Made by a program: the position numbers and the translations under genes. From the NCBI RefSeq assembly GCF_000739935.1, contig NZ_BBJU01000015.1, positions 1 to 64,000 of the forward strand: 64,000 nucleotides of DNA. The letters are read 5' to 3'. Source of the DNA: Agrobacterium rubi TR3 = NBRC 13261. Its GTDB lineage: Bacteria > Pseudomonadota > Alphaproteobacteria > Rhizobiales > Rhizobiaceae. Position 1 is the stretch's first letter. Every line of letters begins with the position of its first letter. The notes under the pieces are model-generated. The model worked only from the letters and a program-made list of their open reading frames with translations, had not been told where the DNA came from and did not search any database. Positions 1-64,000 of this stretch are shown here, piece after piece.

Positions 1-38
1 GGCACCCGCAAACACTAGATATCTGCGCCAAACAAACC

Positions 39-530
39 TCACAGAACCCGCTCCAACCGCACTTTCTGCAAGTCCACCTGCATGCTCTCAGACCACTGCG
101 TACCCCGCCATACAATTCGAAAACCGCACCGCTCATAGAGTTTGATAGCATTGATGTTCTTGGCATGCGTTGCGATCCTGGCAATGGGGATGCCGGAGGC
201 GTGCATCTCGTCAATGAAGTGCTTGACCAGAGCGCGGCCGATGCCCTTGCCCTGCCAGTCGGGATCGATCCAGATGTCGGAAATGTAGTCGGGCTCACCG
301 GCGCGGGCGCCCCACCCGGCTAATGTGCCATCAATCTCGGCAAGGGCGATATCGCATTGGGTTTCCTGGGCGAAGACTTCGAAGTCTCTGCGCACGCGCT
401 CAATCACCACGGCGTCGAGATAGGCATCTTCGAAAGCGCTGCTGGATGTCCAGGCAGCAAAACCAACGAGGCCGACCGCTGTGCGATCGGCCTCGGTCAT
501 GGTTCGAATGGTCAGTCCGCTTACCACCAC
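39..530 (-). CDS. GNAT-family N-acetyltransferase
   Basis: This 163-residue protein should transfer an acetyl group from acetyl-CoA to an unknown amine substrate. The GNAT acetyl-CoA motif QGKGIG lies at residues 93-98, followed by a helix. Near the C terminus a conserved stretch of the type '[13 protein letters not shown]' is typical of RimI-like GNATs. Its start codon overlaps the end of gatA by 10 bp, so it is probably translated from the gatCA message. A second Met at residue 11 could also be the start. The family call is firm; the substrate cannot be read from the sequence. Confidence 0.85.
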
Positions 531-2002
531 TTCGCAGGCGTAAACTTGCCCGCTGCCTGTTCGATCGCATACGCCGTCTTGAACAGCGTCTCTTCCTCGA
601 ACGGCTTGCCGATGAGCTGGAGGCCGAGCGGCAGGCCTTTGCCGTCGAGACCGGCGGGCACCGACATGGCGGGTAGACCGGCCATGTTGACGGTGATGGT
701 AAAGACGTCCTGGAGGTACATTTTGACCGGATCGGCGGCCAGTTCCTTGTCGCCGATTTCGAACGCGGACGATGGCGTGATGGGGGCGAGAACCGCGTCG
801 ATGCCTTCGTGGAAGACGGTCTCAAAATCGCGCTTGATCAGCGTGCGGACCTTCTGGGCCTTCAGGTAATAGGCATCGTAGTAACCGGCAGACAGCACGT
901 AGGTGCCCACCATGATGCGGCGTTTGACTTCCGAGCCAAAACCGGCGGCGCGGCTCTTTTCGTACATATCGGCAATGTCCTTGCCATCGACGCGCAGGCC
1001 GTAGCGGACGCCGTCATAACGGGCAAGGTTGGACGAGGCTTCGGCAGGTGCCACGATGTAATAGGCAGGCAGCGCGTATTTCGTGTGCGGCAAAGAGATA
1101 TCGACGATCTCGGCACCGGCATCCTTCAGCCATGCAATGCCCTGCGCCCAGAGCTTTTCGATCTCTTCCGGCATGCCATCGACGCGGTATTCCTTGGGAA
1201 TACCGATCTTGAGGCCCTTCAGCGACTGGCCGATGGCCTGTTCGTAATCCGGCACCGGCAGATCGACGGAGGTGGTGTCCTTCGCATCGACGCTGGCCAT
1301 GGATTTCAGGAGAATGGCGGCATCGCGCACGTCGCGGGCAATCGGTCCGGCCTGATCGAGCGAGGAAGCGTAAGCAGCAATGCCCCAGCGCGAAACACGG
1401 CCATAGGTCGGCTTGATGCCGACAGTGCCGGTGAAGGCTGCGGGTTGACGAATGGAGCCGCCGGTATCGGTGGCAGTGGCACCGGCGCACAGATGCGCGG
1501 CAACGGCTGCCGCCGAACCGCCGGAAGAGCCGCCGGGCACGAGGTTCTTGTCCGAACCATTGGCACGCCAAGGGTTGACGACCGGGCCGTAATAGGAGCT
1601 TTCGTTGGACGAGCCCATGGCGAACTCATCCATGTTGAGCTTGCCGAGCATGACGGCACCGGCGTCCCACAGGTTCTGCGTGACGGTGGATTCGTATTTC
1701 GGCTTGAAGCCATCCAGCACGTGAGAGCAAGCCTGGGTGTGAACGTCGCGAGTGGCGAAGAGGTCCTTGACGCCCAGCGGAATGCCTTCCAGCGCACCGG
1801 CATTGCCAGCGGCCAGCTTTTCGTCGGAAGCCTTGGCCATTTCGCGCGCCTTTTCAGGCGTCACGGCGACATAGGCGTTCAGCGTTTCATTGGCGGCCTC
1901 GACGGCTGAAAGATAGGCGTTCGTCAGTTCAACGGCGGAAAAATCCTTGGCTTTCAGCTTGTCGCGGGCTTCGGCAATGGTCAGGCTTGTGAGGTCGGTC
2001 AT
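521..2002 (-). CDS. gatA: Asp-tRNA(Asn)/Glu-tRNA(Gln) amidotransferase subunit A
   Basis: GatA is the amidase subunit of GatCAB. It releases ammonia from glutamine to convert Glu-tRNA(Gln), and Asp-tRNA(Asn) where needed, into the amidated form in the cytoplasm. The 493-residue protein has the full amidase signature: Lys79 in GVKDLF, Ser159 in PGGSSGGS and the nucleophile Ser183 in [11 protein letters not shown] form the Ser-cisSer-Lys triad. The length is usual for the family. It lies downstream of gatC on the same strand, and gatB is not in this window. No strong Shine-Dalgarno precedes the ATG, but residues from position 1 match the usual GatA N terminus. Confidence 0.97.
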
Positions 2003-2062
2003 ATCGGCAACGGCTTTCGAATTTTTTAAGTCGGACGAGCGGGAGCAAACCGTGTGAAAGGT

Positions 2063-2350
2063 TTACTCAACCACCTTCGGAACGAGGAAGAAGTTACGGT
2101 CTGTATTCGGCGCATTGGCCACGATATCCTCGGCCTTGCTGCCATCGCTGACCACGTCGGTGCGCTTCTTCATCGCAACCGGAGTGACCGATGTCATCGG
2201 CTCGACGCCATCGACATTCACTTCCGAAAGCTGCTCCACGAAACCTAGAATGCCATTCAGCTCGCCCAGCATCTTCTCGGCTTCGTCTTCGCTGACGGCA
2301 ATACGGGCAAGGCGCGCAACGCGCTTCACGGTGGCAAGATCGACGGACAT
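2063..2350 (-). CDS. gatC: Asp-tRNA(Asn)/Glu-tRNA(Gln) amidotransferase subunit C
   Basis: GatC is the small structural subunit that wraps around GatA and stabilises the GatCAB amidotransferase. The 95-residue product starts [17 protein letters not shown] and contains the family pattern with a central '[11 protein letters not shown]' helix and '[10 protein letters not shown]'. The ATG at 2350 is preceded by GGAG seven bases upstream; a longer reading frame to 2410 adds 20 residues foreign to the family and is not used. gatC is the first gene of the gatC-gatA-GNAT run, 60 bp before gatA. Confidence 0.95.
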
Positions 2351-2612
2351 GGGTCTACTCCGGACAATAATTTTCCTACCCGCTATAATGACCGCGCCCG
2401 CAGTTCGCAACCATCATCGCCGCCAGAAACAGTACCGAAAATAATATTCGCCTTATGCGGGAACATTTTATGTTTGCGCGAGTTTTCGCGCGGGGGAATT
2501 CATCCTCCACCATTTACAGTCAAATCATTTGCAGCAGGAAGCGGGTTGGGGCCGGTTCATTTTTAAAGCGCCATCATGCTTCTCGATCATGCTGTTTTAA
2601 CGGGGGTTAAAC

Positions 2613-3470
2613 ATGAATTTCGACATATCGAAAGTGCGCCATCCGAAAGAGAAGCTCTACGGTTTCCTGACATCATTCATAGGGATACTTGTGTGGATGG
2701 CCATTGCTGCTGGCATCCTCTACATCGCGACGACGGAGAGTCTGGGCATCATTTTTGCTTTTCTATTCTACTTTCTCTTTTTCTGGTTTGTGTCTTACGT
2801 CGCGAGATCGTTGGTCCGTGCCTACATGATGGGCCACTATGTTCTGGTCAGTGACCAACAATTTCCACACCTTCACAAAATGGTGGCTGATGGCGCGCAG
2901 AAGCTGGGCCTGAAAGAAGCACCACAGGCTTTCGTCTATAATTCCAGCGGTGTGATGAATGCCATGGCACTGACGCTGGTCGGCCGCACGCGCTATATCT
3001 GGCTGACGTCGGCACTGATCGATTCCGACGACGACGAACAGGTGCGGTTTGTGATCGGCCACGAGTTGGGCCATCATGTTGCTGGCCATCTCGACGAGCC
3101 GTGGAGCTTCCTGCGTCTGCCCGGTCTTATTATTCCGTTCCTGGGACAGGCTTATTCCCGCGCCCGCGAACTGACCTGCGATCGCATCGGTCTTGTCGTT
3201 TCCGGGGACATGAAGGCATCGCGCACGGCGCTTCAGATGCTGGCCTGCGGTAGTGCCAAGCTGAACGCACAGATGAACCCGAATGCTTTCGAAGAGCAGG
3301 ACAAGATGGTGCCATCGATTGCCGGGTTCTTCCTCAAGATCGTCTCGCTCTACCCGCGCCACACACGCCGCGTGGCCGCATTGAGTGAGTGGAAGAACGC
3401 ATTGAGCGGTATTCCGTCAGCCCCATCCCGTTCTGTGCAGACAGGACGTATCGAACCTCAGATTGCCTGA
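2613..3470 (+). CDS. M48-family membrane zinc metalloprotease
   Basis: A 285-residue membrane-bound zinc metalloprotease of the M48 (HtpX/Ste24-like) type. Two hydrophobic segments at about residues 17-40 and 43-62 anchor it in the inner membrane. The zinc motif HELGH is at residues 150-154, and Glu186 in SRARELTCDR is the expected third ligand. A GGGG ribosome-binding run precedes the ATG. It is transcribed alone, opposite to gatC, and ends at a strong terminator. Members of the family degrade damaged membrane or periplasmic proteins, but the substrate here is unknown. Confidence 0.85.
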   Translation: MNFDISKVRHPKEKLYGFLTSFIGILVWMAIAAGILYIATTESLGIIFAFLFYFLFFWFVSYVARSLVRAYMMGHYVLVSDQQFPHLHKMVADGAQKLGLKEAPQAFVYNSSGVMNAMALTLVGRTRYIWLTSALIDSDDDEQVRFVIGHELGHHVAGHLDEPWSFLRLPGLIIPFLGQAYSRARELTCDRIGLVVSGDMKASRTALQMLACGSAKLNAQMNPNAFEEQDKMVPSIAGFFLKIVSLYPRHTRRVAALSEWKNALSGIPSAPSRSVQTGRIEPQIA

Positions 3471-3487
3471 TTTACAAGGATGATGAG

Positions 3488-3521
3488 AGGCCCGATATGC
3501 CTGGAGCATATCGGGCCTTTT
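3488..3521 (+). terminator. Rho-independent terminator of the M48 gene
   Basis: A perfect 13-bp stem (AGGCCCGATATGC with its complement) with a 5-nt loop is followed by a T run on the plus strand. It starts 18 bp after the M48 protease stop. The minus-strand side has no T tract, so it is directional. Confidence 0.9.
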
Positions 3522-3524
3522 CAT

Positions 3525-4229
3525 TTAAAACGACAATGTCTGTCCCGCGCTTGGTGCGTCGACACGTGTCTGGGAGCCGTCCATGCCGGTCACGAACTTT
3601 TCCGGCGTCTGGTCGATGATCGGAAACGTGCCGTAGTGGCAGGGAATGACGTTGCGGAACTTGAAGAAGCGCTGGCAGGCGAGAGCCGCGACAGCGCCGC
3701 CCATGGTGAAACGGTCGCCGATGGGGACGAGGCCGATATCGGGTTCGTGCAACTCGTTGATCAGCGCCATATCCGAGAAGATATCGGTATCGCCCATGTG
3801 ATAGACAGTCGGGCCGTCTTCGAAATGCAGCATCAGGCCGTTGGCATTGCCCAGCGCATGGCTGACGCCATCCTCGGTGATCTGCGCGGAAGAGTGGAGC
3901 GCATTGGTGAAAGTGGCAGTGAAGCCATCGAGCGTGACGGTGCCACCGGTGTTGCCCATTTCCAGCTTCGACACGCCCTTGGAGCCAAGCCATGCGGCAA
4001 GGTCTGCATTGGCCAGAACGGTGGCGCCGGTGTCTTTCGCCAACTGCACGGTATCGCCGACATGATCGCCATGGCCATGGGTCAGGAGAATATGGGTAAT
4101 GCCATCAGCGACATCTTTCGCATTCTGATCGGCGAAAGACGCATTGCCGGTGAAAAACGGGTCGATGAGGATTTTCGCATTGGCTGTTTCGATGCGAAAG
4201 GCGGAGTGGCCGAGCCAGGTGAGTTTCAT
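3525..4229 (-). CDS. UPF0173 metal-dependent hydrolase (metallo-beta-lactamase fold)
   Basis: A 234-residue hydrolase of the metallo-beta-lactamase fold, UPF0173 type. It begins [14 protein letters not shown] and carries the metal motif [10 protein letters not shown], further His residues in HSSAQI and HMGDTD, and the late His in IPCHYGTFP. The ATG at 4229 is preceded by AAGGAGAA, which fixes the start; a longer frame to 4736 is an artefact. The reaction is not known for this family. It converges on the M48 gene and diverges from the PhnA-like gene. Confidence 0.92.
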
Positions 4230-4313
4230 GGAAGTTCTCCTTTGTATTGCCGGTATAGTGTGACATAGGACGGGCCATGCAACGGGGCGACCCACCTTTT
4301 CCGGATTGCGAAG

Positions 4314-4616
4314 ATGACGACAGATCATGACGAATATGTGTACGACGAGGCGACCGGCGATTGGCGCCCCGCCTCCGAAGTTGCGGCCCAGGCGGCGAAA
4401 GCTACCGAAGTGCGCGACGCTGCAGGCAACATTCTCGTCGATGGCGATTCCGTTTCGCTGATCAAGGATTTGAAGGTCAAGGGTGCTGGCACCACATTGA
4501 AACAGGGCACCGTGATCAAGTCCATTCGGCTGACCGACAATCCCGAAGAGATCGACTGCCGCCACGACGCCATCAAGGGCCTCGTCCTGCGCACCGAATT
4601 CGTGCGCAAACGCTGA
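4314..4616 (+). CDS. PhnA-domain protein lacking the zinc ribbon
   Basis: A 100-residue relative of PhnA/YjdM. The C-terminal domain (residues about 32-100) keeps the family pattern '[20 protein letters not shown]' through 'EIDC' and 'EFVRKR'. The N-terminal zinc ribbon with paired CxxC motifs found in the enterobacterial protein is absent: residues 1-31 are acidic and contain no cysteine. Despite the historical link to alkylphosphonate use, the family's role is unclear and no phosphonate genes are nearby. It sits 8 bp upstream of ruvX and is probably co-transcribed with it. Confidence 0.8.
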
Positions 4617-4624
4617 GGCGAGCC

Positions 4625-5116
4625 ATGGCGACTCTGACGATAGAGGAACTGGCGGGTTTTCTGCAGACGGGACAAGCCATTGCCGGGCTGGACCTGGGAA
4701 CCAAGACCATCGGCCTTGCCATGTCCGATCTGTCACGACGTTTCGCCACCCCTCGCCCGGTTTTGAAGCGCATCAAGTTTACTCAGGATGCACAGCTTCT
4801 GTTGGACTTCGCGGCCAAGGAAAAAGTGGCTGCCTTCATCATCGGCCTGCCGACCAATATGGATGGATCAGCCGGCCCGCGGGTTCAGGCGACGCGCGCA
4901 TTCGTACGCGCCATGAGCGACAAGACCGATCTACCCTTCGTCTATTGGGATGAGCGGTTGTCCACTGTGGCCGCGGAGCGCGCGTTGCTGGAAATGGACG
5001 TGTCCCGTGCCAAGCGGGCGCAGCGGATCGATTCGGCCGCTGCCAGTTTCATTCTTCAAGGTGCGCTGGACAGGCTTTCCGCTCTTGGAAGAGAGGCCGC
5101 AGCCTTCGAGGGCTGA
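4625..5116 (+). CDS. ruvX: Holliday junction resolvase-like RNase H-fold protein RuvX/YqgF
   Basis: A 163-residue RNase H-fold nuclease of the YqgF/RuvX family, implicated in 16S rRNA 5' maturation and proposed as a Holliday-junction resolvase. Visible landmarks are [16 protein letters not shown], where Asp is catalytic, [15 protein letters not shown], the glutamate in [11 protein letters not shown], and the terminal [10 protein letters not shown]. The ATG at 4625 follows a GAGG. An upstream extension of the frame into the PhnA-like gene is spurious. Its last 61 bp overlap the convergent DUF6105 gene. Confidence 0.93.
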
Positions 5117-5385
5117 CGACCGCGCCACCAGGCCGCGATCGTCTTTCTCTTGCGAAAGGCGAGGATGGAAAACACGATCAGGCTATCGACTGCGATCGCC
5201 CGTGCCACCAGTGGCGGAATGGTGTCCGGCGGTATGCCCAGCACGTTTCCATAAATCTGGAACACCAGATCATGCGTCTGGCGGGTGAGCATGAAGAAGC
5301 CGAAGCTGATGTCGTAATAGGACAGAAAATACCACGCAGCGAGAAACCCGACCGGCCCGGCCCACAGGATTAAAAACCACTTCAT
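5056..5385 (-). CDS. DUF6105-like small membrane protein
   Basis: A 109-residue protein with hydrophobic segments at about residues 3-22 and 58-80, separated by a conserved-looking block '[20 protein letters not shown]'. It resembles the rhizobial DUF6105 family as I remember it. The tail after the KRK cluster at about residue 83 is low complexity and runs antisense through the last 61 bp of ruvX. Its ATG overlaps the stop of the upstream 53-codon ORF in an ATGA, which suggests coupled translation. Function unknown. Confidence 0.75.
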
Positions 5386-5543
5386 GCCGTCTGACCTCGC
5401 AAAAAGAAGGTATCGGGCACGGCAGCAATGACCGCCCAACGCAGGCACGCCATAAGGCATAGGTTCACCGTCGGGACATCGATGTCCAACGGCAGCATGG
5501 CAAAGAACGTCATCATGACGATCAAGGATATCCATCGGATCAC
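5382..5543 (-). CDS. Small membrane protein, GTG start, coupled to DUF6105-like gene
   Basis: A 53-residue ORF that starts with GTG at 5543, with AAGGAA placed six bases upstream. The product is mostly hydrophobic: residues about 4-20 form one segment (ISLIVMMTFFAMLPL) and residues 27-42 a second. It ends in ATGA shared with the DUF6105-like gene, which is good evidence of a real two-gene unit. No known domain is recognised. Non-ATG start and short length explain why it would be missed by routine calling. Confidence 0.6.
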   Translation of the reverse strand: MIRWISLIVMMTFFAMLPLDIDVPTVNLCLMACLRWAVIAAVPDTFFLRGQTA

Positions 5544-5746
5544 GGCGGTTCCTTTTCATACGCCCACAGGCGCATGGTTAATCATTCCTTAATACAATGG
5601 TTCCGTCACTCGAAATGAGCAAATAAAAGTTTCCGATATGGTTAACGAAGGCGTCGAGGCTGTGGATAAGACTGAGGCTCGAGGCAACAACGCGCGGATG
5701 CGCTCAAGAGCGCCAATCATTATTAGAAAAATCTAATTTCAATGAA

Positions 5747-6409
5747 TCAGCTATAAACGCCGCGGACAATCCGCTTAACGGCTGTGCCGATTTTATCCCA
5801 ATCCCGGGCCGTTTTCAGCGCAACGCCAGCAAACTGTCCACTTATGACCGATGAGATGACGAGATGCTGGATGGCCGCGAAAATCACCGCATTCACGTTG
5901 GCGGTATCGATGCCCTTCGGCGCTTCGAGCGAGCCGCGCATGCGCTCCAGCCACTTCGCCAATGCTTTGGCTCGGGCATCGGCCAATTGTTTCACTTGTG
6001 GCGTGTTCTCGGACACTTCCCAGGCGATGATCTTGCACACCAGCGGATCGCTGCGCAGCGCTTCGATGTAATAGAGCGCCAGCTTCTCCATGAGATCGCC
6101 GTAGGTCAGCAAAAACATGCCACCGGTATCTTCGGGAATGCGATCCTTGACCCACGAGCCCAGATCTTCGCCGATGGCAGCGACCAGACCTTCCAGCCCA
6201 CCGAAGTACCGATAGATCAGCTGCTTGTCGCACCCGGCCCTGCGTGCAATGGCATTGATGCCGAAGCCCTGAAACCCCTCCTCTGCAAGCAACCCCTTGG
6301 CCGCAGAAAAGATTGCCTTTTCAGTGGCGGCGCGATCCTTGATCCGCTTTTCAGGGGGAGCTTCAGCAGCAGTGTCGACGATGGCCAGCATAAGCTTGCG
6401 ATTCTCCAT
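5747..6409 (-). CDS. TetR/AcrR-family transcriptional regulator
   Basis: A 220-residue TetR-type repressor. The DNA-binding helix-turn-helix lies at about residues 28-72 with GINAIARRAGCDKQLIYRYFGG, and the rest is a helical ligand-binding domain. An N-terminal extension of about 25 residues precedes the HTH. The gene is divergent from the small-membrane pair at 6568, with 158 bp between them, so it could control that pair or itself. Ligand and targets cannot be deduced. Confidence 0.88.
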   Translation of the reverse strand: MENRKLMLAIVDTAAEAPPEKRIKDRAATEKAIFSAAKGLLAEEGFQGFGINAIARRAGCDKQLIYRYFGGLEGLVAAIGEDLGSWVKDRIPEDTGGMFLLTYGDLMEKLALYYIEALRSDPLVCKIIAWEVSENTPQVKQLADARAKALAKWLERMRGSLEAPKGIDTANVNAVIFAAIQHLVISSVISGQFAGVALKTARDWDKIGTAVKRIVRGVYS

Positions 6410-6567
6410 GTGGTGACCTCACCACAGGGTTAGCAAAGGGTTAATTTGGCGACAATGCGAGAGGGGGTTGTGAGGTGAAGGTAGTTGTGGATGAAACAAG
6501 GTAGGCTTCCAATTCGCGCATCTACCAATTATGACTTCAACTTTTAGGGGAATGGATATCTCAGCAC

Positions 6568-6795
6568 ATGTCTCTTATCCAAAATGAGCGCACAAAGCTG
6601 CTTGCGAACTCTCTTGACCGGACATCAACGGCCTGCGTGGTCGCAGGACTGATTGCTCCCGCAACAAGCATTGCCAATCATGTGCCCGGCACTCCCGGAC
6701 TATCCATAAGCGCCGCTGTTGGAACAGTGATTTGGCTTTTCGCCGCAGTTACATTACATTTGTTGGCAAGACGCACCCTTGGAGGGCTGAGATGA
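6568..6795 (+). CDS. Small predicted membrane protein
   Basis: A 75-residue protein with two hydrophobic stretches (about residues 20-36 and 46-66) joined by a Pro/Gly-rich turn, ending in a short basic tail. No domain is recognised. The stop codon overlaps the start of the next ORF in ATGA, which supports both being translated. It heads an accessory patch between the TetR gene and the toxin-antitoxin pair. Confidence 0.6.
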   Translation: MSLIQNERTKLLANSLDRTSTACVVAGLIAPATSIANHVPGTPGLSISAAVGTVIWLFAAVTLHLLARRTLGGLR

Positions 6796-6917
6796 TGACT
6801 GGAATGGAAATCTTCTTCTACGTTGCGTTGCCAGTCAGTATAGTAACCGCTGGCTGGATCGCCGTTCGCCTAAATGAATGGAATGACAAAAAGACGCAGC
6901 TTCACCCTAGCGAATAA
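6792..6917 (+). CDS. 41-residue single-span membrane peptide, coupled
   Basis: A 41-codon ORF starting ATGATG at 6792, overlapping the previous stop by 4 bp. It has one hydrophobic segment (about residues 6-24, IFFYVALPVSIVTAGWIAV) followed by a polar, charged tail. A longer frame from 6732 would run inside the previous gene and is rejected. Function unknown; the two peptides may form one membrane complex. Confidence 0.5.
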   Translation: MMTGMEIFFYVALPVSIVTAGWIAVRLNEWNDKKTQLHPSE

Positions 6918-6956
6918 GGACCAGACTTTAAAAGATCAGGCTTAGGCCAAACTCGT

Positions 6957-6994
6957 TTGCCAGATTTATGTGTTTTCTGTATTATTCAGAAAAC
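6957..6994 (+). promoter_or_regulatory. Promoter with overlapping operator of the Phd/PemK-like operon
   Basis: A sigma70-like -35 TTGCCA (6957-6962) and -10 TATTAT (6980-6985) are spaced by 17 bp. A perfect 8-bp inverted repeat, GTTTTCTG-N7-CAGAAAAC (6972-6994), brackets the -10. This is the arrangement expected for autorepression by the antitoxin. Confidence 0.65.
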
Positions 6995-7011
6995 CAATCT
7001 GGAGTCTGACT

Positions 7012-7278
7012 TTGTCTCAAAAATCTATTACGACTGCGGAGTTCATGCGTCATTTTGGGCGTTATCATGATCAAGCGCAAAAAGAGCCGATCACTTTGAC
7101 AAAGCACGGACGCCCTTCGGTGGTGGTGCTGCCTGTTGAACTGTTCGAGAAATTGGCCAGCAATCACGACGTACGTCAGGCATATGCTTCAGGCGAGATG
7201 CCTGACGATATTGCCTCGCTTTTCAGAGAGCAACTCGAAAACGATTCGAAGGAATATCAGGCATCGCGCGATGACTGA
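7012..7278 (+). CDS. Phd/YefM-type antitoxin
   Basis: An 88-residue antitoxin of the Phd/YefM fold. 'TTAEFMRHFGRYHDQAQ' and 'PITLTKHGRPSVVVLP' match the N-terminal DNA-binding domain, and the acidic C-terminal part should bind the toxin. I place the start at TTG 7012 because GGAG lies seven bases upstream. A GTG at 6970 would put the operator inside the coding region. The stop overlaps the next start by 8 bp (ATGACTGA), typical of toxin-antitoxin pairs. It likely represses its own promoter at 6957-6994. Confidence 0.8.
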   Translation: MSQKSITTAEFMRHFGRYHDQAQKEPITLTKHGRPSVVVLPVELFEKLASNHDVRQAYASGEMPDDIASLFREQLENDSKEYQASRDD

Positions 7279-7693
7279 AAAATTCAGGCGTGGTGATATT
7301 GTCGCTTATCCCTATCTTTGGCGATGGCAGAACGAGGCCGATCCACAGCGTGATCACGGCGAGAAAGACCGCCCCGCCTGCATGATCCTGGCGATCAAAG
7401 ACAAGCAAGGTCTTACGCATATCCTGTTGCTTCCCATATCTTCTAAGCCACCGCACGGTGACCAGAAAGCAATCGAAATACCGGGACTGGAACTACGTCG
7501 TGCGAAACTCAGCCGCTACAAGCGCGGCTGGATCACCGTTAGCGAGTGTAATTACGACGTGATCGAACGATCTTACCATTTCGACGCGCGGCGGGAGCCA
7601 ATCGGGCGGTTCAGCGAGGCGTTTCTCGAAGAGATCAGATTGGCGTTTGCACCGTTTTTAGCGGCTGGTTCGGCGAAGGTGAGCCGCACATAA
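7271..7693 (+). CDS. Putative PemK/MazF-like toxin
   Basis: A 140-residue basic protein beginning MTEKFRRGDIVAYPYLW. The 'RRGDIVAYPYLW...DRPACMILAI...HILLLPISSKPP' layout recalls the beta-barrel of PemK/MazF endoribonucleases (RGDI, RPA, lLPISS). The spacing and the later 'KRGWITVSECNYD' block belong to a less-studied subgroup. Its position directly behind a Phd/YefM antitoxin with an 8-bp overlap supports a toxin role. The catalytic residues are not certain from sequence alone. It converges on the AidB-like gene. Confidence 0.65.
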   Translation: MTEKFRRGDIVAYPYLWRWQNEADPQRDHGEKDRPACMILAIKDKQGLTHILLLPISSKPPHGDQKAIEIPGLELRRAKLSRYKRGWITVSECNYDVIERSYHFDARREPIGRFSEAFLEEIRLAFAPFLAAGSAKVSRT

Positions 7694-7718
7694 CCCGCGC
7701 TTGTTAAAAATCCTGATT

Positions 7719-9371
7719 TTACGCCGCAGGCGGATACAGCAGATCGATAATATAGGTCGGGTCGAACCGGCTATCCAGCATGCCGTAGGTATGGCGCCAG
7801 CCACCGGCCAGACGTGTCTCAAGAAACGCGTCGGCGATGCGGCCTGCGCCGATGCGGCAGAGTTCGGCGGCGGCGGCGGCGAGGGCGAATTGTTCTACCA
7901 GCAGGCGGGCGGCACCTTCGTCGCGTTCGCAGAGCGCGATTGCGGCGCGCAGGACTTCGGTAGTTTTTTTGCCGGATGGGCCGAGATCGCGTTCGAGTGT
8001 TTCGAAGACGAGGTCGAACAGGTCCTTGCCGCGTTGGAGAACGCGCAGCACATCCAGCGCCATGACGTTGCCGGAGCCTTCCCAGATGGCGTTCACAGGG
8101 GCTTCACGATAATGGCGTGCGATGGGGCGATCTTCGACATAGCCGCTGCCGCCAAGGCTTTCCATGGCTTCGTAAATCAAGGCAGGTGCGATCTTGCAGC
8201 ACCAGTATTTGACGATCGGCGTCATGACGCGGGCATAAGCCGCTTCCGCCGGATTGTTGCGGGCGCTGTCGAAGGCGGCGGCAAGGCGGAAGGACAGCGC
8301 GGTTGCGGCAGCGACATCCAGCGCCATATCGGCCAGAACGCGCGTCATGATCGGCTGGGTGACAAGCGGCTTGCCGAAAACATTGCGCCCACGGGCGAAA
8401 TGCACCGCTTCGGCCAGCGAGGCCCGCATCATGCCGGATGAGGCAAGCGCGCAATCCAGACGCGTCAGTGTCACCATGTCGAGAATGGTACGGACACCGG
8501 CACCGGGTTCGCCGAGCAGATAGCCGAAGGCATCGGTGAATTCGACTTCAGCTGACGCATTGGAGCGATTGCCGAGCTTGTCTTTCAGGCGCTGGAAATT
8601 CAGGCCGTTGGCCGAGCCGTCTTCCAGAAAACGCGGCACGAGGAAGCAGCCCATGCCATCGCCCATCTGGGCCAGCATGACGAAACCATCGCTCATCGGT
8701 GCGGACAGGAACCATTTGTGGCCGGACAGGCGATAGATGCCCTCACCCACCCGCTCCGCCGTGGTGCGGTTGGCGCGCACATCGGTGCCGCCCTGCTTTT
8801 CGGTCATGCCCATGCCGATGGTGACGGCTGTTTTCTGCATGGCAGGCTTTTGCGACGAATCATATTTGCGCGACAGGATTTTCGGCGCCCATTCCTGCTG
8901 GACGCGCGGCGACGTCATCATGGCGGCAACAGAGGCGTGCGTCATGGTGAGCGGGCAGAGATGCCCTGCCTCAAGCTGCGATGTCAGATAGAATTTGGTG
9001 GCACGGGCCTTGTGCTCGTTGCCGCGTGTTTCAGGCGTGTTTTCCCAGGCGCTGCTGTGCAGGCCCGAAGACATGGAGCGGCGCATCAGCGCGTGCCACG
9101 CAGGGTGGAACTCCACCTGATCCAGCCGCTCGCCACGAGGGCCGTGGGTGTGCAGTTTCGGCGTGCTGACATTGGCCATGCGCGCCAGTTCCTGCGCCTC
9201 GACCGAGGTGACGTAACGCCCGATCTGGTCGAATTCATCGCGCAGGGGGCGCGAAAGACTGGAGGTCAAATCCACGATCAACGGGTCTGAGCGATAGGCA
9301 TTGATGCCGGACCAGAGGTTGGGCTGGTTCAAATCGGCAAGCTGTTCTTCGGTCCGGTTCATATTCGTCAT
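7719..9371 (-). CDS. AidB-like acyl-CoA dehydrogenase family protein
   Basis: A 550-residue flavoprotein of the acyl-CoA dehydrogenase superfamily, closest in layout to AidB (about 540 residues), which in E. coli binds DNA and is induced by alkylation stress. Seen features are [24 protein letters not shown] in the FAD-binding middle domain, and the signature [18 protein letters not shown] followed by [10 protein letters not shown]. The start is set at the ATG at 9371 ([10 protein letters not shown]); a further 17 upstream residues are unlike the family, and an ATG at 9362 is also possible. No ada/alkB genes are near, so a repair role is inferred from the family only. Confidence 0.85.
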
Positions 9372-9436
9372 CGCGTGGCTATATCGGGATTCGCATTTTA
9401 TTGCATGTATTAGGTCTGGCACGGCTTATCGCATGC

Positions 9437-9465
9437 TTGCCGACAAAGCCACCTGTCTTTATAGA
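9437..9465 (+). promoter_or_regulatory. Predicted promoter of pyrB operon
   Basis: TTGCCG (9437-9442) and TATAGA (9460-9465) with a 17-bp spacer lie about 60 bp upstream of the pyrB start, in the divergent gap with the AidB-like gene. Confidence 0.55.
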
Positions 9466-9525
9466 CCCGGTGACCAAAGCCAGAGCAGCGCACCATGCTC
9501 TATTGCGACCCGGAGGACATATTCC

Positions 9526-10467
9526 ATGGTCTATTATCCCCATCGCCACCTGCTTGGCATCAAGGGGCTTTCCCATCAGGATATCACCACTCTTCTCGAC
9601 AAGGCCGACGAAGCGGTGAAAATCAGCCGCCAGCGCGAGAAGAAGACATCGACGCTGCGCGGGCTGACCCAGATCAACCTGTTCTTCGAAGCCTCCACCC
9701 GCACGCAGGCATCCTTCGAGCTTGCCGGAAAACGGCTGGGTGCCGACGTTATGAACATGTCGGTTGGCAATTCATCCGTCAAAAAAGGCGAGACGCTGAT
9801 CGACACGGCGATGACGCTGAACGCCATGCGCCCCGACGTGCTGGTGGTGCGGCATTCCTCCGCAGGTGCTGCCGCTCTTCTGGCGCAAAAAGTCGCCTGC
9901 TCGGTGGTGAATGCCGGAGATGGCCAGCACGAACACCCGACCCAGGCGCTGCTCGATGCGCTGACGATCCGCCGCGCCAAGGGCACGCTGTCTGGCATGA
10001 CGGTGGCGATCTGCGGTGACGTTCTGCATTCGCGCGTGGCCCGCTCCAATATCATTCTCTTGAACCAGATGGGCGCACGCGTTCGCGTCGTCGCGCCGCC
10101 AACGCTTTTGCCATCGGGCATCGCGGATATGAGCGTGGAAGTGTACCACGACATGAAAGAAGGCCTTGCTGGTGCCGATGTGGTGATGATGCTGCGCCTC
10201 CAGCGCGAGCGCATGTCCGGTTCCTTCGTGCCTTCGGTGCGCGAATACTTCCATTATTATGGGCTGGATGCCGAAAAGCTGAAGGCGGCCAAGGAGGATG
10301 CGCTTGTGATGCACCCCGGCCCGATGAACCGCGGTGTGGAAATCTCATCCGAAGTGGCCGATGGTCCGCAGAGCGTGATTGAAAGCCAGGTGGAAATGGG
10401 TGTGGCCGTGCGCATGGCCGTCATGGAAACGCTTCTTATCTCGCAAAACCAGGGAGAGCGCGTATGA
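9526..10467 (+). CDS. pyrB: Aspartate carbamoyltransferase catalytic subunit
   Basis: PyrB condenses carbamoyl phosphate with aspartate in the second step of pyrimidine synthesis. The 313-residue protein shows the carbamoyl-phosphate site [13 protein letters not shown] (Ser57-Thr60), then HPTQALLD and the late [12 protein letters not shown]. The ATG at 9526 follows GGAGG. It overlaps pyrC' by 4 bp, consistent with the two products forming one complex as in the PyrB/PyrC' type of enzyme. No pyrI regulatory gene is present. Confidence 0.97.
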
Positions 10468-11753
10468 GCACCGCAACCGTTCTCAAGAATGTTCGTATTA
10501 TCGATCCATCGCGCAATCTGGATGAGGTCGGCACGATCATCATCAGTGCCGATGGCACGATCCTCGCCGCTGGGAAGGATGCGCAAAACCAGGGCGCGCC
10601 TGAAGGTGCGACTGTGCGCGATGCCAAGGGTCTGGTTGCCACGCCCGGTCTGGTGGACGCGCGTGTTTTCGTGGGTGAACCGGGTGCCGAACACCGCGAA
10701 ACCATCGAATCCGCGTCACGTGCTGCGGCAGCGGGTGGCGTGACCAGCATGATTGTGATGCCGGATACCGACCCCGTGATCGATGACATTGCGCTGGTGG
10801 AATTCGTGAAGAAGACCGCGCGTGACAAGGCGCTGGTCCATATCTATCCGGCAGCGGCGCTGACCAAGGGACTTCGCGGCGAGGAAATGACCGAATTCGG
10901 CATGTTGAAGGAAGCCGGTGCCGTTGCCTTCACCAATGGCCGCAAGGCGCTGTCCGATACGCTGGTGCTGCGACGCGCCATGACCTATGCGCGTGAATTG
11001 GACGCGGTCATTTCGCTCGAAACACGCGACCAGTATATCGGCCATGGCGACATGAACGAGGGGCTGTTTGCCAGCTGGCTTGGACTATCGGGCATTCCGA
11101 AAGAAGCTGAAATCATTCCGCTGGAGCGGGATCTGCGCATCGCGGCACTGACCCGCGCCAACTACCACGCCGCAAAGATTTCCGTACGTGAATCCGCCGA
11201 GGCGATCAGCCAAGCCAAAGCACGCGGCGTCAAAGCCACCTGCGGCATTTCCATCAACCATCTGACGCTGAACGAAAACGATATCGGCGAATACCGCACC
11301 TTCTTCAAGCTCTCCCCGCCGCTGCGCTCCGAAGACGACCGCATGGCCATGGTGGACGCGCTAAAGGATGGCACGATCGACATCATCGTCTCCTCGCACG
11401 ATCCGCAGGATGTGGACACCAAACGCCTACCGTTTTCGGATGCGGCGAGCGGTGCAATCGGGCTTGAGACCATACTGGCGGCGGCTTTGCGTCTCTATCA
11501 CAGTGACCAGGTGCCGTTGATGCGGCTGATCGATGCGCTGTCCACCCGCCCTGCCCACATCTTTGGACTGGACGCGGGCACGCTGAAGCCGGGTGCGAAG
11601 GCCGATATCACGCTGATCGATCTCGACGAGCCGTGGCTGGTTTCCGAGAAAAATCTGGTTTCGAGGTCCAAGAACACGCCATTCGAAGACGCCCGCTTTA
11701 CTGGTCGCGCCGTTGCAACCTATGTTGCGGGCAAGCTGGTGCATTCCGTATAA
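10464..11753 (+). CDS. pyrC': Dihydroorotase homologue, probably non-catalytic PyrC'
   Basis: A 429-residue member of the dihydroorotase family with the expected length and fold landmarks ([22 protein letters not shown]-type block, [23 protein letters not shown]). The metal-binding HxH of active enzymes is replaced: residues 67 and 69 are Arg and Phe. The usual HAED site reads SLETRD, the HVS site reads ISVRES, and the catalytic Asp of TDHAPH is Ser311 (SSHDPQ). It is therefore very likely inactive. Inactive PyrC' proteins next to pyrB support assembly of ATCase in other bacteria, which I infer here. An active dihydroorotase must be encoded elsewhere. Confidence 0.9.
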
Positions 11754-11786
11754 GAAAACGATCCGCAGGACCGAGGGGACCGAGTA

Positions 11787-12404
11787 ATGACCGCATTGAC
11801 TGACTGGCAGACAGCGCCTGCGCTTCTCGCCCTTGCTGCCCTGATCGGCTATTTGCTGGGGTCCATTCCGTTCGGGTTGATCCTGACGCGGGCGGCGGGT
11901 CTGGGGGATGTTCGCAATATCGGCTCGGGCAATATCGGCGCGACCAATGTGCTGCGCACCGGCAACAAGAAGCTGGCAGCGGCGACTTTGTTGCTGGATG
12001 CGTTGAAGGGGACTGCTGCGGTTCTCATTGCCCACAAACTTTGGGGGTATGAGGCCTCGCTGGTGGCGGGCTTCTTTGCGTTTCTCGGGCACCTGTTTCC
12101 GGTGTGGCTGGGCTTCAAGGGCGGCAAGGGTGTGGCGGTTTATATCGGCGTGCTCTTAGGGGCTGCACCGCTGATGATGCTGGCCTTTGCTGCGATCTGG
12201 ATTGCGACCGCATTTCTTACCAAATATTCCTCTCTCTCCGCACTGGTTGCAATGCTTGTCATTCCGGTTGCATTGTGGATAGTAGGACCGGAGAAAACGG
12301 CTCTGCTTGTGACGCTGCTCAGCGTTATCTCCTGGTATATGCACCGGGAAAACATCAAGCGGTTGCTGGCGGGGACTGAAAGCAAGATCGGTAAAAAGGG
12401 CTGA
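11787..12404 (+). CDS. plsY: Glycerol-3-phosphate acyltransferase PlsY
   Basis: PlsY moves an acyl group from acyl-phosphate to glycerol 3-phosphate, the first step of phospholipid synthesis, in the inner membrane. The 205-residue protein is a multispan membrane protein. It has the three family motifs: GSIPFGLI, then [14 protein letters not shown], and [17 protein letters not shown]. It follows pyrC' by 33 bp and precedes dprA by 32 bp. Confidence 0.95.
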
Positions 12405-12436
12405 GGCCATTCCTCTTGCCCTGACGGGGGCGAGAC

Positions 12437-13579
12437 ATGCCGCATGATGGCGAAACGAAGCGCGGCATTGCGCTGACTGACAGGCAACGCGTCGCGTGGT
12501 TGCGGCTGATCCGTAGCGACAATATCGGCCCCGTCACCTTTCGCGAACTCATCAACCATTTCGGAAGCGCGGAAAAGGCGCTGGACGCCCTGCCCGACCT
12601 TTCGCGCCGGGGTGGATCGGCGCGCAGCCCGCGCATTGCGACTGTTGCCGAGGTGGAACGGGAGATCGAGGCGGCCGAAAAATTCGGGGCGCGATTCGTC
12701 GGCATCGGGGAGCCGGATTATCCACCGGCATTGCGCGAGATCGACGGTGCGCCACCGATCATTTCCATGAAGGGATCGGGCCGCACGGCTGTTCGACCAT
12801 CCATCGGCATTGTCGGCTCGCGCAACTCCTCCATCAATGGTTCGAAGTTTGCGGCCATGCTAGCGCGGCAGTGCGGACAGGCGGGTTATACCATCGCATC
12901 CGGCCTTGCCCGTGGCATCGATGCGGCGGCACATGCTGCCTGCCTTTCAACGGGTACGGTCGCCATGCTGGCAGGCGGGCTGGACAAACCCTACCCGCCC
13001 GAAAATCTGCGGCTGCTGGATGAGATCTATGGCAATGACGGCGCCAGCATCAGCGAAATGCCGTTTGGATGGGAGCCCCGCGCGCGGGATTTTCCGCGTC
13101 GCAACCGGCTGATCGCTGGCGTTTCCATGGGCGTGCTGATCGTGGAGGCGGCCGACAGGTCTGGGTCGCTGATCACAGCACGGTTGGCAGGCGAGTTCGG
13201 GCGTCTCGTCTTTGCCGTGCCCGGCTCGCCGCTGGACGCGCGTTGCCATGGCACCAACCGGCTGATCAAGGATGGCGCGATGCTGGTGACGGAGGCCGCC
13301 GACATTCTGGATGCGCTGCGGCCGTTGATGGAGCCGTCTCTGCCTGTTCAGCACATTGCCAAGGAAAGCTCCGAGGAGATGGAGATATCGCCACCGCGTG
13401 ACGATGATCGCAGCATTATCGCGTCGGCACTGGGGCCTTCGCCTGTCGAAACGGATGACATCATTCGCCACACGGGACTGCCTGCCTCCACCGTTTATCT
13501 CGTTCTGCTTGAACTCGACATCGCCGGTCGATTAAATCGGCATTCCGCGGGTCGAGTTTCGCTTGACATGAGCGACTGA
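12437..13579 (+). CDS. dprA: DNA processing protein DprA
   Basis: DprA binds incoming single-stranded DNA and loads RecA. The 380-residue protein has a SAM-like N-terminal region, a Rossmann core with GIVGSRNSS, SGLARGIDAAAH and AGGLDKPYPPEN, and a C-terminal winged-helix domain from about residue 315 (DDIIRHTGLPASTVYLVLLELD). A GGGGGCGAG ribosome site precedes the ATG. Its last 48 bp overlap a convergent small gene. Confidence 0.95.
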   Translation: MPHDGETKRGIALTDRQRVAWLRLIRSDNIGPVTFRELINHFGSAEKALDALPDLSRRGGSARSPRIATVAEVEREIEAAEKFGARFVGIGEPDYPPALREIDGAPPIISMKGSGRTAVRPSIGIVGSRNSSINGSKFAAMLARQCGQAGYTIASGLARGIDAAAHAACLSTGTVAMLAGGLDKPYPPENLRLLDEIYGNDGASISEMPFGWEPRARDFPRRNRLIAGVSMGVLIVEAADRSGSLITARLAGEFGRLVFAVPGSPLDARCHGTNRLIKDGAMLVTEAADILDALRPLMEPSLPVQHIAKESSEEMEISPPRDDDRSIIASALGPSPVETDDIIRHTGLPASTVYLVLLELDIAGRLNRHSAGRVSLDMSD

Positions 13580-13768
13580 TAGCTTGCGCCGGCCCGACTG
13601 AATGTCTCCTGCCTCAATATAAGCCATTTCGATAAGGTAACATAGCATGTCGGCGCCTTCGCGCTCGGCAACCGCCCGCAGTTCAGCAAGCATCTCTCTG
13701 ATGTAAGCGAGATTTTCTGACGTCTGCTCTTCCCTGTTCTGGCTGCTGTTTTTTGCATTCACGACCAT
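13532..13768 (-). CDS. Conserved small protein of unknown function
   Basis: A 78-residue soluble protein. The start at 13768 is chosen because GAGG stands five bases upstream; a longer frame to 13831 lacks such a site. The helical central part (LAYIREMLAELRAVAE, then GADMLCYLIEMAYIEAGD) looks like a conserved core I recall from Rhizobiales hypothetical proteins. It is convergent with dprA and overlaps it by 48 bp. No function can be assigned. Confidence 0.75.
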   Translation of the reverse strand: MVVNAKNSSQNREEQTSENLAYIREMLAELRAVAEREGADMLCYLIEMAYIEAGDIQSGRRKLSVAHVKRNSTRGMPI

Positions 13769-13896
13769 ATTGACCTCGATTGAACCATCAAAACGCAATG
13801 TCTGAAAAAGAGCATCACGATACTGAGGCAACTATAACTTGTTTATCTATAATTGCAAACCAGTTTTAAATCACCAAAAGGTTGCATCTTGTTGTA

Positions 13897-14028
13897 ATGG
13901 CAGAAAAACGCCCCTTGCCTCTTGACCCAAGCGCATTACCTGTCCATGTCGAAATAAAGGGCGCCCTGTTGCACGTCGAAAAACGGCAGGGCATGTTAAC
14001 GGGCAAGTTCCGAAAGAAGAAAATATGA
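13897..14028 (+). CDS. Candidate 43-residue ORF coupled to topA
   Basis: A 43-codon ORF in front of topA. Its stop overlaps the topA start in ATGA, so ribosomes could pass from one to the other; topA itself has only a weak GAAAGAAG site. The product is basic, with a central segment LPVHVEIKGALLHVEKRQG and a KFRKKKI tail. No good Shine-Dalgarno is seen for the small ORF itself. A perfect TATAAT hexamer at 13848-13853 suggests transcription begins just upstream, so the ORF would lie in the topA leader. Confidence 0.4.
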   Translation: MAEKRPLPLDPSALPVHVEIKGALLHVEKRQGMLTGKFRKKKI

Positions 14029-16742
14029 ATGTCGTCGTCGTAGAATCACCGGCAAAAGCCAAGACGATCAACAAGTATCTTGGCCCAGGCTATAAGGTGC
14101 TCGCCTCGTTTGGCCACGTTCGCGATCTTCCCGCAAAAGATGGCTCGGTGCTTCCCGATCAGGATTTCGAAATGACGTGGGAGGTCGATCCGGCCTCGCA
14201 AAAGCGCATGAAGGAAATCGCCGATGCCGTGAAGGCATCCGACGGATTGTTTCTCGCGACCGACCCGGATCGCGAAGGGGAAGCCATTTCCTGGCACGTT
14301 CTCGATCTGCTGCGAAAGAAGAAGGTGATCGGCGACAAGCCGGTGAAGCGCGTCGTGTTCAACGCCATCACCAAGAAGGCCGTGCTCGACGCGATGGCCG
14401 ATCCGCGCGATATCGATATCCCGCTGGTGGATGCCTATCTCGCCCGCCGTGCGCTCGACTATCTCGTTGGCTTCAATCTTTCCCCCGTTTTGTGGCGCAA
14501 GCTGCCGGGTGCGCGTTCGGCTGGCCGTGTTCAGTCGGTATCGCTGCGTCTGGTCTGCGACCGGGAATCGGAAATCGAGCGGTTCGTATCGGAGGAATAC
14601 TGGAACATCTCGGCACTGTTGAAGACGCCGCGTGGTGACGACTTCGAGGCCAAGCTGGTCTCTGCCGATGGCAAGCGCTTGCAGGGTCGGTCGGTGAAAA
14701 CCGGTGACGATGCCAACAGGTTGAAGACATTGCTGGAGGGTGCGACCTATACCGTCGATACGGTCGAGGCCAAGCCCGTCAAGCGCAATCCCGGCCCTCC
14801 TTTCACCACATCGACGCTCCAGCAGGCCGCATCGTCGCGCATGGGCTTTTCCGCCTCGCGCACCATGCAGGTTGCGCAGCGTCTCTATGAAGGTATCGAC
14901 ATCGGCGGCGAGACTGTCGGTCTCATTACCTACATGCGTACCGATGGCGTGCAGATGGCACCCGAAGCCATCGATGCCGCACGCAGCGCAATCGGCGAAC
15001 AGTTCGGTGCCCGTTACGTGCCGGACAAGGCACGCATCTACTCGACTAAAGCCAAGAACGCCCAGGAAGCGCACGAAGCCATTCGCCCAACGGACTTCAG
15101 CCGCACGCCGGATCAGGTCAAGAAATACCTCGATGCCGACCAGTTGCGTCTCTACGAACTGGTCTGGAAGCGCGGTATCGCCAGCCAGATGGCGTCCGCC
15201 GAAATCGAGCGGACGACGGTCGAGATTCTCGCCGATAACAAGGGTGAGAAGGCTGGCCTTCGCGCTGTCGGTTCGGTCATCCGCTTCGATGGCTTCATAG
15301 CCGCCTATACCGACCAGAAGGAAGATGGCGAGCAGAGCGACGATGGCGACGAAGATGGCCGTCTGCCGCAGATCAATGCCCGCGAAAGCCTCGCCAAGCA
15401 GAAGATCAACGCCAGCCAGCACTTCACCGAGCCGCCACCGCGCTACTCGGAAGCCTCGCTGATCAAGAAGATGGAAGAGCTCGGCATCGGTCGCCCGTCT
15501 ACTTATGCGGCAACGCTGAAGACGCTGAGCGACCGTGAATATATCATTGTCGACAAGCGCAAGCTGGTGCCGCATTCGCGTGGACGGCTGGTGACGGCGT
15601 TCCTCGAAAGCTTCTTCACGAAATACGTGGAATACGACTTCACCGCCGATCTGGAAGAAAAGCTCGACCGAATCTCTGCGGGTGAGCTGGACTGGAAGCA
15701 GGTTCTTCGCGATTTCTGGAAGGACTTTTTCGCGCAGATCGAAGACACAAAGGAACTGCGCGTTACCAACGTGCTGGATGCCTTGAACGAGGTTCTGGCA
15801 CCTTTGGTGTTCCCGGCCCGAGAAGATGGCTCCGATCCACGCATCTGCCAGGTGTGCGGAACGGGCAATCTGTCGCTGAAGCTTGGCAAATACGGCGCTT
15901 TCGTCGGCTGCTCCAACTACCCGGAATGCAATTTCACCCGCCAGCTGAACTCGGATGGTGCTGAGGCGGAAGCTGCTGCCCTCAACGAGCCAAAGGCGCT
16001 GGGTGCAGACCCGCATACGGGCGAAGAGCTGACGCTGCGGTCAGGTCGTTTCGGGCCTTACATTCAGCGTGGCGAGGGCAAGGAAGCCAAGCGTTCGTCG
16101 CTGCCGAAGGGTTGGGCGCCTGACGACATCGACCACGAAAAGGCTCTGGCGCTCATCAACCTGCCGCGCGATATCGGCAAGCACCCGGAATCCGGCAAGA
16201 TGATTTCTGCGGGACTTGGTCGTTATGGGCCGTTCCTGCTGCATGACGGCGGTTATGCCAACCTCGAAAGCATCGAGGATGTGTTCTCGATTGGTCTGAA
16301 CCGCGCAGTAACCGTGATTGCCGAAAAGAAGGCGTCGCCGGGCCGTGGGCGTTCGTCCACGCCTGCCGCGCTGAAGGAACTGGGCGACCACCCGGATGGC
16401 GGCGCGATTACCGTTCGGGATGGCAAGTATGGGCCTTACGTCAACTGGGGCAAGGTCAATGCGACCATTCCCAAGGCGCAGGCGCCTGACACGGTGACGC
16501 TGGACGAAGCGCTGGTTCTGATTGCAGAGCGGATTGCCAAGACCGGCACCGGCAGCAACGGCAAGCCCGTGAAGGCCAAGAAGGCTGCGGCACCGAAGAA
16601 GGCCACCAAGGCTGCCAGCGCCGATGGCGAGACCAAAGCCAAGGCGAAGCCAAAGGCTGCGGCCAAAAGTAAAACGGCTGCGAAGCCCAAAACGGCTGCC
16701 AAACCAAAGGCAGCACCCAAAGCGAAGAAGGCAGAATCTTGA
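14025..16742 (+). CDS. topA: DNA topoisomerase I
   Basis: Type IA topoisomerase that relaxes negative supercoils. The 905-residue protein has a Toprim domain (Glu7 in VVVESPAKAK, Asp80-Asp82-Glu84 in TDPDREGE) and the catalytic Tyr303 in GLITYMRTDG. It has a single four-cysteine zinc finger (CQVCG to CSNYPEC at about residues 608-635) and several degenerate C-terminal repeats of the 'GRFGPYIQ' type. The last 50 residues are a Lys/Ala-rich tail, usual in alphaproteobacteria and expected to bind DNA. It shares 4 bp with rnr. Confidence 0.97.
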   Translation: MNVVVVESPAKAKTINKYLGPGYKVLASFGHVRDLPAKDGSVLPDQDFEMTWEVDPASQKRMKEIADAVKASDGLFLATDPDREGEAISWHVLDLLRKKKVIGDKPVKRVVFNAITKKAVLDAMADPRDIDIPLVDAYLARRALDYLVGFNLSPVLWRKLPGARSAGRVQSVSLRLVCDRESEIERFVSEEYWNISALLKTPRGDDFEAKLVSADGKRLQGRSVKTGDDANRLKTLLEGATYTVDTVEAKPVKRNPGPPFTTSTLQQAASSRMGFSASRTMQVAQRLYEGIDIGGETVGLITYMRTDGVQMAPEAIDAARSAIGEQFGARYVPDKARIYSTKAKNAQEAHEAIRPTDFSRTPDQVKKYLDADQLRLYELVWKRGIASQMASAEIERTTVEILADNKGEKAGLRAVGSVIRFDGFIAAYTDQKEDGEQSDDGDEDGRLPQINARESLAKQKINASQHFTEPPPRYSEASLIKKMEELGIGRPSTYAATLKTLSDREYIIVDKRKLVPHSRGRLVTAFLESFFTKYVEYDFTADLEEKLDRISAGELDWKQVLRDFWKDFFAQIEDTKELRVTNVLDALNEVLAPLVFPAREDGSDPRICQVCGTGNLSLKLGKYGAFVGCSNYPECNFTRQLNSDGAEAEAAALNEPKALGADPHTGEELTLRSGRFGPYIQRGEGKEAKRSSLPKGWAPDDIDHEKALALINLPRDIGKHPESGKMISAGLGRYGPFLLHDGGYANLESIEDVFSIGLNRAVTVIAEKKASPGRGRSSTPAALKELGDHPDGGAITVRDGKYGPYVNWGKVNATIPKAQAPDTVTLDEALVLIAERIAKTGTGSNGKPVKAKKAAAPKKATKAASADGETKAKAKPKAAAKSKTAAKPKTAAKPKAAPKAKKAES

Positions 16743-19090
16743 GCAAAGCACCGCGTAAAACATCCGGTTCGGCGGGCGATGGCTTCGGCCGCACCGGTCG
16801 CGGGAAAAAAGTTCTCGAATCTGCTGGCATCATCCACGGCGAGGTTCCACCGCGCGATGTGCTGCTGAAGTTCATCGCCGAACATCCTGACCAGGCCTCC
16901 AAGCGTGAAATCGCCAAGGCCTTCGGGCTGAAGGGTGAAACGCGCATCGTGCTGAAGGCTCTGCTGAAAGAGCTTGAGACCGATGGCATGGTTCACAAAA
17001 GCCGCAAGTCGCTGATGCGTCCGGGCGGTCTGCCGCCTGTGACCGTTCTCGACATTACCACCCGCGACAAGGATGGCGGCCTGATCGGCCGTCCTGCCGA
17101 ATGGCCGGACGAGAACGGAGCGGCGCCTGCCGTCATCATCCGCCAATCCTCTGCCGACCGGCAAAAGGGCAAAGCCCCTGTTGGCGGCATTGGCGACCGA
17201 GTGCTGGCCAAGATTTTTCCATCCAAGGAAGTCGGCGGCCCGGCCTATACGGCGCGCATCATCAAGCTGATCGACAGACGTCAGGGCGCATCGCTGGGTG
17301 TGTTCAAGGAAACGCCGGGTGGCGGCGGTCGTCTGATGCCGATCGAACGGCGCGGCGATGAGATGGTCATCGATCCCGATGGCGTCGGCGATGCCAAGGA
17401 CGGCGATCTGGTCGAGGTGGAAACCTCGCGCAACAGCGGTCGTTATGGTCTCCCGCGTGCCAAGGTTCTTTCCGTCGTCGGCTCTGTCGCGTCTGAAAAA
17501 GCGATCTCGATGATCGCCATTCACGCCCACGGCATTCCGCACATCTTCCCATCGGACGTGCTGGCGGCAGCGGATGCAGCCAAGGCAGCGACGATGGCGC
17601 ATCGTGAGGACTGGCGCAAACTGCCGCTCATCACCATCGACCCTGCCGATGCCAAGGACCATGACGACGCCGTTTATGCGGAGCTGGACCCCTCGCCCGA
17701 TAACCCGGATGGCGTGATCGTCACCGTGGCGATTGCCGATGTGTCCTACTACATTCGTTCCGGCTCACCGCTGGATCGTGAAGCGCTGAAGCGCGGCAAT
17801 TCGGTCTACTTCCCCGACCGCGTCGTGCCGATGCTGCCGGAGCGTATTTCGAACGATCTATGCTCGTTGAAGGAAGGCGTGGATCGTCCGGCGCTTGCCG
17901 TGCGGATGGTGTTTTCCAAGGAAGGCCGCAAGGCCAGCCACACTTTCCATCGCATCATGATGAAGAGTGCAGCCAAGCTCTCCTACCAGCAGGCGCAGGC
18001 AGCCATCGACGGCAACCCTGATGACAAGACCGGCCCGATGCTGGAGCCGATCCTGCGGCCTCTGTGGCATGCCTATGAGGTGATGAAGATCGGTCGCGAC
18101 CGTCGCCAGCCGCTTGAGCTGGATATGCCGGAACGCAAGATAATCCTTAAAGCGGATGGCACGGTTGACCGTGTGCATGTTCCTGAACGTCTTGATGCGC
18201 ATAAGCTGATCGAAGAGATGATGATCCAGGCCAATGTGTGTGCGGCCGAAACGCTGGAGCTGAAAAAGCAGCGTCTGGTCTACCGCGTGCATGATGCGCC
18301 GACGATTGCCAAGCAGGAGGTGCTGCGCGAGTTCCTCAACACCATCGGCTATTCGCTGGTCAAGGGCGGGCAGGTTCGCGCCAATTCCTTTAACGGTATT
18401 TTGGCGCGCGCGCTGGATACGCCGCACCAGATCATCGTCAACGAAATGGTGCTGCGCTCGCAGAGCCAAGCGATCTACAGCCCTGACAATATCGGCCATT
18501 TCGGCCTGAACCTGATGAAATACGCGCATTTCACCTCACCGATCCGCCGTTATGCCGACCTTATCGTGCACCGTGCGCTGGTAGGTTCATTGGGCTTAGG
18601 CGAAGGCGGCATTACCCCGCAGGAAGAAGCGACGCTGGCCGATGTGGCGGCTGAAATCTCGACCTTCGAGCGGCGCGCCATGGCGGCGGAACGCGATACG
18701 GTCAACCGGCTGATTGCGCATCACCTGTCGCAAAGTGTTGGCGAGGAATTCGAGGGCCGGGTCGGCGGTGTCACCAAGGCGGGACTATTTGTCGCGCTGC
18801 CGCAGTTTGGCGCTGACGGATTTGTTCCTATATCTACGCTGGGTACGGACTATTACATCTATGACGAGGCGCATCAGGCTCTGACGGGTGAAAAGACCGG
18901 ACTTGGCTACCAGCTGGGCGATACGGTTCAGGTTCGCCTGGCTGAGGCCGTACCGCTTGCCGGTGCCTTGCGGTTTGAAGTGTTGAACGAAGGCAAGAAA
19001 ATGCCTGCGGCGACACGCTCCTTCCACAAGACGACACGGCGCACCAGCGGCCCGACACCCGGCACAAGGCCGCCACGCAGACGCAGATAA
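16739..19090 (+). CDS. rnr: Ribonuclease R
   Basis: A 783-residue 3'-5' exoribonuclease that degrades structured RNA. The RNB catalytic motif is DPADAKDHDDAVY at residues 301-313. The C terminus contains an S1 domain (EFEGRVGGVTKAGLFVAL) and a basic tail. The start is a TTG at 16739 that overlaps the topA stop as TTGA; the frame is closed shortly upstream and no good ATG is available nearby. Translation is probably coupled to topA. The N-terminal region up to residue 90 resembles a winged helix. Confidence 0.93.
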   Translation: MSKAPRKTSGSAGDGFGRTGRGKKVLESAGIIHGEVPPRDVLLKFIAEHPDQASKREIAKAFGLKGETRIVLKALLKELETDGMVHKSRKSLMRPGGLPPVTVLDITTRDKDGGLIGRPAEWPDENGAAPAVIIRQSSADRQKGKAPVGGIGDRVLAKIFPSKEVGGPAYTARIIKLIDRRQGASLGVFKETPGGGGRLMPIERRGDEMVIDPDGVGDAKDGDLVEVETSRNSGRYGLPRAKVLSVVGSVASEKAISMIAIHAHGIPHIFPSDVLAAADAAKAATMAHREDWRKLPLITIDPADAKDHDDAVYAELDPSPDNPDGVIVTVAIADVSYYIRSGSPLDREALKRGNSVYFPDRVVPMLPERISNDLCSLKEGVDRPALAVRMVFSKEGRKASHTFHRIMMKSAAKLSYQQAQAAIDGNPDDKTGPMLEPILRPLWHAYEVMKIGRDRRQPLELDMPERKIILKADGTVDRVHVPERLDAHKLIEEMMIQANVCAAETLELKKQRLVYRVHDAPTIAKQEVLREFLNTIGYSLVKGGQVRANSFNGILARALDTPHQIIVNEMVLRSQSQAIYSPDNIGHFGLNLMKYAHFTSPIRRYADLIVHRALVGSLGLGEGGITPQEEATLADVAAEISTFERRAMAAERDTVNRLIAHHLSQSVGEEFEGRVGGVTKAGLFVALPQFGADGFVPISTLGTDYYIYDEAHQALTGEKTGLGYQLGDTVQVRLAEAVPLAGALRFEVLNEGKKMPAATRSFHKTTRRTSGPTPGTRPPRRRR

Positions 19091-19110
19091 CAGGTCCAGA
19101 GGACAAGCGC

Positions 19111-19551
19111 ATGACGACGACCGAGACGCAGACAGTGCAGTATGGTGGCAAACCGGAAGACCGTCCGCTTGGTCGCTCGATCATGCGCGGCATTCTGAGC
19201 CGCTGCCCCGCCTGTGGCAACGGCCACCTGTTCCGCGCCTGGCTGAAGCCGGTGGATGAGTGCGCATCCTGTGGCGAAGACATGCACCACCAGCGCTCCG
19301 ACGATCTACCGCCCTATATCTCAATCATGATTCTCGGCCACGTTGCCGTTGGCGGCTTCATGATGACCGATACGGTGTTTCTGGTGCCGATGTGGGTTCA
19401 CTTCGCCATCTGGGTGCCGATCACCATTCTGGTTGCATTGTTGACCATCCAGCCGATCAAGGGCGGCGTCATCGGCCTGCAATGGGCATTGAAGATGCAC
19501 GGCTTCAGCAATGAGCCGGAAAAAGAACAGATCGACGGCTCGTCTCAATGA
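19111..19551 (+). CDS. DUF983 membrane protein
   Basis: A 146-residue protein with an N-terminal zinc-ribbon (CPACGNGHLF and CASCGED) followed by two hydrophobic segments at about residues 70-90 and 94-112, the layout of DUF983. AGAGGAC precedes the ATG. It lies 20 bp after rnr in the same run. The family has no known function. Confidence 0.88.
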   Translation: MTTTETQTVQYGGKPEDRPLGRSIMRGILSRCPACGNGHLFRAWLKPVDECASCGEDMHHQRSDDLPPYISIMILGHVAVGGFMMTDTVFLVPMWVHFAIWVPITILVALLTIQPIKGGVIGLQWALKMHGFSNEPEKEQIDGSSQ

Positions 19552-19557
19552 CATGGT

Positions 19558-20229
19558 GTGATACCCTTGCCATCCAGCCTTCCCCCTGACAAAGCGCCCT
19601 ATCTGCGCCCGAAAGATGCCGCTTCGATCCTGCTTCTGGATCGATCGACTGACACGGTGCGCGTGCTTGTGGGCAAGCGCTCCAGCGCGCATGTGTTCAT
19701 GCCGGATGTCTACGTCTTTCCCGGCGGCAGGCGCGATGCTGGTGACCGCACCCTGCCCTTCGGAACAGATCTGCGCCCGGCGGTACTGGACAAGCTGATG
19801 CGCGCGTCATCCAGACCGATGACGCAAATGAGCGCACGGGCTCTGGCGCTCGCGGCCCTTCGCGAACTTCATGAGGAAACGGGACTACGCTTGGGCGCCG
19901 ATCCAGACCGGCCCGACCTGTCACCGTCGCGTTTTGTAGCCCGCGCGATCACACCGCCGGGCCGTGTCAGGCGATTCGATACGCGGTTTTTCTGCTGTTT
20001 CACCGATGAGGCTGGCATCGATCCCAACGAAATCAGGGATTCGGATGAGCTTCAAAACCTTGAATGGCTTGACATCCAGAACAATTCCAGTCTGAACATG
20101 GCACCCATCACACGCATGGTTCTCGAAGATGTCACAAAGTTCATGATAGGTGATCCTTCATTGCAATCCGAAAGCCCGGTGCGACAATATTTCGAGCGTC
20201 GCGGCAATTTCATTCGTGGCTTTCTATAA
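19558..20229 (+). CDS. Nudix hydrolase
   Basis: A 223-residue Nudix hydrolase. The REUXEEXG core is visible as LRELHEETGLRLG, preceded by FPGGRRDAGD with an insertion between the two, as in the larger CoA-type Nudix enzymes. The substrate is not determined. The start is a GTG at 19558, six bases behind the DUF983 stop. No other in-frame start fits before the conserved region, so this gene is likely translated by coupling. Confidence 0.85.
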   Translation: MIPLPSSLPPDKAPYLRPKDAASILLLDRSTDTVRVLVGKRSSAHVFMPDVYVFPGGRRDAGDRTLPFGTDLRPAVLDKLMRASSRPMTQMSARALALAALRELHEETGLRLGADPDRPDLSPSRFVARAITPPGRVRRFDTRFFCCFTDEAGIDPNEIRDSDELQNLEWLDIQNNSSLNMAPITRMVLEDVTKFMIGDPSLQSESPVRQYFERRGNFIRGFL

Positions 20230-20237
20230 AGGTCTAC

Positions 20238-21410
20238 ATGTCCCATCCGACTTGCGACGCCGACGACATTCACTGGCCCTCGCTCATCGCCGCAATATCC
20301 GCCATCAGCGCCGTTGGCATTGCCATCGGACTTGGGCTGCCGCTTTTGAGCATCATTCTCGAAAAGCGCGGCATCTCGTCAACGATGATCGGCCTTAATA
20401 CCGCCATGGCGGGCGTGGCTGCGATGATCGCCGCACCCATGACCAGCCGACTGGCGCATGAATTCGGTGTCGCACGCACCATGATGACGGCGGTCGTCAT
20501 CTCGTCCATCAGCGCGCTCGGTTTCTACTTCGCCGAGGCCTTCTGGATGTGGTTTCCGTTGCGAATTGTCTTCCATGGCGCCACGGCCATGCTGTTCATC
20601 CTGTCGGAATTCTGGATCAATGCCGCTGCACCTCCCAAACGGCGCGGCATGGTGCTGGGCATGTATGCCACCGGCATGGCCGTTGGTTTCGCAGGCGGCC
20701 CCCTGCTGTTTTCCGCCATCGGCAGCGAGGGGATAACTCCTTTCCTGCTGGGCTCGGCCATCATCCTGCTTGCGGCGATCCCGATCTATCTGGCGCGGCA
20801 TGAAAGCCCGAACCTCGACGAAAAGCCCAACCACCATTTCGTGCGCTACATCTGGCTGGTGCCGATGGCCTCGGCTGCGGCCTTCGTCTATGGATCGGTG
20901 CAGGCGGGCGGGCTATCGCTGTTTCCCGTTTACGCTACCCGTGAAGGTTTCAACGAATCGCAGGCGGCTCTTCTGCTGACCGTCATGGCCATCGGTAACA
21001 TGGCGTTCCAGATCCCAATCGGCATGCTGTCCGACCGCATAAAGGACAGGCGCGTTCTGTTGGGTCTGATGGCGCTGACGGGCGTCATCGGCACGCTGGC
21101 GCTGCCTTTGCTGGTGGATAACTGGGTACTGCTGTCATCGTTGCTGCTTCTGTGGGGTGGCTGTGTTTCCGGCATGTACACGGTGGGCCTGACGCATCTG
21201 GGTTCTCGCCTCACCGGCTCGGACCTCGTGGCCGCCAATGCCGCCTTCATCTTCTGTTACGCCATGGGAACTATTGCCGGGCCGCAGACGGTGGGCATAT
21301 CGATGGATATTGCCGGAACAGACGGTTTTGCCTGGGCCTTGGCGATGTTTTTCGGGCTCTACGTGGTGCTTTCCATTGTCAGGTCGGTTTTCGGATCAAA
21401 ACGGACTTGA
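20238..21410 (+). CDS. MFS transporter
   Basis: A 390-residue major facilitator with about 12 hydrophobic segments. The loop between segments 2 and 3 (SRLAHEFGVART) and the basic loop DRIKDRRVLLGL in the second half are typical of the family. It resembles YcaD-type transporters. AAAGG precedes the ATG, 8 bp after the Nudix stop. The substrate is unknown. Confidence 0.85.
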   Translation: MSHPTCDADDIHWPSLIAAISAISAVGIAIGLGLPLLSIILEKRGISSTMIGLNTAMAGVAAMIAAPMTSRLAHEFGVARTMMTAVVISSISALGFYFAEAFWMWFPLRIVFHGATAMLFILSEFWINAAAPPKRRGMVLGMYATGMAVGFAGGPLLFSAIGSEGITPFLLGSAIILLAAIPIYLARHESPNLDEKPNHHFVRYIWLVPMASAAAFVYGSVQAGGLSLFPVYATREGFNESQAALLLTVMAIGNMAFQIPIGMLSDRIKDRRVLLGLMALTGVIGTLALPLLVDNWVLLSSLLLLWGGCVSGMYTVGLTHLGSRLTGSDLVAANAAFIFCYAMGTIAGPQTVGISMDIAGTDGFAWALAMFFGLYVVLSIVRSVFGSKRT

Positions 21411-21499
21411 CTTTTCAGGCGCGATCCGTAGTTTCGCGCCAGATTTAGCCGGGGTCCAACAGGGCCGCGGACTCACTATTTGTTAAAGGCAGGACGACT

Positions 21500-21667
21500 A
21501 TGGCGAAAGCTACAACAATCAAGATCAAGCTGCTGTCGACGGCCGACACCGGTACTTTCTATGTCACGACCAAGAACAGCCGTACCTTCACGGACAAGAT
21601 GACAAAGACGAAGTACGATCCAGTCGTACGCAAGCACGTTGAATTCAAGGAAACGAAGATCAAGTAA
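21500..21667 (+). CDS. rpmG: 50S ribosomal protein L33
   Basis: A 55-residue ribosomal protein L33: [18 protein letters not shown] followed by [10 protein letters not shown] and ending [11 protein letters not shown]. It is the cysteine-free type. It carries AGGA in front of the ATG and its own terminator behind. It is a separate unit or the last gene of the run; a 7-bp inverted repeat (GGCGCGA/TCGCGCC, 21418-21440) lies between it and the MFS gene. Confidence 0.97.
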
Positions 21668-21691
21668 TTTCCTTCGCATAGCATGTAAAAG

Positions 21692-21717
21692 ACGCGCTCT
21701 TCGAGGCGCGTTTTTTT
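21692..21717 (+). terminator. Rho-independent terminator of rpmG
   Basis: ACGCGC and GCGCGT form a 6-bp stem with an 8-nt loop, followed by seven T residues. Confidence 0.85.
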
Positions 21718-22429
21718 ATGCGTGTCGTCCAACGTCGCTCACCTGACGAATCGACAGGCACGCCAGGCGAGCGATTTGGATTGACTGTGATTTTGTGGGA
21801 GATCGCTTGAAAAGTGGGTCGACCGGGACAGCAATGACAGCACGAGGAACCGTTCAAAAGCGTCGCCGGTCGACCAGCCCCAAGACCCAGGAGATGCGGC
21901 GGACCTGAGCACCATGGGGTATTCTAGAGGCGAAGGTTCTTAAGCGGAAAGAACTTTCGCTTTCATCGAACACCATTCTGCTTCGTCTTGGCGAAAATGC
22001 CGCGCTTGCAGAACTTGTTTTGTTGACCGGAGCTTTGCGCAGAACCGCAAGAAAATCAACAAATTCTTAACGACGCATCTGCTTGTTCTCGTGTTATGGT
22101 TAAATGCCCCATGCTGGCACATAGTATTTTATCAATAAGAGTATTTCGACACAAAGATACCACCCCCTGATTTGCGTGGTTTTCTTCATTCCCGTCTATT
22201 TTATGATTTTTTAAAACAGGATTATTCTGGATAATTCCGGCTGATATTGATCATCAGTCCGACGATTAGCGATTTGTCACTTTGGCTATTCTGAAAAATC
22301 CACGACGATCTCCAGCTGGCCCTTTTTTGGCTTTCGCAATAGTGCAGGAATTACATGACAAAGACAAAGGTCATGGCTCAAAGTGATTGTTGTGGATAAC
22401 CGTCACAAATATATGCTGACGCCTACGAT
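21718..22429 (+). other. Gene-free convergent intergenic region
   Basis: This 712-bp stretch lies between rpmG (plus) and pleD (minus). No ORF in it has both a ribosome site and a plausible protein. It contains two strong hairpins (21817-21875 and 21930-21960) and, to the right, AT-rich sequence without a recognisable terminator. Confidence 0.5.
21817..21960 (+). other. Two strong inverted repeats, possible structured RNA
   Basis: GGTCGACCGG (21817-21826) and CCGGTCGACC (21866-21875) form a perfect 10-bp inverted repeat with a 39-nt loop. Fifty-four bases further, 21930-21941 and 21949-21960 form a 12-bp stem (one G-U) with a 7-nt loop. Neither is followed by a clear T run, so these are not simple terminators. 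Confidence 0.35.
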
Positions 22430-23797
22430 TCAGGCCGCCGACGCACAGACACGGTTACGACCGGCATTCTTCGCTTCGTACAAAGCGCGGTCCGCATGAC
22501 GCATCAGTTGCTCGGGCGAATCGACTGATACGACATTCGAGGCAATGCCGAGCGAGGCGGTAATGTGCAGCTCACGGCCAGACCGCAGCACGAAGGGACG
22601 GCTTTCGATGATGAAGCGGAGGCGCTCCGCCACGGCTGCCGCCATGTCCATGTCGGTATCGGGCATGACAACCACGAATTCCTCGCCGCCGTATCGGCAC
22701 GCCAGATCGGCACCGCGCACGGTGGAGCGCAGACGGGCGGCAAACTCGCGCAGGACTTCATCGCCGGCATCGTGGCCATAAGTGTCGTTGACCGTCTTGA
22801 AACGGTCGATATCCGTCATGCAGACCGACAATGCGCGGCCGCGGGTGGCCGCCCGCGTAAACAGTACCTTGAGGTGATTGTCGAGGTAGCGGCGATTATT
22901 GAGACCGGTGAGGTCATCGATAACAGCCATCTCCATGGTGTGGTTGAGGTTTTCGCGCAGGCGGGTGTTGAAACGCTTGCGCTTGATCTGGGTCAGCGTG
23001 CGCGCCACGAGCTCGTTGGTATCCAACGGACGCACGATGTAGTCGTTCACGCCGAGTTCCAGCGCCCGCACGATCATGGTCTCGTCGCCCTGTTCGGTGA
23101 CCAGCAACAGCGGCAGGAAGCGTGTCCGCTCAAGCGAGCGCAGCTGCGAACACAGGCGCAAAGGATCGAAATCATCGAAATTGGAATTGACGATGACCAT
23201 CTCATAGTCACCCTCAGCCGCCTCGAACAATGCGTTTCCGGGCTCTGCAAGCGCGTTGACCTCGGCAACCGGCTTAAGCGCTTTGATGATGCGTTCCTGC
23301 GAGCTGGCGCGGCCATCCACCAGCAAGACACGGCCCGGAAGCTCTATCTGCGCGTCGTTGGAGATGGGTTCACCGACGCCGATCGTGGTGGCTGCCTCGG
23401 CGCGAATGCGCAATTCATCGCTCATGGTCTTGAGACGCACGAGGCTTTTGACGCGGGATATCAACTGCAAATCATTGACGGGCTTGGTCAGAAAATCATC
23501 GGCACCGGCTTTAAGGCCGCGCACCCGGTCGCTCGGCTGATCGAGGGCGGTGACCATGACCACCGGGATGTGGGCCGTTGCAGGATTGGCTTTCAGCCGC
23601 TCGCACACCTCGAAGCCATCCATGTCGGGCATCATGATGTCCAACAGGATGATGTCGACCTGCTCGCTGATGCAGATTGCCAGAGCCTTGGCGCCATTGT
23701 CTGCGGCAATCACGTCGAAATATTCCGCCGACAAACGCGCTTCGAGAAGCTTCACATTTGCCGCGACGTCATCAACGACCAGAATTCTCGCAGTCAT
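22430..23797 (-). CDS. pleD: Response regulator PleD, diguanylate cyclase
   Basis: A 455-residue PleD with REC-REC-GGDEF layout; it makes cyclic di-GMP and acts in polar development. The first receiver has the phosphorylation site Asp53 (LLDIMMPDMDG). The second receiver (about 155-275) is degenerate. The catalytic motif is GGEEF at residues 370-374, and the inhibitory I-site RGAD is at 361-364. The start at 23797 (MTARILVVDD) is standard; an upstream extension to 23893 is not used. It is directly downstream of divK. Confidence 0.95.
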   Translation of the reverse strand: MTARILVVDDVAANVKLLEARLSAEYFDVIAADNGAKALAICISEQVDIILLDIMMPDMDGFEVCERLKANPATAHIPVVMVTALDQPSDRVRGLKAGADDFLTKPVNDLQLISRVKSLVRLKTMSDELRIRAEAATTIGVGEPISNDAQIELPGRVLLVDGRASSQERIIKALKPVAEVNALAEPGNALFEAAEGDYEMVIVNSNFDDFDPLRLCSQLRSLERTRFLPLLLVTEQGDETMIVRALELGVNDYIVRPLDTNELVARTLTQIKRKRFNTRLRENLNHTMEMAVIDDLTGLNNRRYLDNHLKVLFTRAATRGRALSVCMTDIDRFKTVNDTYGHDAGDEVLREFAARLRSTVRGADLACRYGGEEFVVVMPDTDMDMAAAVAERLRFIIESRPFVLRSGRELHITASLGIASNVVSVDSPEQLMRHADRALYEAKNAGRNRVCASAA

Positions 23798-23814
23798 CAG
23801 CCCAACCCTTGCCT

Positions 23815-24186
23815 TTAAGCGTCGCCCAGATACGTCTTGATCGTTTCTATGAATTTCGGAACGGAAATCGGCTTGGAGACATAGGCCTCGCAACCGCCCT
23901 GGCGGATACGTTCCTCGTCGCCCTTCATGGCGAAGGCCGTGACCGCAATCACCGGTATGACATGCAGCTCATCATCCTCTTTCAACCATTTCGTGACTTC
24001 CAGCCCGGAAACCTCCGGCAACTGAATGTCCATCAAAATAAGATCGGGGCGATGTTTACGCGCAAGCTCAAGCGCTTCCATGCCATTGCGGGTCTGGATA
24101 GTGGTATATCCAGACGCCTCGATCAGATCGCGAAAGAGCTTCATATTCAGCTCGTTGTCTTCAACTATCATGACCTGTTTGGGCAT
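23815..24186 (-). CDS. divK: Single-domain response regulator DivK
   Basis: A 123-residue CheY-like receiver without an output domain, with the phospho-acceptor Asp53 in [11 protein letters not shown], the acidic pair in IVEDNE and Lys in SKPISV. DivK relays the PleC/DivJ signal towards CtrA control in alphaproteobacteria. The ATG at 24186 follows GAGG. It is 17 bp upstream of pleD, the usual divK-pleD operon. Confidence 0.95.
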
Positions 24187-24317
24187 GGGACGAGTCCTCG
24201 TTTCACTTTGAAACCTCTTCATTGACATATAGGGTGTCAGAGAACCGATTCCATTATCCCCCTAGGAACGGTACGGTAGCCGGATTTGGTTGAGAAATAG
24301 GTAACTTCAGTAAACAA

Positions 24318-24626
24318 ATGTCGCACGGTGCAAAAAACGGTCACATCGGGTCTGCAGATGCTCATGAAACGGCGATCGCCATACTTGGCTGGCTTGCTGG
24401 CGAACCAGATATGCTGTCGCGCTTTCTGGCTCTCACCGGTCTTCAACCGAACATGCTGCGCCAGGCCGTCAACGATACAGGCTTTCTTGCCGGCCTGACC
24501 GACTTCCTGATGAGCCACGAGCCTGACCTGATGGCATTTTGCGAAGCGACCGGGCGGAAGCCCGAAGACGTGATCGCCGCATGGCACCACTATTCCGGAC
24601 CGGGGTTGAGTTCCGGGGAATATTGA
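24318..24626 (+). CDS. DUF3572 protein
   Basis: A 102-residue helical protein of the DUF3572 type, with 'AHETAIAILGWLAGEPDMLSRF' and a C-terminal 'DLMAFCEATGRKPE' segment. It is divergent from divK (131 bp between starts) and converges on brnA with a 3-bp gap. Function unknown; it is a common neighbour of divK in Rhizobiales as I recall. Confidence 0.82.
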   Translation: MSHGAKNGHIGSADAHETAIAILGWLAGEPDMLSRFLALTGLQPNMLRQAVNDTGFLAGLTDFLMSHEPDLMAFCEATGRKPEDVIAAWHHYSGPGLSSGEY

Positions 24627-24629
24627 TGA

Positions 24630-24905
24630 TCAGGACCGTTGCGAACCGCGTTTCAAAACGGTTTGGGCATAGGATTCCAGCACAGAATTCATGCGGGTCT
24701 GATATCCCTTCCCCGTTGCCTTGTAGGCCTCGACAACGGATTTCTTCACCCGCAGCGTGATCTGCTGTGTGCGTTCCGGCTCAATATATTGGGCCTTTGC
24801 CCAGAAGGTGTCGTCAAGCTCTGGAATGTCGCTATAGTCGATCGCGTCATCGGGCAAGGCCGCAAGCTCTTCAAGGCTCAGCTCTTTTTCGTACTTCTTC
24901 GTCAT
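24630..24905 (-). CDS. brnA: BrnA-like antitoxin
   Basis: A 91-residue antitoxin of the BrnA type. The C-terminal half (TQQITLRVKKSVVEAYKATG, then YQTRMNSVLESYAQ) has the ribbon-helix-helix pattern; the acidic N-terminal half should contact the toxin. The ATG at 24905 has GGAGG five bases upstream. The upstream toxin gene overlaps its start by 35 bp. BrnA represses its own operon together with BrnT in studied cases. Confidence 0.85.
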   Translation of the reverse strand: MTKKYEKELSLEELAALPDDAIDYSDIPELDDTFWAKAQYIEPERTQQITLRVKKSVVEAYKATGKGYQTRMNSVLESYAQTVLKRGSQRS

Positions 24906-25158
24906 AACGCCTCCTTTCACGGCGGTTGGCAATACGGGCTGAGATCATCCTCGTTTTGCCCGAGCGTTCCGTATGGATCACCGCCAGCACCACAACACCG
25001 TCGATCTCACCGATGGAATGATACCGGGTCTCTGCGTAATCAGCGCGATCATCGACCCAGGAGAGAACGGGACCTTCGAAAATCCGAATGGCGAGCGCAA
25101 AGCTGAGGCCGTGCTTTTCCACATTGCGTTTGTTCTTTTGTTCATCCCACTCGAACAT
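24871..25158 (-). CDS. brnT: BrnT-like ribonuclease toxin
   Basis: A 95-residue BrnT-type toxin starting MFEWDEQKNKRNVEKHGLSF, the diagnostic N terminus of the family, and ending with 'MISARIANRRERRRYDEE', which carries the basic residues of the RelE-like fold. I chose the ATG at 25158 since AGGA lies six bases before it; the ATG at 25164 is too close to that site. Toxin-first order with an overlapping antitoxin is normal for BrnTA. It is divergent from dinB. Confidence 0.87.
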   Translation of the reverse strand: MFEWDEQKNKRNVEKHGLSFALAIRIFEGPVLSWVDDRADYAETRYHSIGEIDGVVVLAVIHTERSGKTRMISARIANRRERRRYDEEVRKRAEP

Positions 25159-25173
25159 GCTCATTCCTAGGGG

Positions 25174-25189
25174 AGCTACAATTGTAGCT
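25174..25189 (-). promoter_or_regulatory. Palindromic operator of brnTA
   Basis: A perfect 16-bp palindrome AGCTACAATTGTAGCT sits 16 bp upstream of the brnT start. It is the likely binding site for the BrnA dimer. A candidate promoter upstream on the minus strand reads TTGTGA-N17-GATAAA. Confidence 0.6.
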
Positions 25190-25234
25190 ACTTTATCAAA
25201 AAATACTATCTCTTTCACAATCCAAGATGCCCAC

Positions 25235-25285
25235 TTGAGCGGAGAAAAGCAAAGGCATATAGTGAGGAGCGTTCTCTTTTTGTTT
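25235..25285 (+). promoter_or_regulatory. dinB promoter with LexA (SOS) box
   Basis: TTGAGC (25235-25240) and TATAGT (25258-25263) are 17 bp apart, predicting a start near 25270. Directly after it, GTTC-N7-GTTT (25271-25285) matches the alphaproteobacterial LexA box GTTC-N7-GTTC in seven of eight positions. Bound LexA would block the start of transcription. Confidence 0.6.
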
Positions 25286-25292
25286 CCGAGCC

Positions 25293-26579
25293 ATGGCCCC
25301 TCCAATTCTGAATTATGATCCCGGTTTTTGCCGTGACTGTCTGGCTGGCCAGCCGGAAGGCGTCAGGCGTTGCCGCAGGTGCGGCAGCCCGCGCGTCGTC
25401 CACCATTCCGAGCTTTACGATCTTCCGATTGCGCATATCGATTGCGACGCCTTTTATGCCTCCGTTGAAAAACGCGACAACCCTGAGCTTGCGGATAAGC
25501 CGCTGATCATCGGTGGCGGCAAGCGCGGGGTGGTGTCTACAGCCTGTTACATCGCCCGCATTCACGGCGTTCGCTCCGCCATGCCGATGTTCAAGGCCCT
25601 GGAGGCTTGCCCGCAGGCGGTGGTCATCAAGCCGGACATGGAGAAATATGTGAAGGTGGGGCGGGAAATCCGCGCCATGATGCAGGATTTGACGCCGCTG
25701 GTTCAGCCAATTTCCATCGATGAAGCGTTTCTCGATCTGTCCGGCACCGAGCGGCTGCACCACGACCCGCCTGCCCGCGTGCTGGCCAGCTTTGCACGGC
25801 GCGTGGAAAAGGAGATCGGTATCACCGTTTCGGTCGGGCTTTCCTATTGCAAGTTTCTGGCGAAGGTCGCGTCCGATCTGCAAAAGCCACGTGGCTTTTC
25901 GGTGATCGGCGAAAAGGAGGCTATGTCGTTTCTTGGCCCCCGCCCTGTCACCACCATCTGGGGCGTGGGCAAGGCCTTTGCCGCGACACTGGAGGCGGAT
26001 GGCATCCGTATGATTTCACAGTTGCAGGAGATGGACGAAGGCGACTTGATGCGGAAGTATGGTTCGATGGGCCAGCGCTTGTTTCGCCTGTCGCGCGGCA
26101 TCGATGATCGCGATGTGCACACCAATGATCCCGCCAAAAGCGTGTCTTCGGAAACTACGTTTTTCAATGACATTTCGCGGCACGAGGATCTCGTGTCGAT
26201 CCTGCGGTCGCTCTCGGAAAAGGTGGCATGGCGGCTGAAGAAGAACGAGGTTGCCGGGCATACGGTCGTCTTGAAAATGAAGACTGCCGATTTCAAATCC
26301 CGTACCCGCAACAAGAGGCTGGAAGACCCGACGCAGCTGGCCGACAAGATTTTTCGCACCGGCATTTCGCTTCTGGAGAAGGAAACGGACGGCACGAAAT
26401 TCCGCCTTGTCGGCATCGGTGTCACGGACCTGTGCGACCCCACCCTTGCCGATCCGCCCGACCTTGTCGACAAGCATGCCGGACGACGCGCAGCGGCAGA
26501 AGCTGCCATGGACAAGCTGCGCGATAAATTCGGCAAGGGCGCGGTCGAGACCGGCTACACGTTCGGCACAAAAAAATGA
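25293..26579 (+). CDS. dinB: DNA polymerase IV with N-terminal cysteine pairs
   Basis: A 428-residue Y-family translesion polymerase. The catalytic acids are in [12 protein letters not shown] (Asp50, Asp52) and [11 protein letters not shown]; the little finger follows from about residue 270. Unlike the enterobacterial enzyme, it carries about 45 extra N-terminal residues with Cys13, Cys16, Cys27 and Cys30 in two CxxC pairs, a likely zinc-binding element. The C terminus ends YTFGTKK, and I see no terminal QLxLF-type clamp motif. The ATG lacks a Shine-Dalgarno, and the in-frame stop at 25263 excludes earlier starts. A LexA box lies just upstream. Confidence 0.92.
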
Positions 26580-26724
26580 TCCGCTGGCGCGGTCTTGATC
26601 AGCATTTAAAAGCTTCCTTAAATCCCAAGGGTTACTCTGACAGCTTGAACTGGACTGCCCGATCTTTGACGGCTCCTTTGCCTTCCATCCGTGAAGGCAT
26701 GTTTTGTATCGCGTTGGAGTGAAC

Positions 26725-27957
26725 ATGATGTTGCGTGCGCTTTTGGGAGCCTGTCTCCTGTCGACTTCCGTTCTGGTACAGGTGGCCCTGGCCGGCGACG
26801 CCAAGAGCCTGCAAATCATCGTTTCCAAGAACGAGCAGACGCTGTCGCTTTATGAAGATGGCGCGCTGATCGCGACATCGAAGGTTTCCAGCGGCAAGCC
26901 GGGACATGACACGCCAAGCGGCATCTTTTCCATTCTGGACAAGCGCAAGTACCACGAATCCAACATCTATTCGGCCGCGCCCATGCCGTTCATGCAAAGG
27001 CTGACATGGTCCGGCATCGCGCTTCACGAAGGACACGTGCCGAACTATCCGGCATCGCATGGCTGTATTCGTCTACCGTCGAAATTTGCCAAGACGCTCT
27101 TTGGCATGACAGCGCGCGGCGTGCATGTCATCGTTGCCGATGAGGCACTCACGCCGCGCCGGATCGACCACCCTGTCCTTTTGCAGCCGCATGACAAGAC
27201 GGATAACGGCCTCATGCTATCGGATGTCGAACTGCGCCCGGCGAGCTTCGATGCCTCGCTGAAGCTGGTGGAAGTCGCCGTCAATCAAACGACCAGCGCC
27301 GTGAAGACCAAGACCGCCGCAAAGAAGGACGGCGCGCCATTGCGCATTCTGATTACGCGGCGCGGCGAACGGGAAAAGATCATGGATGTGCAGCGTCTGC
27401 TGACCAGCATCGGCTTTGATGCCGGTGTGGCGGATGGCTATGCGGGGCAGATGACGGTCAGCGCCATCAATGGCTTCAAGCGCTGGAAAGACATGAAGAC
27501 CAACGGTCCACTTGTGACGGACGCATTCGTCGATGCGCTCTATGCATCAACGGGTGCTGAGGCAGCGCCGAATGGCCAGTTGATGGTGCGGCAGGACTTC
27601 AAGCCACTGTTCGAGGCTCCCATCCACATCAAGAACCCCAACATCGCGCTCGGCACCCATTTCTTCGAAATGATCGATATCGATCATGATGGCAAAGCGG
27701 AGTGGAATGGGCTGACAATGGAAAACCATCTGCCAGCGGCTGCGCGCAGACGCCTGGGCATCGATACCGATGCGCCTGACGGTTCCAATCAGCTGAGTGC
27801 CGTGCTGGACCGTATCGATATTCCCGCAGAAATCAGGGAAAAGCTGGAAGCGGACTTGTCGACCGGCAGCTCCATCACCGTTGCCGATCTCAGCCATGGA
27901 TTGGAAACCGGTGAGGGAACAGACTTCATCACGACTACCCGCGACAGACCGCTGTGA
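26725..27957 (+). CDS. Secreted L,D-transpeptidase (YkuD) with peptidoglycan-binding-like region
   Basis: A 410-residue exported enzyme that should form or edit 3-3 cross-links or attach proteins to peptidoglycan. A signal peptide covers residues 1 to about 23. The YkuD catalytic site is SHGCIRLP with Cys114, and His101 in IALHEGH. Residues about 220-260 (VQRLLTSIGFDAGVADGYAG) resemble a PG_binding_1 repeat. A GGAG stands before the ATG pair at 26725. It is monocistronic, after dinB. Confidence 0.88.
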   Translation: MMLRALLGACLLSTSVLVQVALAGDAKSLQIIVSKNEQTLSLYEDGALIATSKVSSGKPGHDTPSGIFSILDKRKYHESNIYSAAPMPFMQRLTWSGIALHEGHVPNYPASHGCIRLPSKFAKTLFGMTARGVHVIVADEALTPRRIDHPVLLQPHDKTDNGLMLSDVELRPASFDASLKLVEVAVNQTTSAVKTKTAAKKDGAPLRILITRRGEREKIMDVQRLLTSIGFDAGVADGYAGQMTVSAINGFKRWKDMKTNGPLVTDAFVDALYASTGAEAAPNGQLMVRQDFKPLFEAPIHIKNPNIALGTHFFEMIDIDHDGKAEWNGLTMENHLPAAARRRLGIDTDAPDGSNQLSAVLDRIDIPAEIREKLEADLSTGSSITVADLSHGLETGEGTDFITTTRDRPL

Positions 27958-28075
27958 GTGTATTCGACATTCGATGACACAGGCGACGCGCCTGGTTCGA
28001 CCTCGGAGCGATGCTGGAACCTGAGCGTCCGCAAGGGCGTTCAGGCTTCCACACCCTAAAGCTTGGAGCCGACCC

Positions 28076-28366
28076 ATGAACATCACATATGTAGCCGCTG
28101 CTATCCTCGGACTGGCCTGCGTCTCTGCTGCGGAATCACCTCAGAATTACAGCGTCTATGCGGGACCTGACGTCACGAGCGACCCGATCCTCGTTCAGGT
28201 GTACGACCGGGCGTTGGCGACGTGCACTGCGGAAGCCAGCACACCGCCGCGTGGTACTGGCTACAACACGTCGCTCTATTACAACGCCGCTTTGCGCGCA
28301 TGCCTGTCCCGGCACGGCTTTGTCGACCGCGGTCAGAATGCTTATCCAACCAACAGCCTGTTCTGA
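28076..28366 (+). CDS. Small exported protein of unknown function
   Basis: A 96-residue protein with a signal peptide (about residues 1-19, ending VSAAES). The mature part has two cysteines, ATCTAEAST and RACLSRHGF, that could form a disulfide, and an NTSLYYNAALRAC helix. No known domain. It is convergent with dnaE, whose stop lies 40 bp away. Confidence 0.7.
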   Translation: MNITYVAAAILGLACVSAAESPQNYSVYAGPDVTSDPILVQVYDRALATCTAEASTPPRGTGYNTSLYYNAALRACLSRHGFVDRGQNAYPTNSLF

Positions 28367-28405
28367 TAGTGAATCCGCAAAAGCGGGCAAGCCTTTGATT
28401 TTGAA

Positions 28406-31400
28406 TCAGATCAGCTCGACGTCAACAACGCCGTTTGCGGACCTGAACGCCGCCCCGATCTCCGGTGAAATGCGATATTTGCCGGGGAGCTCCACCTCGA
28501 TCTCGCGCTGACCATCATCCTTGATGACGATGAAATACACCGATCCGTCACCCTTGTTGAGATGGTGAACCAGCGTTTTCAACGGCCCAGAATCGCGCAC
28601 ATAGACGCGCAGCGCCTTCTGCATCTGAACGGACTTTTCCTCAAGTGATTGCGCGGTCTGGATGCGAAGGCCGATGCCCTCGGGGCGTTCTTCCGCCTGA
28701 ACGGTGATAACCAGGGATTTGCCGACCTCCAGCAATTCGCGATATTGGGCAAGACCTTCGGAAAACAGCACGGCCTCATATTGGCCCGATGCATCCGAGA
28801 ATGTCACAATGCCCATCTTGTTGCCGGTTCTGGTCTTGCGCTCCTGCTTGCCAGTGACCGTGCCGGCCAGACGGCCAGCCGTTGCGCCCTGTTTCACAGC
28901 TGCGGTAAAATCGGAGATATTCTGGACGCGCAGCTTATCGAGAATGGCGCGGTAGGTATCGAGCGGGTGGGCGGTCAGATAAAAGCCGAGCACTTGATAT
29001 TCCCGCAGCAGCTTTTCCGAGGCAAGCCATGGTTGAAAGGCGGGCAGGATCAGCTTCTCGGGGCCGGTCGCGGCACCTGAGCCGAACATATCGTGCTGGC
29101 CGGTGACGCGGCTTTCCTGTGCGCGCTGCGAATAGCCGATGATGCGGTCGAGCCCGCCCAGAAGTTCGGCGCGATCTCTGCCGAAGCAATCGAAGGCACC
29201 GGCGTTGATGAGGCTCTCCAGTACGCGGCGGTTGACCTGTTTCGGGTCGATCCGCAGGCAGAAATCCTCAAGGCTGGTGAAGGGTTTTTCGCCACGAACC
29301 TCAACGAGATGATCGACGGCACCCTCGCCTACGCCTTTCAGCGCGGCCAGCGAATAATAGATGCGGTTTTCGCCCGGTTCGAACCGGCGGGAGGATGTCT
29401 GCACCGAGGGTGCGACGATCTCTATGCCCATGCGGCCCGCATCCTGACGGAAATCGTTGAGCTTTTCGGTGTTGGCCATATCCAGTGTCATGGAGGCCGC
29501 GAGAAACTCCACCGGATAATGCGCTTTCATATAGGCCGTCTGATAAGACACGATGGCGTAGGCGGCGGCGTGGGATTTGTTGAAGCCGTAATTCGCGAAC
29601 TTCGCCAAGAGATCGAAGATGGTGTTGGACTGCGCCTTCGAGACATCGTTGCGCATCGCGCCTTCGACGAAACGCTCGCGCTGCTGGTCCATTTCCTCCT
29701 TGATCTTCTTACCCATGGCGCGGCGCAGAAGATCGGCTTCGCCCAGAGAATAGCCTGACAAGACCTGGGCGATCTGCATCACCTGTTCCTGATAGACGAT
29801 AACGCCTTGGGTCTCTTTCAGCAGGTGATCGATGGTCGGATGGATCGACTCGATCTCTTCCTCGCCATGCTTGCGGGCATTATAGACCGGAATGTTTTCC
29901 ATCGGGCCTGGACGGTAGAGCGCGACCAGTGCGATGATATCCTCGATACAGTCGGGACGCATGCCGATCAGCGCCTTGCGCATGCCCGCACTTTCCACCT
30001 GGAACACGCCGATGGTTTCGCCGCGTGACAGCATCTCGTAGGTTTTTTCGTCTTCCAGCGGAATGGCCGCCAGATCAACGGTTACGCCACGCTTGGCAAC
30101 GAAATCCACCGCCACTTTCAAAACGGTGAGCGTCTTCAGGCCGAGAAAGTCGAACTTGACGAGCCCGGCGCTTTCCACCCACTTCATGTTGAACTGGGTG
30201 ACCGGCATGTCCGAGCGCGGATCGCGATACATCGGCACCAGCTTCGACAATGGACGATCGCCAATCACGATACCGGCGGCGTGGGTGGACGCGTGGCGGT
30301 AGAGGCCTTCGATCTTCTGGGCGATGTCGAGAAGCCGGGCAACGACAGGTTCCTTGTCCGCCTCTTCCTGAAACCGTGGTTCTTCTTCGATAGCCTTGGC
30401 CAGCGTTGTCGGGTTGGCCGGGTTGTTGGGAACCAGCTTGCAGATACGGTCGACCTGACCATAGGGCATCTCCAGCACGCGCCCCACGTCGCGCAGCGCG
30501 GCACGGGCTTGCAGCGAACCGAAGGTGATGATCTGCGCCACCTGCTCGCGGCCATATTTCTTCTGGACGTAGCGGATCACCTCTTCTCGGCGGTCCTGAC
30601 AGAAGTCGATATCGAAGTCGGGCATCGATACGCGTTCCGGGTTGAGGAAGCGTTCGAACAGCAGCGAGAAGCGAAGCGGATCGACATCGGTGATGGTGAG
30701 CGCATAGGCCACTAGCGAACCCGCGCCCGAACCACGACCGGGGCCAACAGGGATATCCTGGTTCTTGGCCCATTTGATGAAGTCGGCAACGATGAGGAAG
30801 TAGCCGGGAAACTTCATGCGTTCGATGACGCCGAGTTCGAAATCCAGCCGTTCGCGGTATTCCTGCTCGGTATATCCCGGCGCCATGCCGAGCAATGCCA
30901 GTCGCTCATCCAGACCTTCGACGGCCTGGCGGCGCAACTCCGCACCTTCGGCACGGTCGGCTTCATCAGGGTCTTCGCTGGCACCAGTGAACCGCGGCAG
31001 GATCGGCCCGCGCTTCTTCAAGACGTAAGAGCAGCGCTGTGCGATTTCGACCGTATTTTCCAGCGCCTCTGGAATGTCGGCAAACAGCGCCATCATCTCG
31101 TCGCGGCTCTTGAGATAATGGTCGGGCGTCAAACGGAAGCGGGTATCATCGGACACGATGGCATTGTGGGCTACGGCCATGAGTGCATCATGGGCATCAT
31201 AGTCGGCGCGCGATGGGAAGAAGGCCTCATTGGTGGCAACGAGCGGCAAGTCATGCTCGTAGGCCAGCGCCATCATGCGTCGTTCATGCGCGCGGTCAAA
31301 ATTGCCCTGACGCTGCAGCTCGATATAGAGCCGGTCGCCAAAGAGTTGCTTCAGCGTCAAAAGCCGACGTGTTGCCAAGGCAACATGGCCTTCTTTCAAC

Positions 31401-31918
31401 GCCATGTCGACCGGACCACCCGAGGCACCCGTCAGAACGATGAGGCCGGAATTGTCGGCTTCATCAAGCCAGGCCTTGGTGATGCAGACGGAATGCCCGG
31501 TGCCTTCACCATCCAGATAGGCGCGGCTGATGAGATCGACCAGTCGCTCGTAACCCTTGGTATCGGCGGCGAGCACCACGATGGATGGCAGTTTCGCCAA
31601 GTTGTTCTGCCCCCGCTTGTCATCGGAGGCATCTTGCATATCGATGGACATCTGGCAGCCGATGATAGGCTGCAAGCCTTCGTCACGCGCTTTCTCGGAA
31701 AACTCGAGCGCGATGAACAGGTTGTTGGTGTCGGTGATGGCGATCGCCGGCTGACTGTCTGAAACAGCCTTGGCCATGATCTTTTTCAAGGGCAGAGCGC
31801 CCTCGAGAAGGGAGTAGGCAGAATGCACCCGAAGGTGAACAAAGCCGGGCGTCGCGAGGTTTTTATCGGCCTTGTTGCCGCTTACAGAAATCTCGCCCAT
31901 CTTATACAATCCCGCCAT
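28406..31918 (-). CDS. dnaE: DNA polymerase III alpha subunit
   Basis: The 1170-residue replicative polymerase. Order of domains: PHP (HLRVHSAYSLLEGA near residue 28), C-family palm with the catalytic DFDIDFCQDRR, fingers, helix-hairpin-helix, and the OB fold (VTGKQERKTRTGNKMGIVTF). A clamp-binding motif QHDMF is visible in VTGQHDMFGS. The first ATG is used; a second in-frame ATG at 31900 is also possible as neither has a convincing ribosome site. Downstream of the SOS-box peptide gene on the same strand. Confidence 0.96.
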   Translation of the reverse strand: MAGLYKMGEISVSGNKADKNLATPGFVHLRVHSAYSLLEGALPLKKIMAKAVSDSQPAIAITDTNNLFIALEFSEKARDEGLQPIIGCQMSIDMQDASDDKRGQNNLAKLPSIVVLAADTKGYERLVDLISRAYLDGEGTGHSVCITKAWLDEADNSGLIVLTGASGGPVDMALKEGHVALATRRLLTLKQLFGDRLYIELQRQGNFDRAHERRMMALAYEHDLPLVATNEAFFPSRADYDAHDALMAVAHNAIVSDDTRFRLTPDHYLKSRDEMMALFADIPEALENTVEIAQRCSYVLKKRGPILPRFTGASEDPDEADRAEGAELRRQAVEGLDERLALLGMAPGYTEQEYRERLDFELGVIERMKFPGYFLIVADFIKWAKNQDIPVGPGRGSGAGSLVAYALTITDVDPLRFSLLFERFLNPERVSMPDFDIDFCQDRREEVIRYVQKKYGREQVAQIITFGSLQARAALRDVGRVLEMPYGQVDRICKLVPNNPANPTTLAKAIEEEPRFQEEADKEPVVARLLDIAQKIEGLYRHASTHAAGIVIGDRPLSKLVPMYRDPRSDMPVTQFNMKWVESAGLVKFDFLGLKTLTVLKVAVDFVAKRGVTVDLAAIPLEDEKTYEMLSRGETIGVFQVESAGMRKALIGMRPDCIEDIIALVALYRPGPMENIPVYNARKHGEEEIESIHPTIDHLLKETQGVIVYQEQVMQIAQVLSGYSLGEADLLRRAMGKKIKEEMDQQRERFVEGAMRNDVSKAQSNTIFDLLAKFANYGFNKSHAAAYAIVSYQTAYMKAHYPVEFLAASMTLDMANTEKLNDFRQDAGRMGIEIVAPSVQTSSRRFEPGENRIYYSLAALKGVGEGAVDHLVEVRGEKPFTSLEDFCLRIDPKQVNRRVLESLINAGAFDCFGRDRAELLGGLDRIIGYSQRAQESRVTGQHDMFGSGAATGPEKLILPAFQPWLASEKLLREYQVLGFYLTAHPLDTYRAILDKLRVQNISDFTAAVKQGATAGRLAGTVTGKQERKTRTGNKMGIVTFSDASGQYEAVLFSEGLAQYRELLEVGKSLVITVQAEERPEGIGLRIQTAQSLEEKSVQMQKALRVYVRDSGPLKTLVHHLNKGDGSVYFIVIKDDGQREIEVELPGKYRISPEIGAAFRSANGVVDVELI

Positions 31919-32012
31919 TCTGAGTCCGCGGGATTTTCGGATTTTCCGAAGGCAAAGTCCACTGCCTCAGGTCATCTTTACACGTCATTTCCGATGGAAT
32001 GACGGTGACACA

Positions 32013-32099
32013 TCACATGGAAGTGAGGATCACCGAGAAGCTTGTAACGAAAACGGCGATGGAAGCGAAGGCGGCGATGTCACGGATGATGTCGGTCAT
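32013..32099 (-). CDS. 28-residue membrane peptide behind a perfect SOS box
   Basis: This short ORF starts at ATG 32099 with a good GGAG site six to seven bases upstream and ends at TGA. The product begins MTDIIRDIAAFASIAV and continues FVTSFSVILTSM: a short charged head and one hydrophobic span of about 20 residues. The gene lies 22 bp from a perfect GTTC-N7-GTTC LexA box and a TTGACA -35. The design (tiny inner-membrane peptide, SOS induction) matches that of the Caulobacter division inhibitor SidA, which is about 29 residues long. No sequence comparison could be made, so this is an analogy only. Confidence 0.65.
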   Translation of the reverse strand: MTDIIRDIAAFASIAVFVTSFSVILTSM

Positions 32100-32120
32100 T
32101 TGTCTCTCCATACTTGTTAT

Positions 32121-32155
32121 GTTCTAACTTTGTTCTCATTTCGTTTCGTTGTCAA
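32121..32155 (-). promoter_or_regulatory. SOS promoter: perfect LexA box and -35
   Basis: On the minus strand, TTGACA (plus-strand 32150-32155) is followed by GAAC-AAAGTTA-GAAC (32121-32135), a perfect alphaproteobacterial LexA box covering the place where the -10 should be. No second promoter is seen between this site and the 28-codon ORF. Confidence 0.7.
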
Positions 32156-32244
32156 CGGCTTTTTTGTTACTCTCGTCTTGTCAACGCAGGCAGAGTCGTG
32201 GCGGTTCCGTCCTCGATTCGGGGCAAGCATTTGAGTCCAAAACG

Positions 32245-32280
32245 AAAAACCCCGCGCAACAGGTATTGCGCGGGGTTTCA
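32245..32280 (-). terminator. Rho-independent terminator of lolCD
   Basis: A 12-bp perfect stem (AACCCCGCGCAA and its complement, 32248-32259 with 32266-32277) with a 6-nt loop is followed by a T run on the minus strand. It lies 35 bp beyond the lolD stop and separates lolD from the SOS peptide unit. Confidence 0.9.
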
Positions 32281-32311
32281 TGAAACGTCTCTCGCCTATG
32301 GGCGGTGCGAA

Positions 32312-32995
32312 TTAGAACTCGACGATCTTGCCTTCGCTGAGCGTCACGCGGCGGTCCATGCGGCCCGCGAGTTCGTGGTTGTGGGTAGCGATGAGCGCTG
32401 CCAGACCGGATTGGCGAACGAGTGCCTCCAGCGCTCCGAAGACATAGGATGCCGTCTCTGGATCAAGGTTGCCGGTGGGCTCATCCGCCAGAAGCAGAAG
32501 CGGCGCGTTGGCAACCGCGCGGGCGATGGCGACGCGCTGCTGCTCACCACCGGATAGTTCCGACGGGCGGTGATCGCCGCGATGGCCAATGCGCATGTAG
32601 TCGAGAAGCGCGCTGGCACGCTCCTTGGCTTCGGAATGCGGCAACCCCGAAATGAGCTGCGGCATCATGATATTTTCGAGCGCGGTGAATTCCGGCAGCA
32701 AATGGTGGAACTGGTAGACGAAGCCGATGTCGCTGCGACGGATCAAAGTGCGCTGCTCGTCGGTGAGATCACCACAAGATCTTCCGTTGACGAAGACTTC
32801 GCCAGCATCCGGGTGTTCCAACAAGCCAGCCAGATGCAGCAGCGTGGATTTGCCAGTGCCGGAGGGTGCCACGAGCGCAACGATCTCGCCGCTTTTCAGC
32901 TCGAGATCGGCGTTCTTCAAAATGGACAGGCTGTGCTCGCCCTGCCCGTAAGTCCGTTCCACGCCCTTGAGCCGCAACGCTGTTTTCTGTGCCAT
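32312..32995 (-). CDS. lolD: Lipoprotein-releasing system ATP-binding protein LolD
   Basis: The ATPase that drives extraction of lipoproteins from the inner membrane. The 227-residue protein has Walker A (APSGTGKST), Q-loop ([16 protein letters not shown], typical of the LolD/MacB class), signature LSGGEQQR, Walker [14 protein letters not shown] and switch His in ATHNHELA. It follows the permease gene by 15 bp. Confidence 0.95.
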
Positions 32996-33010
32996 GGTGT
33001 GATGCGGTCC

Positions 33011-34318
33011 TTATTCGTAACGCAGGGCCTGGACAGGATCGAGCTTGGAAGCCCGCCAAGCCGGAAAGATCGTTGCCAGGAAAGACAGGCCCAGCGCCAT
33101 GATGACGACGGTCATGGTTTCGCTCAGCTGCATTTCCGCCGGAAGCTGGCTGAGGAAATAGAGCTGCGGATCGAACAACACGGTGCCTGAAATCCACGAG
33201 AAGAACTGGCGGATCGATTCCACATTGAGACAGACGAGAACGCCAAGGCCCACGCCCGCAAATGTACCGACGATGCCGATGGCGGCCCCTGTCATGAAGA
33301 AGATGCGCATGATGGAACCTGCGCTGGCCCCCATGGTGCGCAAAATGGCGATATCGCTGCCCTTGTCCTTCACCAGCATGATGAGGCCGGAAATGATGTT
33401 GAGCGCTGCTACCAGCACGATCAGCGTCAGGATCATGAACATGACGTTGCGCTCCACCTGAAGGGCGGAAAAGAACGTCTGGTTTCTCTGTCTCCAGTCG
33501 GTGATATAAATCTGGCGACCGGCAGCCGCTTCCACCAGAGGCCTGATACCATCGACATTATCCGGGTGAGTGACGAAGAGCTCAATGGACTGAACGATGC
33601 CTTCCGCATTGAAATAAAGCTGCGCTTCTGACAGCGGCATATAGATCATCGACGCGTCATATTCCGACATGCCGATCTCGAAAACGCCCGAAATAGTATA
33701 GGATTTGACGCGCGGGTTGACGCCCATTGGTGTCACGTCACCTTCCGGTGATATCAGTGTAATCTGGTCACCCGCCGTCACGCCAAGCTGGGACGCAAGG
33801 CGCGAGCCGACGAGAACACCCTGCCCCGACATATAGCCGACGAGATCGCCAACCTTGATATTGCCGGAGACTTCCTTGATCTTTTCGATGTCTTCGGAGC
33901 GCACGCCGCGCACAAGCGCCCCACTGCCCGCACCACCGCGACCGGAGGCCAACGTCTGGCCTTCGACCAAGGGCAGCGCCATGGTGACGCCGGGAACGGC
34001 GGCGAACTTCTTGGCGAGATCGTCATAGTCCTTCAACGGTGCGTCGATGGGCTGAACAATCATATGGCCATTGATGCCGAGAATGCGGGAAATCAACTCC
34101 GTGCGGAAACCGTTCATGACCGCCATGACGATGATGAGCGTCGCTACGCCCAGCATAATGCCAACAAAGGAAAAACCTGCGATGACGGAAATAAACGCTT
34201 CCTTGCGGCGCGAGCGCAGGTAGCGCCACGCCACCATGCGCTCGAAGGCCGAAAATGGTCGGGCGGCTTTGTCCTTTACGGATGGGCCTGCACCGTTATC
34301 AGCCTCGGCTTTTGCCAT
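33011..34318 (-). CDS. lolC: Lipoprotein-releasing system permease LolC/LolE
   Basis: A 435-residue permease with one N-terminal and three C-terminal membrane segments around a large periplasmic domain, the MacB/FtsX-type fold. 'ERMVAWRYLRSRRKEAFISV' at the start and 'LVKDKGSDIAILRTMGAS' before segment 3 are diagnostic of LolC/E. Alphaproteobacteria usually have one such gene that works as a homodimer (LolF type), so the C/E distinction is not meaningful here. It lies 20 bp after proS. Confidence 0.92.
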   Translation of the reverse strand: MAKAEADNGAGPSVKDKAARPFSAFERMVAWRYLRSRRKEAFISVIAGFSFVGIMLGVATLIIVMAVMNGFRTELISRILGINGHMIVQPIDAPLKDYDDLAKKFAAVPGVTMALPLVEGQTLASGRGGAGSGALVRGVRSEDIEKIKEVSGNIKVGDLVGYMSGQGVLVGSRLASQLGVTAGDQITLISPEGDVTPMGVNPRVKSYTISGVFEIGMSEYDASMIYMPLSEAQLYFNAEGIVQSIELFVTHPDNVDGIRPLVEAAAGRQIYITDWRQRNQTFFSALQVERNVMFMILTLIVLVAALNIISGLIMLVKDKGSDIAILRTMGASAGSIMRIFFMTGAAIGIVGTFAGVGLGVLVCLNVESIRQFFSWISGTVLFDPQLYFLSQLPAEMQLSETMTVVIMALGLSFLATIFPAWRASKLDPVQALRYE

Positions 34319-34338
34319 GTCGTCTCCCTGTCGGCTCT

Positions 34339-35661
34339 TCAGCCAAGCACTCTGTTCATTGCCGCTTCGACGGTCACGGTCTCGCGTGCGCCTGTCTTGC
34401 GATTCTTGACCTCAACCTCACCGGCAGCAACGCTGCGCGGGCCAACGATGATCTGCATCGGCACACCGATAAGGTCCGCCGTCGCAAATTTCTGGCCTGC
34501 GCGGTCGTCCGTGTCATCGTAGAGCACATCCTTGCCAGCGTTGGTCAGCGAGTAATACAGCTTTTCGCAAGCGGCATCACAGGCAGCATCGCCAGCCTTC
34601 ATGTTGATGATGACGACATCGAATGGAGCAACCGATTCTGGCCAGATGATTCCGTTCTCGTCATGCGATGCTTCAATGATGGCGGGAACAAGGCGTGTGG
34701 GGCCAATGCCATAGGAACCCATGTGGACAAGGTGTTCCTTGCCATCGGGACCCTGCACCTTGGCACCCATCGGCTCGGAATATTTCGTGCCGAAATAGAA
34801 GATGTGACCGACTTCGATGCCGCGGGCCGAAAGGCGTTCGCCTTCGGGGATCGCGTTGAAAGCAGCTTCATCGTGCATTTCCGATGTGGCGGCGTAATCG
34901 GTCGTCCACTCGTTGAAAATCCCCTGGAGACCATCGACATCATCGAAGTTGGTATCGTCGGATGGAATGCCGCGATCGAGGAAGCGCTTGTGGCAGAACA
35001 CTTCGGATTCGCCGGTGTCGGCCAGAATGATGAATTCGTGGCTGTGGTTGCCACCGATGGGGCCGGTATCGGCGCGCATGGGGATGGCACGCAGACCAAG
35101 GCGCGAGAAAGTGCGCAGGTACGCGGTGAACATCTTGTTATAGGAGTGGATCGCGTCTTCCTTGGTCAGATCGAAGGAATAGGCATCCTTCATCAGGAAT
35201 TCGCGCGAGCGCATGGTGCCGAAACGGGGGCGAACCTCGTCACGGAACTTGAGCTGAATGTGGTAAAGGTTCAGCGGCAGGGTCTTGTAGGACTTCACAT
35301 AGGACCGGAAGATGTCGGTGATCATCTCTTCATTGGTCGGTCCATAGAGCATCGCACGGTCCTGACGATCCTTGATGCGCAGCATTTCCTTGCCGTAGTC
35401 TTCGTAGCGACCGCTTTCCTGCCACAGGTCCGCGCTCTGGAGCGTCGGCATCAGAAGCTCGATGGCACCGGAACGGTCCTGCTCTTCGCGAACGATCTTG
35501 TTGACCTTGTCCAAGACGCGCTTGCCCAGCGGCAGCCAGGAGTAAATGCCCTGGCTCTGCTGACGGACCATGCCTGCACGCAACATAAGGCGGTGCGAGA
35601 CGATTTCCGCTTCCTTGGGATTTTCCTTGAGGATGGGCAAAAAGTAACGGCTAAGGCGCAT
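34339..35661 (-). CDS. proS: Prolyl-tRNA synthetase, short alphaproteobacterial type
   Basis: A 440-residue class II synthetase that charges tRNA-Pro. Seen motifs: [19 protein letters not shown] (N terminus), motif 2 as [21 protein letters not shown] broken around RPRFG, and [17 protein letters not shown] in motif 3. The enzyme is shorter than the E. coli one because the editing insertion is missing. The ATG at 35661 has GGAAA upstream. It heads the proS-lolC-lolD operon. Confidence 0.95.
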
Positions 35662-36055
35662 GGGTGTTTCCATTTTGTGACGACAGCCCGCATATGCGCG
35701 GGAATCGCCGGAATAACGGGATATTTGCGCCGTACATAGCGGTTTCCTCGCCAGAAGGAAACCCGCAGGACAAGGTGTCGCTGCGCTTGTCAACCGACAT
35801 CCAATTCTGATTCCATCGGCGTGGTTGAATGCCGTGGAAAAACCACGAATGGGCCCCTCAAAACCTTGGTTCGGTTTACCTTCATGGCACTTTTGCGACA
35901 ATTTTATGAGACAGCTTTCGCCCCTGAACGGTTACAGGAGGAATAATTTTGCCGTGCACGTGCGACATATCGCATCAAGAGGAATTTTTTGCCGACTGTA
36001 ACAAAAATGCAAAAAATCTGATGACAAGGTTTAATCTTTGGGCTAGTTTCAGCTC

Positions 36056-36202
36056 ACAAAAGAGGCAGGAAGTTTAAATTCTTGTCTATTTCGCGGTCAG
36101 TCTTGGGAGGATGAGATCTTAGGCGCGTTCATTCGCAGCCCCGGCAACGGTTACAGATCACGCGAAACTGAAAAACAAGGCTGAAACGCCTTGTTTTTTT
36201 TT
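36056..36202 (+). ncRNA. Candidate small RNA of about 150 nt
   Basis: A plus-strand promoter-like pair, ATGACA (36021-36026) and TAGTTT (36044-36049) with a 17-bp spacer, predicts a start near 36056. Transcription would end at the perfect terminator at 36171-36202. No protein gene on this strand lies in between or after it. I do not recognise the family. Confidence 0.45.
36171..36202 (+). terminator. Orphan Rho-independent terminator
   Basis: AACAAGGC and GCCTTGTT form a perfect stem (extendable by A-T pairs to 11 bp) with a 6-nt loop, followed by nine T residues. No plus-strand gene precedes it. Confidence 0.88.
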
Positions 36203-36324
36203 GATTTTTTGAAACACACCCCAAATCAGCCAAAAATAATCAAGGCAAATTTATGGCTGTCAATGCGTCGCCTGTCTATCCATTGGCCTGATGACGGTTA
36301 TACATGACAGCCAGATGACAGAAA

Positions 36325-36594
36325 TCAGTCATAAACGGGGATAATGCGTGGCAGGTCGTCCATGGTAAAACCGAAATACCAGGTGACGCCATACCAAATG
36401 CCGCAAATGGCGAGCGAAATCAGTGTCGTCAGCAGCACGACCCTGCCGCCACGGAAACGCGTCGGCGCACTTGCAACCGTTCCAAGCGCAACGTCATCGT
36501 CTTCAGACTGCGTGCGCAAGCCAATCGGCAAGACGATGAACAGAACCGTCCACCAGATGATGAAAAAAACGGCGAAAGCCGAAAGCCACGGCAT
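36325..36594 (-). CDS. DUF1467 membrane protein
   Basis: An 89-residue protein with two hydrophobic segments (about 5-25 and 53-74), an acidic loop with 'TQSEDDDVALGT', and a conserved-looking 'WYFGFTMDDLPRIIP' end. The pattern fits DUF1467, a small alphaproteobacterial family usually located between mce and proS, as here. Function unknown. Confidence 0.88.
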   Translation of the reverse strand: MPWLSAFAVFFIIWWTVLFIVLPIGLRTQSEDDDVALGTVASAPTRFRGGRVVLLTTLISLAICGIWYGVTWYFGFTMDDLPRIIPVYD

Positions 36595-36686
36595 GAACGA
36601 AACCTCCCGTTACAAAGCGCTTTTTCCTCATCCTGTGCTCGTCACAGAGATGAGGAACACCATATAGACCCTTAACCCAGCCTACA

Positions 36687-37091
36687 TCACACCTGTTCAA
36701 GCTCTATCAACGTGCCGAAAAAATCTTTCGGGTGAAGGAACAGAACCGGCTTGCCATGTGCGCCGATCTTCGGTTCCCCCTCGCCCAGCACGCGCGCGCC
36801 ATCGGCCCTGAGGCGATCACGCGCAACGATGATATCTGCGACCTCGTAACAGATATGGTGCATGCCGCCGGACGGGTTCTTTTCGAGGAACGCCGCAATG
36901 GGAGAGTTTTCGCCCAACGGCGCCAGCAGCTCCACCTTAGTATTCGGCAGTTCCACGAAAACGACGGTCACGCCGTGCTCCGGCAGAGCCTGAGGCTGGG
37001 AAACAGCAGCGCCGAGCGTATCGCGGTATGCGGCGACTGCCGAGGCCAAATCCGGCACGGCAATCGCGATATGGTTGATACGACCCAGCAT
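36687..37091 (-). CDS. mce: Methylmalonyl-CoA epimerase
   Basis: A 134-residue vicinal-oxygen-chelate enzyme that interconverts the epimers of methylmalonyl-CoA on the propionyl-CoA to succinyl-CoA route. Metal ligands are expected in INHIAIAVPDL, MHHICYEV and the terminal LIELEQV, all present. Its length is usual for the family. It lies 22 bp after rnj. Confidence 0.93.
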   Translation of the reverse strand: MLGRINHIAIAVPDLASAVAAYRDTLGAAVSQPQALPEHGVTVVFVELPNTKVELLAPLGENSPIAAFLEKNPSGGMHHICYEVADIIVARDRLRADGARVLGEGEPKIGAHGKPVLFLHPKDFFGTLIELEQV

Positions 37092-37113
37092 AACGTCCTC
37101 CTCCCGAGACAGC

Positions 37114-38781
37114 CTACACCTTGGTGACGAAAACCGTCACGATCGGCTTCTTGCCCCAGACCTGATTGGCCGTGGCGCGCACGGCGCGGCGGATGGATTC
37201 GCGAACAATGTTCAAATCCTTGCGGCGCGCACGCGGAATGCTTTCGACGGCACCCAGCACGGCGTCATAGAGCGTGTCTTCCATGGCTTCGCCTTCGTCA
37301 TCGAACTCCGGCAGGCCGAAGGCAACGACGTCAGGATCGCCCTGAAAATCGAAGCGGCTGTCGAGCAGAACATTGATCGAGACATGACCGGCGAAGGACA
37401 GCTTGCGACGGTCGCCAATACCCATTTCTTCGAAATCGCCCAGTAGGCGGCCATCCTTGAAGATGCGGCCATGCGGCGCATCATCGATGACCTCGGCTGG
37501 ACCGGGTGCCAGACGCAGAATATTGCCGTTGCGGACCTTGGGAACCTGCCCAATGCCAGCCTGTTCGGCCAGTTCTTTCTGCGCCACCAGATGCGCGGCT
37601 TCACCATGCACGGGCACCAGAATCTGTGGCTTCACCCACTCATACATCTGTAGAAGCTCGTTGCGGCGCGGGTGACCCGAGACGTGAACCAAAGCCTCGT
37701 TATCCGTGACGATGTGAACGCCCTGCTCGATCAGGCCGTTCTTGATATCCTGAATGGCCTTTTCATTGCCCGGAATGGCGCGCGACGAGAAGACGACCGT
37801 ATCACCAGACGCCAAAGCGACATTTCGCATTTCGTCACGCGAGAGCTTGGCAAGTGCTGCGCGCGATTCACCCTGCGAGCCGGTGAGAATGACGACGACC
37901 TTGTTGCGCGGAATATAGCCGAATTCATCTTCGGCCAGGAACGGCTTGATGCCTTCCATGATGCCGAGATCCTGGGAGACATTGACGACGCGCTTCAGCG
38001 AGGAGCCGAGCAGAAGCACTTCACGGCCTGCGCGTTCAGCTGCCTGGGCGATGGACCTGATACGCCCGACATTGGAGGAGAAGGTGGTGATCGCCACGCG
38101 TCCCTCGGCATTTTCGATGATCTGGCGAAGACCTTCCGACACCTGCTCTTCGGATGGCGAAACACCATCGCGCAGCGCATTGGTGCTATCGCACATCATC
38201 GCCAGCACGCCCTCTTCGCCGGCCGCGCGGAAGCGGGCTTCATCGGTGAACGGTCCGAGCGATGGTGCGTGATCGATCTTCCAGTCGCCCGTGTGCACGG
38301 CATTGCCGAGCGGGGTGCGGATGACCAGCGACATGGGTTCGGGAATGGAGTGATTGACACCGATGGCTTCGATCTCGAACGGGCCGACATTGATGCGGTC
38401 GCCCGCCTTGAACGGTGTGATCGGGATTTCGGCGCGCGTGCCCTCGTAATTGCGCTTGGCTTCCAGCATGCCGGCGGTGAAGCCGGAGGCATAGACCGGA
38501 ACCTTGAGGCTTGGCCACAGATCGTTCAGCGCACCGTAATGGTCTTCATGCGCGTGGGTGATGATAATGGCCTTGAGGTTTCCGCGCTGCGCTTCGATGA
38601 AGCTGATATCCGGCAACACGAGATCGATGCCGGGCAGATCGAGGCCTGCGAAGGTTACGCCGCAATCGACCATGATCCACTGGCGCTTGGTCGCCGGGCC
38701 GTAGCCGTAAAGCGCCAGGTTCATGCCGATTTCACCGACGCCACCGAGCGGCAGGAATACGAATTCGTCTTTTGTTGTCAT
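37114..38781 (-). CDS. rnj: Ribonuclease J
   Basis: A 555-residue metallo-beta-lactamase/beta-CASP ribonuclease with 5'-3' exo- and endonuclease activity, used in rRNA maturation and mRNA decay in rhizobia. The zinc motif HAHEDH is at residues 76-81; GVGEIGMNLALY near the N terminus and HVSGHPRRNELLQMYEWVKP later are typical. The start at 38781 (MTTKDEFVF) matches the family; a longer frame to 38862 does not. The 189-bp gap before birA has no gene. Confidence 0.94.
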   Translation of the reverse strand: MTTKDEFVFLPLGGVGEIGMNLALYGYGPATKRQWIMVDCGVTFAGLDLPGIDLVLPDISFIEAQRGNLKAIIITHAHEDHYGALNDLWPSLKVPVYASGFTAGMLEAKRNYEGTRAEIPITPFKAGDRINVGPFEIEAIGVNHSIPEPMSLVIRTPLGNAVHTGDWKIDHAPSLGPFTDEARFRAAGEEGVLAMMCDSTNALRDGVSPSEEQVSEGLRQIIENAEGRVAITTFSSNVGRIRSIAQAAERAGREVLLLGSSLKRVVNVSQDLGIMEGIKPFLAEDEFGYIPRNKVVVILTGSQGESRAALAKLSRDEMRNVALASGDTVVFSSRAIPGNEKAIQDIKNGLIEQGVHIVTDNEALVHVSGHPRRNELLQMYEWVKPQILVPVHGEAAHLVAQKELAEQAGIGQVPKVRNGNILRLAPGPAEVIDDAPHGRIFKDGRLLGDFEEMGIGDRRKLSFAGHVSINVLLDSRFDFQGDPDVVAFGLPEFDDEGEAMEDTLYDAVLGAVESIPRARRKDLNIVRESIRRAVRATANQVWGKKPIVTVFVTKV

Positions 38782-38970
38782 TAGTGTTTTTGTCCGATCA
38801 TGCCTCGCCCCGCCACGTCTAACGACGCCTGCAAGCTCGGCTAAAAGCATCGTTTTCATCAAACGCGGCGGTACGGCCGATGCGGGGCCGAGCGGGCGTC
38901 CTGCATTTACCGAGCAGCAGGAATGCTCCAGATCACGATGTCGAACCTCGGCGCTGACGCACCGTGCAGT

Positions 38971-39741
38971 TCAACCGAAAAATACGTCGCCAGCGGCAAT
39001 GGCGCGCGTGGGACCGCCATCTTCCTCCAGCAGCAGGAAACCCTTATCATCAATTCCGGCAAAACGCCCGTGGATAGAACGGTCTGGCAAATTGACGGTT
39101 ATCGGCTCGCCGATGCCGCAGGCTGCCGCGCGCCACAGGCGCATGACGTCGGCAACACCCTGCCCGCGATTCCACATCTGAAGAATATGCGCGACTTCGC
39201 GAAAGAGGTGAGCGAAAAGCTCGTCAGGTCCGCAGGCCGCGCCGTGTTCGCCGAGCCGTGTGACGGGATAGGCCGGATTATCAGGCATATGGGCGATGTT
39301 GATGCCGATGCCGATGACGAGCGCCGTGCGCCCATCCGGCAAAGTTTCGGCTTCCATCAGAATCCCGCAAGTCTTCTTGCGTCCAATGAGAATATCGTTC
39401 GGCCATTTGATTTCGAGCGGCGCGCCACCGGCGGGTAGCACAGCCCCCACGGCGCGATAAACCGCCAGCGCAAAGGCCAGCGGTAAGGAGCCGATATGCT
39501 CCATGGATGCGGGATCGATCAGAAGAAGAGAGGCATAGAGATTGCCGGGCTCAGACACCCAAGGCCTGCCGCGGCGGCCACGGCCACCGGTCTGCCTTGC
39601 GGCTGTCACCCAGAGATTGCCGCCGTCGCCTGCCCTTGCGCGGGCGAAGCATTCCGCATTGGTCGATGTCGTCTCGGCCAAGGCTTCGTGCCGGAAGTCA
39701 TCGACTGACACCCGGCCCGTTTTCATGCGTGTATCGCTCAA
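38971..39741 (-). CDS. birA: Biotin-protein ligase
   Basis: A 256-residue enzyme that activates biotin and attaches it to acetyl-CoA carboxylase and similar proteins. The catalytic motif [10 protein letters not shown] and the KWPNDILIG block are present. It lacks the DNA-binding N-terminal domain, so it is not a repressor. The frame starts at TTG 39741, overlapping the nuoN stop as TTGA; an ATG at 39726 is the alternative and would give 251 residues. It follows the nuo operon directly and is likely co-transcribed. Confidence 0.93.
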
Positions 39742-41180
39742 AAGAACGTCTTTGCTGCGACGGTGACCGCATTGCCCAGCACACCACCGAAGAGGATGAA
39801 GCCGAGGACAAAGAGGCCGGACAGCGCGTAAACGATCCGCAATTCTCCAGCGGCCTTTTCGAAGCCACCCTTGGCTTCATCGAACCACATAACCTTGACG
39901 ATGCGCAGGTAGTAGTAAGCGCCGACGACCGAGGCGATCACGCCGATGACGGCGAGCGGGTAGAGATGCGCTTCAATGGCGGCCAGGAAGACGTAATACT
40001 TGCCGAAGAAGCCAGCCAGTGGCGGAATGCCTGCGAGCGAGAACATCATGATGGTCATGACGATGGCCATGAACGGATTGGTGGAGGCCAGACCGGCCAG
40101 ATCGTCCACGTCTTCGACATTGCCGACATCCTTGCGGCGCATGGCGAGAATGCAGGCGAAGGTGCCGAGTGTCATGCCCATGTAGACGGCCATGTAGAGC
40201 AGCACGCCCGCAACGCCGGACTGGCTACCTGCGGCAAGACCGACAAGTGCATAGCCCATGTGGCTGATGGAAGAATAAGCCATCAGACGCTTGATATTGC
40301 GCTGGCCGATGGCTGCGAAGGCACCGAGCAGCATGGAGGCAATCGAGATGAAGACGACGATCTGCTGCCAGTCGGCAAAGACCGGCTGGAATGCATCGAC
40401 AACGATCCGAACGAAGATGGCCATGGCGCCGACCTTCGGAGCTGCGGCCAGAAATGCCGTAACTGTGGTTGGTGCACCTTCGTAAACATCCGGCGTCCAC
40501 ATGTGGAACGGAACGGCGGAAATCTTGAACGCCAAACCGGCGAGCACGAACACCAGACCGAAAACGAGGCCGAGCGAGCGTGTTTCGGACGACAGGACAG
40601 CCGCGATTTCGGTAAAGCCGGTGTTGCCGGTGAAACCGTAGACCAGCGACATGCCGTAAAGCAGCATGCCGGACGACAGAGCGCCGAGAACGAAATATTT
40701 CAGACCGGCTTCCGTCGAGCGCAGGCTTTCGCGGTTGATGGCGCAGATGACGTAGAGTGCCAGCGACTGGAGTTCCAGTGCCATGTAAAGCGAGATCAGG
40801 TTGTTGGCCGAGATCATCAGGAGAATGCCGAGTGTTGCCAGAACCAGCAATACCGGGAATTCGAAGCGACCGATTGGCTCCACACGGCTGTGGCCGACTG
40901 ACATGATCATGGCGACGATGGCACCGATGAGCGCCAGCACCTTCATGAAGTTGCCAAAGGCGTCGGCGACATAAACGCCGCCGAAGGCAACGCCCGTTGC
41001 CGGTGCAAAGATGATCCACAGACCGACGACGACCAAGAGCGCTACGGCAAGACCCGTAACCGTATTGGTCGACTTGTCCCCGGAGAAGACCCCAATCATA
41101 AGCAGCACCAGAGCGCCGACCGCAAGGATCAGCTCGGGCGTCGCGATGCGCAGACTGGCAAAAAGAATTTCAGCGGTCAT
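39738..41180 (-). CDS. nuoN: NADH-quinone oxidoreductase subunit N
   Basis: A 480-residue antiporter-like membrane subunit of complex I, with about 14 hydrophobic segments and one of the three proton channels. Conserved blocks are [19 protein letters not shown] and [14 protein letters not shown]. It is the last nuo gene and lies 18 bp after nuoM. Confidence 0.96.
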
Positions 41181-41198
41181 GTCCTACGGGTCCTGTCG

Positions 41199-42710
41199 TC
41201 AGTTCAGAGAAAGCGCAACATTCTGCGCTGCCTGCAATGCGGCCGTATAATTATTGATCAAAAGGTCCACCGACGCTGCCGTAGCATCGAAAACCGGTGC
41301 CGGATAGACGCCGAAGAAAATCGTCAGTGCTACCAGCGGATAGAGAATGACCTTTTCGCGCGTCGAAAGGTCGAGCATGGATTTCAGGCTTTCCTTTTCC
41401 AGCGCACCGAAGATGACGCGGCGATAGAGCCACAGCGCGTAGGAGGCGGAAAGGATGACGCCCGTTGCCGCAAACAGCGCAACCCAGGTGTTGGCGCGGA
41501 ATACACCTATGATCGTCAGGAATTCACCAACGAAGCCGGAGGTACCAGGCAAACCGACATTGGCCATGGTGAAGACCATGAAGGCCACGGCATATTTCGG
41601 CATGTTGTTGACGAGACCGCCATAGGCGGAAATCTCACGGGTGTGCAGACGGTCATAGACGACGCCGACGCAAAGGAAGAGCGCGCCGGAGACGATGCCG
41701 TGCGACAGCATCTGGAAGATCGCACCCTGCACGCCCTGAACATTGGCGGCGAAAATACCCATCGTCACGTAACCCATGTGGGCGACCGACGAGTATGCAA
41801 TCAGCTTCTTGATGTCGTCCTGCATCATCGCGACCAGCGAGGTGTAGATGATGGCGATGACAGACAGCGTGAAGACGAAGGGCGCGAAATAGTCCGACGC
41901 AATCGGGAACATGGAGAGCGAAAAACGGATGAAACCGTAACCACCCAGCTTCAGCATGACACCGGCCAGAATAACCGAACCGGCGGTCGGGGCCTGAACG
42001 TGGGCATCCGGCAACCAGGTGTGAACAGGCCACATCGGCATCTTAACCGCAAAGGCTGCAAAGCAGGCGAGCCAGAGCCATGTCTGCATGCCAGCCGGGA
42101 AGCCGTGCTTCAGCAACTCTGTCATATCCGTCGTGCCAGCCTGCCAGTACATCGCCATGATGGCGAGCATGGTCAAAACCGAACCCAGCAGCGTGTAGAG
42201 GAAGAACTTGTAGGATGCGTAGACGCGATCTTTGCCGCCCCACACGCCGATGATGATGAACATCGGAATAAGCGTTGCTTCGAAGAAGACGTAAAAGAGA
42301 ACCGTATCAAGCGCGACGAACACGCCGACCATGACGACTTCCAGAAGAAGGAAGGCGATCATGTATTCCTTGATGCGCTTTTCGATCGCGTTCCAGCTAG
42401 CCAGAACACAGAACGGCATCAGGAATGTCGTCAGGATGACGAACAGCATTGAGATTCCGTCAACGCCGAGATGATAAGCGGCGATATCACCGAACCACGC
42501 GTGCTTTTCCACCATCTGGAAGCCTGGGTTCGAATTGTCGAAGCCGATCCAGACGAAAAGCGAGACGATGAAGGTGAAGACCGTCGTCAGCAGCGATACG
42601 TTGAGAACGTTGCGGCGACCGAACGGACCGTTCGCATTCGTCAGAAGCAAGAGCACCACGCCGACGAGCGGCAGGAAGGTGACCGTTGAAAGAATAGGCC
42701 AATCGGTCAT
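41199..42710 (-). CDS. nuoM: NADH-quinone oxidoreductase subunit M
   Basis: A 503-residue antiporter-like subunit of the complex I membrane arm. The key glutamate region [13 protein letters not shown] and the lysine block [20 protein letters not shown] are present, as well as [15 protein letters not shown]. Its start overlaps the nuoL stop by 1 bp (TAATG), so translation is coupled. Confidence 0.97.
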
Positions 42711-44707
42711 TACAGGGCACTCCCGAGCATCATCCAGGTGACAAGCCCGGCAATACCGATCAGCATCGCAAAGGCATAATGATAGAGGTAACCGGATTGC
42801 AGACGAACGACGCGGTTGGTCACATCAGCCACGCGCGCGGCAATACCGTTGGGTCCGTAGTGGTCGATAACCGCCACGTCGCCCTTTTTCCACAGGAAGC
42901 GGCCAAGCGCCTTTGCGGAGCGAACAAACAGGAAGTCGTAGAGTTCGTCGAAGTACCACTTGTTGAGCAGGAACTGGTAGAGGCCACGATGGGTCTCGGC
43001 CAGACGCTTCGGCGTCTCCGGCGACTTGATGTAGAAGTACCATGCGGTCACGAAACCAAGTGCCATGGCAATGAACGGGCTCCACTTGACCCACAATGGA
43101 ACGTGGTGGAACTCTTCGAGGATTTCGTTGGATGGAAGCGTAAAGAGAGCGCCCTTCCAGAATTCCGCATATTCTTCACCGAAGAAATGGCCCTCGAACA
43201 CGACACCCGCCAAGACAGCACCGACCGTGAGTACGAACAGCGGGATCAGCATGACCATCGGCGATTCATGGACGTGGTGCATGACATCTGCGGAAGCGCG
43301 CGGCTTGCCGAAGAAGGTCAGGAACGCCAGACGCCAGGAATAGAAGCTGGTGAATAGGGCTGCGATGACCAGAAGCGTGAAGGCGAAACCGGCGACCGCA
43401 TTGTGCGAGGCATAGGCGGATTCGATGATCACGTCCTTGGAGAAGAAGCCGGCAAAGCCGAACATCGTGCCGGGAATACCGACGCCTGTCAGCGCCAGCG
43501 TACCGACCGTCATCGTCCAGAAGGTGATGGGGATGTGCTTGCGCAGGCCGCCCATGTGACGCATGTCCTGCTCGCCATCCACGGCGTGGATGACCGAACC
43601 GGCGCAAAGGAACAGCAGCGCTTTGAAGAAGGCGTGCGTGAACAGGTGGAACACGGCCGCACCATAAGCGCCAACGCCGAGCGCCACGAACATGTAGCCG
43701 AGCTGCGAACAGGTCGAGTAAGCGATGACGCGCTTGATATCGTTTTGCACCAGACCGACGGTCGCGGCGAAGAAAGCGGTGATCGCGCCGATGAGTGTGA
43801 CAAAGGTCAAAGCGTCCGGCGACAGTTCGAAAATCGGTGACATGCGGGCGACGAGGAACACGCCAGCCGTAACCATGGTGGCGGCGTGAATGAGCGCCGA
43901 CACAGGTGTCGGGCCTTCCATAGCATCCGGCAGCCACGTGTGCAGCAGGAACTGCGCCGACTTACCCATGGAGCCCATGAACAACAGCAGGCAAACACCG
44001 GTCAGCGCATGCGCCTTGTCCAGCTGCATGCCGAACAGGTTGATGACGACATCGGTAGATGCTGCGCCATCGGCAGGCAGGTAGGTGCCAGCGGCTGCAA
44101 AGATCGTTTCGAAATTGACCGAGCCGAACAGCACGAACAGGCCTGAGATGCCGAGGATGAAGCCGAAGTCACCGACGCGGTTGACGATGAAGGCCTTCAT
44201 GGCGGCGGCAGAGGCCGATGGCTTCTTGTACCAGAAGCCGATCAGTAGATAGGACGCCAGACCCACGCCTTCCCAGCCGAAGAACATCTGCAACAAGTTG
44301 TCGGATGTGACCAGCATGAGCATGGCAAAGGTGAACAGCGACAGATAGGCAAAAAAGCGCGGACGATGCGGATCGTGGTGCATGTACCCGATGGAGTACA
44401 GGTGAACCAGGGTGGACACGGTATTGACGACCACGAACATGACGGCTGTCAGCGTATCGATACGGAAGGCCCATTCGACATCGATGCCGCCGGACTGGAT
44501 CCATTGCAGCACGGTCACCTTGATGACTTCGCCGGGCTCGTGGCTGAGAAGCGCCAAGTTGATGAAAACGATCCACGACAGGATCGCGACGATGATCATC
44601 AGGCCGGTTGTGACATATTCCGAGGCTTTGGCACCGATGGAGCGACCGAAAAGGCCAGCGATCAGGAAGCCGATCAGCGGAAGAAAGACGATAGCTTTGT
44701 AAATCAT
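42710..44707 (-). CDS. nuoL: NADH-quinone oxidoreductase subunit L
   Basis: A 665-residue distal subunit of the membrane arm, with the long lateral helix at its C-terminal end. [39 protein letters not shown] and [13 protein letters not shown] are the expected channel blocks. It is 7 bp after nuoK. Confidence 0.97.
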
Positions 44708-44714
44708 AGCCTTA

Positions 44715-45023
44715 TCAGCCCTTCATCATATTGACGTCTTCCACGGCAATCGATCCGCGGTTGCGATAGAAGACAACGAGTATTGCAAGACCGATGGCAG
44801 CTTCCGCAGCCGCGACGGTCAGAATGAACAAAGCGAAGACCTGGCCGACGATATCGTTGAGGAACGACGAGAACGCCACCATGTTGAGGTTGACCGCAAG
44901 CAGGATGAGCTCGATCGACATGAGGATGACGATGACGTTCTTACGGTTGAGAAAGATACCGAAGATGCCGATCGTGAAGAGGACCGCGCTGACCGTGAGG
45001 TAATGGGAAAGACCGATTTCCAT
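44715..45023 (-). CDS. nuoK: NADH-quinone oxidoreductase subunit K
   Basis: A 102-residue subunit with three membrane segments. It keeps the two buried glutamates of the proton route, in [11 protein letters not shown] and [11 protein letters not shown]. Length and start are standard. Confidence 0.97.
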
Positions 45024-45053
45024 AATATAATTTTCCTTGGATCCGTTCGCGCC

Positions 45054-45668
45054 TTATATGCCCTGACCCGGCTTGACCTTAACCGTCGTAACGGCGGTCT
45101 TCGGGTCGCGGCCAACCTGCGTGGCAATGTCCTGTCGCTTGATATCGGTGCGGTGACGCAGCGTCAGCACGATCGCGCCGATCATGGCCACCAGCAGAAC
45201 CAGACCGGCAAGCTGGAAGAAGTAGACGTAGTTCGTATAGAGCACGTCGCCGAGTGCAGCCGTATTGGCGCGCTCCAGCGGGTTCGGGATCGGCATGGTA
45301 ATCGACTTCGCCGCCTGCGGGTTGAGCACGCTGCCACCTACGACGATGATGAGTTCGGCTGCCAGAATGATACCGATCAACGCGCCGATGGGCGCATATT
45401 GCAGCACGCCGGAGCGCAATTCTGCGAAGTCCACATCCAGCATCATGACGACGAAGAGGAACAGCACCGCCACAGCGCCGACATAAACCACCAGCAGGAT
45501 CATGGCGAGGAACTCAGCGCCCGTCAGCAGGAAGAGAGCCGCTGCGTTGAAAAAGGTCAGAATGAGGAACAACACCGAATGAACGGGGTTCTTCGAAGCG
45601 ATGACCATGAACGCAGACGCCACGGCGACGAAAGCGAAGATGTAAAAGAATACAGCGTGCAGACCCAT
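45054..45668 (-). CDS. nuoJ: NADH-quinone oxidoreductase subunit J
   Basis: A 204-residue membrane subunit with five hydrophobic segments. The conserved NPVHSVLFLILTFFNAA and VYVGAVAVLFLFVVMML blocks are seen. A 134-bp gap with no gene separates it from nuoI upstream. Confidence 0.96.
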   Translation of the reverse strand: MGLHAVFFYIFAFVAVASAFMVIASKNPVHSVLFLILTFFNAAALFLLTGAEFLAMILLVVYVGAVAVLFLFVVMMLDVDFAELRSGVLQYAPIGALIGIILAAELIIVVGGSVLNPQAAKSITMPIPNPLERANTAALGDVLYTNYVYFFQLAGLVLLVAMIGAIVLTLRHRTDIKRQDIATQVGRDPKTAVTTVKVKPGQGI

Positions 45669-45802
45669 GTTGGTGCCTTTTTGTCCTCACCGGACAAACG
45701 CGACCCTGAAGCCGCATGCCCGTTTCGTTCCCGCCAGCGATAACCGACGGGCATTGACTGTTTACCCTCTCCGAAGCAGCGCTCCGAAGAAACCATGCTG
45801 CC

Positions 45803-46294
45803 TTAACGGTAAGGCGCATCCAGAGCAAGGTTGCGAGCGATTTCACGTTCCCAACGGTCGCCATTATCGAGAAGGCGCTGCTTGTCGAAATACAGCTCTT
45901 CGCGGGTTTCCGTCGCGAATTCGAAGTTCGGCCCCTCAACGATGGCATCGACAGGGCATGCTTCCTGGCAGAAGCCGCAATAGATGCACTTTACCATGTC
46001 GATATCGTAACGAACTGTGCGGCGCGTGCCATCGTTGCGGCGCGGGCCGGCTTCGATGGTGATGGCCTGGGCAGGACAGATCGCTTCGCACAGCTTGCAG
46101 GCGATGCAGCGTTCTTCACCGTTTGGATAACGACGAAGCGCATGTTCACCACGGAAACGTGGAGAAACCGGACCCTTTTCGAAAGGATAGTTCACCGTTG
46201 CCTTCTGTTTGAAGAAGTGACGCATCGTCAGGAAGAAGGCGCCAACGAATTCCTTAAGGAACAGTGAATTGACGGCTTGTGAAAGACTGGCCAT
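45803..46294 (-). CDS. nuoI: NADH-quinone oxidoreductase subunit I
   Basis: A 163-residue peripheral subunit holding two 4Fe-4S clusters (N6a, N6b): [12 protein letters not shown] and [12 protein letters not shown]. The ATG at 46294 has GGAGG five bases upstream; an earlier TTG at 46306 is rejected. It links the NADH arm to the quinone site. Confidence 0.97.
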
Positions 46295-46332
46295 CTCAAC
46301 CTCCAAATCTGCAAGCGAGGACTGCGAACATC

Positions 46333-47376
46333 TTATGCCCCCGCCGTCAGCTTGAGTACGAATGCAACAATCACGACCATGGCGAGCGAGAGCGGAAGGA
46401 AGACCTTCCAGCCGAGACGCATCAACTGGTCATAGCGGTAACGTGGAACGAATGCCTTCACCAGACCAAACATGAAGAAGACCATGCCGCCCTTCAGGAT
46501 GAACCAGATGATACCCGGTACCCAGTTCAGGAACCAGACATCCACGATGGGAAGCCAGCCGCCCAGGAACAGGATGGTCGTCAGGCAGCACATCAGAACG
46601 ATGGCAGCATATTCGCCCAACATGAACATCATGTACGGGGTGGAGCCATACTCCACCATGTGACCGGCCACAAGTTCCGATTCTGCTTCTGGCAGATCGA
46701 ACGGTGGACGGTTGGTTTCGGCCAGCGCCGAGATAAAGAAGATGATGAACATCGGGAAAAGCGGCAACCAGTGCCAATCCAGGAACGATGCCGGCAGGCC
46801 GAGCGACGTACCAATGCCGGAATGCTGCGCGTTGACAATGTCAGTCAGGTTCAGCGAACCGACGCACAGCAGAACGGTAACGATGACGAGGCCGATGGAG
46901 ACTTCGTAGGACACCATCTGAGCGGCAGAACGAAGCGCACCGAGGAAGGGATACTTCGAGTTCGACGCCCAGCCACCCATGATGATGCCGTAGACTTCAA
47001 GCGACGAGATCGCGAAGATGTAGAGAATGCCGACATTGATGTTGGCGATGACCCAGCCCTGATTGAACGGGATCACGGCGTAGGTTGCCAGTGCCAGTGT
47101 CACGGCAACCAACGGAGCCAGCAGGAACACGGCCTTGTTGGCACCGGATGGGATGACCGGCTCTTTCAGAATGAACTTCAAAAGGTCGGCGAAAGACTGG
47201 AAAAGACCGAAGGGACCAACGACGTTGGGACCCCGGCGCAGCTGAACGGCTGCCCAGATCTTACGGTCGGCAAGCAGAAGGAAAGCGATCGACACCAGCA
47301 ACAAAACGAGAAGAAGCAGGGACTGGCCGACAATAATCAGCGCTGGCCAGACATAGCTCCAGAAAAACGATTCCAT
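46333..47376 (-). CDS. nuoH: NADH-quinone oxidoreductase subunit H
   Basis: A 347-residue membrane subunit with about eight segments that forms the quinone chamber. The signatures [20 protein letters not shown] and the acidic loop [19 protein letters not shown] are both present. Confidence 0.97.
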
Positions 47377-47388
47377 AGTCCCCTACCC

Positions 47389-49470
47389 TTACTCTGCCGC
47401 AGCCTTGAAGTTGTTGCGGGCCAATGCGGAACATTCGGCCATGACGGCGGACGCTCTCGCAATCGGGTTCGTCAAATAAAAATCCTTAACCGGCGAGGCA
47501 AAGCCTGCCTTGTTGAGGGTGCTTACCTGCGTGGCGAGCGTTTCAATCGCTGCCACGTCAGACACGGCAATCTCGTCAGCATCGGCAAAATGCGGATGCG
47601 CGATGTAAAGCTGAGCGCGCAGAGCAGACAACGAGTCGAACGGCAGCTTGTGGCCGAGAACATCGGACAGCGCACGCAGGATCGCCCAGTCTTCGCGGGC
47701 TTCGCCCGGTGCGAAACCGGCGCGGTTGCCCATCTGCACGCGTCCCTCGGTGTTGACCCAGATACCGGACTTTTCGGTATAGGCAGCACCCGGCAGGATG
47801 ACATCGGCAGCCATTGCGCCAGCATCACCATGCGAACCGATATAGACGGTCAGTTCTGCAGTCTTGGCGGAAAGATCAATCTCGTCTGCGCCGAGCAGGA
47901 AGAGAACTTCGGACGATGCAGCGATGGAAGCGGCGTTGGCCGACTTGTCCGCTGGGACAAAGCCGATATCCAGACCACCAACGCGGGCAGCAGCCGTGTG
48001 CAGAACAGAGAAGCCGTTCCACTCGGCCGAAACGACGCCAACGGAAACAGCCAGCTTTGCAGCCGCAGCCAGCACAGCGGCACCGTCTTCACGCGACAGA
48101 GCGCCCTGCCCGACGATGATCATCGGGTTCTTCGCAGCCTTCAGCTTTTCAATGAAGCTGTGCGAACCGGAGGCCAGATCGGACAGCGTGTCCGTGCCTG
48201 AGCCGAGATATTCGTATTCATAACGCAACTCGCTCGCTTCACCGATGACAGCAATCGGGAAGCCGCCACGGCGCCAGCGCTTGCGAATGCGTGCGTTGAG
48301 CACGGAGGCTTCGTAGCGCGGGTTGGAGCCGACGATCAGCAGCGCGTCGGCATGTTCGATGCCTTCGATGGTGGCGTTGAACAGGTAGCTTGCGCGACCG
48401 AGCGATGGATCGAGCGCTGCGCCATCCTGACGGCAATCGACGTTGGTCGAACCCAGCGACGCCAGCAGCGACTTCAATGCGAACATTTCTTCGACGGAAG
48501 CCAGATCGCCAGCGATAGCGCCGATCTTCTCTCCCGAGGTCGAGGCAACGCCAGTCTTGATGGCGGCAAAAGCTTCGCCCCATGTGGCAGGCTGCAAACG
48601 GCCATCCTTGCGGACATAGGGCTTGTCGAGACGCTGGGTCTTGAGGCCATCCCAGATGAAGCGGCTTTTGTCGGAAATCCACTCTTCATTGATCGCTTCG
48701 TTGACACGCGGCATGACGCGCATGACTTCGCGGCCACGGGTATCGACGCGGATGGCAGAACCGAGCGCATCCATTACGTCGATGGTTTCGGTCTTGCCGA
48801 GTTCCCAAGGACGGGCGGTGAAGGCGAAAGGCTTGGAGGTCAGCGCACCAACCGGGCAGAGATCGACAACGTTGCCCTGAAGCTCTGAGGTCATCGCCTG
48901 CTCGAGATAGGTCGTGATTTCGGCATCTTCGCCACGACCGATCAGACCCAGTTCGGAAATGCCAGCAACTTCCGTGGTGAAGCGAACGCAGCGTGTGCAG
49001 TGAATGCAGCGGTTCATGACCGTCTTGACGAGCGGTCCGATGTATTTGTCTTCCACCGCCCGCTTGTTTTCAGAATAGCGCGAGCCCGGAATACCGAAGG
49101 CCATCGCCTGGTCCTGAAGGTCGCATTCGCCACCCTGGTCGCAGATGGGACAATCGAGCGGGTGGTTGATGAGCAGGAATTCCATCACGCCTTCGCGGGC
49201 CTTCTTGACCATCGGCGTGTTGGTGAAAACTTCCGGCAATTCGCCGTTGGGACCGCCACGAATATCGCGAACGCCCATGGCGCAGGATGCGGCAGGCTTG
49301 GGCGGTCCGCCCTTCACCTCGATGAGACACATGCGGCAATTACCCGCAACCGACAAACGCTCGTGGAAACAAAAGCGCGGAACTTCGGCACCAGCCTCCT
49401 CGCACGCCTGCAACAGCGTGAAATGATCCGGAACCTCGATCTCTTTACCGTCAACCTTGAGCTTTGTCAT
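47389..49470 (-). CDS. nuoG: NADH-quinone oxidoreductase subunit G
   Basis: A 693-residue iron-sulfur subunit of the NADH arm. The N-terminal 2Fe-2S ferredoxin domain has CRMCLIE; CPICDQGGECDLQD and CIHCTRCVRF bind the next clusters. The molybdopterin-type domain follows without catalytic use. It is 173 bp after nuoF, the second-largest gap inside the operon region, in which I see no gene. Confidence 0.96.
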   Translation of the reverse strand: MTKLKVDGKEIEVPDHFTLLQACEEAGAEVPRFCFHERLSVAGNCRMCLIEVKGGPPKPAASCAMGVRDIRGGPNGELPEVFTNTPMVKKAREGVMEFLLINHPLDCPICDQGGECDLQDQAMAFGIPGSRYSENKRAVEDKYIGPLVKTVMNRCIHCTRCVRFTTEVAGISELGLIGRGEDAEITTYLEQAMTSELQGNVVDLCPVGALTSKPFAFTARPWELGKTETIDVMDALGSAIRVDTRGREVMRVMPRVNEAINEEWISDKSRFIWDGLKTQRLDKPYVRKDGRLQPATWGEAFAAIKTGVASTSGEKIGAIAGDLASVEEMFALKSLLASLGSTNVDCRQDGAALDPSLGRASYLFNATIEGIEHADALLIVGSNPRYEASVLNARIRKRWRRGGFPIAVIGEASELRYEYEYLGSGTDTLSDLASGSHSFIEKLKAAKNPMIIVGQGALSREDGAAVLAAAAKLAVSVGVVSAEWNGFSVLHTAAARVGGLDIGFVPADKSANAASIAASSEVLFLLGADEIDLSAKTAELTVYIGSHGDAGAMAADVILPGAAYTEKSGIWVNTEGRVQMGNRAGFAPGEAREDWAILRALSDVLGHKLPFDSLSALRAQLYIAHPHFADADEIAVSDVAAIETLATQVSTLNKAGFASPVKDFYLTNPIARASAVMAECSALARNNFKAAAE

Positions 49471-49643
49471 GGTCCTACTTACGTCCTGTTGCCTGTCCGT
49501 CGCGCATGATCATGCGGTCCAGGACAAATCCTGATGGCATCCGGCTTAGACTCAAAAAGTGCCGAATGCTTTAACGATGTAAGGGACCGGTACACCCGAT
49601 CCCCGCCCCTCGCAACACCCTTCGGGCGTTACTTTGGCCGGTG

Positions 49644-50948
49644 TTACTCGGCAGCCTCAAGCACAGCGCCATCATCCATGGCTCTGTAGGTATATTCATC
49701 GATCCGCTTTTCGATTTCCGGGCGGAAATTGCGGATCAGCGCCTGAACCGGCCATGCAGCCGCATCACCAAGCGCACAGATGGTGTGGCCTTCGATCTGC
49801 TTGGTTACTTCGAACAGCATATCAATTTCGCGCTTCTGCGCGTTGCCCTTGACCATGCGCTCCAGCACGCGCCACATCCAGCCCGTGCCTTCACGGCATG
49901 GCGTGCACTGGCCGCAGCTCTCATGCTTGAAGAAGGCCGCAATACGGGCGATGGCCTTGATGACGTCGGTAGACTTGTCCATGACGATCATGCCGCCGGT
50001 GCCGAAGGAAGACTTCACTTCGCGCATGCCATCGAAATCCATGATGGCGTCCTTCATGTCCTCACCGCGAACGATGGGGCACGATGCGCCGCCTGGAATA
50101 ACGCCGAGCAGATTGTCCCAGCCGCCACGAATGCCACCGCAGTGACGCTCGATCAGTTCCTTGAAGGACAGGCCCAGCGCATCTTCGAAGGTGCACGGGC
50201 GCTCGACGTGGCCCGAGACCATGAACAGCTTGGTGCCGACATTGTTCGGACGACCGATGGAGGAGAACCAAGAAGCGCCACGACGCAGGATGGTCGGTGC
50301 AACGGCGATGGATTCGACGTTGTTGACCGTGGTCGGGCAGCCATAGAGACCCATATTGGCCGGGAATGGAGGCTTGAGGCGCGGCTGGCCCTTCTTGCCT
50401 TCGAGGCTTTCAAGAAGCGCCGTTTCCTCGCCGCAGATGTAAGCACCTGCGCCGTGGTGAACGTAAACGTCGAAATCCCAGCCGTTCTTGTTGTTCGTGC
50501 CCAGCAGACCCGCGTCATAGCATTCGTCGATCGCCGCCTGAAGCGCCTCGCGTTCGCGCATATATTCGCCGCGAACATAGATGTAGGCCGTGTGTGCACC
50601 CATGGCGAAACCTGCGATCACGCAGCCTTCGATCAGCGTGTGCGGATCATGGCGCAGGATTTCGCGGTCCTTGCAGGTGCCGGGCTCGGATTCATCTGCA
50701 TTGACGACGAGGTAATGTGGACGGCCATCGCTTTCCTTCGGCATGAAGGACCATTTGAGGCCAGTCGGGAAGCCAGCACCACCACGACCACGAAGGCCGG
50801 ATGCCTTCATTTCGTTGATGATCCAGTCACGACCCTTTTCGATGATCTGCTTTGTGCCATCCCAATGACCGCGCGCAAGCACACCCTTCAACGAGGTGTC
50901 CTTGAGGCCGTAGAGATTGGTAAAGATGCGATCCTGATCTTTTAACAT
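49644..50948 (-). CDS. nuoF: NADH-quinone oxidoreductase subunit F
   Basis: The 434-residue NADH- and FMN-binding subunit. The NADH/FMN site is [16 protein letters not shown] and the cluster N3 motif is [11 protein letters not shown] with a later Cys ([11 protein letters not shown]). The start at 50948 ([11 protein letters not shown]) follows AGAGG; the longer frame to 51038 runs into nuoE and is rejected. Confidence 0.97.
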
Positions 50949-50959
50949 GCTTGACCTCT

Positions 50960-52072
50960 TTACCGCGGCTTCTTGCCGAAGACCTTGATGTATTCGGCTT
51001 CGCCACCCTTGGCGAGAGCCTCGGCCTGACGTACCCAATCATCGCGATCGATACGACCCTTGAAATTCAGATAACCGTCTACCCACTCACGCTCTTCTGC
51101 GGACCAACCGGCAATCTGCATATAGGTGAAGATGCCGAGTTCGTTCAGCGTCGCTTCATTCTTCGGGCCGACGCCGGAAATGAGCTTGAGATCATCGGCC
51201 TTTGCGGGCCGTTCGATCTTGGCAGGACGGTTCTTGTCTTCCAGCGACGGTTTGGCCGACGTCTTCGTCTCGCCGGACCCTTCTTTGGCAGCGTCCTTGG
51301 CGTTGCTTTCGGACGCCTTCGGATCAGTGACCGGTGTCTTCAGCTTCGCATCCGACTCGGCTGCCGTCGTCTTCGGCTTTGCAGCTTCAGACGGTGCAGC
51401 GGCTGCTTCCGGCGCTGCGGGCACTTCTGCTGGCTTGTCGAGATTGGAGCGGTCAGGTTTTGTCTCTTCCGTCAGCGTCGTCAGCGGACCGATCGGAGCC
51501 GACAAATGACGGTCGATCTGCGGCCCTGGCTTGATGGTGTCGCCCTTGCCTGCCTCGAACGTGTCGATGATCTCTTCCAGACGCTCCGGCGTCAGGTCTT
51601 CATAGGCATCCTTGAAGATGATGACCATCGGCGCATTGACGCAGGCGCCCTGACATTCCACCTCTTCCCACGACAGCGTACCGCTTTCGTTGGGTGTCAG
51701 CGGGTCATGGTGAATCTTGTGGCGGCAGACGTCCATCAGCGCCTCGGAACCGCGCAACATGCAGGGCGTGGTACCACAGACCTGAATATGTGCCTTGGTG
51801 CCGACAGGCTTCAGCTGGAACTGCGTATAAAAGGTCGCAACTTCGAGCACGCGGATATAGGCCATATCCAACATGTCGGCGATCTTTTCGATACAGGCGC
51901 GGGTGACCCAGCCGTCCTGCTCCTGGGCGCGCATCAACAGCGGAATGACCGCAGATTGCTGGCGTCCTGCAGGATACTTCTGGATCGTTTTTTCCGCCCA
52001 TGCGGTGTTGTCCGCGTTAAACGCGAAACCCGTGGGCTGGAACTGATCTTCGGCTAGTCGACGAACGGACAT
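50960..52072 (-). CDS. nuoE: NADH-quinone oxidoreductase subunit E with long C-terminal extension
   Basis: A 370-residue NuoE, about twice the usual 160-180. Residues 1 to about 180 are the thioredoxin-like 2Fe-2S domain, with [10 protein letters not shown] and VECQGAC. A linker rich in Ala, Glu, Lys, Pro and Ser follows (about 205-290). The last 75 residues ([20 protein letters not shown], then [12 protein letters not shown]) look like a helix-hairpin-helix domain of the type seen in DNA-binding or ribosomal proteins. This fusion is known in Rhizobiales NuoE proteins as I recall; its function is not. Confidence 0.95.
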
Positions 52073-52088
52073 ACTTCCTCACGCCCCA

Positions 52089-52343
52089 TCAATTGAGCGA
52101 CTCGCACCGCGATTTCGTCACTGTGACGAATTCGCAGGCATAGGCCGCTTTGTCTTTTTGCATGAACACAATGAATTTTCCGCCATTGGGAAGCGAGGAC
52201 TTGATCTCGTATCCCTGTGACAGAAGTTGCTTGACAGATGATGAACCGCCGCCTGCCTGCGAAGACACGCCGCTATCCGCCGTCTGGGCGAAAACGGGTG
52301 CAGTCGCGGCAACAAGAGCCGATATGGCCAGCGGCAAACGCAT
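52089..52343 (-). CDS. Small exported protein inside the nuo operon
   Basis: An 84-residue protein with a signal peptide (residues 1 to about 19, ending VFAQ). A Gly/Ser-rich linker precedes a small domain with 'GYEIKSSLPNGGKFIVFMQK' and two cysteines (YACEFVTV, SRCESLN) that may pair. Its ATG overlaps the nuoD stop by 1 bp (TGATG), so it is translated with the operon. It is not a known complex I subunit; a periplasmic role in assembly or envelope is possible but unproven. Confidence 0.8.
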   Translation of the reverse strand: MRLPLAISALVAATAPVFAQTADSGVSSQAGGGSSSVKQLLSQGYEIKSSLPNGGKFIVFMQKDKAAYACEFVTVTKSRCESLN

Positions 52344-53533
52344 CAGCGGTCAACCTCCCCGAACACGATGTCCAGAGAGCCGAGAACAGCCGTCACGTCG
52401 GCAAGCTGGTGTCCCTTGCAAAGGAAGTCCATGGCTTGCAGATGTGCGTAACCCGGCGCGCGGATCTTGCAGCGGTAAGGCTTGTTCGAACCATCGGCGA
52501 CCACATAGACCCCGAATTCGCCCTTCGGCGCTTCGACCGCTGCGTACACTTCGCCGGCTGGAACGTGGTAACCTTCGGTGTAGAGCTTGAAGTGGTGGAT
52601 CAGCGCTTCCATCGAACGCTTCATCTCGCCACGCTTTGGCGGAACGACCTTGCCATCGAGCGACGACACGGCACCAACACGGTGCTTGCCCTGCAAGAGC
52701 TCGACGCACTGCTTCATGATCTTGATCGATTCGCGCATTTCCTGCATGCGGATCAAATAGCGATCATAGCAGTCGCCGTTTTTGCCGACGGGAATGTCGA
52801 ATTCGAGGTCAGAATAGCACTCGTAAGGCTGCGCGCGGCGCAAATCCCAGGCTGCACCCGAGCCGCGAACCATGACACCGGTAAAGCCCCATGCGAACGC
52901 ATCTTCGAGCGAGACAACGCCGATATCGACGTTGCGCTGCTTGTAGATGCGGTTGTCGGTCAACAGACCTTCAACGTTGTCGAGGAACGTAATAAACGGA
53001 TCGCACCACTTGCCGATATCGTCGACCAGTTCAGGCGGCAAGTCCTGATGAACACCACCTGGACGGAAATAGGCGGCGTGCAGACGGGCACCCGACGCGC
53101 GCTCGTAAAACACCATGAGCTTTTCACGCTCTTCGAAGCCCCAGACCGGCGGCGTCATTGCGCCCACGTCCATGGCCTGCGTGGTCACGTTCATGATGTG
53201 CGAGAGAATGCGGCCGATTTCCGAGAAGAGAACACGGATCAACTGACCACGCATCGGAATCTCAAGACCCAGCAGCTTTTCCACGGCGAGCGAGAAAGCA
53301 TGCTCCTGGTTCATCGGCGCGACATAATCGAGACGGTCGAAATAGGGCAACGCCTGAAGATAGGTCTTGGTCTCGATCAGCTTTTCCGTGCCGCGGTGCA
53401 ACAGGCCGATATGCGGATCGACGCGCTCGACGATTTCACCGTCCAGTTCGAGCACGAGACGCAACACTCCGTGCGCGGACGGGTGTTCCGGGCCGAAGTT
53501 GATCGTAAAATTGCGAACGTTATGTTCTGTCAT
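52343..53533 (-). CDS. nuoD: NADH-quinone oxidoreductase subunit D
   Basis: A 396-residue subunit that forms the quinone-reduction pocket with Nuo[21 protein letters not shown] at the start and [13 protein letters not shown] are the family signature. It is encoded separately from nuoC with a 4-bp overlap (ATGA), not fused as in E. coli. Confidence 0.97.
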
Positions 53534-54132
53534 GGCTTGGCCTTTTCATCGCCCGGAAGAACATAGTCTGTTCCTTCCCAAGGGGAGAGAAAGTCGAAAT
53601 TGCGGAATTCCTGCTTCAGTTCGACCGGCTCGTAGAGAACGCGCTTCAGCACGTCATCGTAACGCACTTCCACAAAGCCCGTGACGGGGAAATCCTTGCG
53701 TAGCGGATGACCTTCGAAACCGTAATCGGTCAGAATGCGACGCAGGTCAGAATGGCCTTCGAAGGGAATGCCATACATGTCCCAGGCTTCGCGCTCGAAC
53801 CATTCCGCACCGAGGAAAACGGAGGTCGCCGATGGGACGGCTTCGTCTTCGGCGGCCTGAAGCTTGATACGCACGCGCAAATTCTGGCGCGGCGATAGCA
53901 GGTGATAGACCACGTCGAAACGCTTTTCGCGGCTCGGCCAGTCCACACCGCAGATGTCGATGATATTAACAAAACCGCACTGCACGTCGTCACGCAGGAA
54001 CGTCAGGAGCGCGATGATGTTGGCCGGCGTGGTGTTCAGCGTCAATTCGTCATAGGCAATGACCGCAGATTCCACCAGGGAACCGCGTGCTTCCTGCACA
54101 TAGGCCGAGAGATCGTTGAGAGCTTCGCTCAT
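53530..54132 (-). CDS. nuoC: NADH-quinone oxidoreductase subunit C
   Basis: A 200-residue hydrophilic subunit. The signature [20 protein letters not shown] is present, followed by [14 protein letters not shown]. It is 17 bp after nuoB. Confidence 0.96.
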
Positions 54133-54149
54133 TTGTAAGTCCTCTGCCC

Positions 54150-54731
54150 TTAACGCTCGATCGTACCGGTACGCCGGATTTTCTTTTGCAGCAGAAGCAC
54201 GCCGTAGAGCAGCGCTTCAGCCGTGGGGGGACAGCCCGGCACGTAGATATCGACAGGCACGACACGGTCGCAACCGCGCACGACGGCGTAGGAGTAATGG
54301 TAGTAACCGCCGCCATTGGCGCACGAACCCATCGAGATGACGTAGCGTGGCTCCGGCATCTGGTCATAGACCTTGCGAAGCGCTGGCGCCATCTTGTTGG
54401 TCAGCGTGCCGGCCACGATCATCACGTCTGACTGGCGCGGTGACGCGCGCGGGGCAACACCGAAGCGCTCCATATCGTAACGCGGGCCGGAGGCCTGCAT
54501 CAGACCTTCGACTGCGCAACAGGCCAAACCGAACTGCATCCACATCAAGGAGCCTGTGCGAGCCCAGGTGATCAACTCGTCCGTGGACGTGACCAGAAAG
54601 CCCTTATCGGCAAGCTCGTCGTTGATTTCGGTAAAATAGCCATCATCGCTGCCAACAGGCTTGCCCGTGGCGGGATCGATAATGCCCTTGGGCTTTGGTG
54701 CGACAAGCGTGTCGTTTGAAACTACGCCCAT
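54150..54731 (-). CDS. nuoB: NADH-quinone oxidoreductase subunit B
   Basis: A 193-residue subunit holding cluster N2, the last electron carrier before quinone. Ligands lie in [16 protein letters not shown] and [10 protein letters not shown]. The start at 54731 (MGVVSNDTL) is used because the upstream seven residues to 54752 are not family-like. It overlaps the end of nuoA by 10 bp. Confidence 0.96.
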
Positions 54732-55087
54732 TCCAGTGCCCCCTTCTTCCATTCATATATAAAGCCGATGGTGAGAACGCCGAGGAACACCATCATGGAC
54801 CAGAAGCCGAACCAGCCGATTTCACCGAAGGACACAGCCCACGGGAACAGGAAGGCGACTTCGAGATCGAAGATGATGAACAGAATCGACACCAGATAAA
54901 AGCGAATGTCGAACTTCATACGCGCATCGTCGAAAGCATTGAAGCCGCACTCGAATGCGGACAGCTTTTCCGGGTCGGGATTCTTGTAGGCAACGGCGAA
55001 AGGCGCAATCAACAGCGCCAGACCGATGACAAGCGCGATACCAATGAAGATTGCGATCGGAATGTAGGAACTGAGGAGTTCAGTCAT
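54722..55087 (-). CDS. nuoA: NADH-quinone oxidoreductase subunit A
   Basis: A 121-residue membrane subunit with three segments. It has the conserved YECG-type loop as [20 protein letters not shown] and the acidic segment [15 protein letters not shown]. The ATG at 55087 has AAGGAAG upstream; the longer frame to 55120 is not used. It heads the nuo operon. Confidence 0.97.
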
Positions 55088-55099
55088 TGTCTCTTCCTT

Positions 55100-55118
55100 G
55101 CTTGACCGAGCGTCAAGC
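55100..55118 (-). promoter_or_regulatory. Inverted repeat in the nuoA leader
   Basis: GCTTGAC and GTCAAGC form a perfect 7-bp inverted repeat with a 5-nt loop. It ends 13 bp upstream of the nuoA ATG, next to the ribosome site. It could be an mRNA hairpin or a repressor site controlling the nuo operon. Confidence 0.35.
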
Positions 55119-55568
55119 ATGCCCCTTTTGGAGAGTGGAATCCATAGGGCCGAAATTATGTTGCAACGCCGCTGTGGTTATCGCAGCCACGTCCTCTCTG
55201 CAAGAGATTAAGTGCCATTTCAAGGCAATCGTGACAAGGGCGGGCCATTCTGCCGCCCCAATATGGCAACGACAATCCTTAGAAATATCGCTAACCGCTT
55301 CAATCGATTAGATAATATCGACGCTCTGAACGCCAGCGGACCGTCACATAATTTTGTACGCAAGGCGGCGAGAAAATGGCTGAAAAATCGCCTCCAAACA
55401 TGAGGAAGAAAGGCAAGAAATTCGACATATTGAAGCGGTGGAGCAACGCGATTCACACGGCGATTGCGACAGCAAAAAACGCTATGGGATGAGATGAAAA
55501 GTCGTAGCGGAAACGTACCTCCGGCGCCTGTGGGGGGCTGAGGCATTTGTTTTGGAGGAGGAATAAAA
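55119..55568 (+). other. Region upstream of nuoA without a gene
   Basis: About 450 bp between nuoA and the tRNA-Asp pair. It should hold the nuo promoter; CATAAT is a possible -10 on the minus strand near 55155, but no matching -35 is clear. ORFs here lack ribosome sites and protein-like character. Confidence 0.4.
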
Positions 55569-55645
55569 TGGCGCGAGTGACGGGGCTCGAACCCGCGACC
55601 TCCGGCGTGACAGGCCGGCACTCTAACCAACTGAGCTACACCCGC
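55569..55645 (-). tRNA. tRNA-Asp (GTC), copy 2
   Basis: A 77-nt cloverleaf with encoded CCA. The anticodon loop CTGTCAC gives GTC. The 7-bp acceptor stem has one G-U pair. It is identical to the copy 43 bp upstream and would be processed from the same transcript. Confidence 0.97.
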
Positions 55646-55688
55646 GCATTTTAAGGATCACGAGGATCCGTAGACTTCGAGGAAGGAA

Positions 55689-55765
55689 TGGCGCGAGTGA
55701 CGGGGCTCGAACCCGCGACCTCCGGCGTGACAGGCCGGCACTCTAACCAACTGAGCTACACCCGC
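55689..55765 (-). tRNA. tRNA-Asp (GTC), copy 1
   Basis: The first of two identical tandem tRNA-Asp genes, 77 nt with CCA, anticodon GTC. It lies downstream of a good promoter at 55830-55858. Confidence 0.97.
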
Positions 55766-55829
55766 ACATTCCCAAAAAGACTGGCCGAAACCCGCCTTAC
55801 GAACTCGCCTCGGCTGTTCGTTGAGCGGC

Positions 55830-55858
55830 TAACTAAGGCGTTCGTGTTGGAGTGTCAA
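55830..55858 (-). promoter_or_regulatory. Promoter of the tRNA-Asp pair
   Basis: On the minus strand TTGACA and TAGTTA are separated by 17 bp, about 65 bp upstream of the first tRNA-Asp. Confidence 0.65.
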
Positions 55859-56216
55859 GCAAGTTTCACGACAAAAGAATAAGCTTGTGCATTTTGCATT
55901 CGCAAACATCCAGACAGGCCCGGTTTCCCGGCATTTTCCTTCATTCGTTTTCTGGGCGACGACATCCAAGACTTATCCACAGCGGGTAGCGGTTCGCGCA
56001 AAACGAATCTCCGCTTGTCTCTCCCCTTCACTAATTTAGCCACGGAGTCGCCGCTCCCTCTTCAAGCTTGTCGATGTGAGGCGTCGCCAGACGACCACCG
56101 CCATCCACACAAAAATCGAAAAAAACAAAAAAACTTCACAAAAGCTCTTGCGGTTTTTTTCCGATACCAATACATCACGGCCACCGACGCGGCAGACACG
56201 ATCTGCAAGACGCGAC
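55859..56216 (+). other. Spacer between divergent tRNA genes
   Basis: No protein gene is supported here. It holds a candidate tRNA-Val promoter: TTGCGG (56148-56153), 17 bp, TACATC (56171-56176), about 40 bp upstream of the tRNA. Confidence 0.4.
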
Positions 56217-56292
56217 GGGCGATTAGCTCAGTTGGTAGAGCGCCTCGTTTACACCGAGGATGTCGGGAGTTCGAGTCTCTCATCGCCCACCA
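56217..56292 (+). tRNA. tRNA-Val (TAC), prophage integration site
   Basis: A 76-nt cloverleaf with encoded CCA; the anticodon loop TTTACAC gives TAC. The integrase remnant begins 92 bp downstream, so the tRNA 3' half probably contains the attachment core. The tRNA reads intact. A second copy of its 3' end is expected at the far end of the element, outside this window. Confidence 0.96.
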
Positions 56293-56384
56293 TTCTATCC
56301 CCTTGATTTCATTTAGACCCCTTGCACCACAAGCGTTTTCGCCCATATTGACGTCACAAATCACGTCACAAAAATGGGTTTTGA

Positions 56385-57940
56385 ATGGCTGGCACTCTCC
56401 GGCATTGGAAAGAACGAAACGGCCGCTATTCAGCGCGACTCGTTGTTCCGCCTTATCTCCGTCCATACCTCGACAATAAAGCAGAGTTGGAAATCCAGCT
56501 TGGCGGCGACCGGCGCACAGCGCTTCGCAACCACGCCGCCGCCGTTGCATCAATCCAGCGGCAGTTAGGTATCGCAAGGCAGAAGCATGAGGCAGCAACC
56601 GGTCAACAATCGAAAGCACCGCCTTACCCGCTTACAGCCCAACAAATCGCTCTTCGGGATTACGAAAGCCAAATCACCTTCGATGCAGAGATTCGGGCGC
56701 ATGATCCCCGTTATGCGCAGATCGATCCCGATCCGGCATATGACGCCTTCCCATTTCGTGACGGCTTTGCAGGTAAGCTTTCAGACGACGAGCTAGAGGA
56801 ACTTGTTGGCGCACGTATCGAGCGCGTTCGCCTTGTAGGAAACTCCGATGCTGTGAAGGGATCACCTGAATGGCGTAGTTGGCTCACGCGCTCTGCGTTG
56901 CGTCCTTTGAGGCGGTTGCACGTCGCTATGAGCGCAATGATGGTGACTTCAACGGCACGCCATCGCACCCCATGCTTTCGGAAGCCGTCAAACAGGATGA
57001 AGAAGCTCCCCCTGTCACATTTGACAATATAATAGACGACGAGGTGAAGCGGCGTGCGCGCGGGAAGAATGCAAAGCCGCTGCCTGATCGCTCGGTTAAG
57101 AAGTATCGGGATCATTGTGCTGCATTTTCGAAATGGCGAAAGAGCAAGAATGCCCTGACCGTTACCGCCGCTGAAGGCAAGGGCTGGATCGAATCATTGC
57201 AGGACGCTGGCGAACTCGGCAATCGCACCGTGAAAGCCATGCTTCAAAACATTCGCACTGTTATGAATTGGGGAAGACAGAACGACCCCACTAACTTTTT
57301 CCCGGCTGGCAACCCGCTCACCGGCATTAAAGCCCCTGACTTCACCACCCTGCCCTCCTATCTTCGCGCCTTCACGATGGATGAAGCCAAGCTTGTCCTT
57401 TCAGCAGCCCGGAAGGAAGAAAAGGCCATGTTTCGGTGGATACCGTGGCTTTGCGCGTATTCCGGGATGAGGGTTAGCGAAGCAGGCAATCTTCACAAGG
57501 AAGACTTTTTCGAATTGAAAGGCCAGTGGTTCTGGAAAGTTACCACAGTCGGTGCACGGTCATTGAAAACAGCCAGCAGTGAGCGCCGTATTCCCGTTCA
57601 CAAAGCTCTGATGGATGAAGGACTGATCGAATTCGTCAAGGCCGCGAAACCCGGTCGCTTGTTCAGAGGCGACACCAAAGATGCCGTTCTCATCCAACCG
57701 CGTATCAGCACGTGGGTTCGCAGTTTCATACCATTCGACAAGCGGCCCGAACTTTCACCGAATCACGGCTGGCGACATTTGTTCGAGGATTTGTGTCGGC
57801 GCGATGGAGTGCCGGAGGACGCTCGCAATTACATCACGGGACGGACGGATGGTGGTTCACAAGAGCTATATGGCCGTAGCGAAGTCATGCTTCCGGGACT
57901 CGCGAGCGCTATGAGCAAGATCGATCCCCTGCCCGTATGA
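56385..57940 (+). pseudogene. Tyrosine recombinase (phage integrase), frameshifted
   Basis: Two frames together make one integrase. The first (56385 to about 56878) encodes a DUF6538-like N-terminal region, MAGTLRHWKERNGRYSARLV. The second (56879-57940) carries the core-binding and catalytic domains, with the first Arg in YSGMRVSEAGNL, then HGWRHLF and the Tyr in GGSQELYGRS. The frames meet around 56876-56879, where a 1-base loss (or a -1 slip) would join EWRS to LAHALC. I see no slippery heptamer, so a mutation or sequencing error is likelier than programmed shifting. Without correction the element cannot excise by itself. Confidence 0.8.
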
Positions 57941-58051
57941 TGATAAAAATTGATAGCTTTAGCGTAAATAATCATTATTTTTGATAACTGCGATTCACAT
58001 CAGATTCGGCATATGAGATAATATTCCTAAGTTAAATAGGAGTATTATCCA

Positions 58052-58531
58052 GTGGGATTTTGGAACGACGTCAAAAGCATGTTTGGAACGGGTGAGCGCA
58101 AAGCTTACACCCTGACCGACCCTGCCGTTTCCGAAATCTTTGGTATTCGCTCCACGAACAGCGGCGTGAGCGTCGGCGGTTTATCAGCCCTCAACACCCC
58201 GGCAGTGCTTCAAGCCGTCCGGCTTATCTGTGAAACGATTGGCTCCCTCCCGGTCAAACTCTATAAAGAGGTGGCCGACGCCAAGACGTGCGCAAAATAT
58301 CACACCGCTCATAAGATCGTTCATAAACGGGCGAATGAGTGGACCGGCGCAGGCGCGATCCGAACACAGCTTACGTCTGACGCGCTGATTTACGGCAACG
58401 GCTTTGCCCGTGTCGTGCGATATCCTGACGGACGCCCGTTTGAGCTTATAATAATGAGTGGCGCAAAGCCCGTGCCGAATATCTACAAGCACACCCAACG
58501 TGCCGTCTATGCGGAAACCTTGCGACCCTAG
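58052..58531 (+). pseudogene. Phage portal protein, N-terminal fragment
   Basis: A 159-codon frame from a GTG with AGGAG upstream. Residues 1 to about 131 match the start of HK97-type portal proteins (GGLSALNTPAVLQAVRLICE, IGSLPVKLYK, DALIYGNGFARVVR, DGRPFELI). Full proteins have about 400 residues. After about 58445 the frame is foreign: the DNA there encodes an HNH nuclease in another frame. The portal gene has thus been cut and fused to another gene. Confidence 0.8.
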
Positions 58532-58653
58532 TTGATCACGTCATTCCCCATCGTGGTGACAAGCGCCTGTTTTGGACCCGTGCCAATTGGCAGCCCCTTT
58601 GCACACCCTGCCATAGCTCCACCAAACAACGGCAGGAGTTGTCCTCTTGCTAA
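58444..58653 (+). pseudogene. HNH endonuclease, 5'-truncated
   Basis: In the frame beginning 58444 the DNA reads EWRKARAEYLQAHPTCRLCG, then LVDHVIPHRGDKRLFW and WQPLCTPCHSSTKQRQE, the complete zinc and HNH core of small phage HNH nucleases that act with terminase. There is no start codon in this frame: an in-frame TGA lies directly upstream at 58441. It is out of frame with the portal fragment. The nuclease core looks intact and could be active only if translated by another route. Confidence 0.75.
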
Positions 58654-59144
58654 AAGTAACTCGAGCCGGAATCGTTGGGATACGGAGTGTCTGCGAATTT
58701 GTAGACATGATGGTGATCAGTTTGACAGGTCCGATAATCCCCATTGCCTTGCAAAAAACTGACAAGCCTGTCGCGATTCAAGCAGACTGGGCAAATGAAG
58801 TGAGCCGGTTGATTATTGCGCATAGCATCGCTCAGTTTGAAAACAAGCGATCCTTCCGCAGTCTGAAAAAGCTCGTATCTTGCCTTTTCACGCGCAAATT
58901 CGTCTTGCCGCAGAAGCTCCTGATTCAGTGCTTTGAGCGCTTGGCTGATTTGAACGTTCGTCATGTTTGCCAATGTCAGTTCATTCGCAAGCTCATTCAA
59001 AAGTTTCGAAGCTTCACCGCTGTCCGGAGTCTTGCCTCCCTCAAACATGCCCTTGATAGCTGTGATCGTGGAAGCAGCTTTGCCCGTAAGCCCCACCGCG
59101 CTGGATGCAAGGCCGAGCGCCTCGTTGAAAGTGGTAAGGTCCAT
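58650..59144 (-). CDS. Unknown protein with coiled-coil and zinc-ribbon-like end
   Basis: A 164-residue protein on the strand opposite to all other phage genes, with a GGGGA site before the ATG. Residues 1-75 are helical and Ala/Leu-rich (ALGLASSAVGLTGKAASTIT). About residues 75-100 are charged helix, and the end carries CPVCLNRD and a later Cys-rich CQTDHHHVYKF stretch that may bind zinc. It ends on top of the HNH fragment (4-bp overlap). Its orientation and insertion between structural genes are those of a phage moron gene. A role in defence or lysogenic conversion is possible but not shown. Confidence 0.65.
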   Translation of the reverse strand: MDLTTFNEALGLASSAVGLTGKAASTITAIKGMFEGGKTPDSGEASKLLNELANELTLANMTNVQISQALKALNQELLRQDEFAREKARYELFQTAEGSLVFKLSDAMRNNQPAHFICPVCLNRDRLVSFLQGNGDYRTCQTDHHHVYKFADTPYPNDSGSSYF

Positions 59145-59318
59145 GTCCCCGTTCCCCGAAATTTGATCCGTAAGTCTGAACTCTACGCATCTTCAATTAC
59201 TGCGCGCAAGAACACTGCGGGGGTGGTCCTCAACTTTCCATACACCACCGGGACCGGCGCGGGGAAGTCTCTTCAAGAAAGAGCGGAAATAACTTTTTCA
59301 AAAGAAGCAGCGGAATGA
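59145..59318 (+). pseudogene. 3' fragment of a phage structural gene
   Basis: The plus-strand frame ending at the TGA 59316-59318 encodes 'LIRKSELYASSITARKNTAG' and 'ERAEITFSKEAAE'. Its stop overlaps the next start in ATGA, as the following connector genes do with each other, so it is the true end of a former gene. The 5' part is missing, replaced by the minus-strand gene. I do not recognise the family; in HK97-like phages the gene at this place is near the capsid gene. Confidence 0.45.
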
Positions 59319-59617
59319 CAGGCATCACACCTGAACTCGCCAAGCAACACATGCGCGTTGATCACAGCGAAGAAGATGCTTTGATCATGCTCTACATTGA
59401 AGCGGCGGAACAATATGTTTCGAATTACATCGGCAGATCGCTTGATGATTTCGACCCATTCCCGGCTGATCTGAAAATCGCAATCCTCCGGCTTGTGGCT
59501 TTCTATTATGAGGTGCGCAACGTCACCACCTTCGGCATGTCTAGCCAGATCGCACCGCAGACCATTACCCAAACCCTTGATAGCTACCGTTTAGCGTGGT
59601 TCCACGATGGGGAATGA
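59315..59617 (+). CDS. Phage head-tail connector (gp6-like)
   Basis: A 100-residue helical protein of the head-tail connector type: 'AKQHMRVDHSEEDALIMLYI' and 'AAEQYVSNYIGRSL' are typical of the DNA-packaging connector family. It overlaps the gene before by 4 bp and the next by 11 bp. Confidence 0.82.
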   Translation: MTGITPELAKQHMRVDHSEEDALIMLYIEAAEQYVSNYIGRSLDDFDPFPADLKIAILRLVAFYYEVRNVTTFGMSSQIAPQTITQTLDSYRLAWFHDGE

Positions 59618-60032
59618 TGGCCTTGACGATCTCATGAAGGCATTCGACCGGGTGAAGAAAGCCCCGCGTGATGCCGTTTTGAAGGCACTGGCGACCTCGG
59701 CAGAGTCGATTGCATCAACACAGCGTGTCCTTGCACCGCAAGATACAGGCGCATTGAAGCAGTCGATCACCGTCACCATGCCCGGCCAGTCCACCCCGCC
59801 TTATAGCCAGCCGGGCGGCAATCGCGTTGCCGGTCCCGCCGAAGTCATCATCACCGTTGGCGATGCCGACACCCGTTATCCGCACATTATCGAATACGGC
59901 ACCAGCAAAGCCGACGCTCAACCCTTCTTTTGGCCGGGCTTTCGGCTTCAGCGCAAGCGCGCACAGCAACGTATCGACCGAGCTGGCCGAAAAGCCATCC
60001 GGGACGCATGGAAAGGCACGACCAGCCAATGA
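59607..60032 (+). CDS. HK97 gp10-like tail component
   Basis: A 141-residue minor protein of the HK97 gp10 family. 'LAPQDTGALKQSI' and 'YPHIIEYGTSKADAQPFFWP' are the usual landmarks. It acts at the head-tail joining step in related phages. Overlaps its neighbours on both sides by a few bases. Confidence 0.85.
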   Translation: MGNDGLDDLMKAFDRVKKAPRDAVLKALATSAESIASTQRVLAPQDTGALKQSITVTMPGQSTPPYSQPGGNRVAGPAEVIITVGDADTRYPHIIEYGTSKADAQPFFWPGFRLQRKRAQQRIDRAGRKAIRDAWKGTTSQ

Positions 60033-60460
60033 GTATCGAACCCGTTCTTACGCTTCAAACAGCGATCCGAAGCCGCCTGATCCACAAGCCGGAAGTGACC
60101 GACCTTGTGGACGCCAGCCATATCCGGGCAGGCAGCACACGGCCTGACAAAACGCCGTCCATCATCATCGCAGACGGCAACACCGAACTGCATGGCAATG
60201 ACTATCGCGCACAGAGCGCTGCATGGGTTTATCTCGACCTCCATATCTGGACGCTAGATGCTGGACAGGATGCAGCGAAAGAAATCGCAGCGACCGTCAA
60301 CGCCGCATTGTCCAAATACAATCTTTCCAATGAGATGCAGAGCGTTGGCGCTTACTGCGATCATTTCAAGGTGACGGATATCAGGCATGTCCGCGACCCT
60401 GACCCGGCCTACGGGCATTCTATCGTGAGCGTGGAAGCGCTAATCCGGTGGCTGGCATGA
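60029..60460 (+). CDS. DUF3168 phage tail-completion-like protein
   Basis: A 143-residue protein starting MSIEPVLTLQTAIRSRL, with 'TRPDKTPSIIIADG' and 'DLHIWTLDAGQDAAKEIAAT', the pattern of DUF3168 (tail terminator type). The ATG at 60029 overlaps the gp10-like stop (ATGA); upstream extensions of the frame are artefacts. Confidence 0.83.
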   Translation: MSIEPVLTLQTAIRSRLIHKPEVTDLVDASHIRAGSTRPDKTPSIIIADGNTELHGNDYRAQSAAWVYLDLHIWTLDAGQDAAKEIAATVNAALSKYNLSNEMQSVGAYCDHFKVTDIRHVRDPDPAYGHSIVSVEALIRWLA

Positions 60461-60774
60461 TCAATATTGGCCGCATGGATCGACGTGTCACCATTGAGCG
60501 ACAGGCCGAAACTGTAGAACTCTCCGGCGACGTGGTGAAGACATGGACGACAGCAGCCGTTGTTTGGGCTGAAATCATCCAGCAGACCGCAACAGAATTC
60601 TTTACTGGCTACGGCGAAGCGGAAACCGACAGCGTGATTTTCCGTATCAGATACCTTCCCGGCATCACCACGGCAGATCGCGTCACATATAACGGCAGCG
60701 CCTACGGCCTGAAAGAAATCAAAGAGCTTGGCAGATACGAAGCCCATGAGTTGCGTGGGGAGGTTCTGCAATGA
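60457..60774 (+). CDS. Phage head-tail adaptor / head closure protein
   Basis: A 105-residue beta-rich protein starting [16 protein letters not shown], with 'TTAAVVWAEIIQ' and 'FRIRYLPGITTADRVTYNGS', typical of the SPP1 gp16-like head-tail adaptor family. It overlaps DUF3168 by 4 bp. The tRNA-Leu-like gene begins 41 bp after its stop. Confidence 0.87.
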   Translation: MINIGRMDRRVTIERQAETVELSGDVVKTWTTAAVVWAEIIQQTATEFFTGYGEAETDSVIFRIRYLPGITTADRVTYNGSAYGLKEIKELGRYEAHELRGEVLQ

Positions 60775-60815
60775 CTATTGCAATCAACAGAAGAAATAAC
60801 TATGGTTTTCATAGT

Positions 60816-60925
60816 GCGCCATTGGTGAAACTGGTAGACACGCGGTATTGCCTAAACACTCCAGCGGTGTGTTTAGGAATATCGTGGGGAAACCCTTGCA
60901 GGTTCAAGTCCTGCATGGCGCACCA
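60816..60925 (+). tRNA. tRNA-Leu-like gene with expanded anticodon arm
   Basis: A 110-nt RNA gene with nearly all parts of a class II tRNA: 7-bp acceptor (GCGCCAT/ATGGCGC), D arm with CTGGTAGA, variable arm GGG-AAA-CCC, T arm GCAGG-TTCAAGT-CCTGC, discriminator A and encoded CCA. The D arm and discriminator point to Leu. The anticodon stem CGGTA/TATCG is followed not by 7 but by 32 nt, which fold into a continuation of the stem. In total 16 pairs form with one bulged G (60850) and a 9-nt loop TCCAGCGGT. Taking out 25 nt would give a normal 85-nt tRNA. The loop contains CAG, a Leu anticodon, without the usual U33. It probably cannot decode normally. Confidence 0.7.
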
Positions 60926-60943
60926 ATTCTCTGAGGCTGTCTA

Positions 60944-61345
60944 ATGCGTGGCCTCAAACCCTCCGTGATCGTTCCCGGTTCTTCTACTGTGCTGACAGTT
61001 CCGAAGCCTCCGGCCTATCTTTCTCGTGACGCTAAGGCTGAATGGAAGCGTGTTGCGCATATCCTCACTCACGAGCGCAAAATTCTAACTGAAGCCGATC
61101 TTGCCGCTCTTGAAAATTACGTAATCGCCGTCGCCACGATGCGGGAGGCACACCGTGAATTGCAGACCTCCGGCCTAATCGTCAATGGCAAACGGAACCC
61201 TGTCTCTACAATTCTTAAAGACAGCCAAATGCTTTCACTTCGAGCAGCATCGGAACTTGGCCTGACGCCCGCCGCCCGGTCACGCGCAGCGATTATGCAA
61301 GTAAGCTCCGACGATGACGACGATAACCCCTTGGCGGTGGTGTAA
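60944..61345 (+). CDS. terS: Terminase small subunit, P27 family
   Basis: A 133-residue P27-type small terminase that recognises phage DNA for packaging. 'PPAYLSRDAKAEWKRVAHIL' and 'ILTEADLAALENYV' followed by 'NPVSTILKDSQ' are family-specific. It overlaps terL by 1 bp (TAATG). An acidic DDDDD run lies near the end. Confidence 0.9.
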   Translation: MRGLKPSVIVPGSSTVLTVPKPPAYLSRDAKAEWKRVAHILTHERKILTEADLAALENYVIAVATMREAHRELQTSGLIVNGKRNPVSTILKDSQMLSLRAASELGLTPAARSRAAIMQVSSDDDDDNPLAVV

Positions 61346-62964
61346 TGGCGAGCACCTACCCGAATTGGGTTTTCGATAACAGCACCATTGAAGACCCATT
61401 CGGTCATGGGGAACGCGCCGTGCGCTTCCTTCGTATGCTTCGCCATCCATCCAGCAGCGCACCCAAACGCGCCTTCACCCTCACCCCGTGGCAAGAGCGC
61501 ATTATCCGTCGCATCTACGGCCCACGCACGCCAGACGGCCACATGATCGTGAAGACGGTTCTGCTTTTGATGCCACGCGGAAATCGTAAAACCACGCTGG
61601 CCGCAGCACTGGCATTACTCCACACCATCGGCCCGGAAGCGGTTGCCGGTGGACAAGCTATCTTCGCAGCAAAGGACAGCGATCAAGCCAAGATCGCGTT
61701 TGAAGAAGCCGCTGGCATTTTGCGTGAAGACAAGCGGCTCGTTTCCGCGACAAAGATTTATGGTTCAAAGACCGGCAAGCGCCTGATCGACTGCCCTGTG
61801 AAAAAGTCGCGGCTTGAAGTCATGTCGTCGGACGGCGGTAAAGCGCACGGTCTATCCCCGACATTCATTCTTGCCGACGAATTGCATGTCTGGAAAGGCC
61901 GCGAACTTTGGGAAGCACTCAAAAGCTCCCGTGTGAAGAAGCGCCCCTTGACCATCATCGCCAGCACGGCGGGCGCTGGAAACCAGAACCTGCTTTATGA
62001 TGAGTATGTAAACGCCTGCAAGATTGCGACAGGTGAGAAATTTAATCCGTCATATCTTCCGGTCTTGCTCGTGGCCGAGCCGGACGACGCATGGGACGAC
62101 CCGGCGACATGGCACAAAGCGAACCCCGGCCTTGCTGACGGCTTCGTTTCTATCGAAGAATTTGAGAACCTCGTCACCGACGCCAGAGACAGGCCGCAAG
62201 AGCGCTATTCATTCCTGCAATACAATCTGAATATCTGGCAGGGCGCTTCCCGTGAACCGCTCTTCGACATGGGTATCTATGACGAGGGCCATGACACAAA
62301 TTTCGATCTAACCGAACTCGAAACGCTCCCGGCATATCTCGGCGTGGACATGTCCGTTAATGGCGACCTGACGGCCATTGTTGCTGCCTTCAAGCATGGT
62401 GATGGCCGCATTTTCGTCCACCCGTGGTTCTTTGTTCCCGGTGACGATCTCAAGGCCAGAGCCGTCAAAGATGCCGTGCCTTATGAGCAATGGAAGGCTG
62501 ACGGCCATGTAAATGTGATAGACGGCCCGATCATTGAACCGGAAGCTATCGAACAGCATATCCGCGATCTCTGCGCCACCTTCGACGTCAGAGAAATCGC
62601 CTTCGATCCGTATCTTGCCCGCAAGACCATGCAGCGCCTCCACGATGACGGCTTGCCAGCAATCGAAATGCGACAGGCACCGCTCACCATGGGACCGGCG
62701 ACTGGCGATCTTGAGCGCACGGTCAATGGACGGATGATCCGCCACAACGACCACCCGGTTCTTCGACACCATTTTGATTCGGTTGTCGCAAGCCGTGGCG
62801 ATACCGGCCTTGTCAGAATGCACAAGGACAAGCGCACAGATCGCATCGACGGTGCGGTGGCAGCAGCCATGGCCGTTTCCCGTGCCATCCAGAGCAACAA
62901 CACCCGGTCAATCTATGACCTCCCCGAAGATGATTTTGATCGGCTGATGCAGGCCGCAGCGTAG
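61345..62964 (+). CDS. terL: Terminase large subunit
   Basis: A 539-residue packaging motor of the P27/TerL (Terminase_1) type. The ATPase site PRGNRKTT is at residues 77-84, and Walker B is FILADELHVW. The nuclease domain begins at YLGVDMSVNGDLTAIVAA and includes a late FDPYLARKTM and DGAVAAAMA. All landmarks look intact. Confidence 0.93.
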   Translation: MASTYPNWVFDNSTIEDPFGHGERAVRFLRMLRHPSSSAPKRAFTLTPWQERIIRRIYGPRTPDGHMIVKTVLLLMPRGNRKTTLAAALALLHTIGPEAVAGGQAIFAAKDSDQAKIAFEEAAGILREDKRLVSATKIYGSKTGKRLIDCPVKKSRLEVMSSDGGKAHGLSPTFILADELHVWKGRELWEALKSSRVKKRPLTIIASTAGAGNQNLLYDEYVNACKIATGEKFNPSYLPVLLVAEPDDAWDDPATWHKANPGLADGFVSIEEFENLVTDARDRPQERYSFLQYNLNIWQGASREPLFDMGIYDEGHDTNFDLTELETLPAYLGVDMSVNGDLTAIVAAFKHGDGRIFVHPWFFVPGDDLKARAVKDAVPYEQWKADGHVNVIDGPIIEPEAIEQHIRDLCATFDVREIAFDPYLARKTMQRLHDDGLPAIEMRQAPLTMGPATGDLERTVNGRMIRHNDHPVLRHHFDSVVASRGDTGLVRMHKDKRTDRIDGAVAAAMAVSRAIQSNNTRSIYDLPEDDFDRLMQAAA

Positions 62965-62975
62965 GAGTTTCCACC

Positions 62976-64000
62976 ATGGCAGATGAAGGCCAACAGCTTT
63001 TAGTCACACTTGCAGCCCGTTTCGACAAATACGAACGCGACATGGACCGCCAGAAACAACGCAGCCGCGACGGTTTCCGCAGGATGCAGAAAGATGCCGA
63101 CGACGCCGGTAGAGGCATGGAGCGATCCATGAATAAGGCGTCAGCTTCCATCGCCGGTAAAATGGAGGGCATGTTTGCTGGCGTCATGAAGGGCGGTGCG
63201 CTTGTTGCGGCAGTCGGTGGCGCAGCGATTGCAATCAAGCAAGTTGCCGATAGCGTGGCCGAAGTAGACCGGGAAGCTCGGAAGGCAGGCGTGTCTTCTA
63301 AAGTGTGGCAGCAATGGTCATATGTAGCGACCGCCACCGGCATGAGCATTGACGGCGTGACAGATGCGATAAAGGAACTGAACATTCGCGGCGATGAGTT
63401 TGCCAAGACCGGCAAGGGCAGCGCCGAAGAAGCTTTCCAACGCCTTGGCTATTCTGCGACAGACGTTGCGCAGAAACTCAAAGACCCTAGCCGGTTCATG
63501 GACGAAATCATTGCCAAGTTGCAAACGCTGGACGCTGCAGCGCAGACACGCATCCTTGACGAGATTTTTGGCGGAACTGGCGCGGAACAGATGGCTAAGG
63601 TTCTTGGCCTGTCCGTTAGCGAAATCCAGAAGATGCGCGGTGAAGCCGCTACTTTCACCGACGAACAGGTTGAGGCGGCAAAGAAGATCGACCGGGAGTT
63701 TTCGACCATGTGGCGGAACTTTACCGTTTACGCCAAACAAGCCGCGATCTCCGGGGTTGATGTTGCATCCAAGATCATCGGTGCAATCAATGACCCCTCC
63801 GGCGGTGCGCGTGACAAAGCCGTGGCTGCCTACAACTCCCCCGAAAAGCATCTTGAACGCCTTCAGGAACAACGCGCCAAAATCTTGCGCCAGATCGAAG
63901 ACACGCAGGGCGGAACGTCTGTCCTCAAAGAAGCGGAGTTGCGCCAGCTTCGCGCCTCCTTGTCGGCGGTCGATGAGAAAATCCACGATGTAACGGGCGG
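62976..64000 (+). CDS. Phage tail tape-measure protein, N-terminal part
   Basis: An open frame of 341 codons that runs off the window. It starts at ATG 62976 with AGGAG upstream, 11 bp after terL. The first 55 residues are charged helix (MADEGQQLLVTLAARFDKYE), then an Ala/Gly-rich hydrophobic stretch (about 60-90). A segment follows of the tape-measure type, 'VWQQWSYVATATGMSIDGVT' and 'ILDEIFGGTGAEQMAKVL'. Direct placement behind terL is unusual, since portal and capsid genes normally stand there. Confidence 0.85.
   Translation, partial: MADEGQQLLVTLAARFDKYERDMDRQKQRSRDGFRRMQKDADDAGRGMERSMNKASASIAGKMEGMFAGVMKGGALVAAVGGAAIAIKQVADSVAEVDREARKAGVSSKVWQQWSYVATATGMSIDGVTDAIKELNIRGDEFAKTGKGSAEEAFQRLGYSATDVAQKLKDPSRFMDEIIAKLQTLDAAAQTRILDEIFGGTGAEQMAKVLGLSVSEIQKMRGEAATFTDEQVEAAKKIDREFSTMWRNFTVYAKQAAISGVDVASKIIGAINDPSGGARDKAVAAYNSPEKHLERLQEQRAKILRQIEDTQGGTSVLKEAELRQLRASLSAVDEKIHDVTG

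Follow-up and report, generated by a model that had tools for sequence, protein, structure and literature searches.

A 28-codon gene in front of dnaE in Agrobacterium rubi encodes a predicted, diverged homologue of the division inhibitor SidA

We describe a 28-codon open reading frame located directly upstream of dnaE in Agrobacterium rubi, within a stretch of 64,000 nucleotides (hereafter the window). Judged by its conservation the ORF is a genuine gene, and by sequence comparison its product is a diverged homologue, very likely an orthologue, of the Caulobacter division inhibitor SidA, lying outside the curated family of that name. It appears quite probable to us that this sidA homologue is derepressed from LexA upon DNA damage and that its product, a predicted inner-membrane peptide, halts division through an inactive FtsW/FtsI/FtsN complex.

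The locus and its conservation in Rhizobiaceae

The original prediction had placed a perfect LexA-type box, with TTGACA upstream, ahead of a 28-codon ORF that carries a GGAG ribosome site and encodes one membrane span. All these elements were recovered (Table 1), the single span as a hydropathy prediction with a maximum of 2.27 over 17 residues; the box does stand just before the ORF, at 21 nt from its ATG and not at the 22 bp given there. The -10-like element was not picked up by a consensus promoter scan. In several relatives the equivalent of the one-mismatch box is itself perfect, which results in three GAAC repeats in register. An alternative in-frame ATG at 32111, giving a 32-residue product that starts with MERQ, was rejected since it is missing in 20 of 30 same-genus loci (L011-L030), leaving the 28-codon start as the conserved one. 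The GTTC-N7-GTTC motif alone occurs in the window at chance level (3 found, 2.02 expected), and the case presented below is therefore built on place and conservation.

Table 1. Features of the locus (coordinates within the window)
Feature	Position	Strand	Remarks
lolD-like ABC transporter ATPase, upstream neighbour	32312-32995	minus	best NCBIfam match LolD, below model cut-off
Terminator-like hairpin	32279-32246	minus	closes off lolD, upstream of promoter
TTGACA, -35 element	32155-32150	minus	
One-mismatch LexA-type box AAACGAAATGAGAAC	32132-32146	minus	overlaps perfect box on upstream side
Perfect LexA-type box GAACAAAGTTAGAAC, GAAC-N7-GAAC	32135-32121	minus	plus strand reads GTTC-N7-GTTC
-10-like CAAAGT	32132-32127	minus	17 nt past TTGACA, within LexA box; assigned by spacing
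Ribosome-binding site GGAGAG	32109-32104	minus	
Candidate sidA homologue ORF, 28 codons and stop	32099-32013	minus	product MTDIIRDIAAFASIAVFVTSFSVILTSM
dnaE, DNA polymerase III alpha subunit	28406-31918	minus	starts 94 nt downstream of ORF

DNA matching this stretch is present in 37/37 Agrobacterium genomes, many of the matches stopping at the stop codon of the ORF, and box and ORF were found ahead of dnaE in all 30 same-genus loci that were read. All 134 Rhizobiaceae loci used, which comprise 97 distinct coding stretches, keep an ATG followed by exactly 28 codons; this set, like the 108 distinct upstream stretches considered below, counts some genomes twice. Within the genus, pN/pS is 0.133 (26 distinct sequences) against 1.13 in frame +1; for the family it is 0.28 (40 sampled from the 97 distinct sequences) against 1.01 in frame +1, and in frame +2 of the ORF it rises above 2. 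Variation by codon position amounts to 0.111, 0.001 and 0.304. Conservation of the frame in relatives was the first of the tests on which the original prediction had staked itself, and it left the prediction standing: the frame is kept and purifying selection acts in that frame only, which together with the constant length argues that the ORF is real. The signals around it are conserved as well, with TTGAC present in 106 of the 108 distinct upstream stretches, the first box beginning 9 nt after the start of TTGAC in 88 of them, and a ribosome-site motif (GGAG, GAGG or AGGA) in all 108.

A search of the family with profile A1 gave a match at E up to 1 in 199/297 genomes. In all 24 matches fetched (L037-L060) the locus precedes dnaE and combines a short hydrophobic ORF with a box that is perfect or has one mismatch, and the same arrangement was seen in 20/20 further strong matches and in 15 of 20 weak ones, although in one of these 15 (L306) the ORF picked by the scan is probably not the peptide. 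The other five weak matches (L308, L312, L314, L321 and L324) come without dnaE in the DNA fetched and may be chance matches or moved copies. Among named relatives, the best 80 of 183 loci, which span Agrobacterium, Rhizobium, Neorhizobium, Pseudorhizobium and Shinella, are all situated before dnaE, 66 of them with a perfect box ahead of the ORF. The peptide measures about 25 to 35 residues in more distant family members, and an order-level search returned four matches outside Rhizobiaceae (E 3.1e-6 to 0.048), each preceded by a box and located before dnaE.

Relationship to SidA

The decisive step for the identification was a walk along dnaE into other families. A search with the N-terminal part of DnaE found a match in 187/193 genomes of the class, and 89 loci were read besides that of the window, 29 returned directly and 60 fetched non-randomly down the listing of dnaE matches, with some skipped; upstream DNA is short at three of the loci (L104, L116 and L133). 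A perfect box is present within 900 nt upstream of dnaE in 19 of the 89, and for each of the 19 an ORF of 20-60 residues containing a hydrophobic stretch comes after it within 90 nt (at L085 and L093 the ORF with the better ribosome site was used over the scan's best pick). The spacing is specific: these 19 sites are found with a gap of 7, against between 0 and 5 for any other gap in the range 3-12. With the gap kept at 7, ten permuted words yielded between 0 and 4 sites. On the opposite strand the box motif occurs 7 times. No perfect box before dnaE was found in the other 70 of the 89 loci, where the peptide gene must be absent, moved or otherwise controlled. Profile A2 yielded no convincing relative in a class-level search (5/289 at E 0.05, window included), so that at this level only the walk along dnaE reached further. 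That an unused ORF merely happens to lie next to a chance box would agree with the frequency of the motif in the window and with a control in which a short hydrophobic ORF followed 1067 of 5280 random positions, but it is contradicted by the 19/19 pairing before dnaE in other class genomes and by the frame-specific purifying selection, and we regard it as extremely improbable.

Several of the 19 class peptides carry a charged residue plus D ahead of the span (e.g. MDWVKDAAGLAALVG) and others do not, so not all of them need be SidA. At L086, L098, L110 and L113 the box-controlled short ORFs before dnaE have longer N-terminal arms or another motif (for example an ending FWxEIVHSFTG), which suggests either remote versions of SidA or unrelated genes that have taken its place.

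In Caulobacteraceae, dnaE was found in 60/60 genomes searched. The 30 best-scoring of the 60 loci were read, C. crescentus not being among those fetched, and 29 of them show a box with at most one mismatch (19 perfect) and then a peptide such as MVRIARESLALVSVAGFVWMMCSVAQLVA; L179 is the sole one of the 30 where the pair was not found. The NCBIfam SidA model (NF033228, div_inhib_SidA; cut-off 35 bits) scores 59.7 and 72.4 bits on two Caulobacteraceae peptides, and all 20 Caulobacteraceae members of profile A6 match it within E 10, the bit score being given for only the first of them. The window peptide does not reach the curated 35-bit cut-off and matched no family, the description of the ORF as unannotated thus holding for Pfam and NCBIfam models. 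NF033228 does not recognise the rhizobial peptides (0/16 members of profile A3, and no family for one relative even at E 10), and the one weak match of the model in the A. rubi genome (E 0.238) is located elsewhere than the ORF. Over the class, in a sample with few Caulobacteraceae, the cut-off is passed in 0/193 genomes; it is passed in 1/14 control genomes, Caulobacter vibrioides being among the seven controls that ring. In one Caulobacteraceae genome (G403) the model scores 18.1 bits at 465833-465913 (L271), beside a dnaE match at 465000-465692, which indicates that the curated model is narrow and misses relatives even in that family.

With hhalign, the Rhizobiaceae and Caulobacteraceae profiles align at 86% with E 4.8e-6, ungapped from residue 1, and at 90% with E 1.5e-6 when order-level rows are added, these E-values being those for one pair. 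Profile A6, made only from Caulobacteraceae (20 of 24 distinct peptides, without choice by eye), puts the window peptide at the top of 1606 six-frame fragments with E 6.5e-5, the next being at 0.1. Profile A7, which contains no Rhizobiaceae rows (12 Caulobacteraceae and 7 of the 19 class peptides), ranks it above everything else in the complete 5.3-Mb genome with E 1.2e-4, the next at 0.22; its 7 class peptides were selected visually because they have a charged residue at D7 or ahead of it, a choice that favours a match. In 15/15 genomes given, drawn from those with strong profile A1 matches, the peptide adjacent to dnaE is the best match to A7, three of these being weak and narrow wins (E 0.08, 0.175 and 0.62). 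Column shuffles reached the observed similarity in 0/2000 cases when free, in 5/2000 within residue classes and in 10/2000 within the membrane part, the observed score being computed on every sequence and the shuffled ones on 8-by-8 subsamples; the class-preserving results make sequence by itself moderate evidence. Combined with the position before dnaE, the box and the length, it constitutes strong evidence for homology to SidA, and it is on this combination that the probable orthology rests. The earlier likening to SidA, made from length, span and SOS box, is in this way borne out as homology by synteny, by the profile-profile match and by the Caulobacteraceae-only profile.

The link to dnaE

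A simple hairpin-and-T-run test, applied between the ORF and dnaE, revealed no terminator in any of 28 distinct genus loci or 28 Caulobacteraceae loci, and one in 7/77 named loci and in 4/24 other family loci; between lolD and the box there is one in all 27 genus loci with lolD. In the genus, then, a single SOS message may carry both genes, and the message of the peptide may also raise dnaE. According to passages of PMC3323433, dnaE figures among the SOS-regulated genes listed for C. crescentus and is one of the genes from an alphaproteobacterial comparison that includes Agrobacterium species and S. meliloti. The published LexA control of dnaE may thus be the sidA box credited to the next annotated gene, possibly co-transcribed. 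The titles and abstract beginnings found by searches of open-licence PMC report no rhizobial SidA and no dnaE box assigned to a peptide, and neither appears in passages looked up in PMC5189948, PMC10957082, PMC13384398, PMC9578287 and PMC5900048.

The same layout could be read as that of a leader: dnaE would be the target of LexA control and would be adjusted by translation of the ORF, and the peptide as such would serve no purpose. This would fit with the 94 nt separating ORF and dnaE without a terminator, with the SOS regulation listed for dnaE, and with sORF25 of S. meliloti, a translated small ORF in the dnaE1 5'-UTR (sections of PMC10117765) that may be the counterpart of the 28-codon ORF; the text of that paper contains neither SOS nor LexA. 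We nevertheless consider a leader quite unlikely, because selection acts on the protein sequence and not on position alone (pN/pS 0.13) and because SidA, the homologue found in this position, is a membrane protein with a function of its own (part of PMC4211646). In addition, the stretch between ORF and dnaE varies in length (from 94 to 203 nt across 30 loci of the genus and from 100 to 380 nt across 24 of the family) and, for this window, folds no better than its shuffles (z -1.12).

More tentatively, sidA-dnaE could be an ancient alphaproteobacterial SOS operon, its message driven by the LexA box credited to dnaE, in which the brake is made first and the replicase second, with SidA, picked up by the curated model only among Caulobacter relatives, class-wide and the missing division inhibitor of rhizobia, a reading whose chances we put slightly below even. 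If it holds, division of damaged cells would be halted while their capacity for replication is maintained.

Proposed mode of action and comparison with known inhibitors

By analogy with SidA we propose that the peptide is induced by damage, resides in the membrane and arrests division. LexA would bind the candidate box and block the promoter until its RecA-triggered cleavage, after DNA damage, frees it. The peptide would then insert in the inner membrane with its R6-D7 end cytoplasmic, this conserved pair at the membrane edge holding the N-terminus inside, and act on the late divisome as SidA does, so that the FtsW/FtsI/FtsN complex is held inactive and cells elongate until repair is complete. 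The A. rubi genome has lexA with a perfect box upstream and recA with two one-mismatch boxes upstream and no perfect one. It also has a second LexA-like gene, below the LexA cut-off (L281, G000:C26 near 53117-53458), with a perfect GAAC-N7-GAAC box nearby on the upstream side.

Another possibility is that the peptide is some other SOS-induced membrane peptide that acts on the membrane itself and not on the divisome, like E. coli DinQ, a toxic single-span peptide (passages of PMC3567139) that by description has a comparable size, a single span and SOS control. Synteny and homology favour SidA, and the R6-D7 motif and the ASxxxFV core held in common with it go beyond a generic hydrophobic stretch, making a DinQ-like role unlikely in our view. 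Further searches gave 22 pattern matches and no relative in viral contigs, no match in PLSDB plasmids and none at gathering score in Rfam; a single PDB match (E 0.41) was dismissed as chance.

SidA accounts for damage-induced filamentation in one model bacterium. Should the rhizobial peptide work as SidA does, the same checkpoint would exist in Agrobacterium, Rhizobium, Neorhizobium, Pseudorhizobium and Shinella, and probably also in several other alphaproteobacterial families; the cause of the rhizobial division stop would be reduced to a one-gene question and the LexA site would be reassigned from the replicase to a checkpoint gene. The natural variants of a 28-residue helix would be a resource for mapping how the divisome is silenced.

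Among known systems, SidA of Caulobacter is the closest. It is described in part of PMC4211646 as a protein of 29 residues in the inner membrane that blocks division and has FtsW as an interaction partner, and a passage of PMC12700426 attributes the filaments of Caulobacter without lexA to constant sidA expression. The window peptide has 28 residues and, like SidA, one predicted hydrophobic span, [RK]-[DE] at residues 6-7, the ASxxxFV core, a LexA-type box and a place directly upstream of dnaE; it differs in missing the FVWM-x-C stretch of Caulobacteraceae, W19 and C22 being nearly invariant in Caulobacteraceae SidA and missing from the rhizobial peptide. The likeness to sORF25 of Sinorhizobium meliloti is one of position only, as a translated small ORF upstream of dnaE1 (PMC10117765, in part). 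Caulobacter DidA, compared by its description in sections of PMC4211646, is likewise a small division inhibitor with a single span and with the FtsW/I/N complex as its target, but it has 71 residues and is SOS-independent. SulA, YneA and SosA are SOS-induced division inhibitors elsewhere in bacteria (passages of PMC6851548 and PMC13396833) and are by description other proteins, SulA targeting FtsZ (also from part of PMC4211646).
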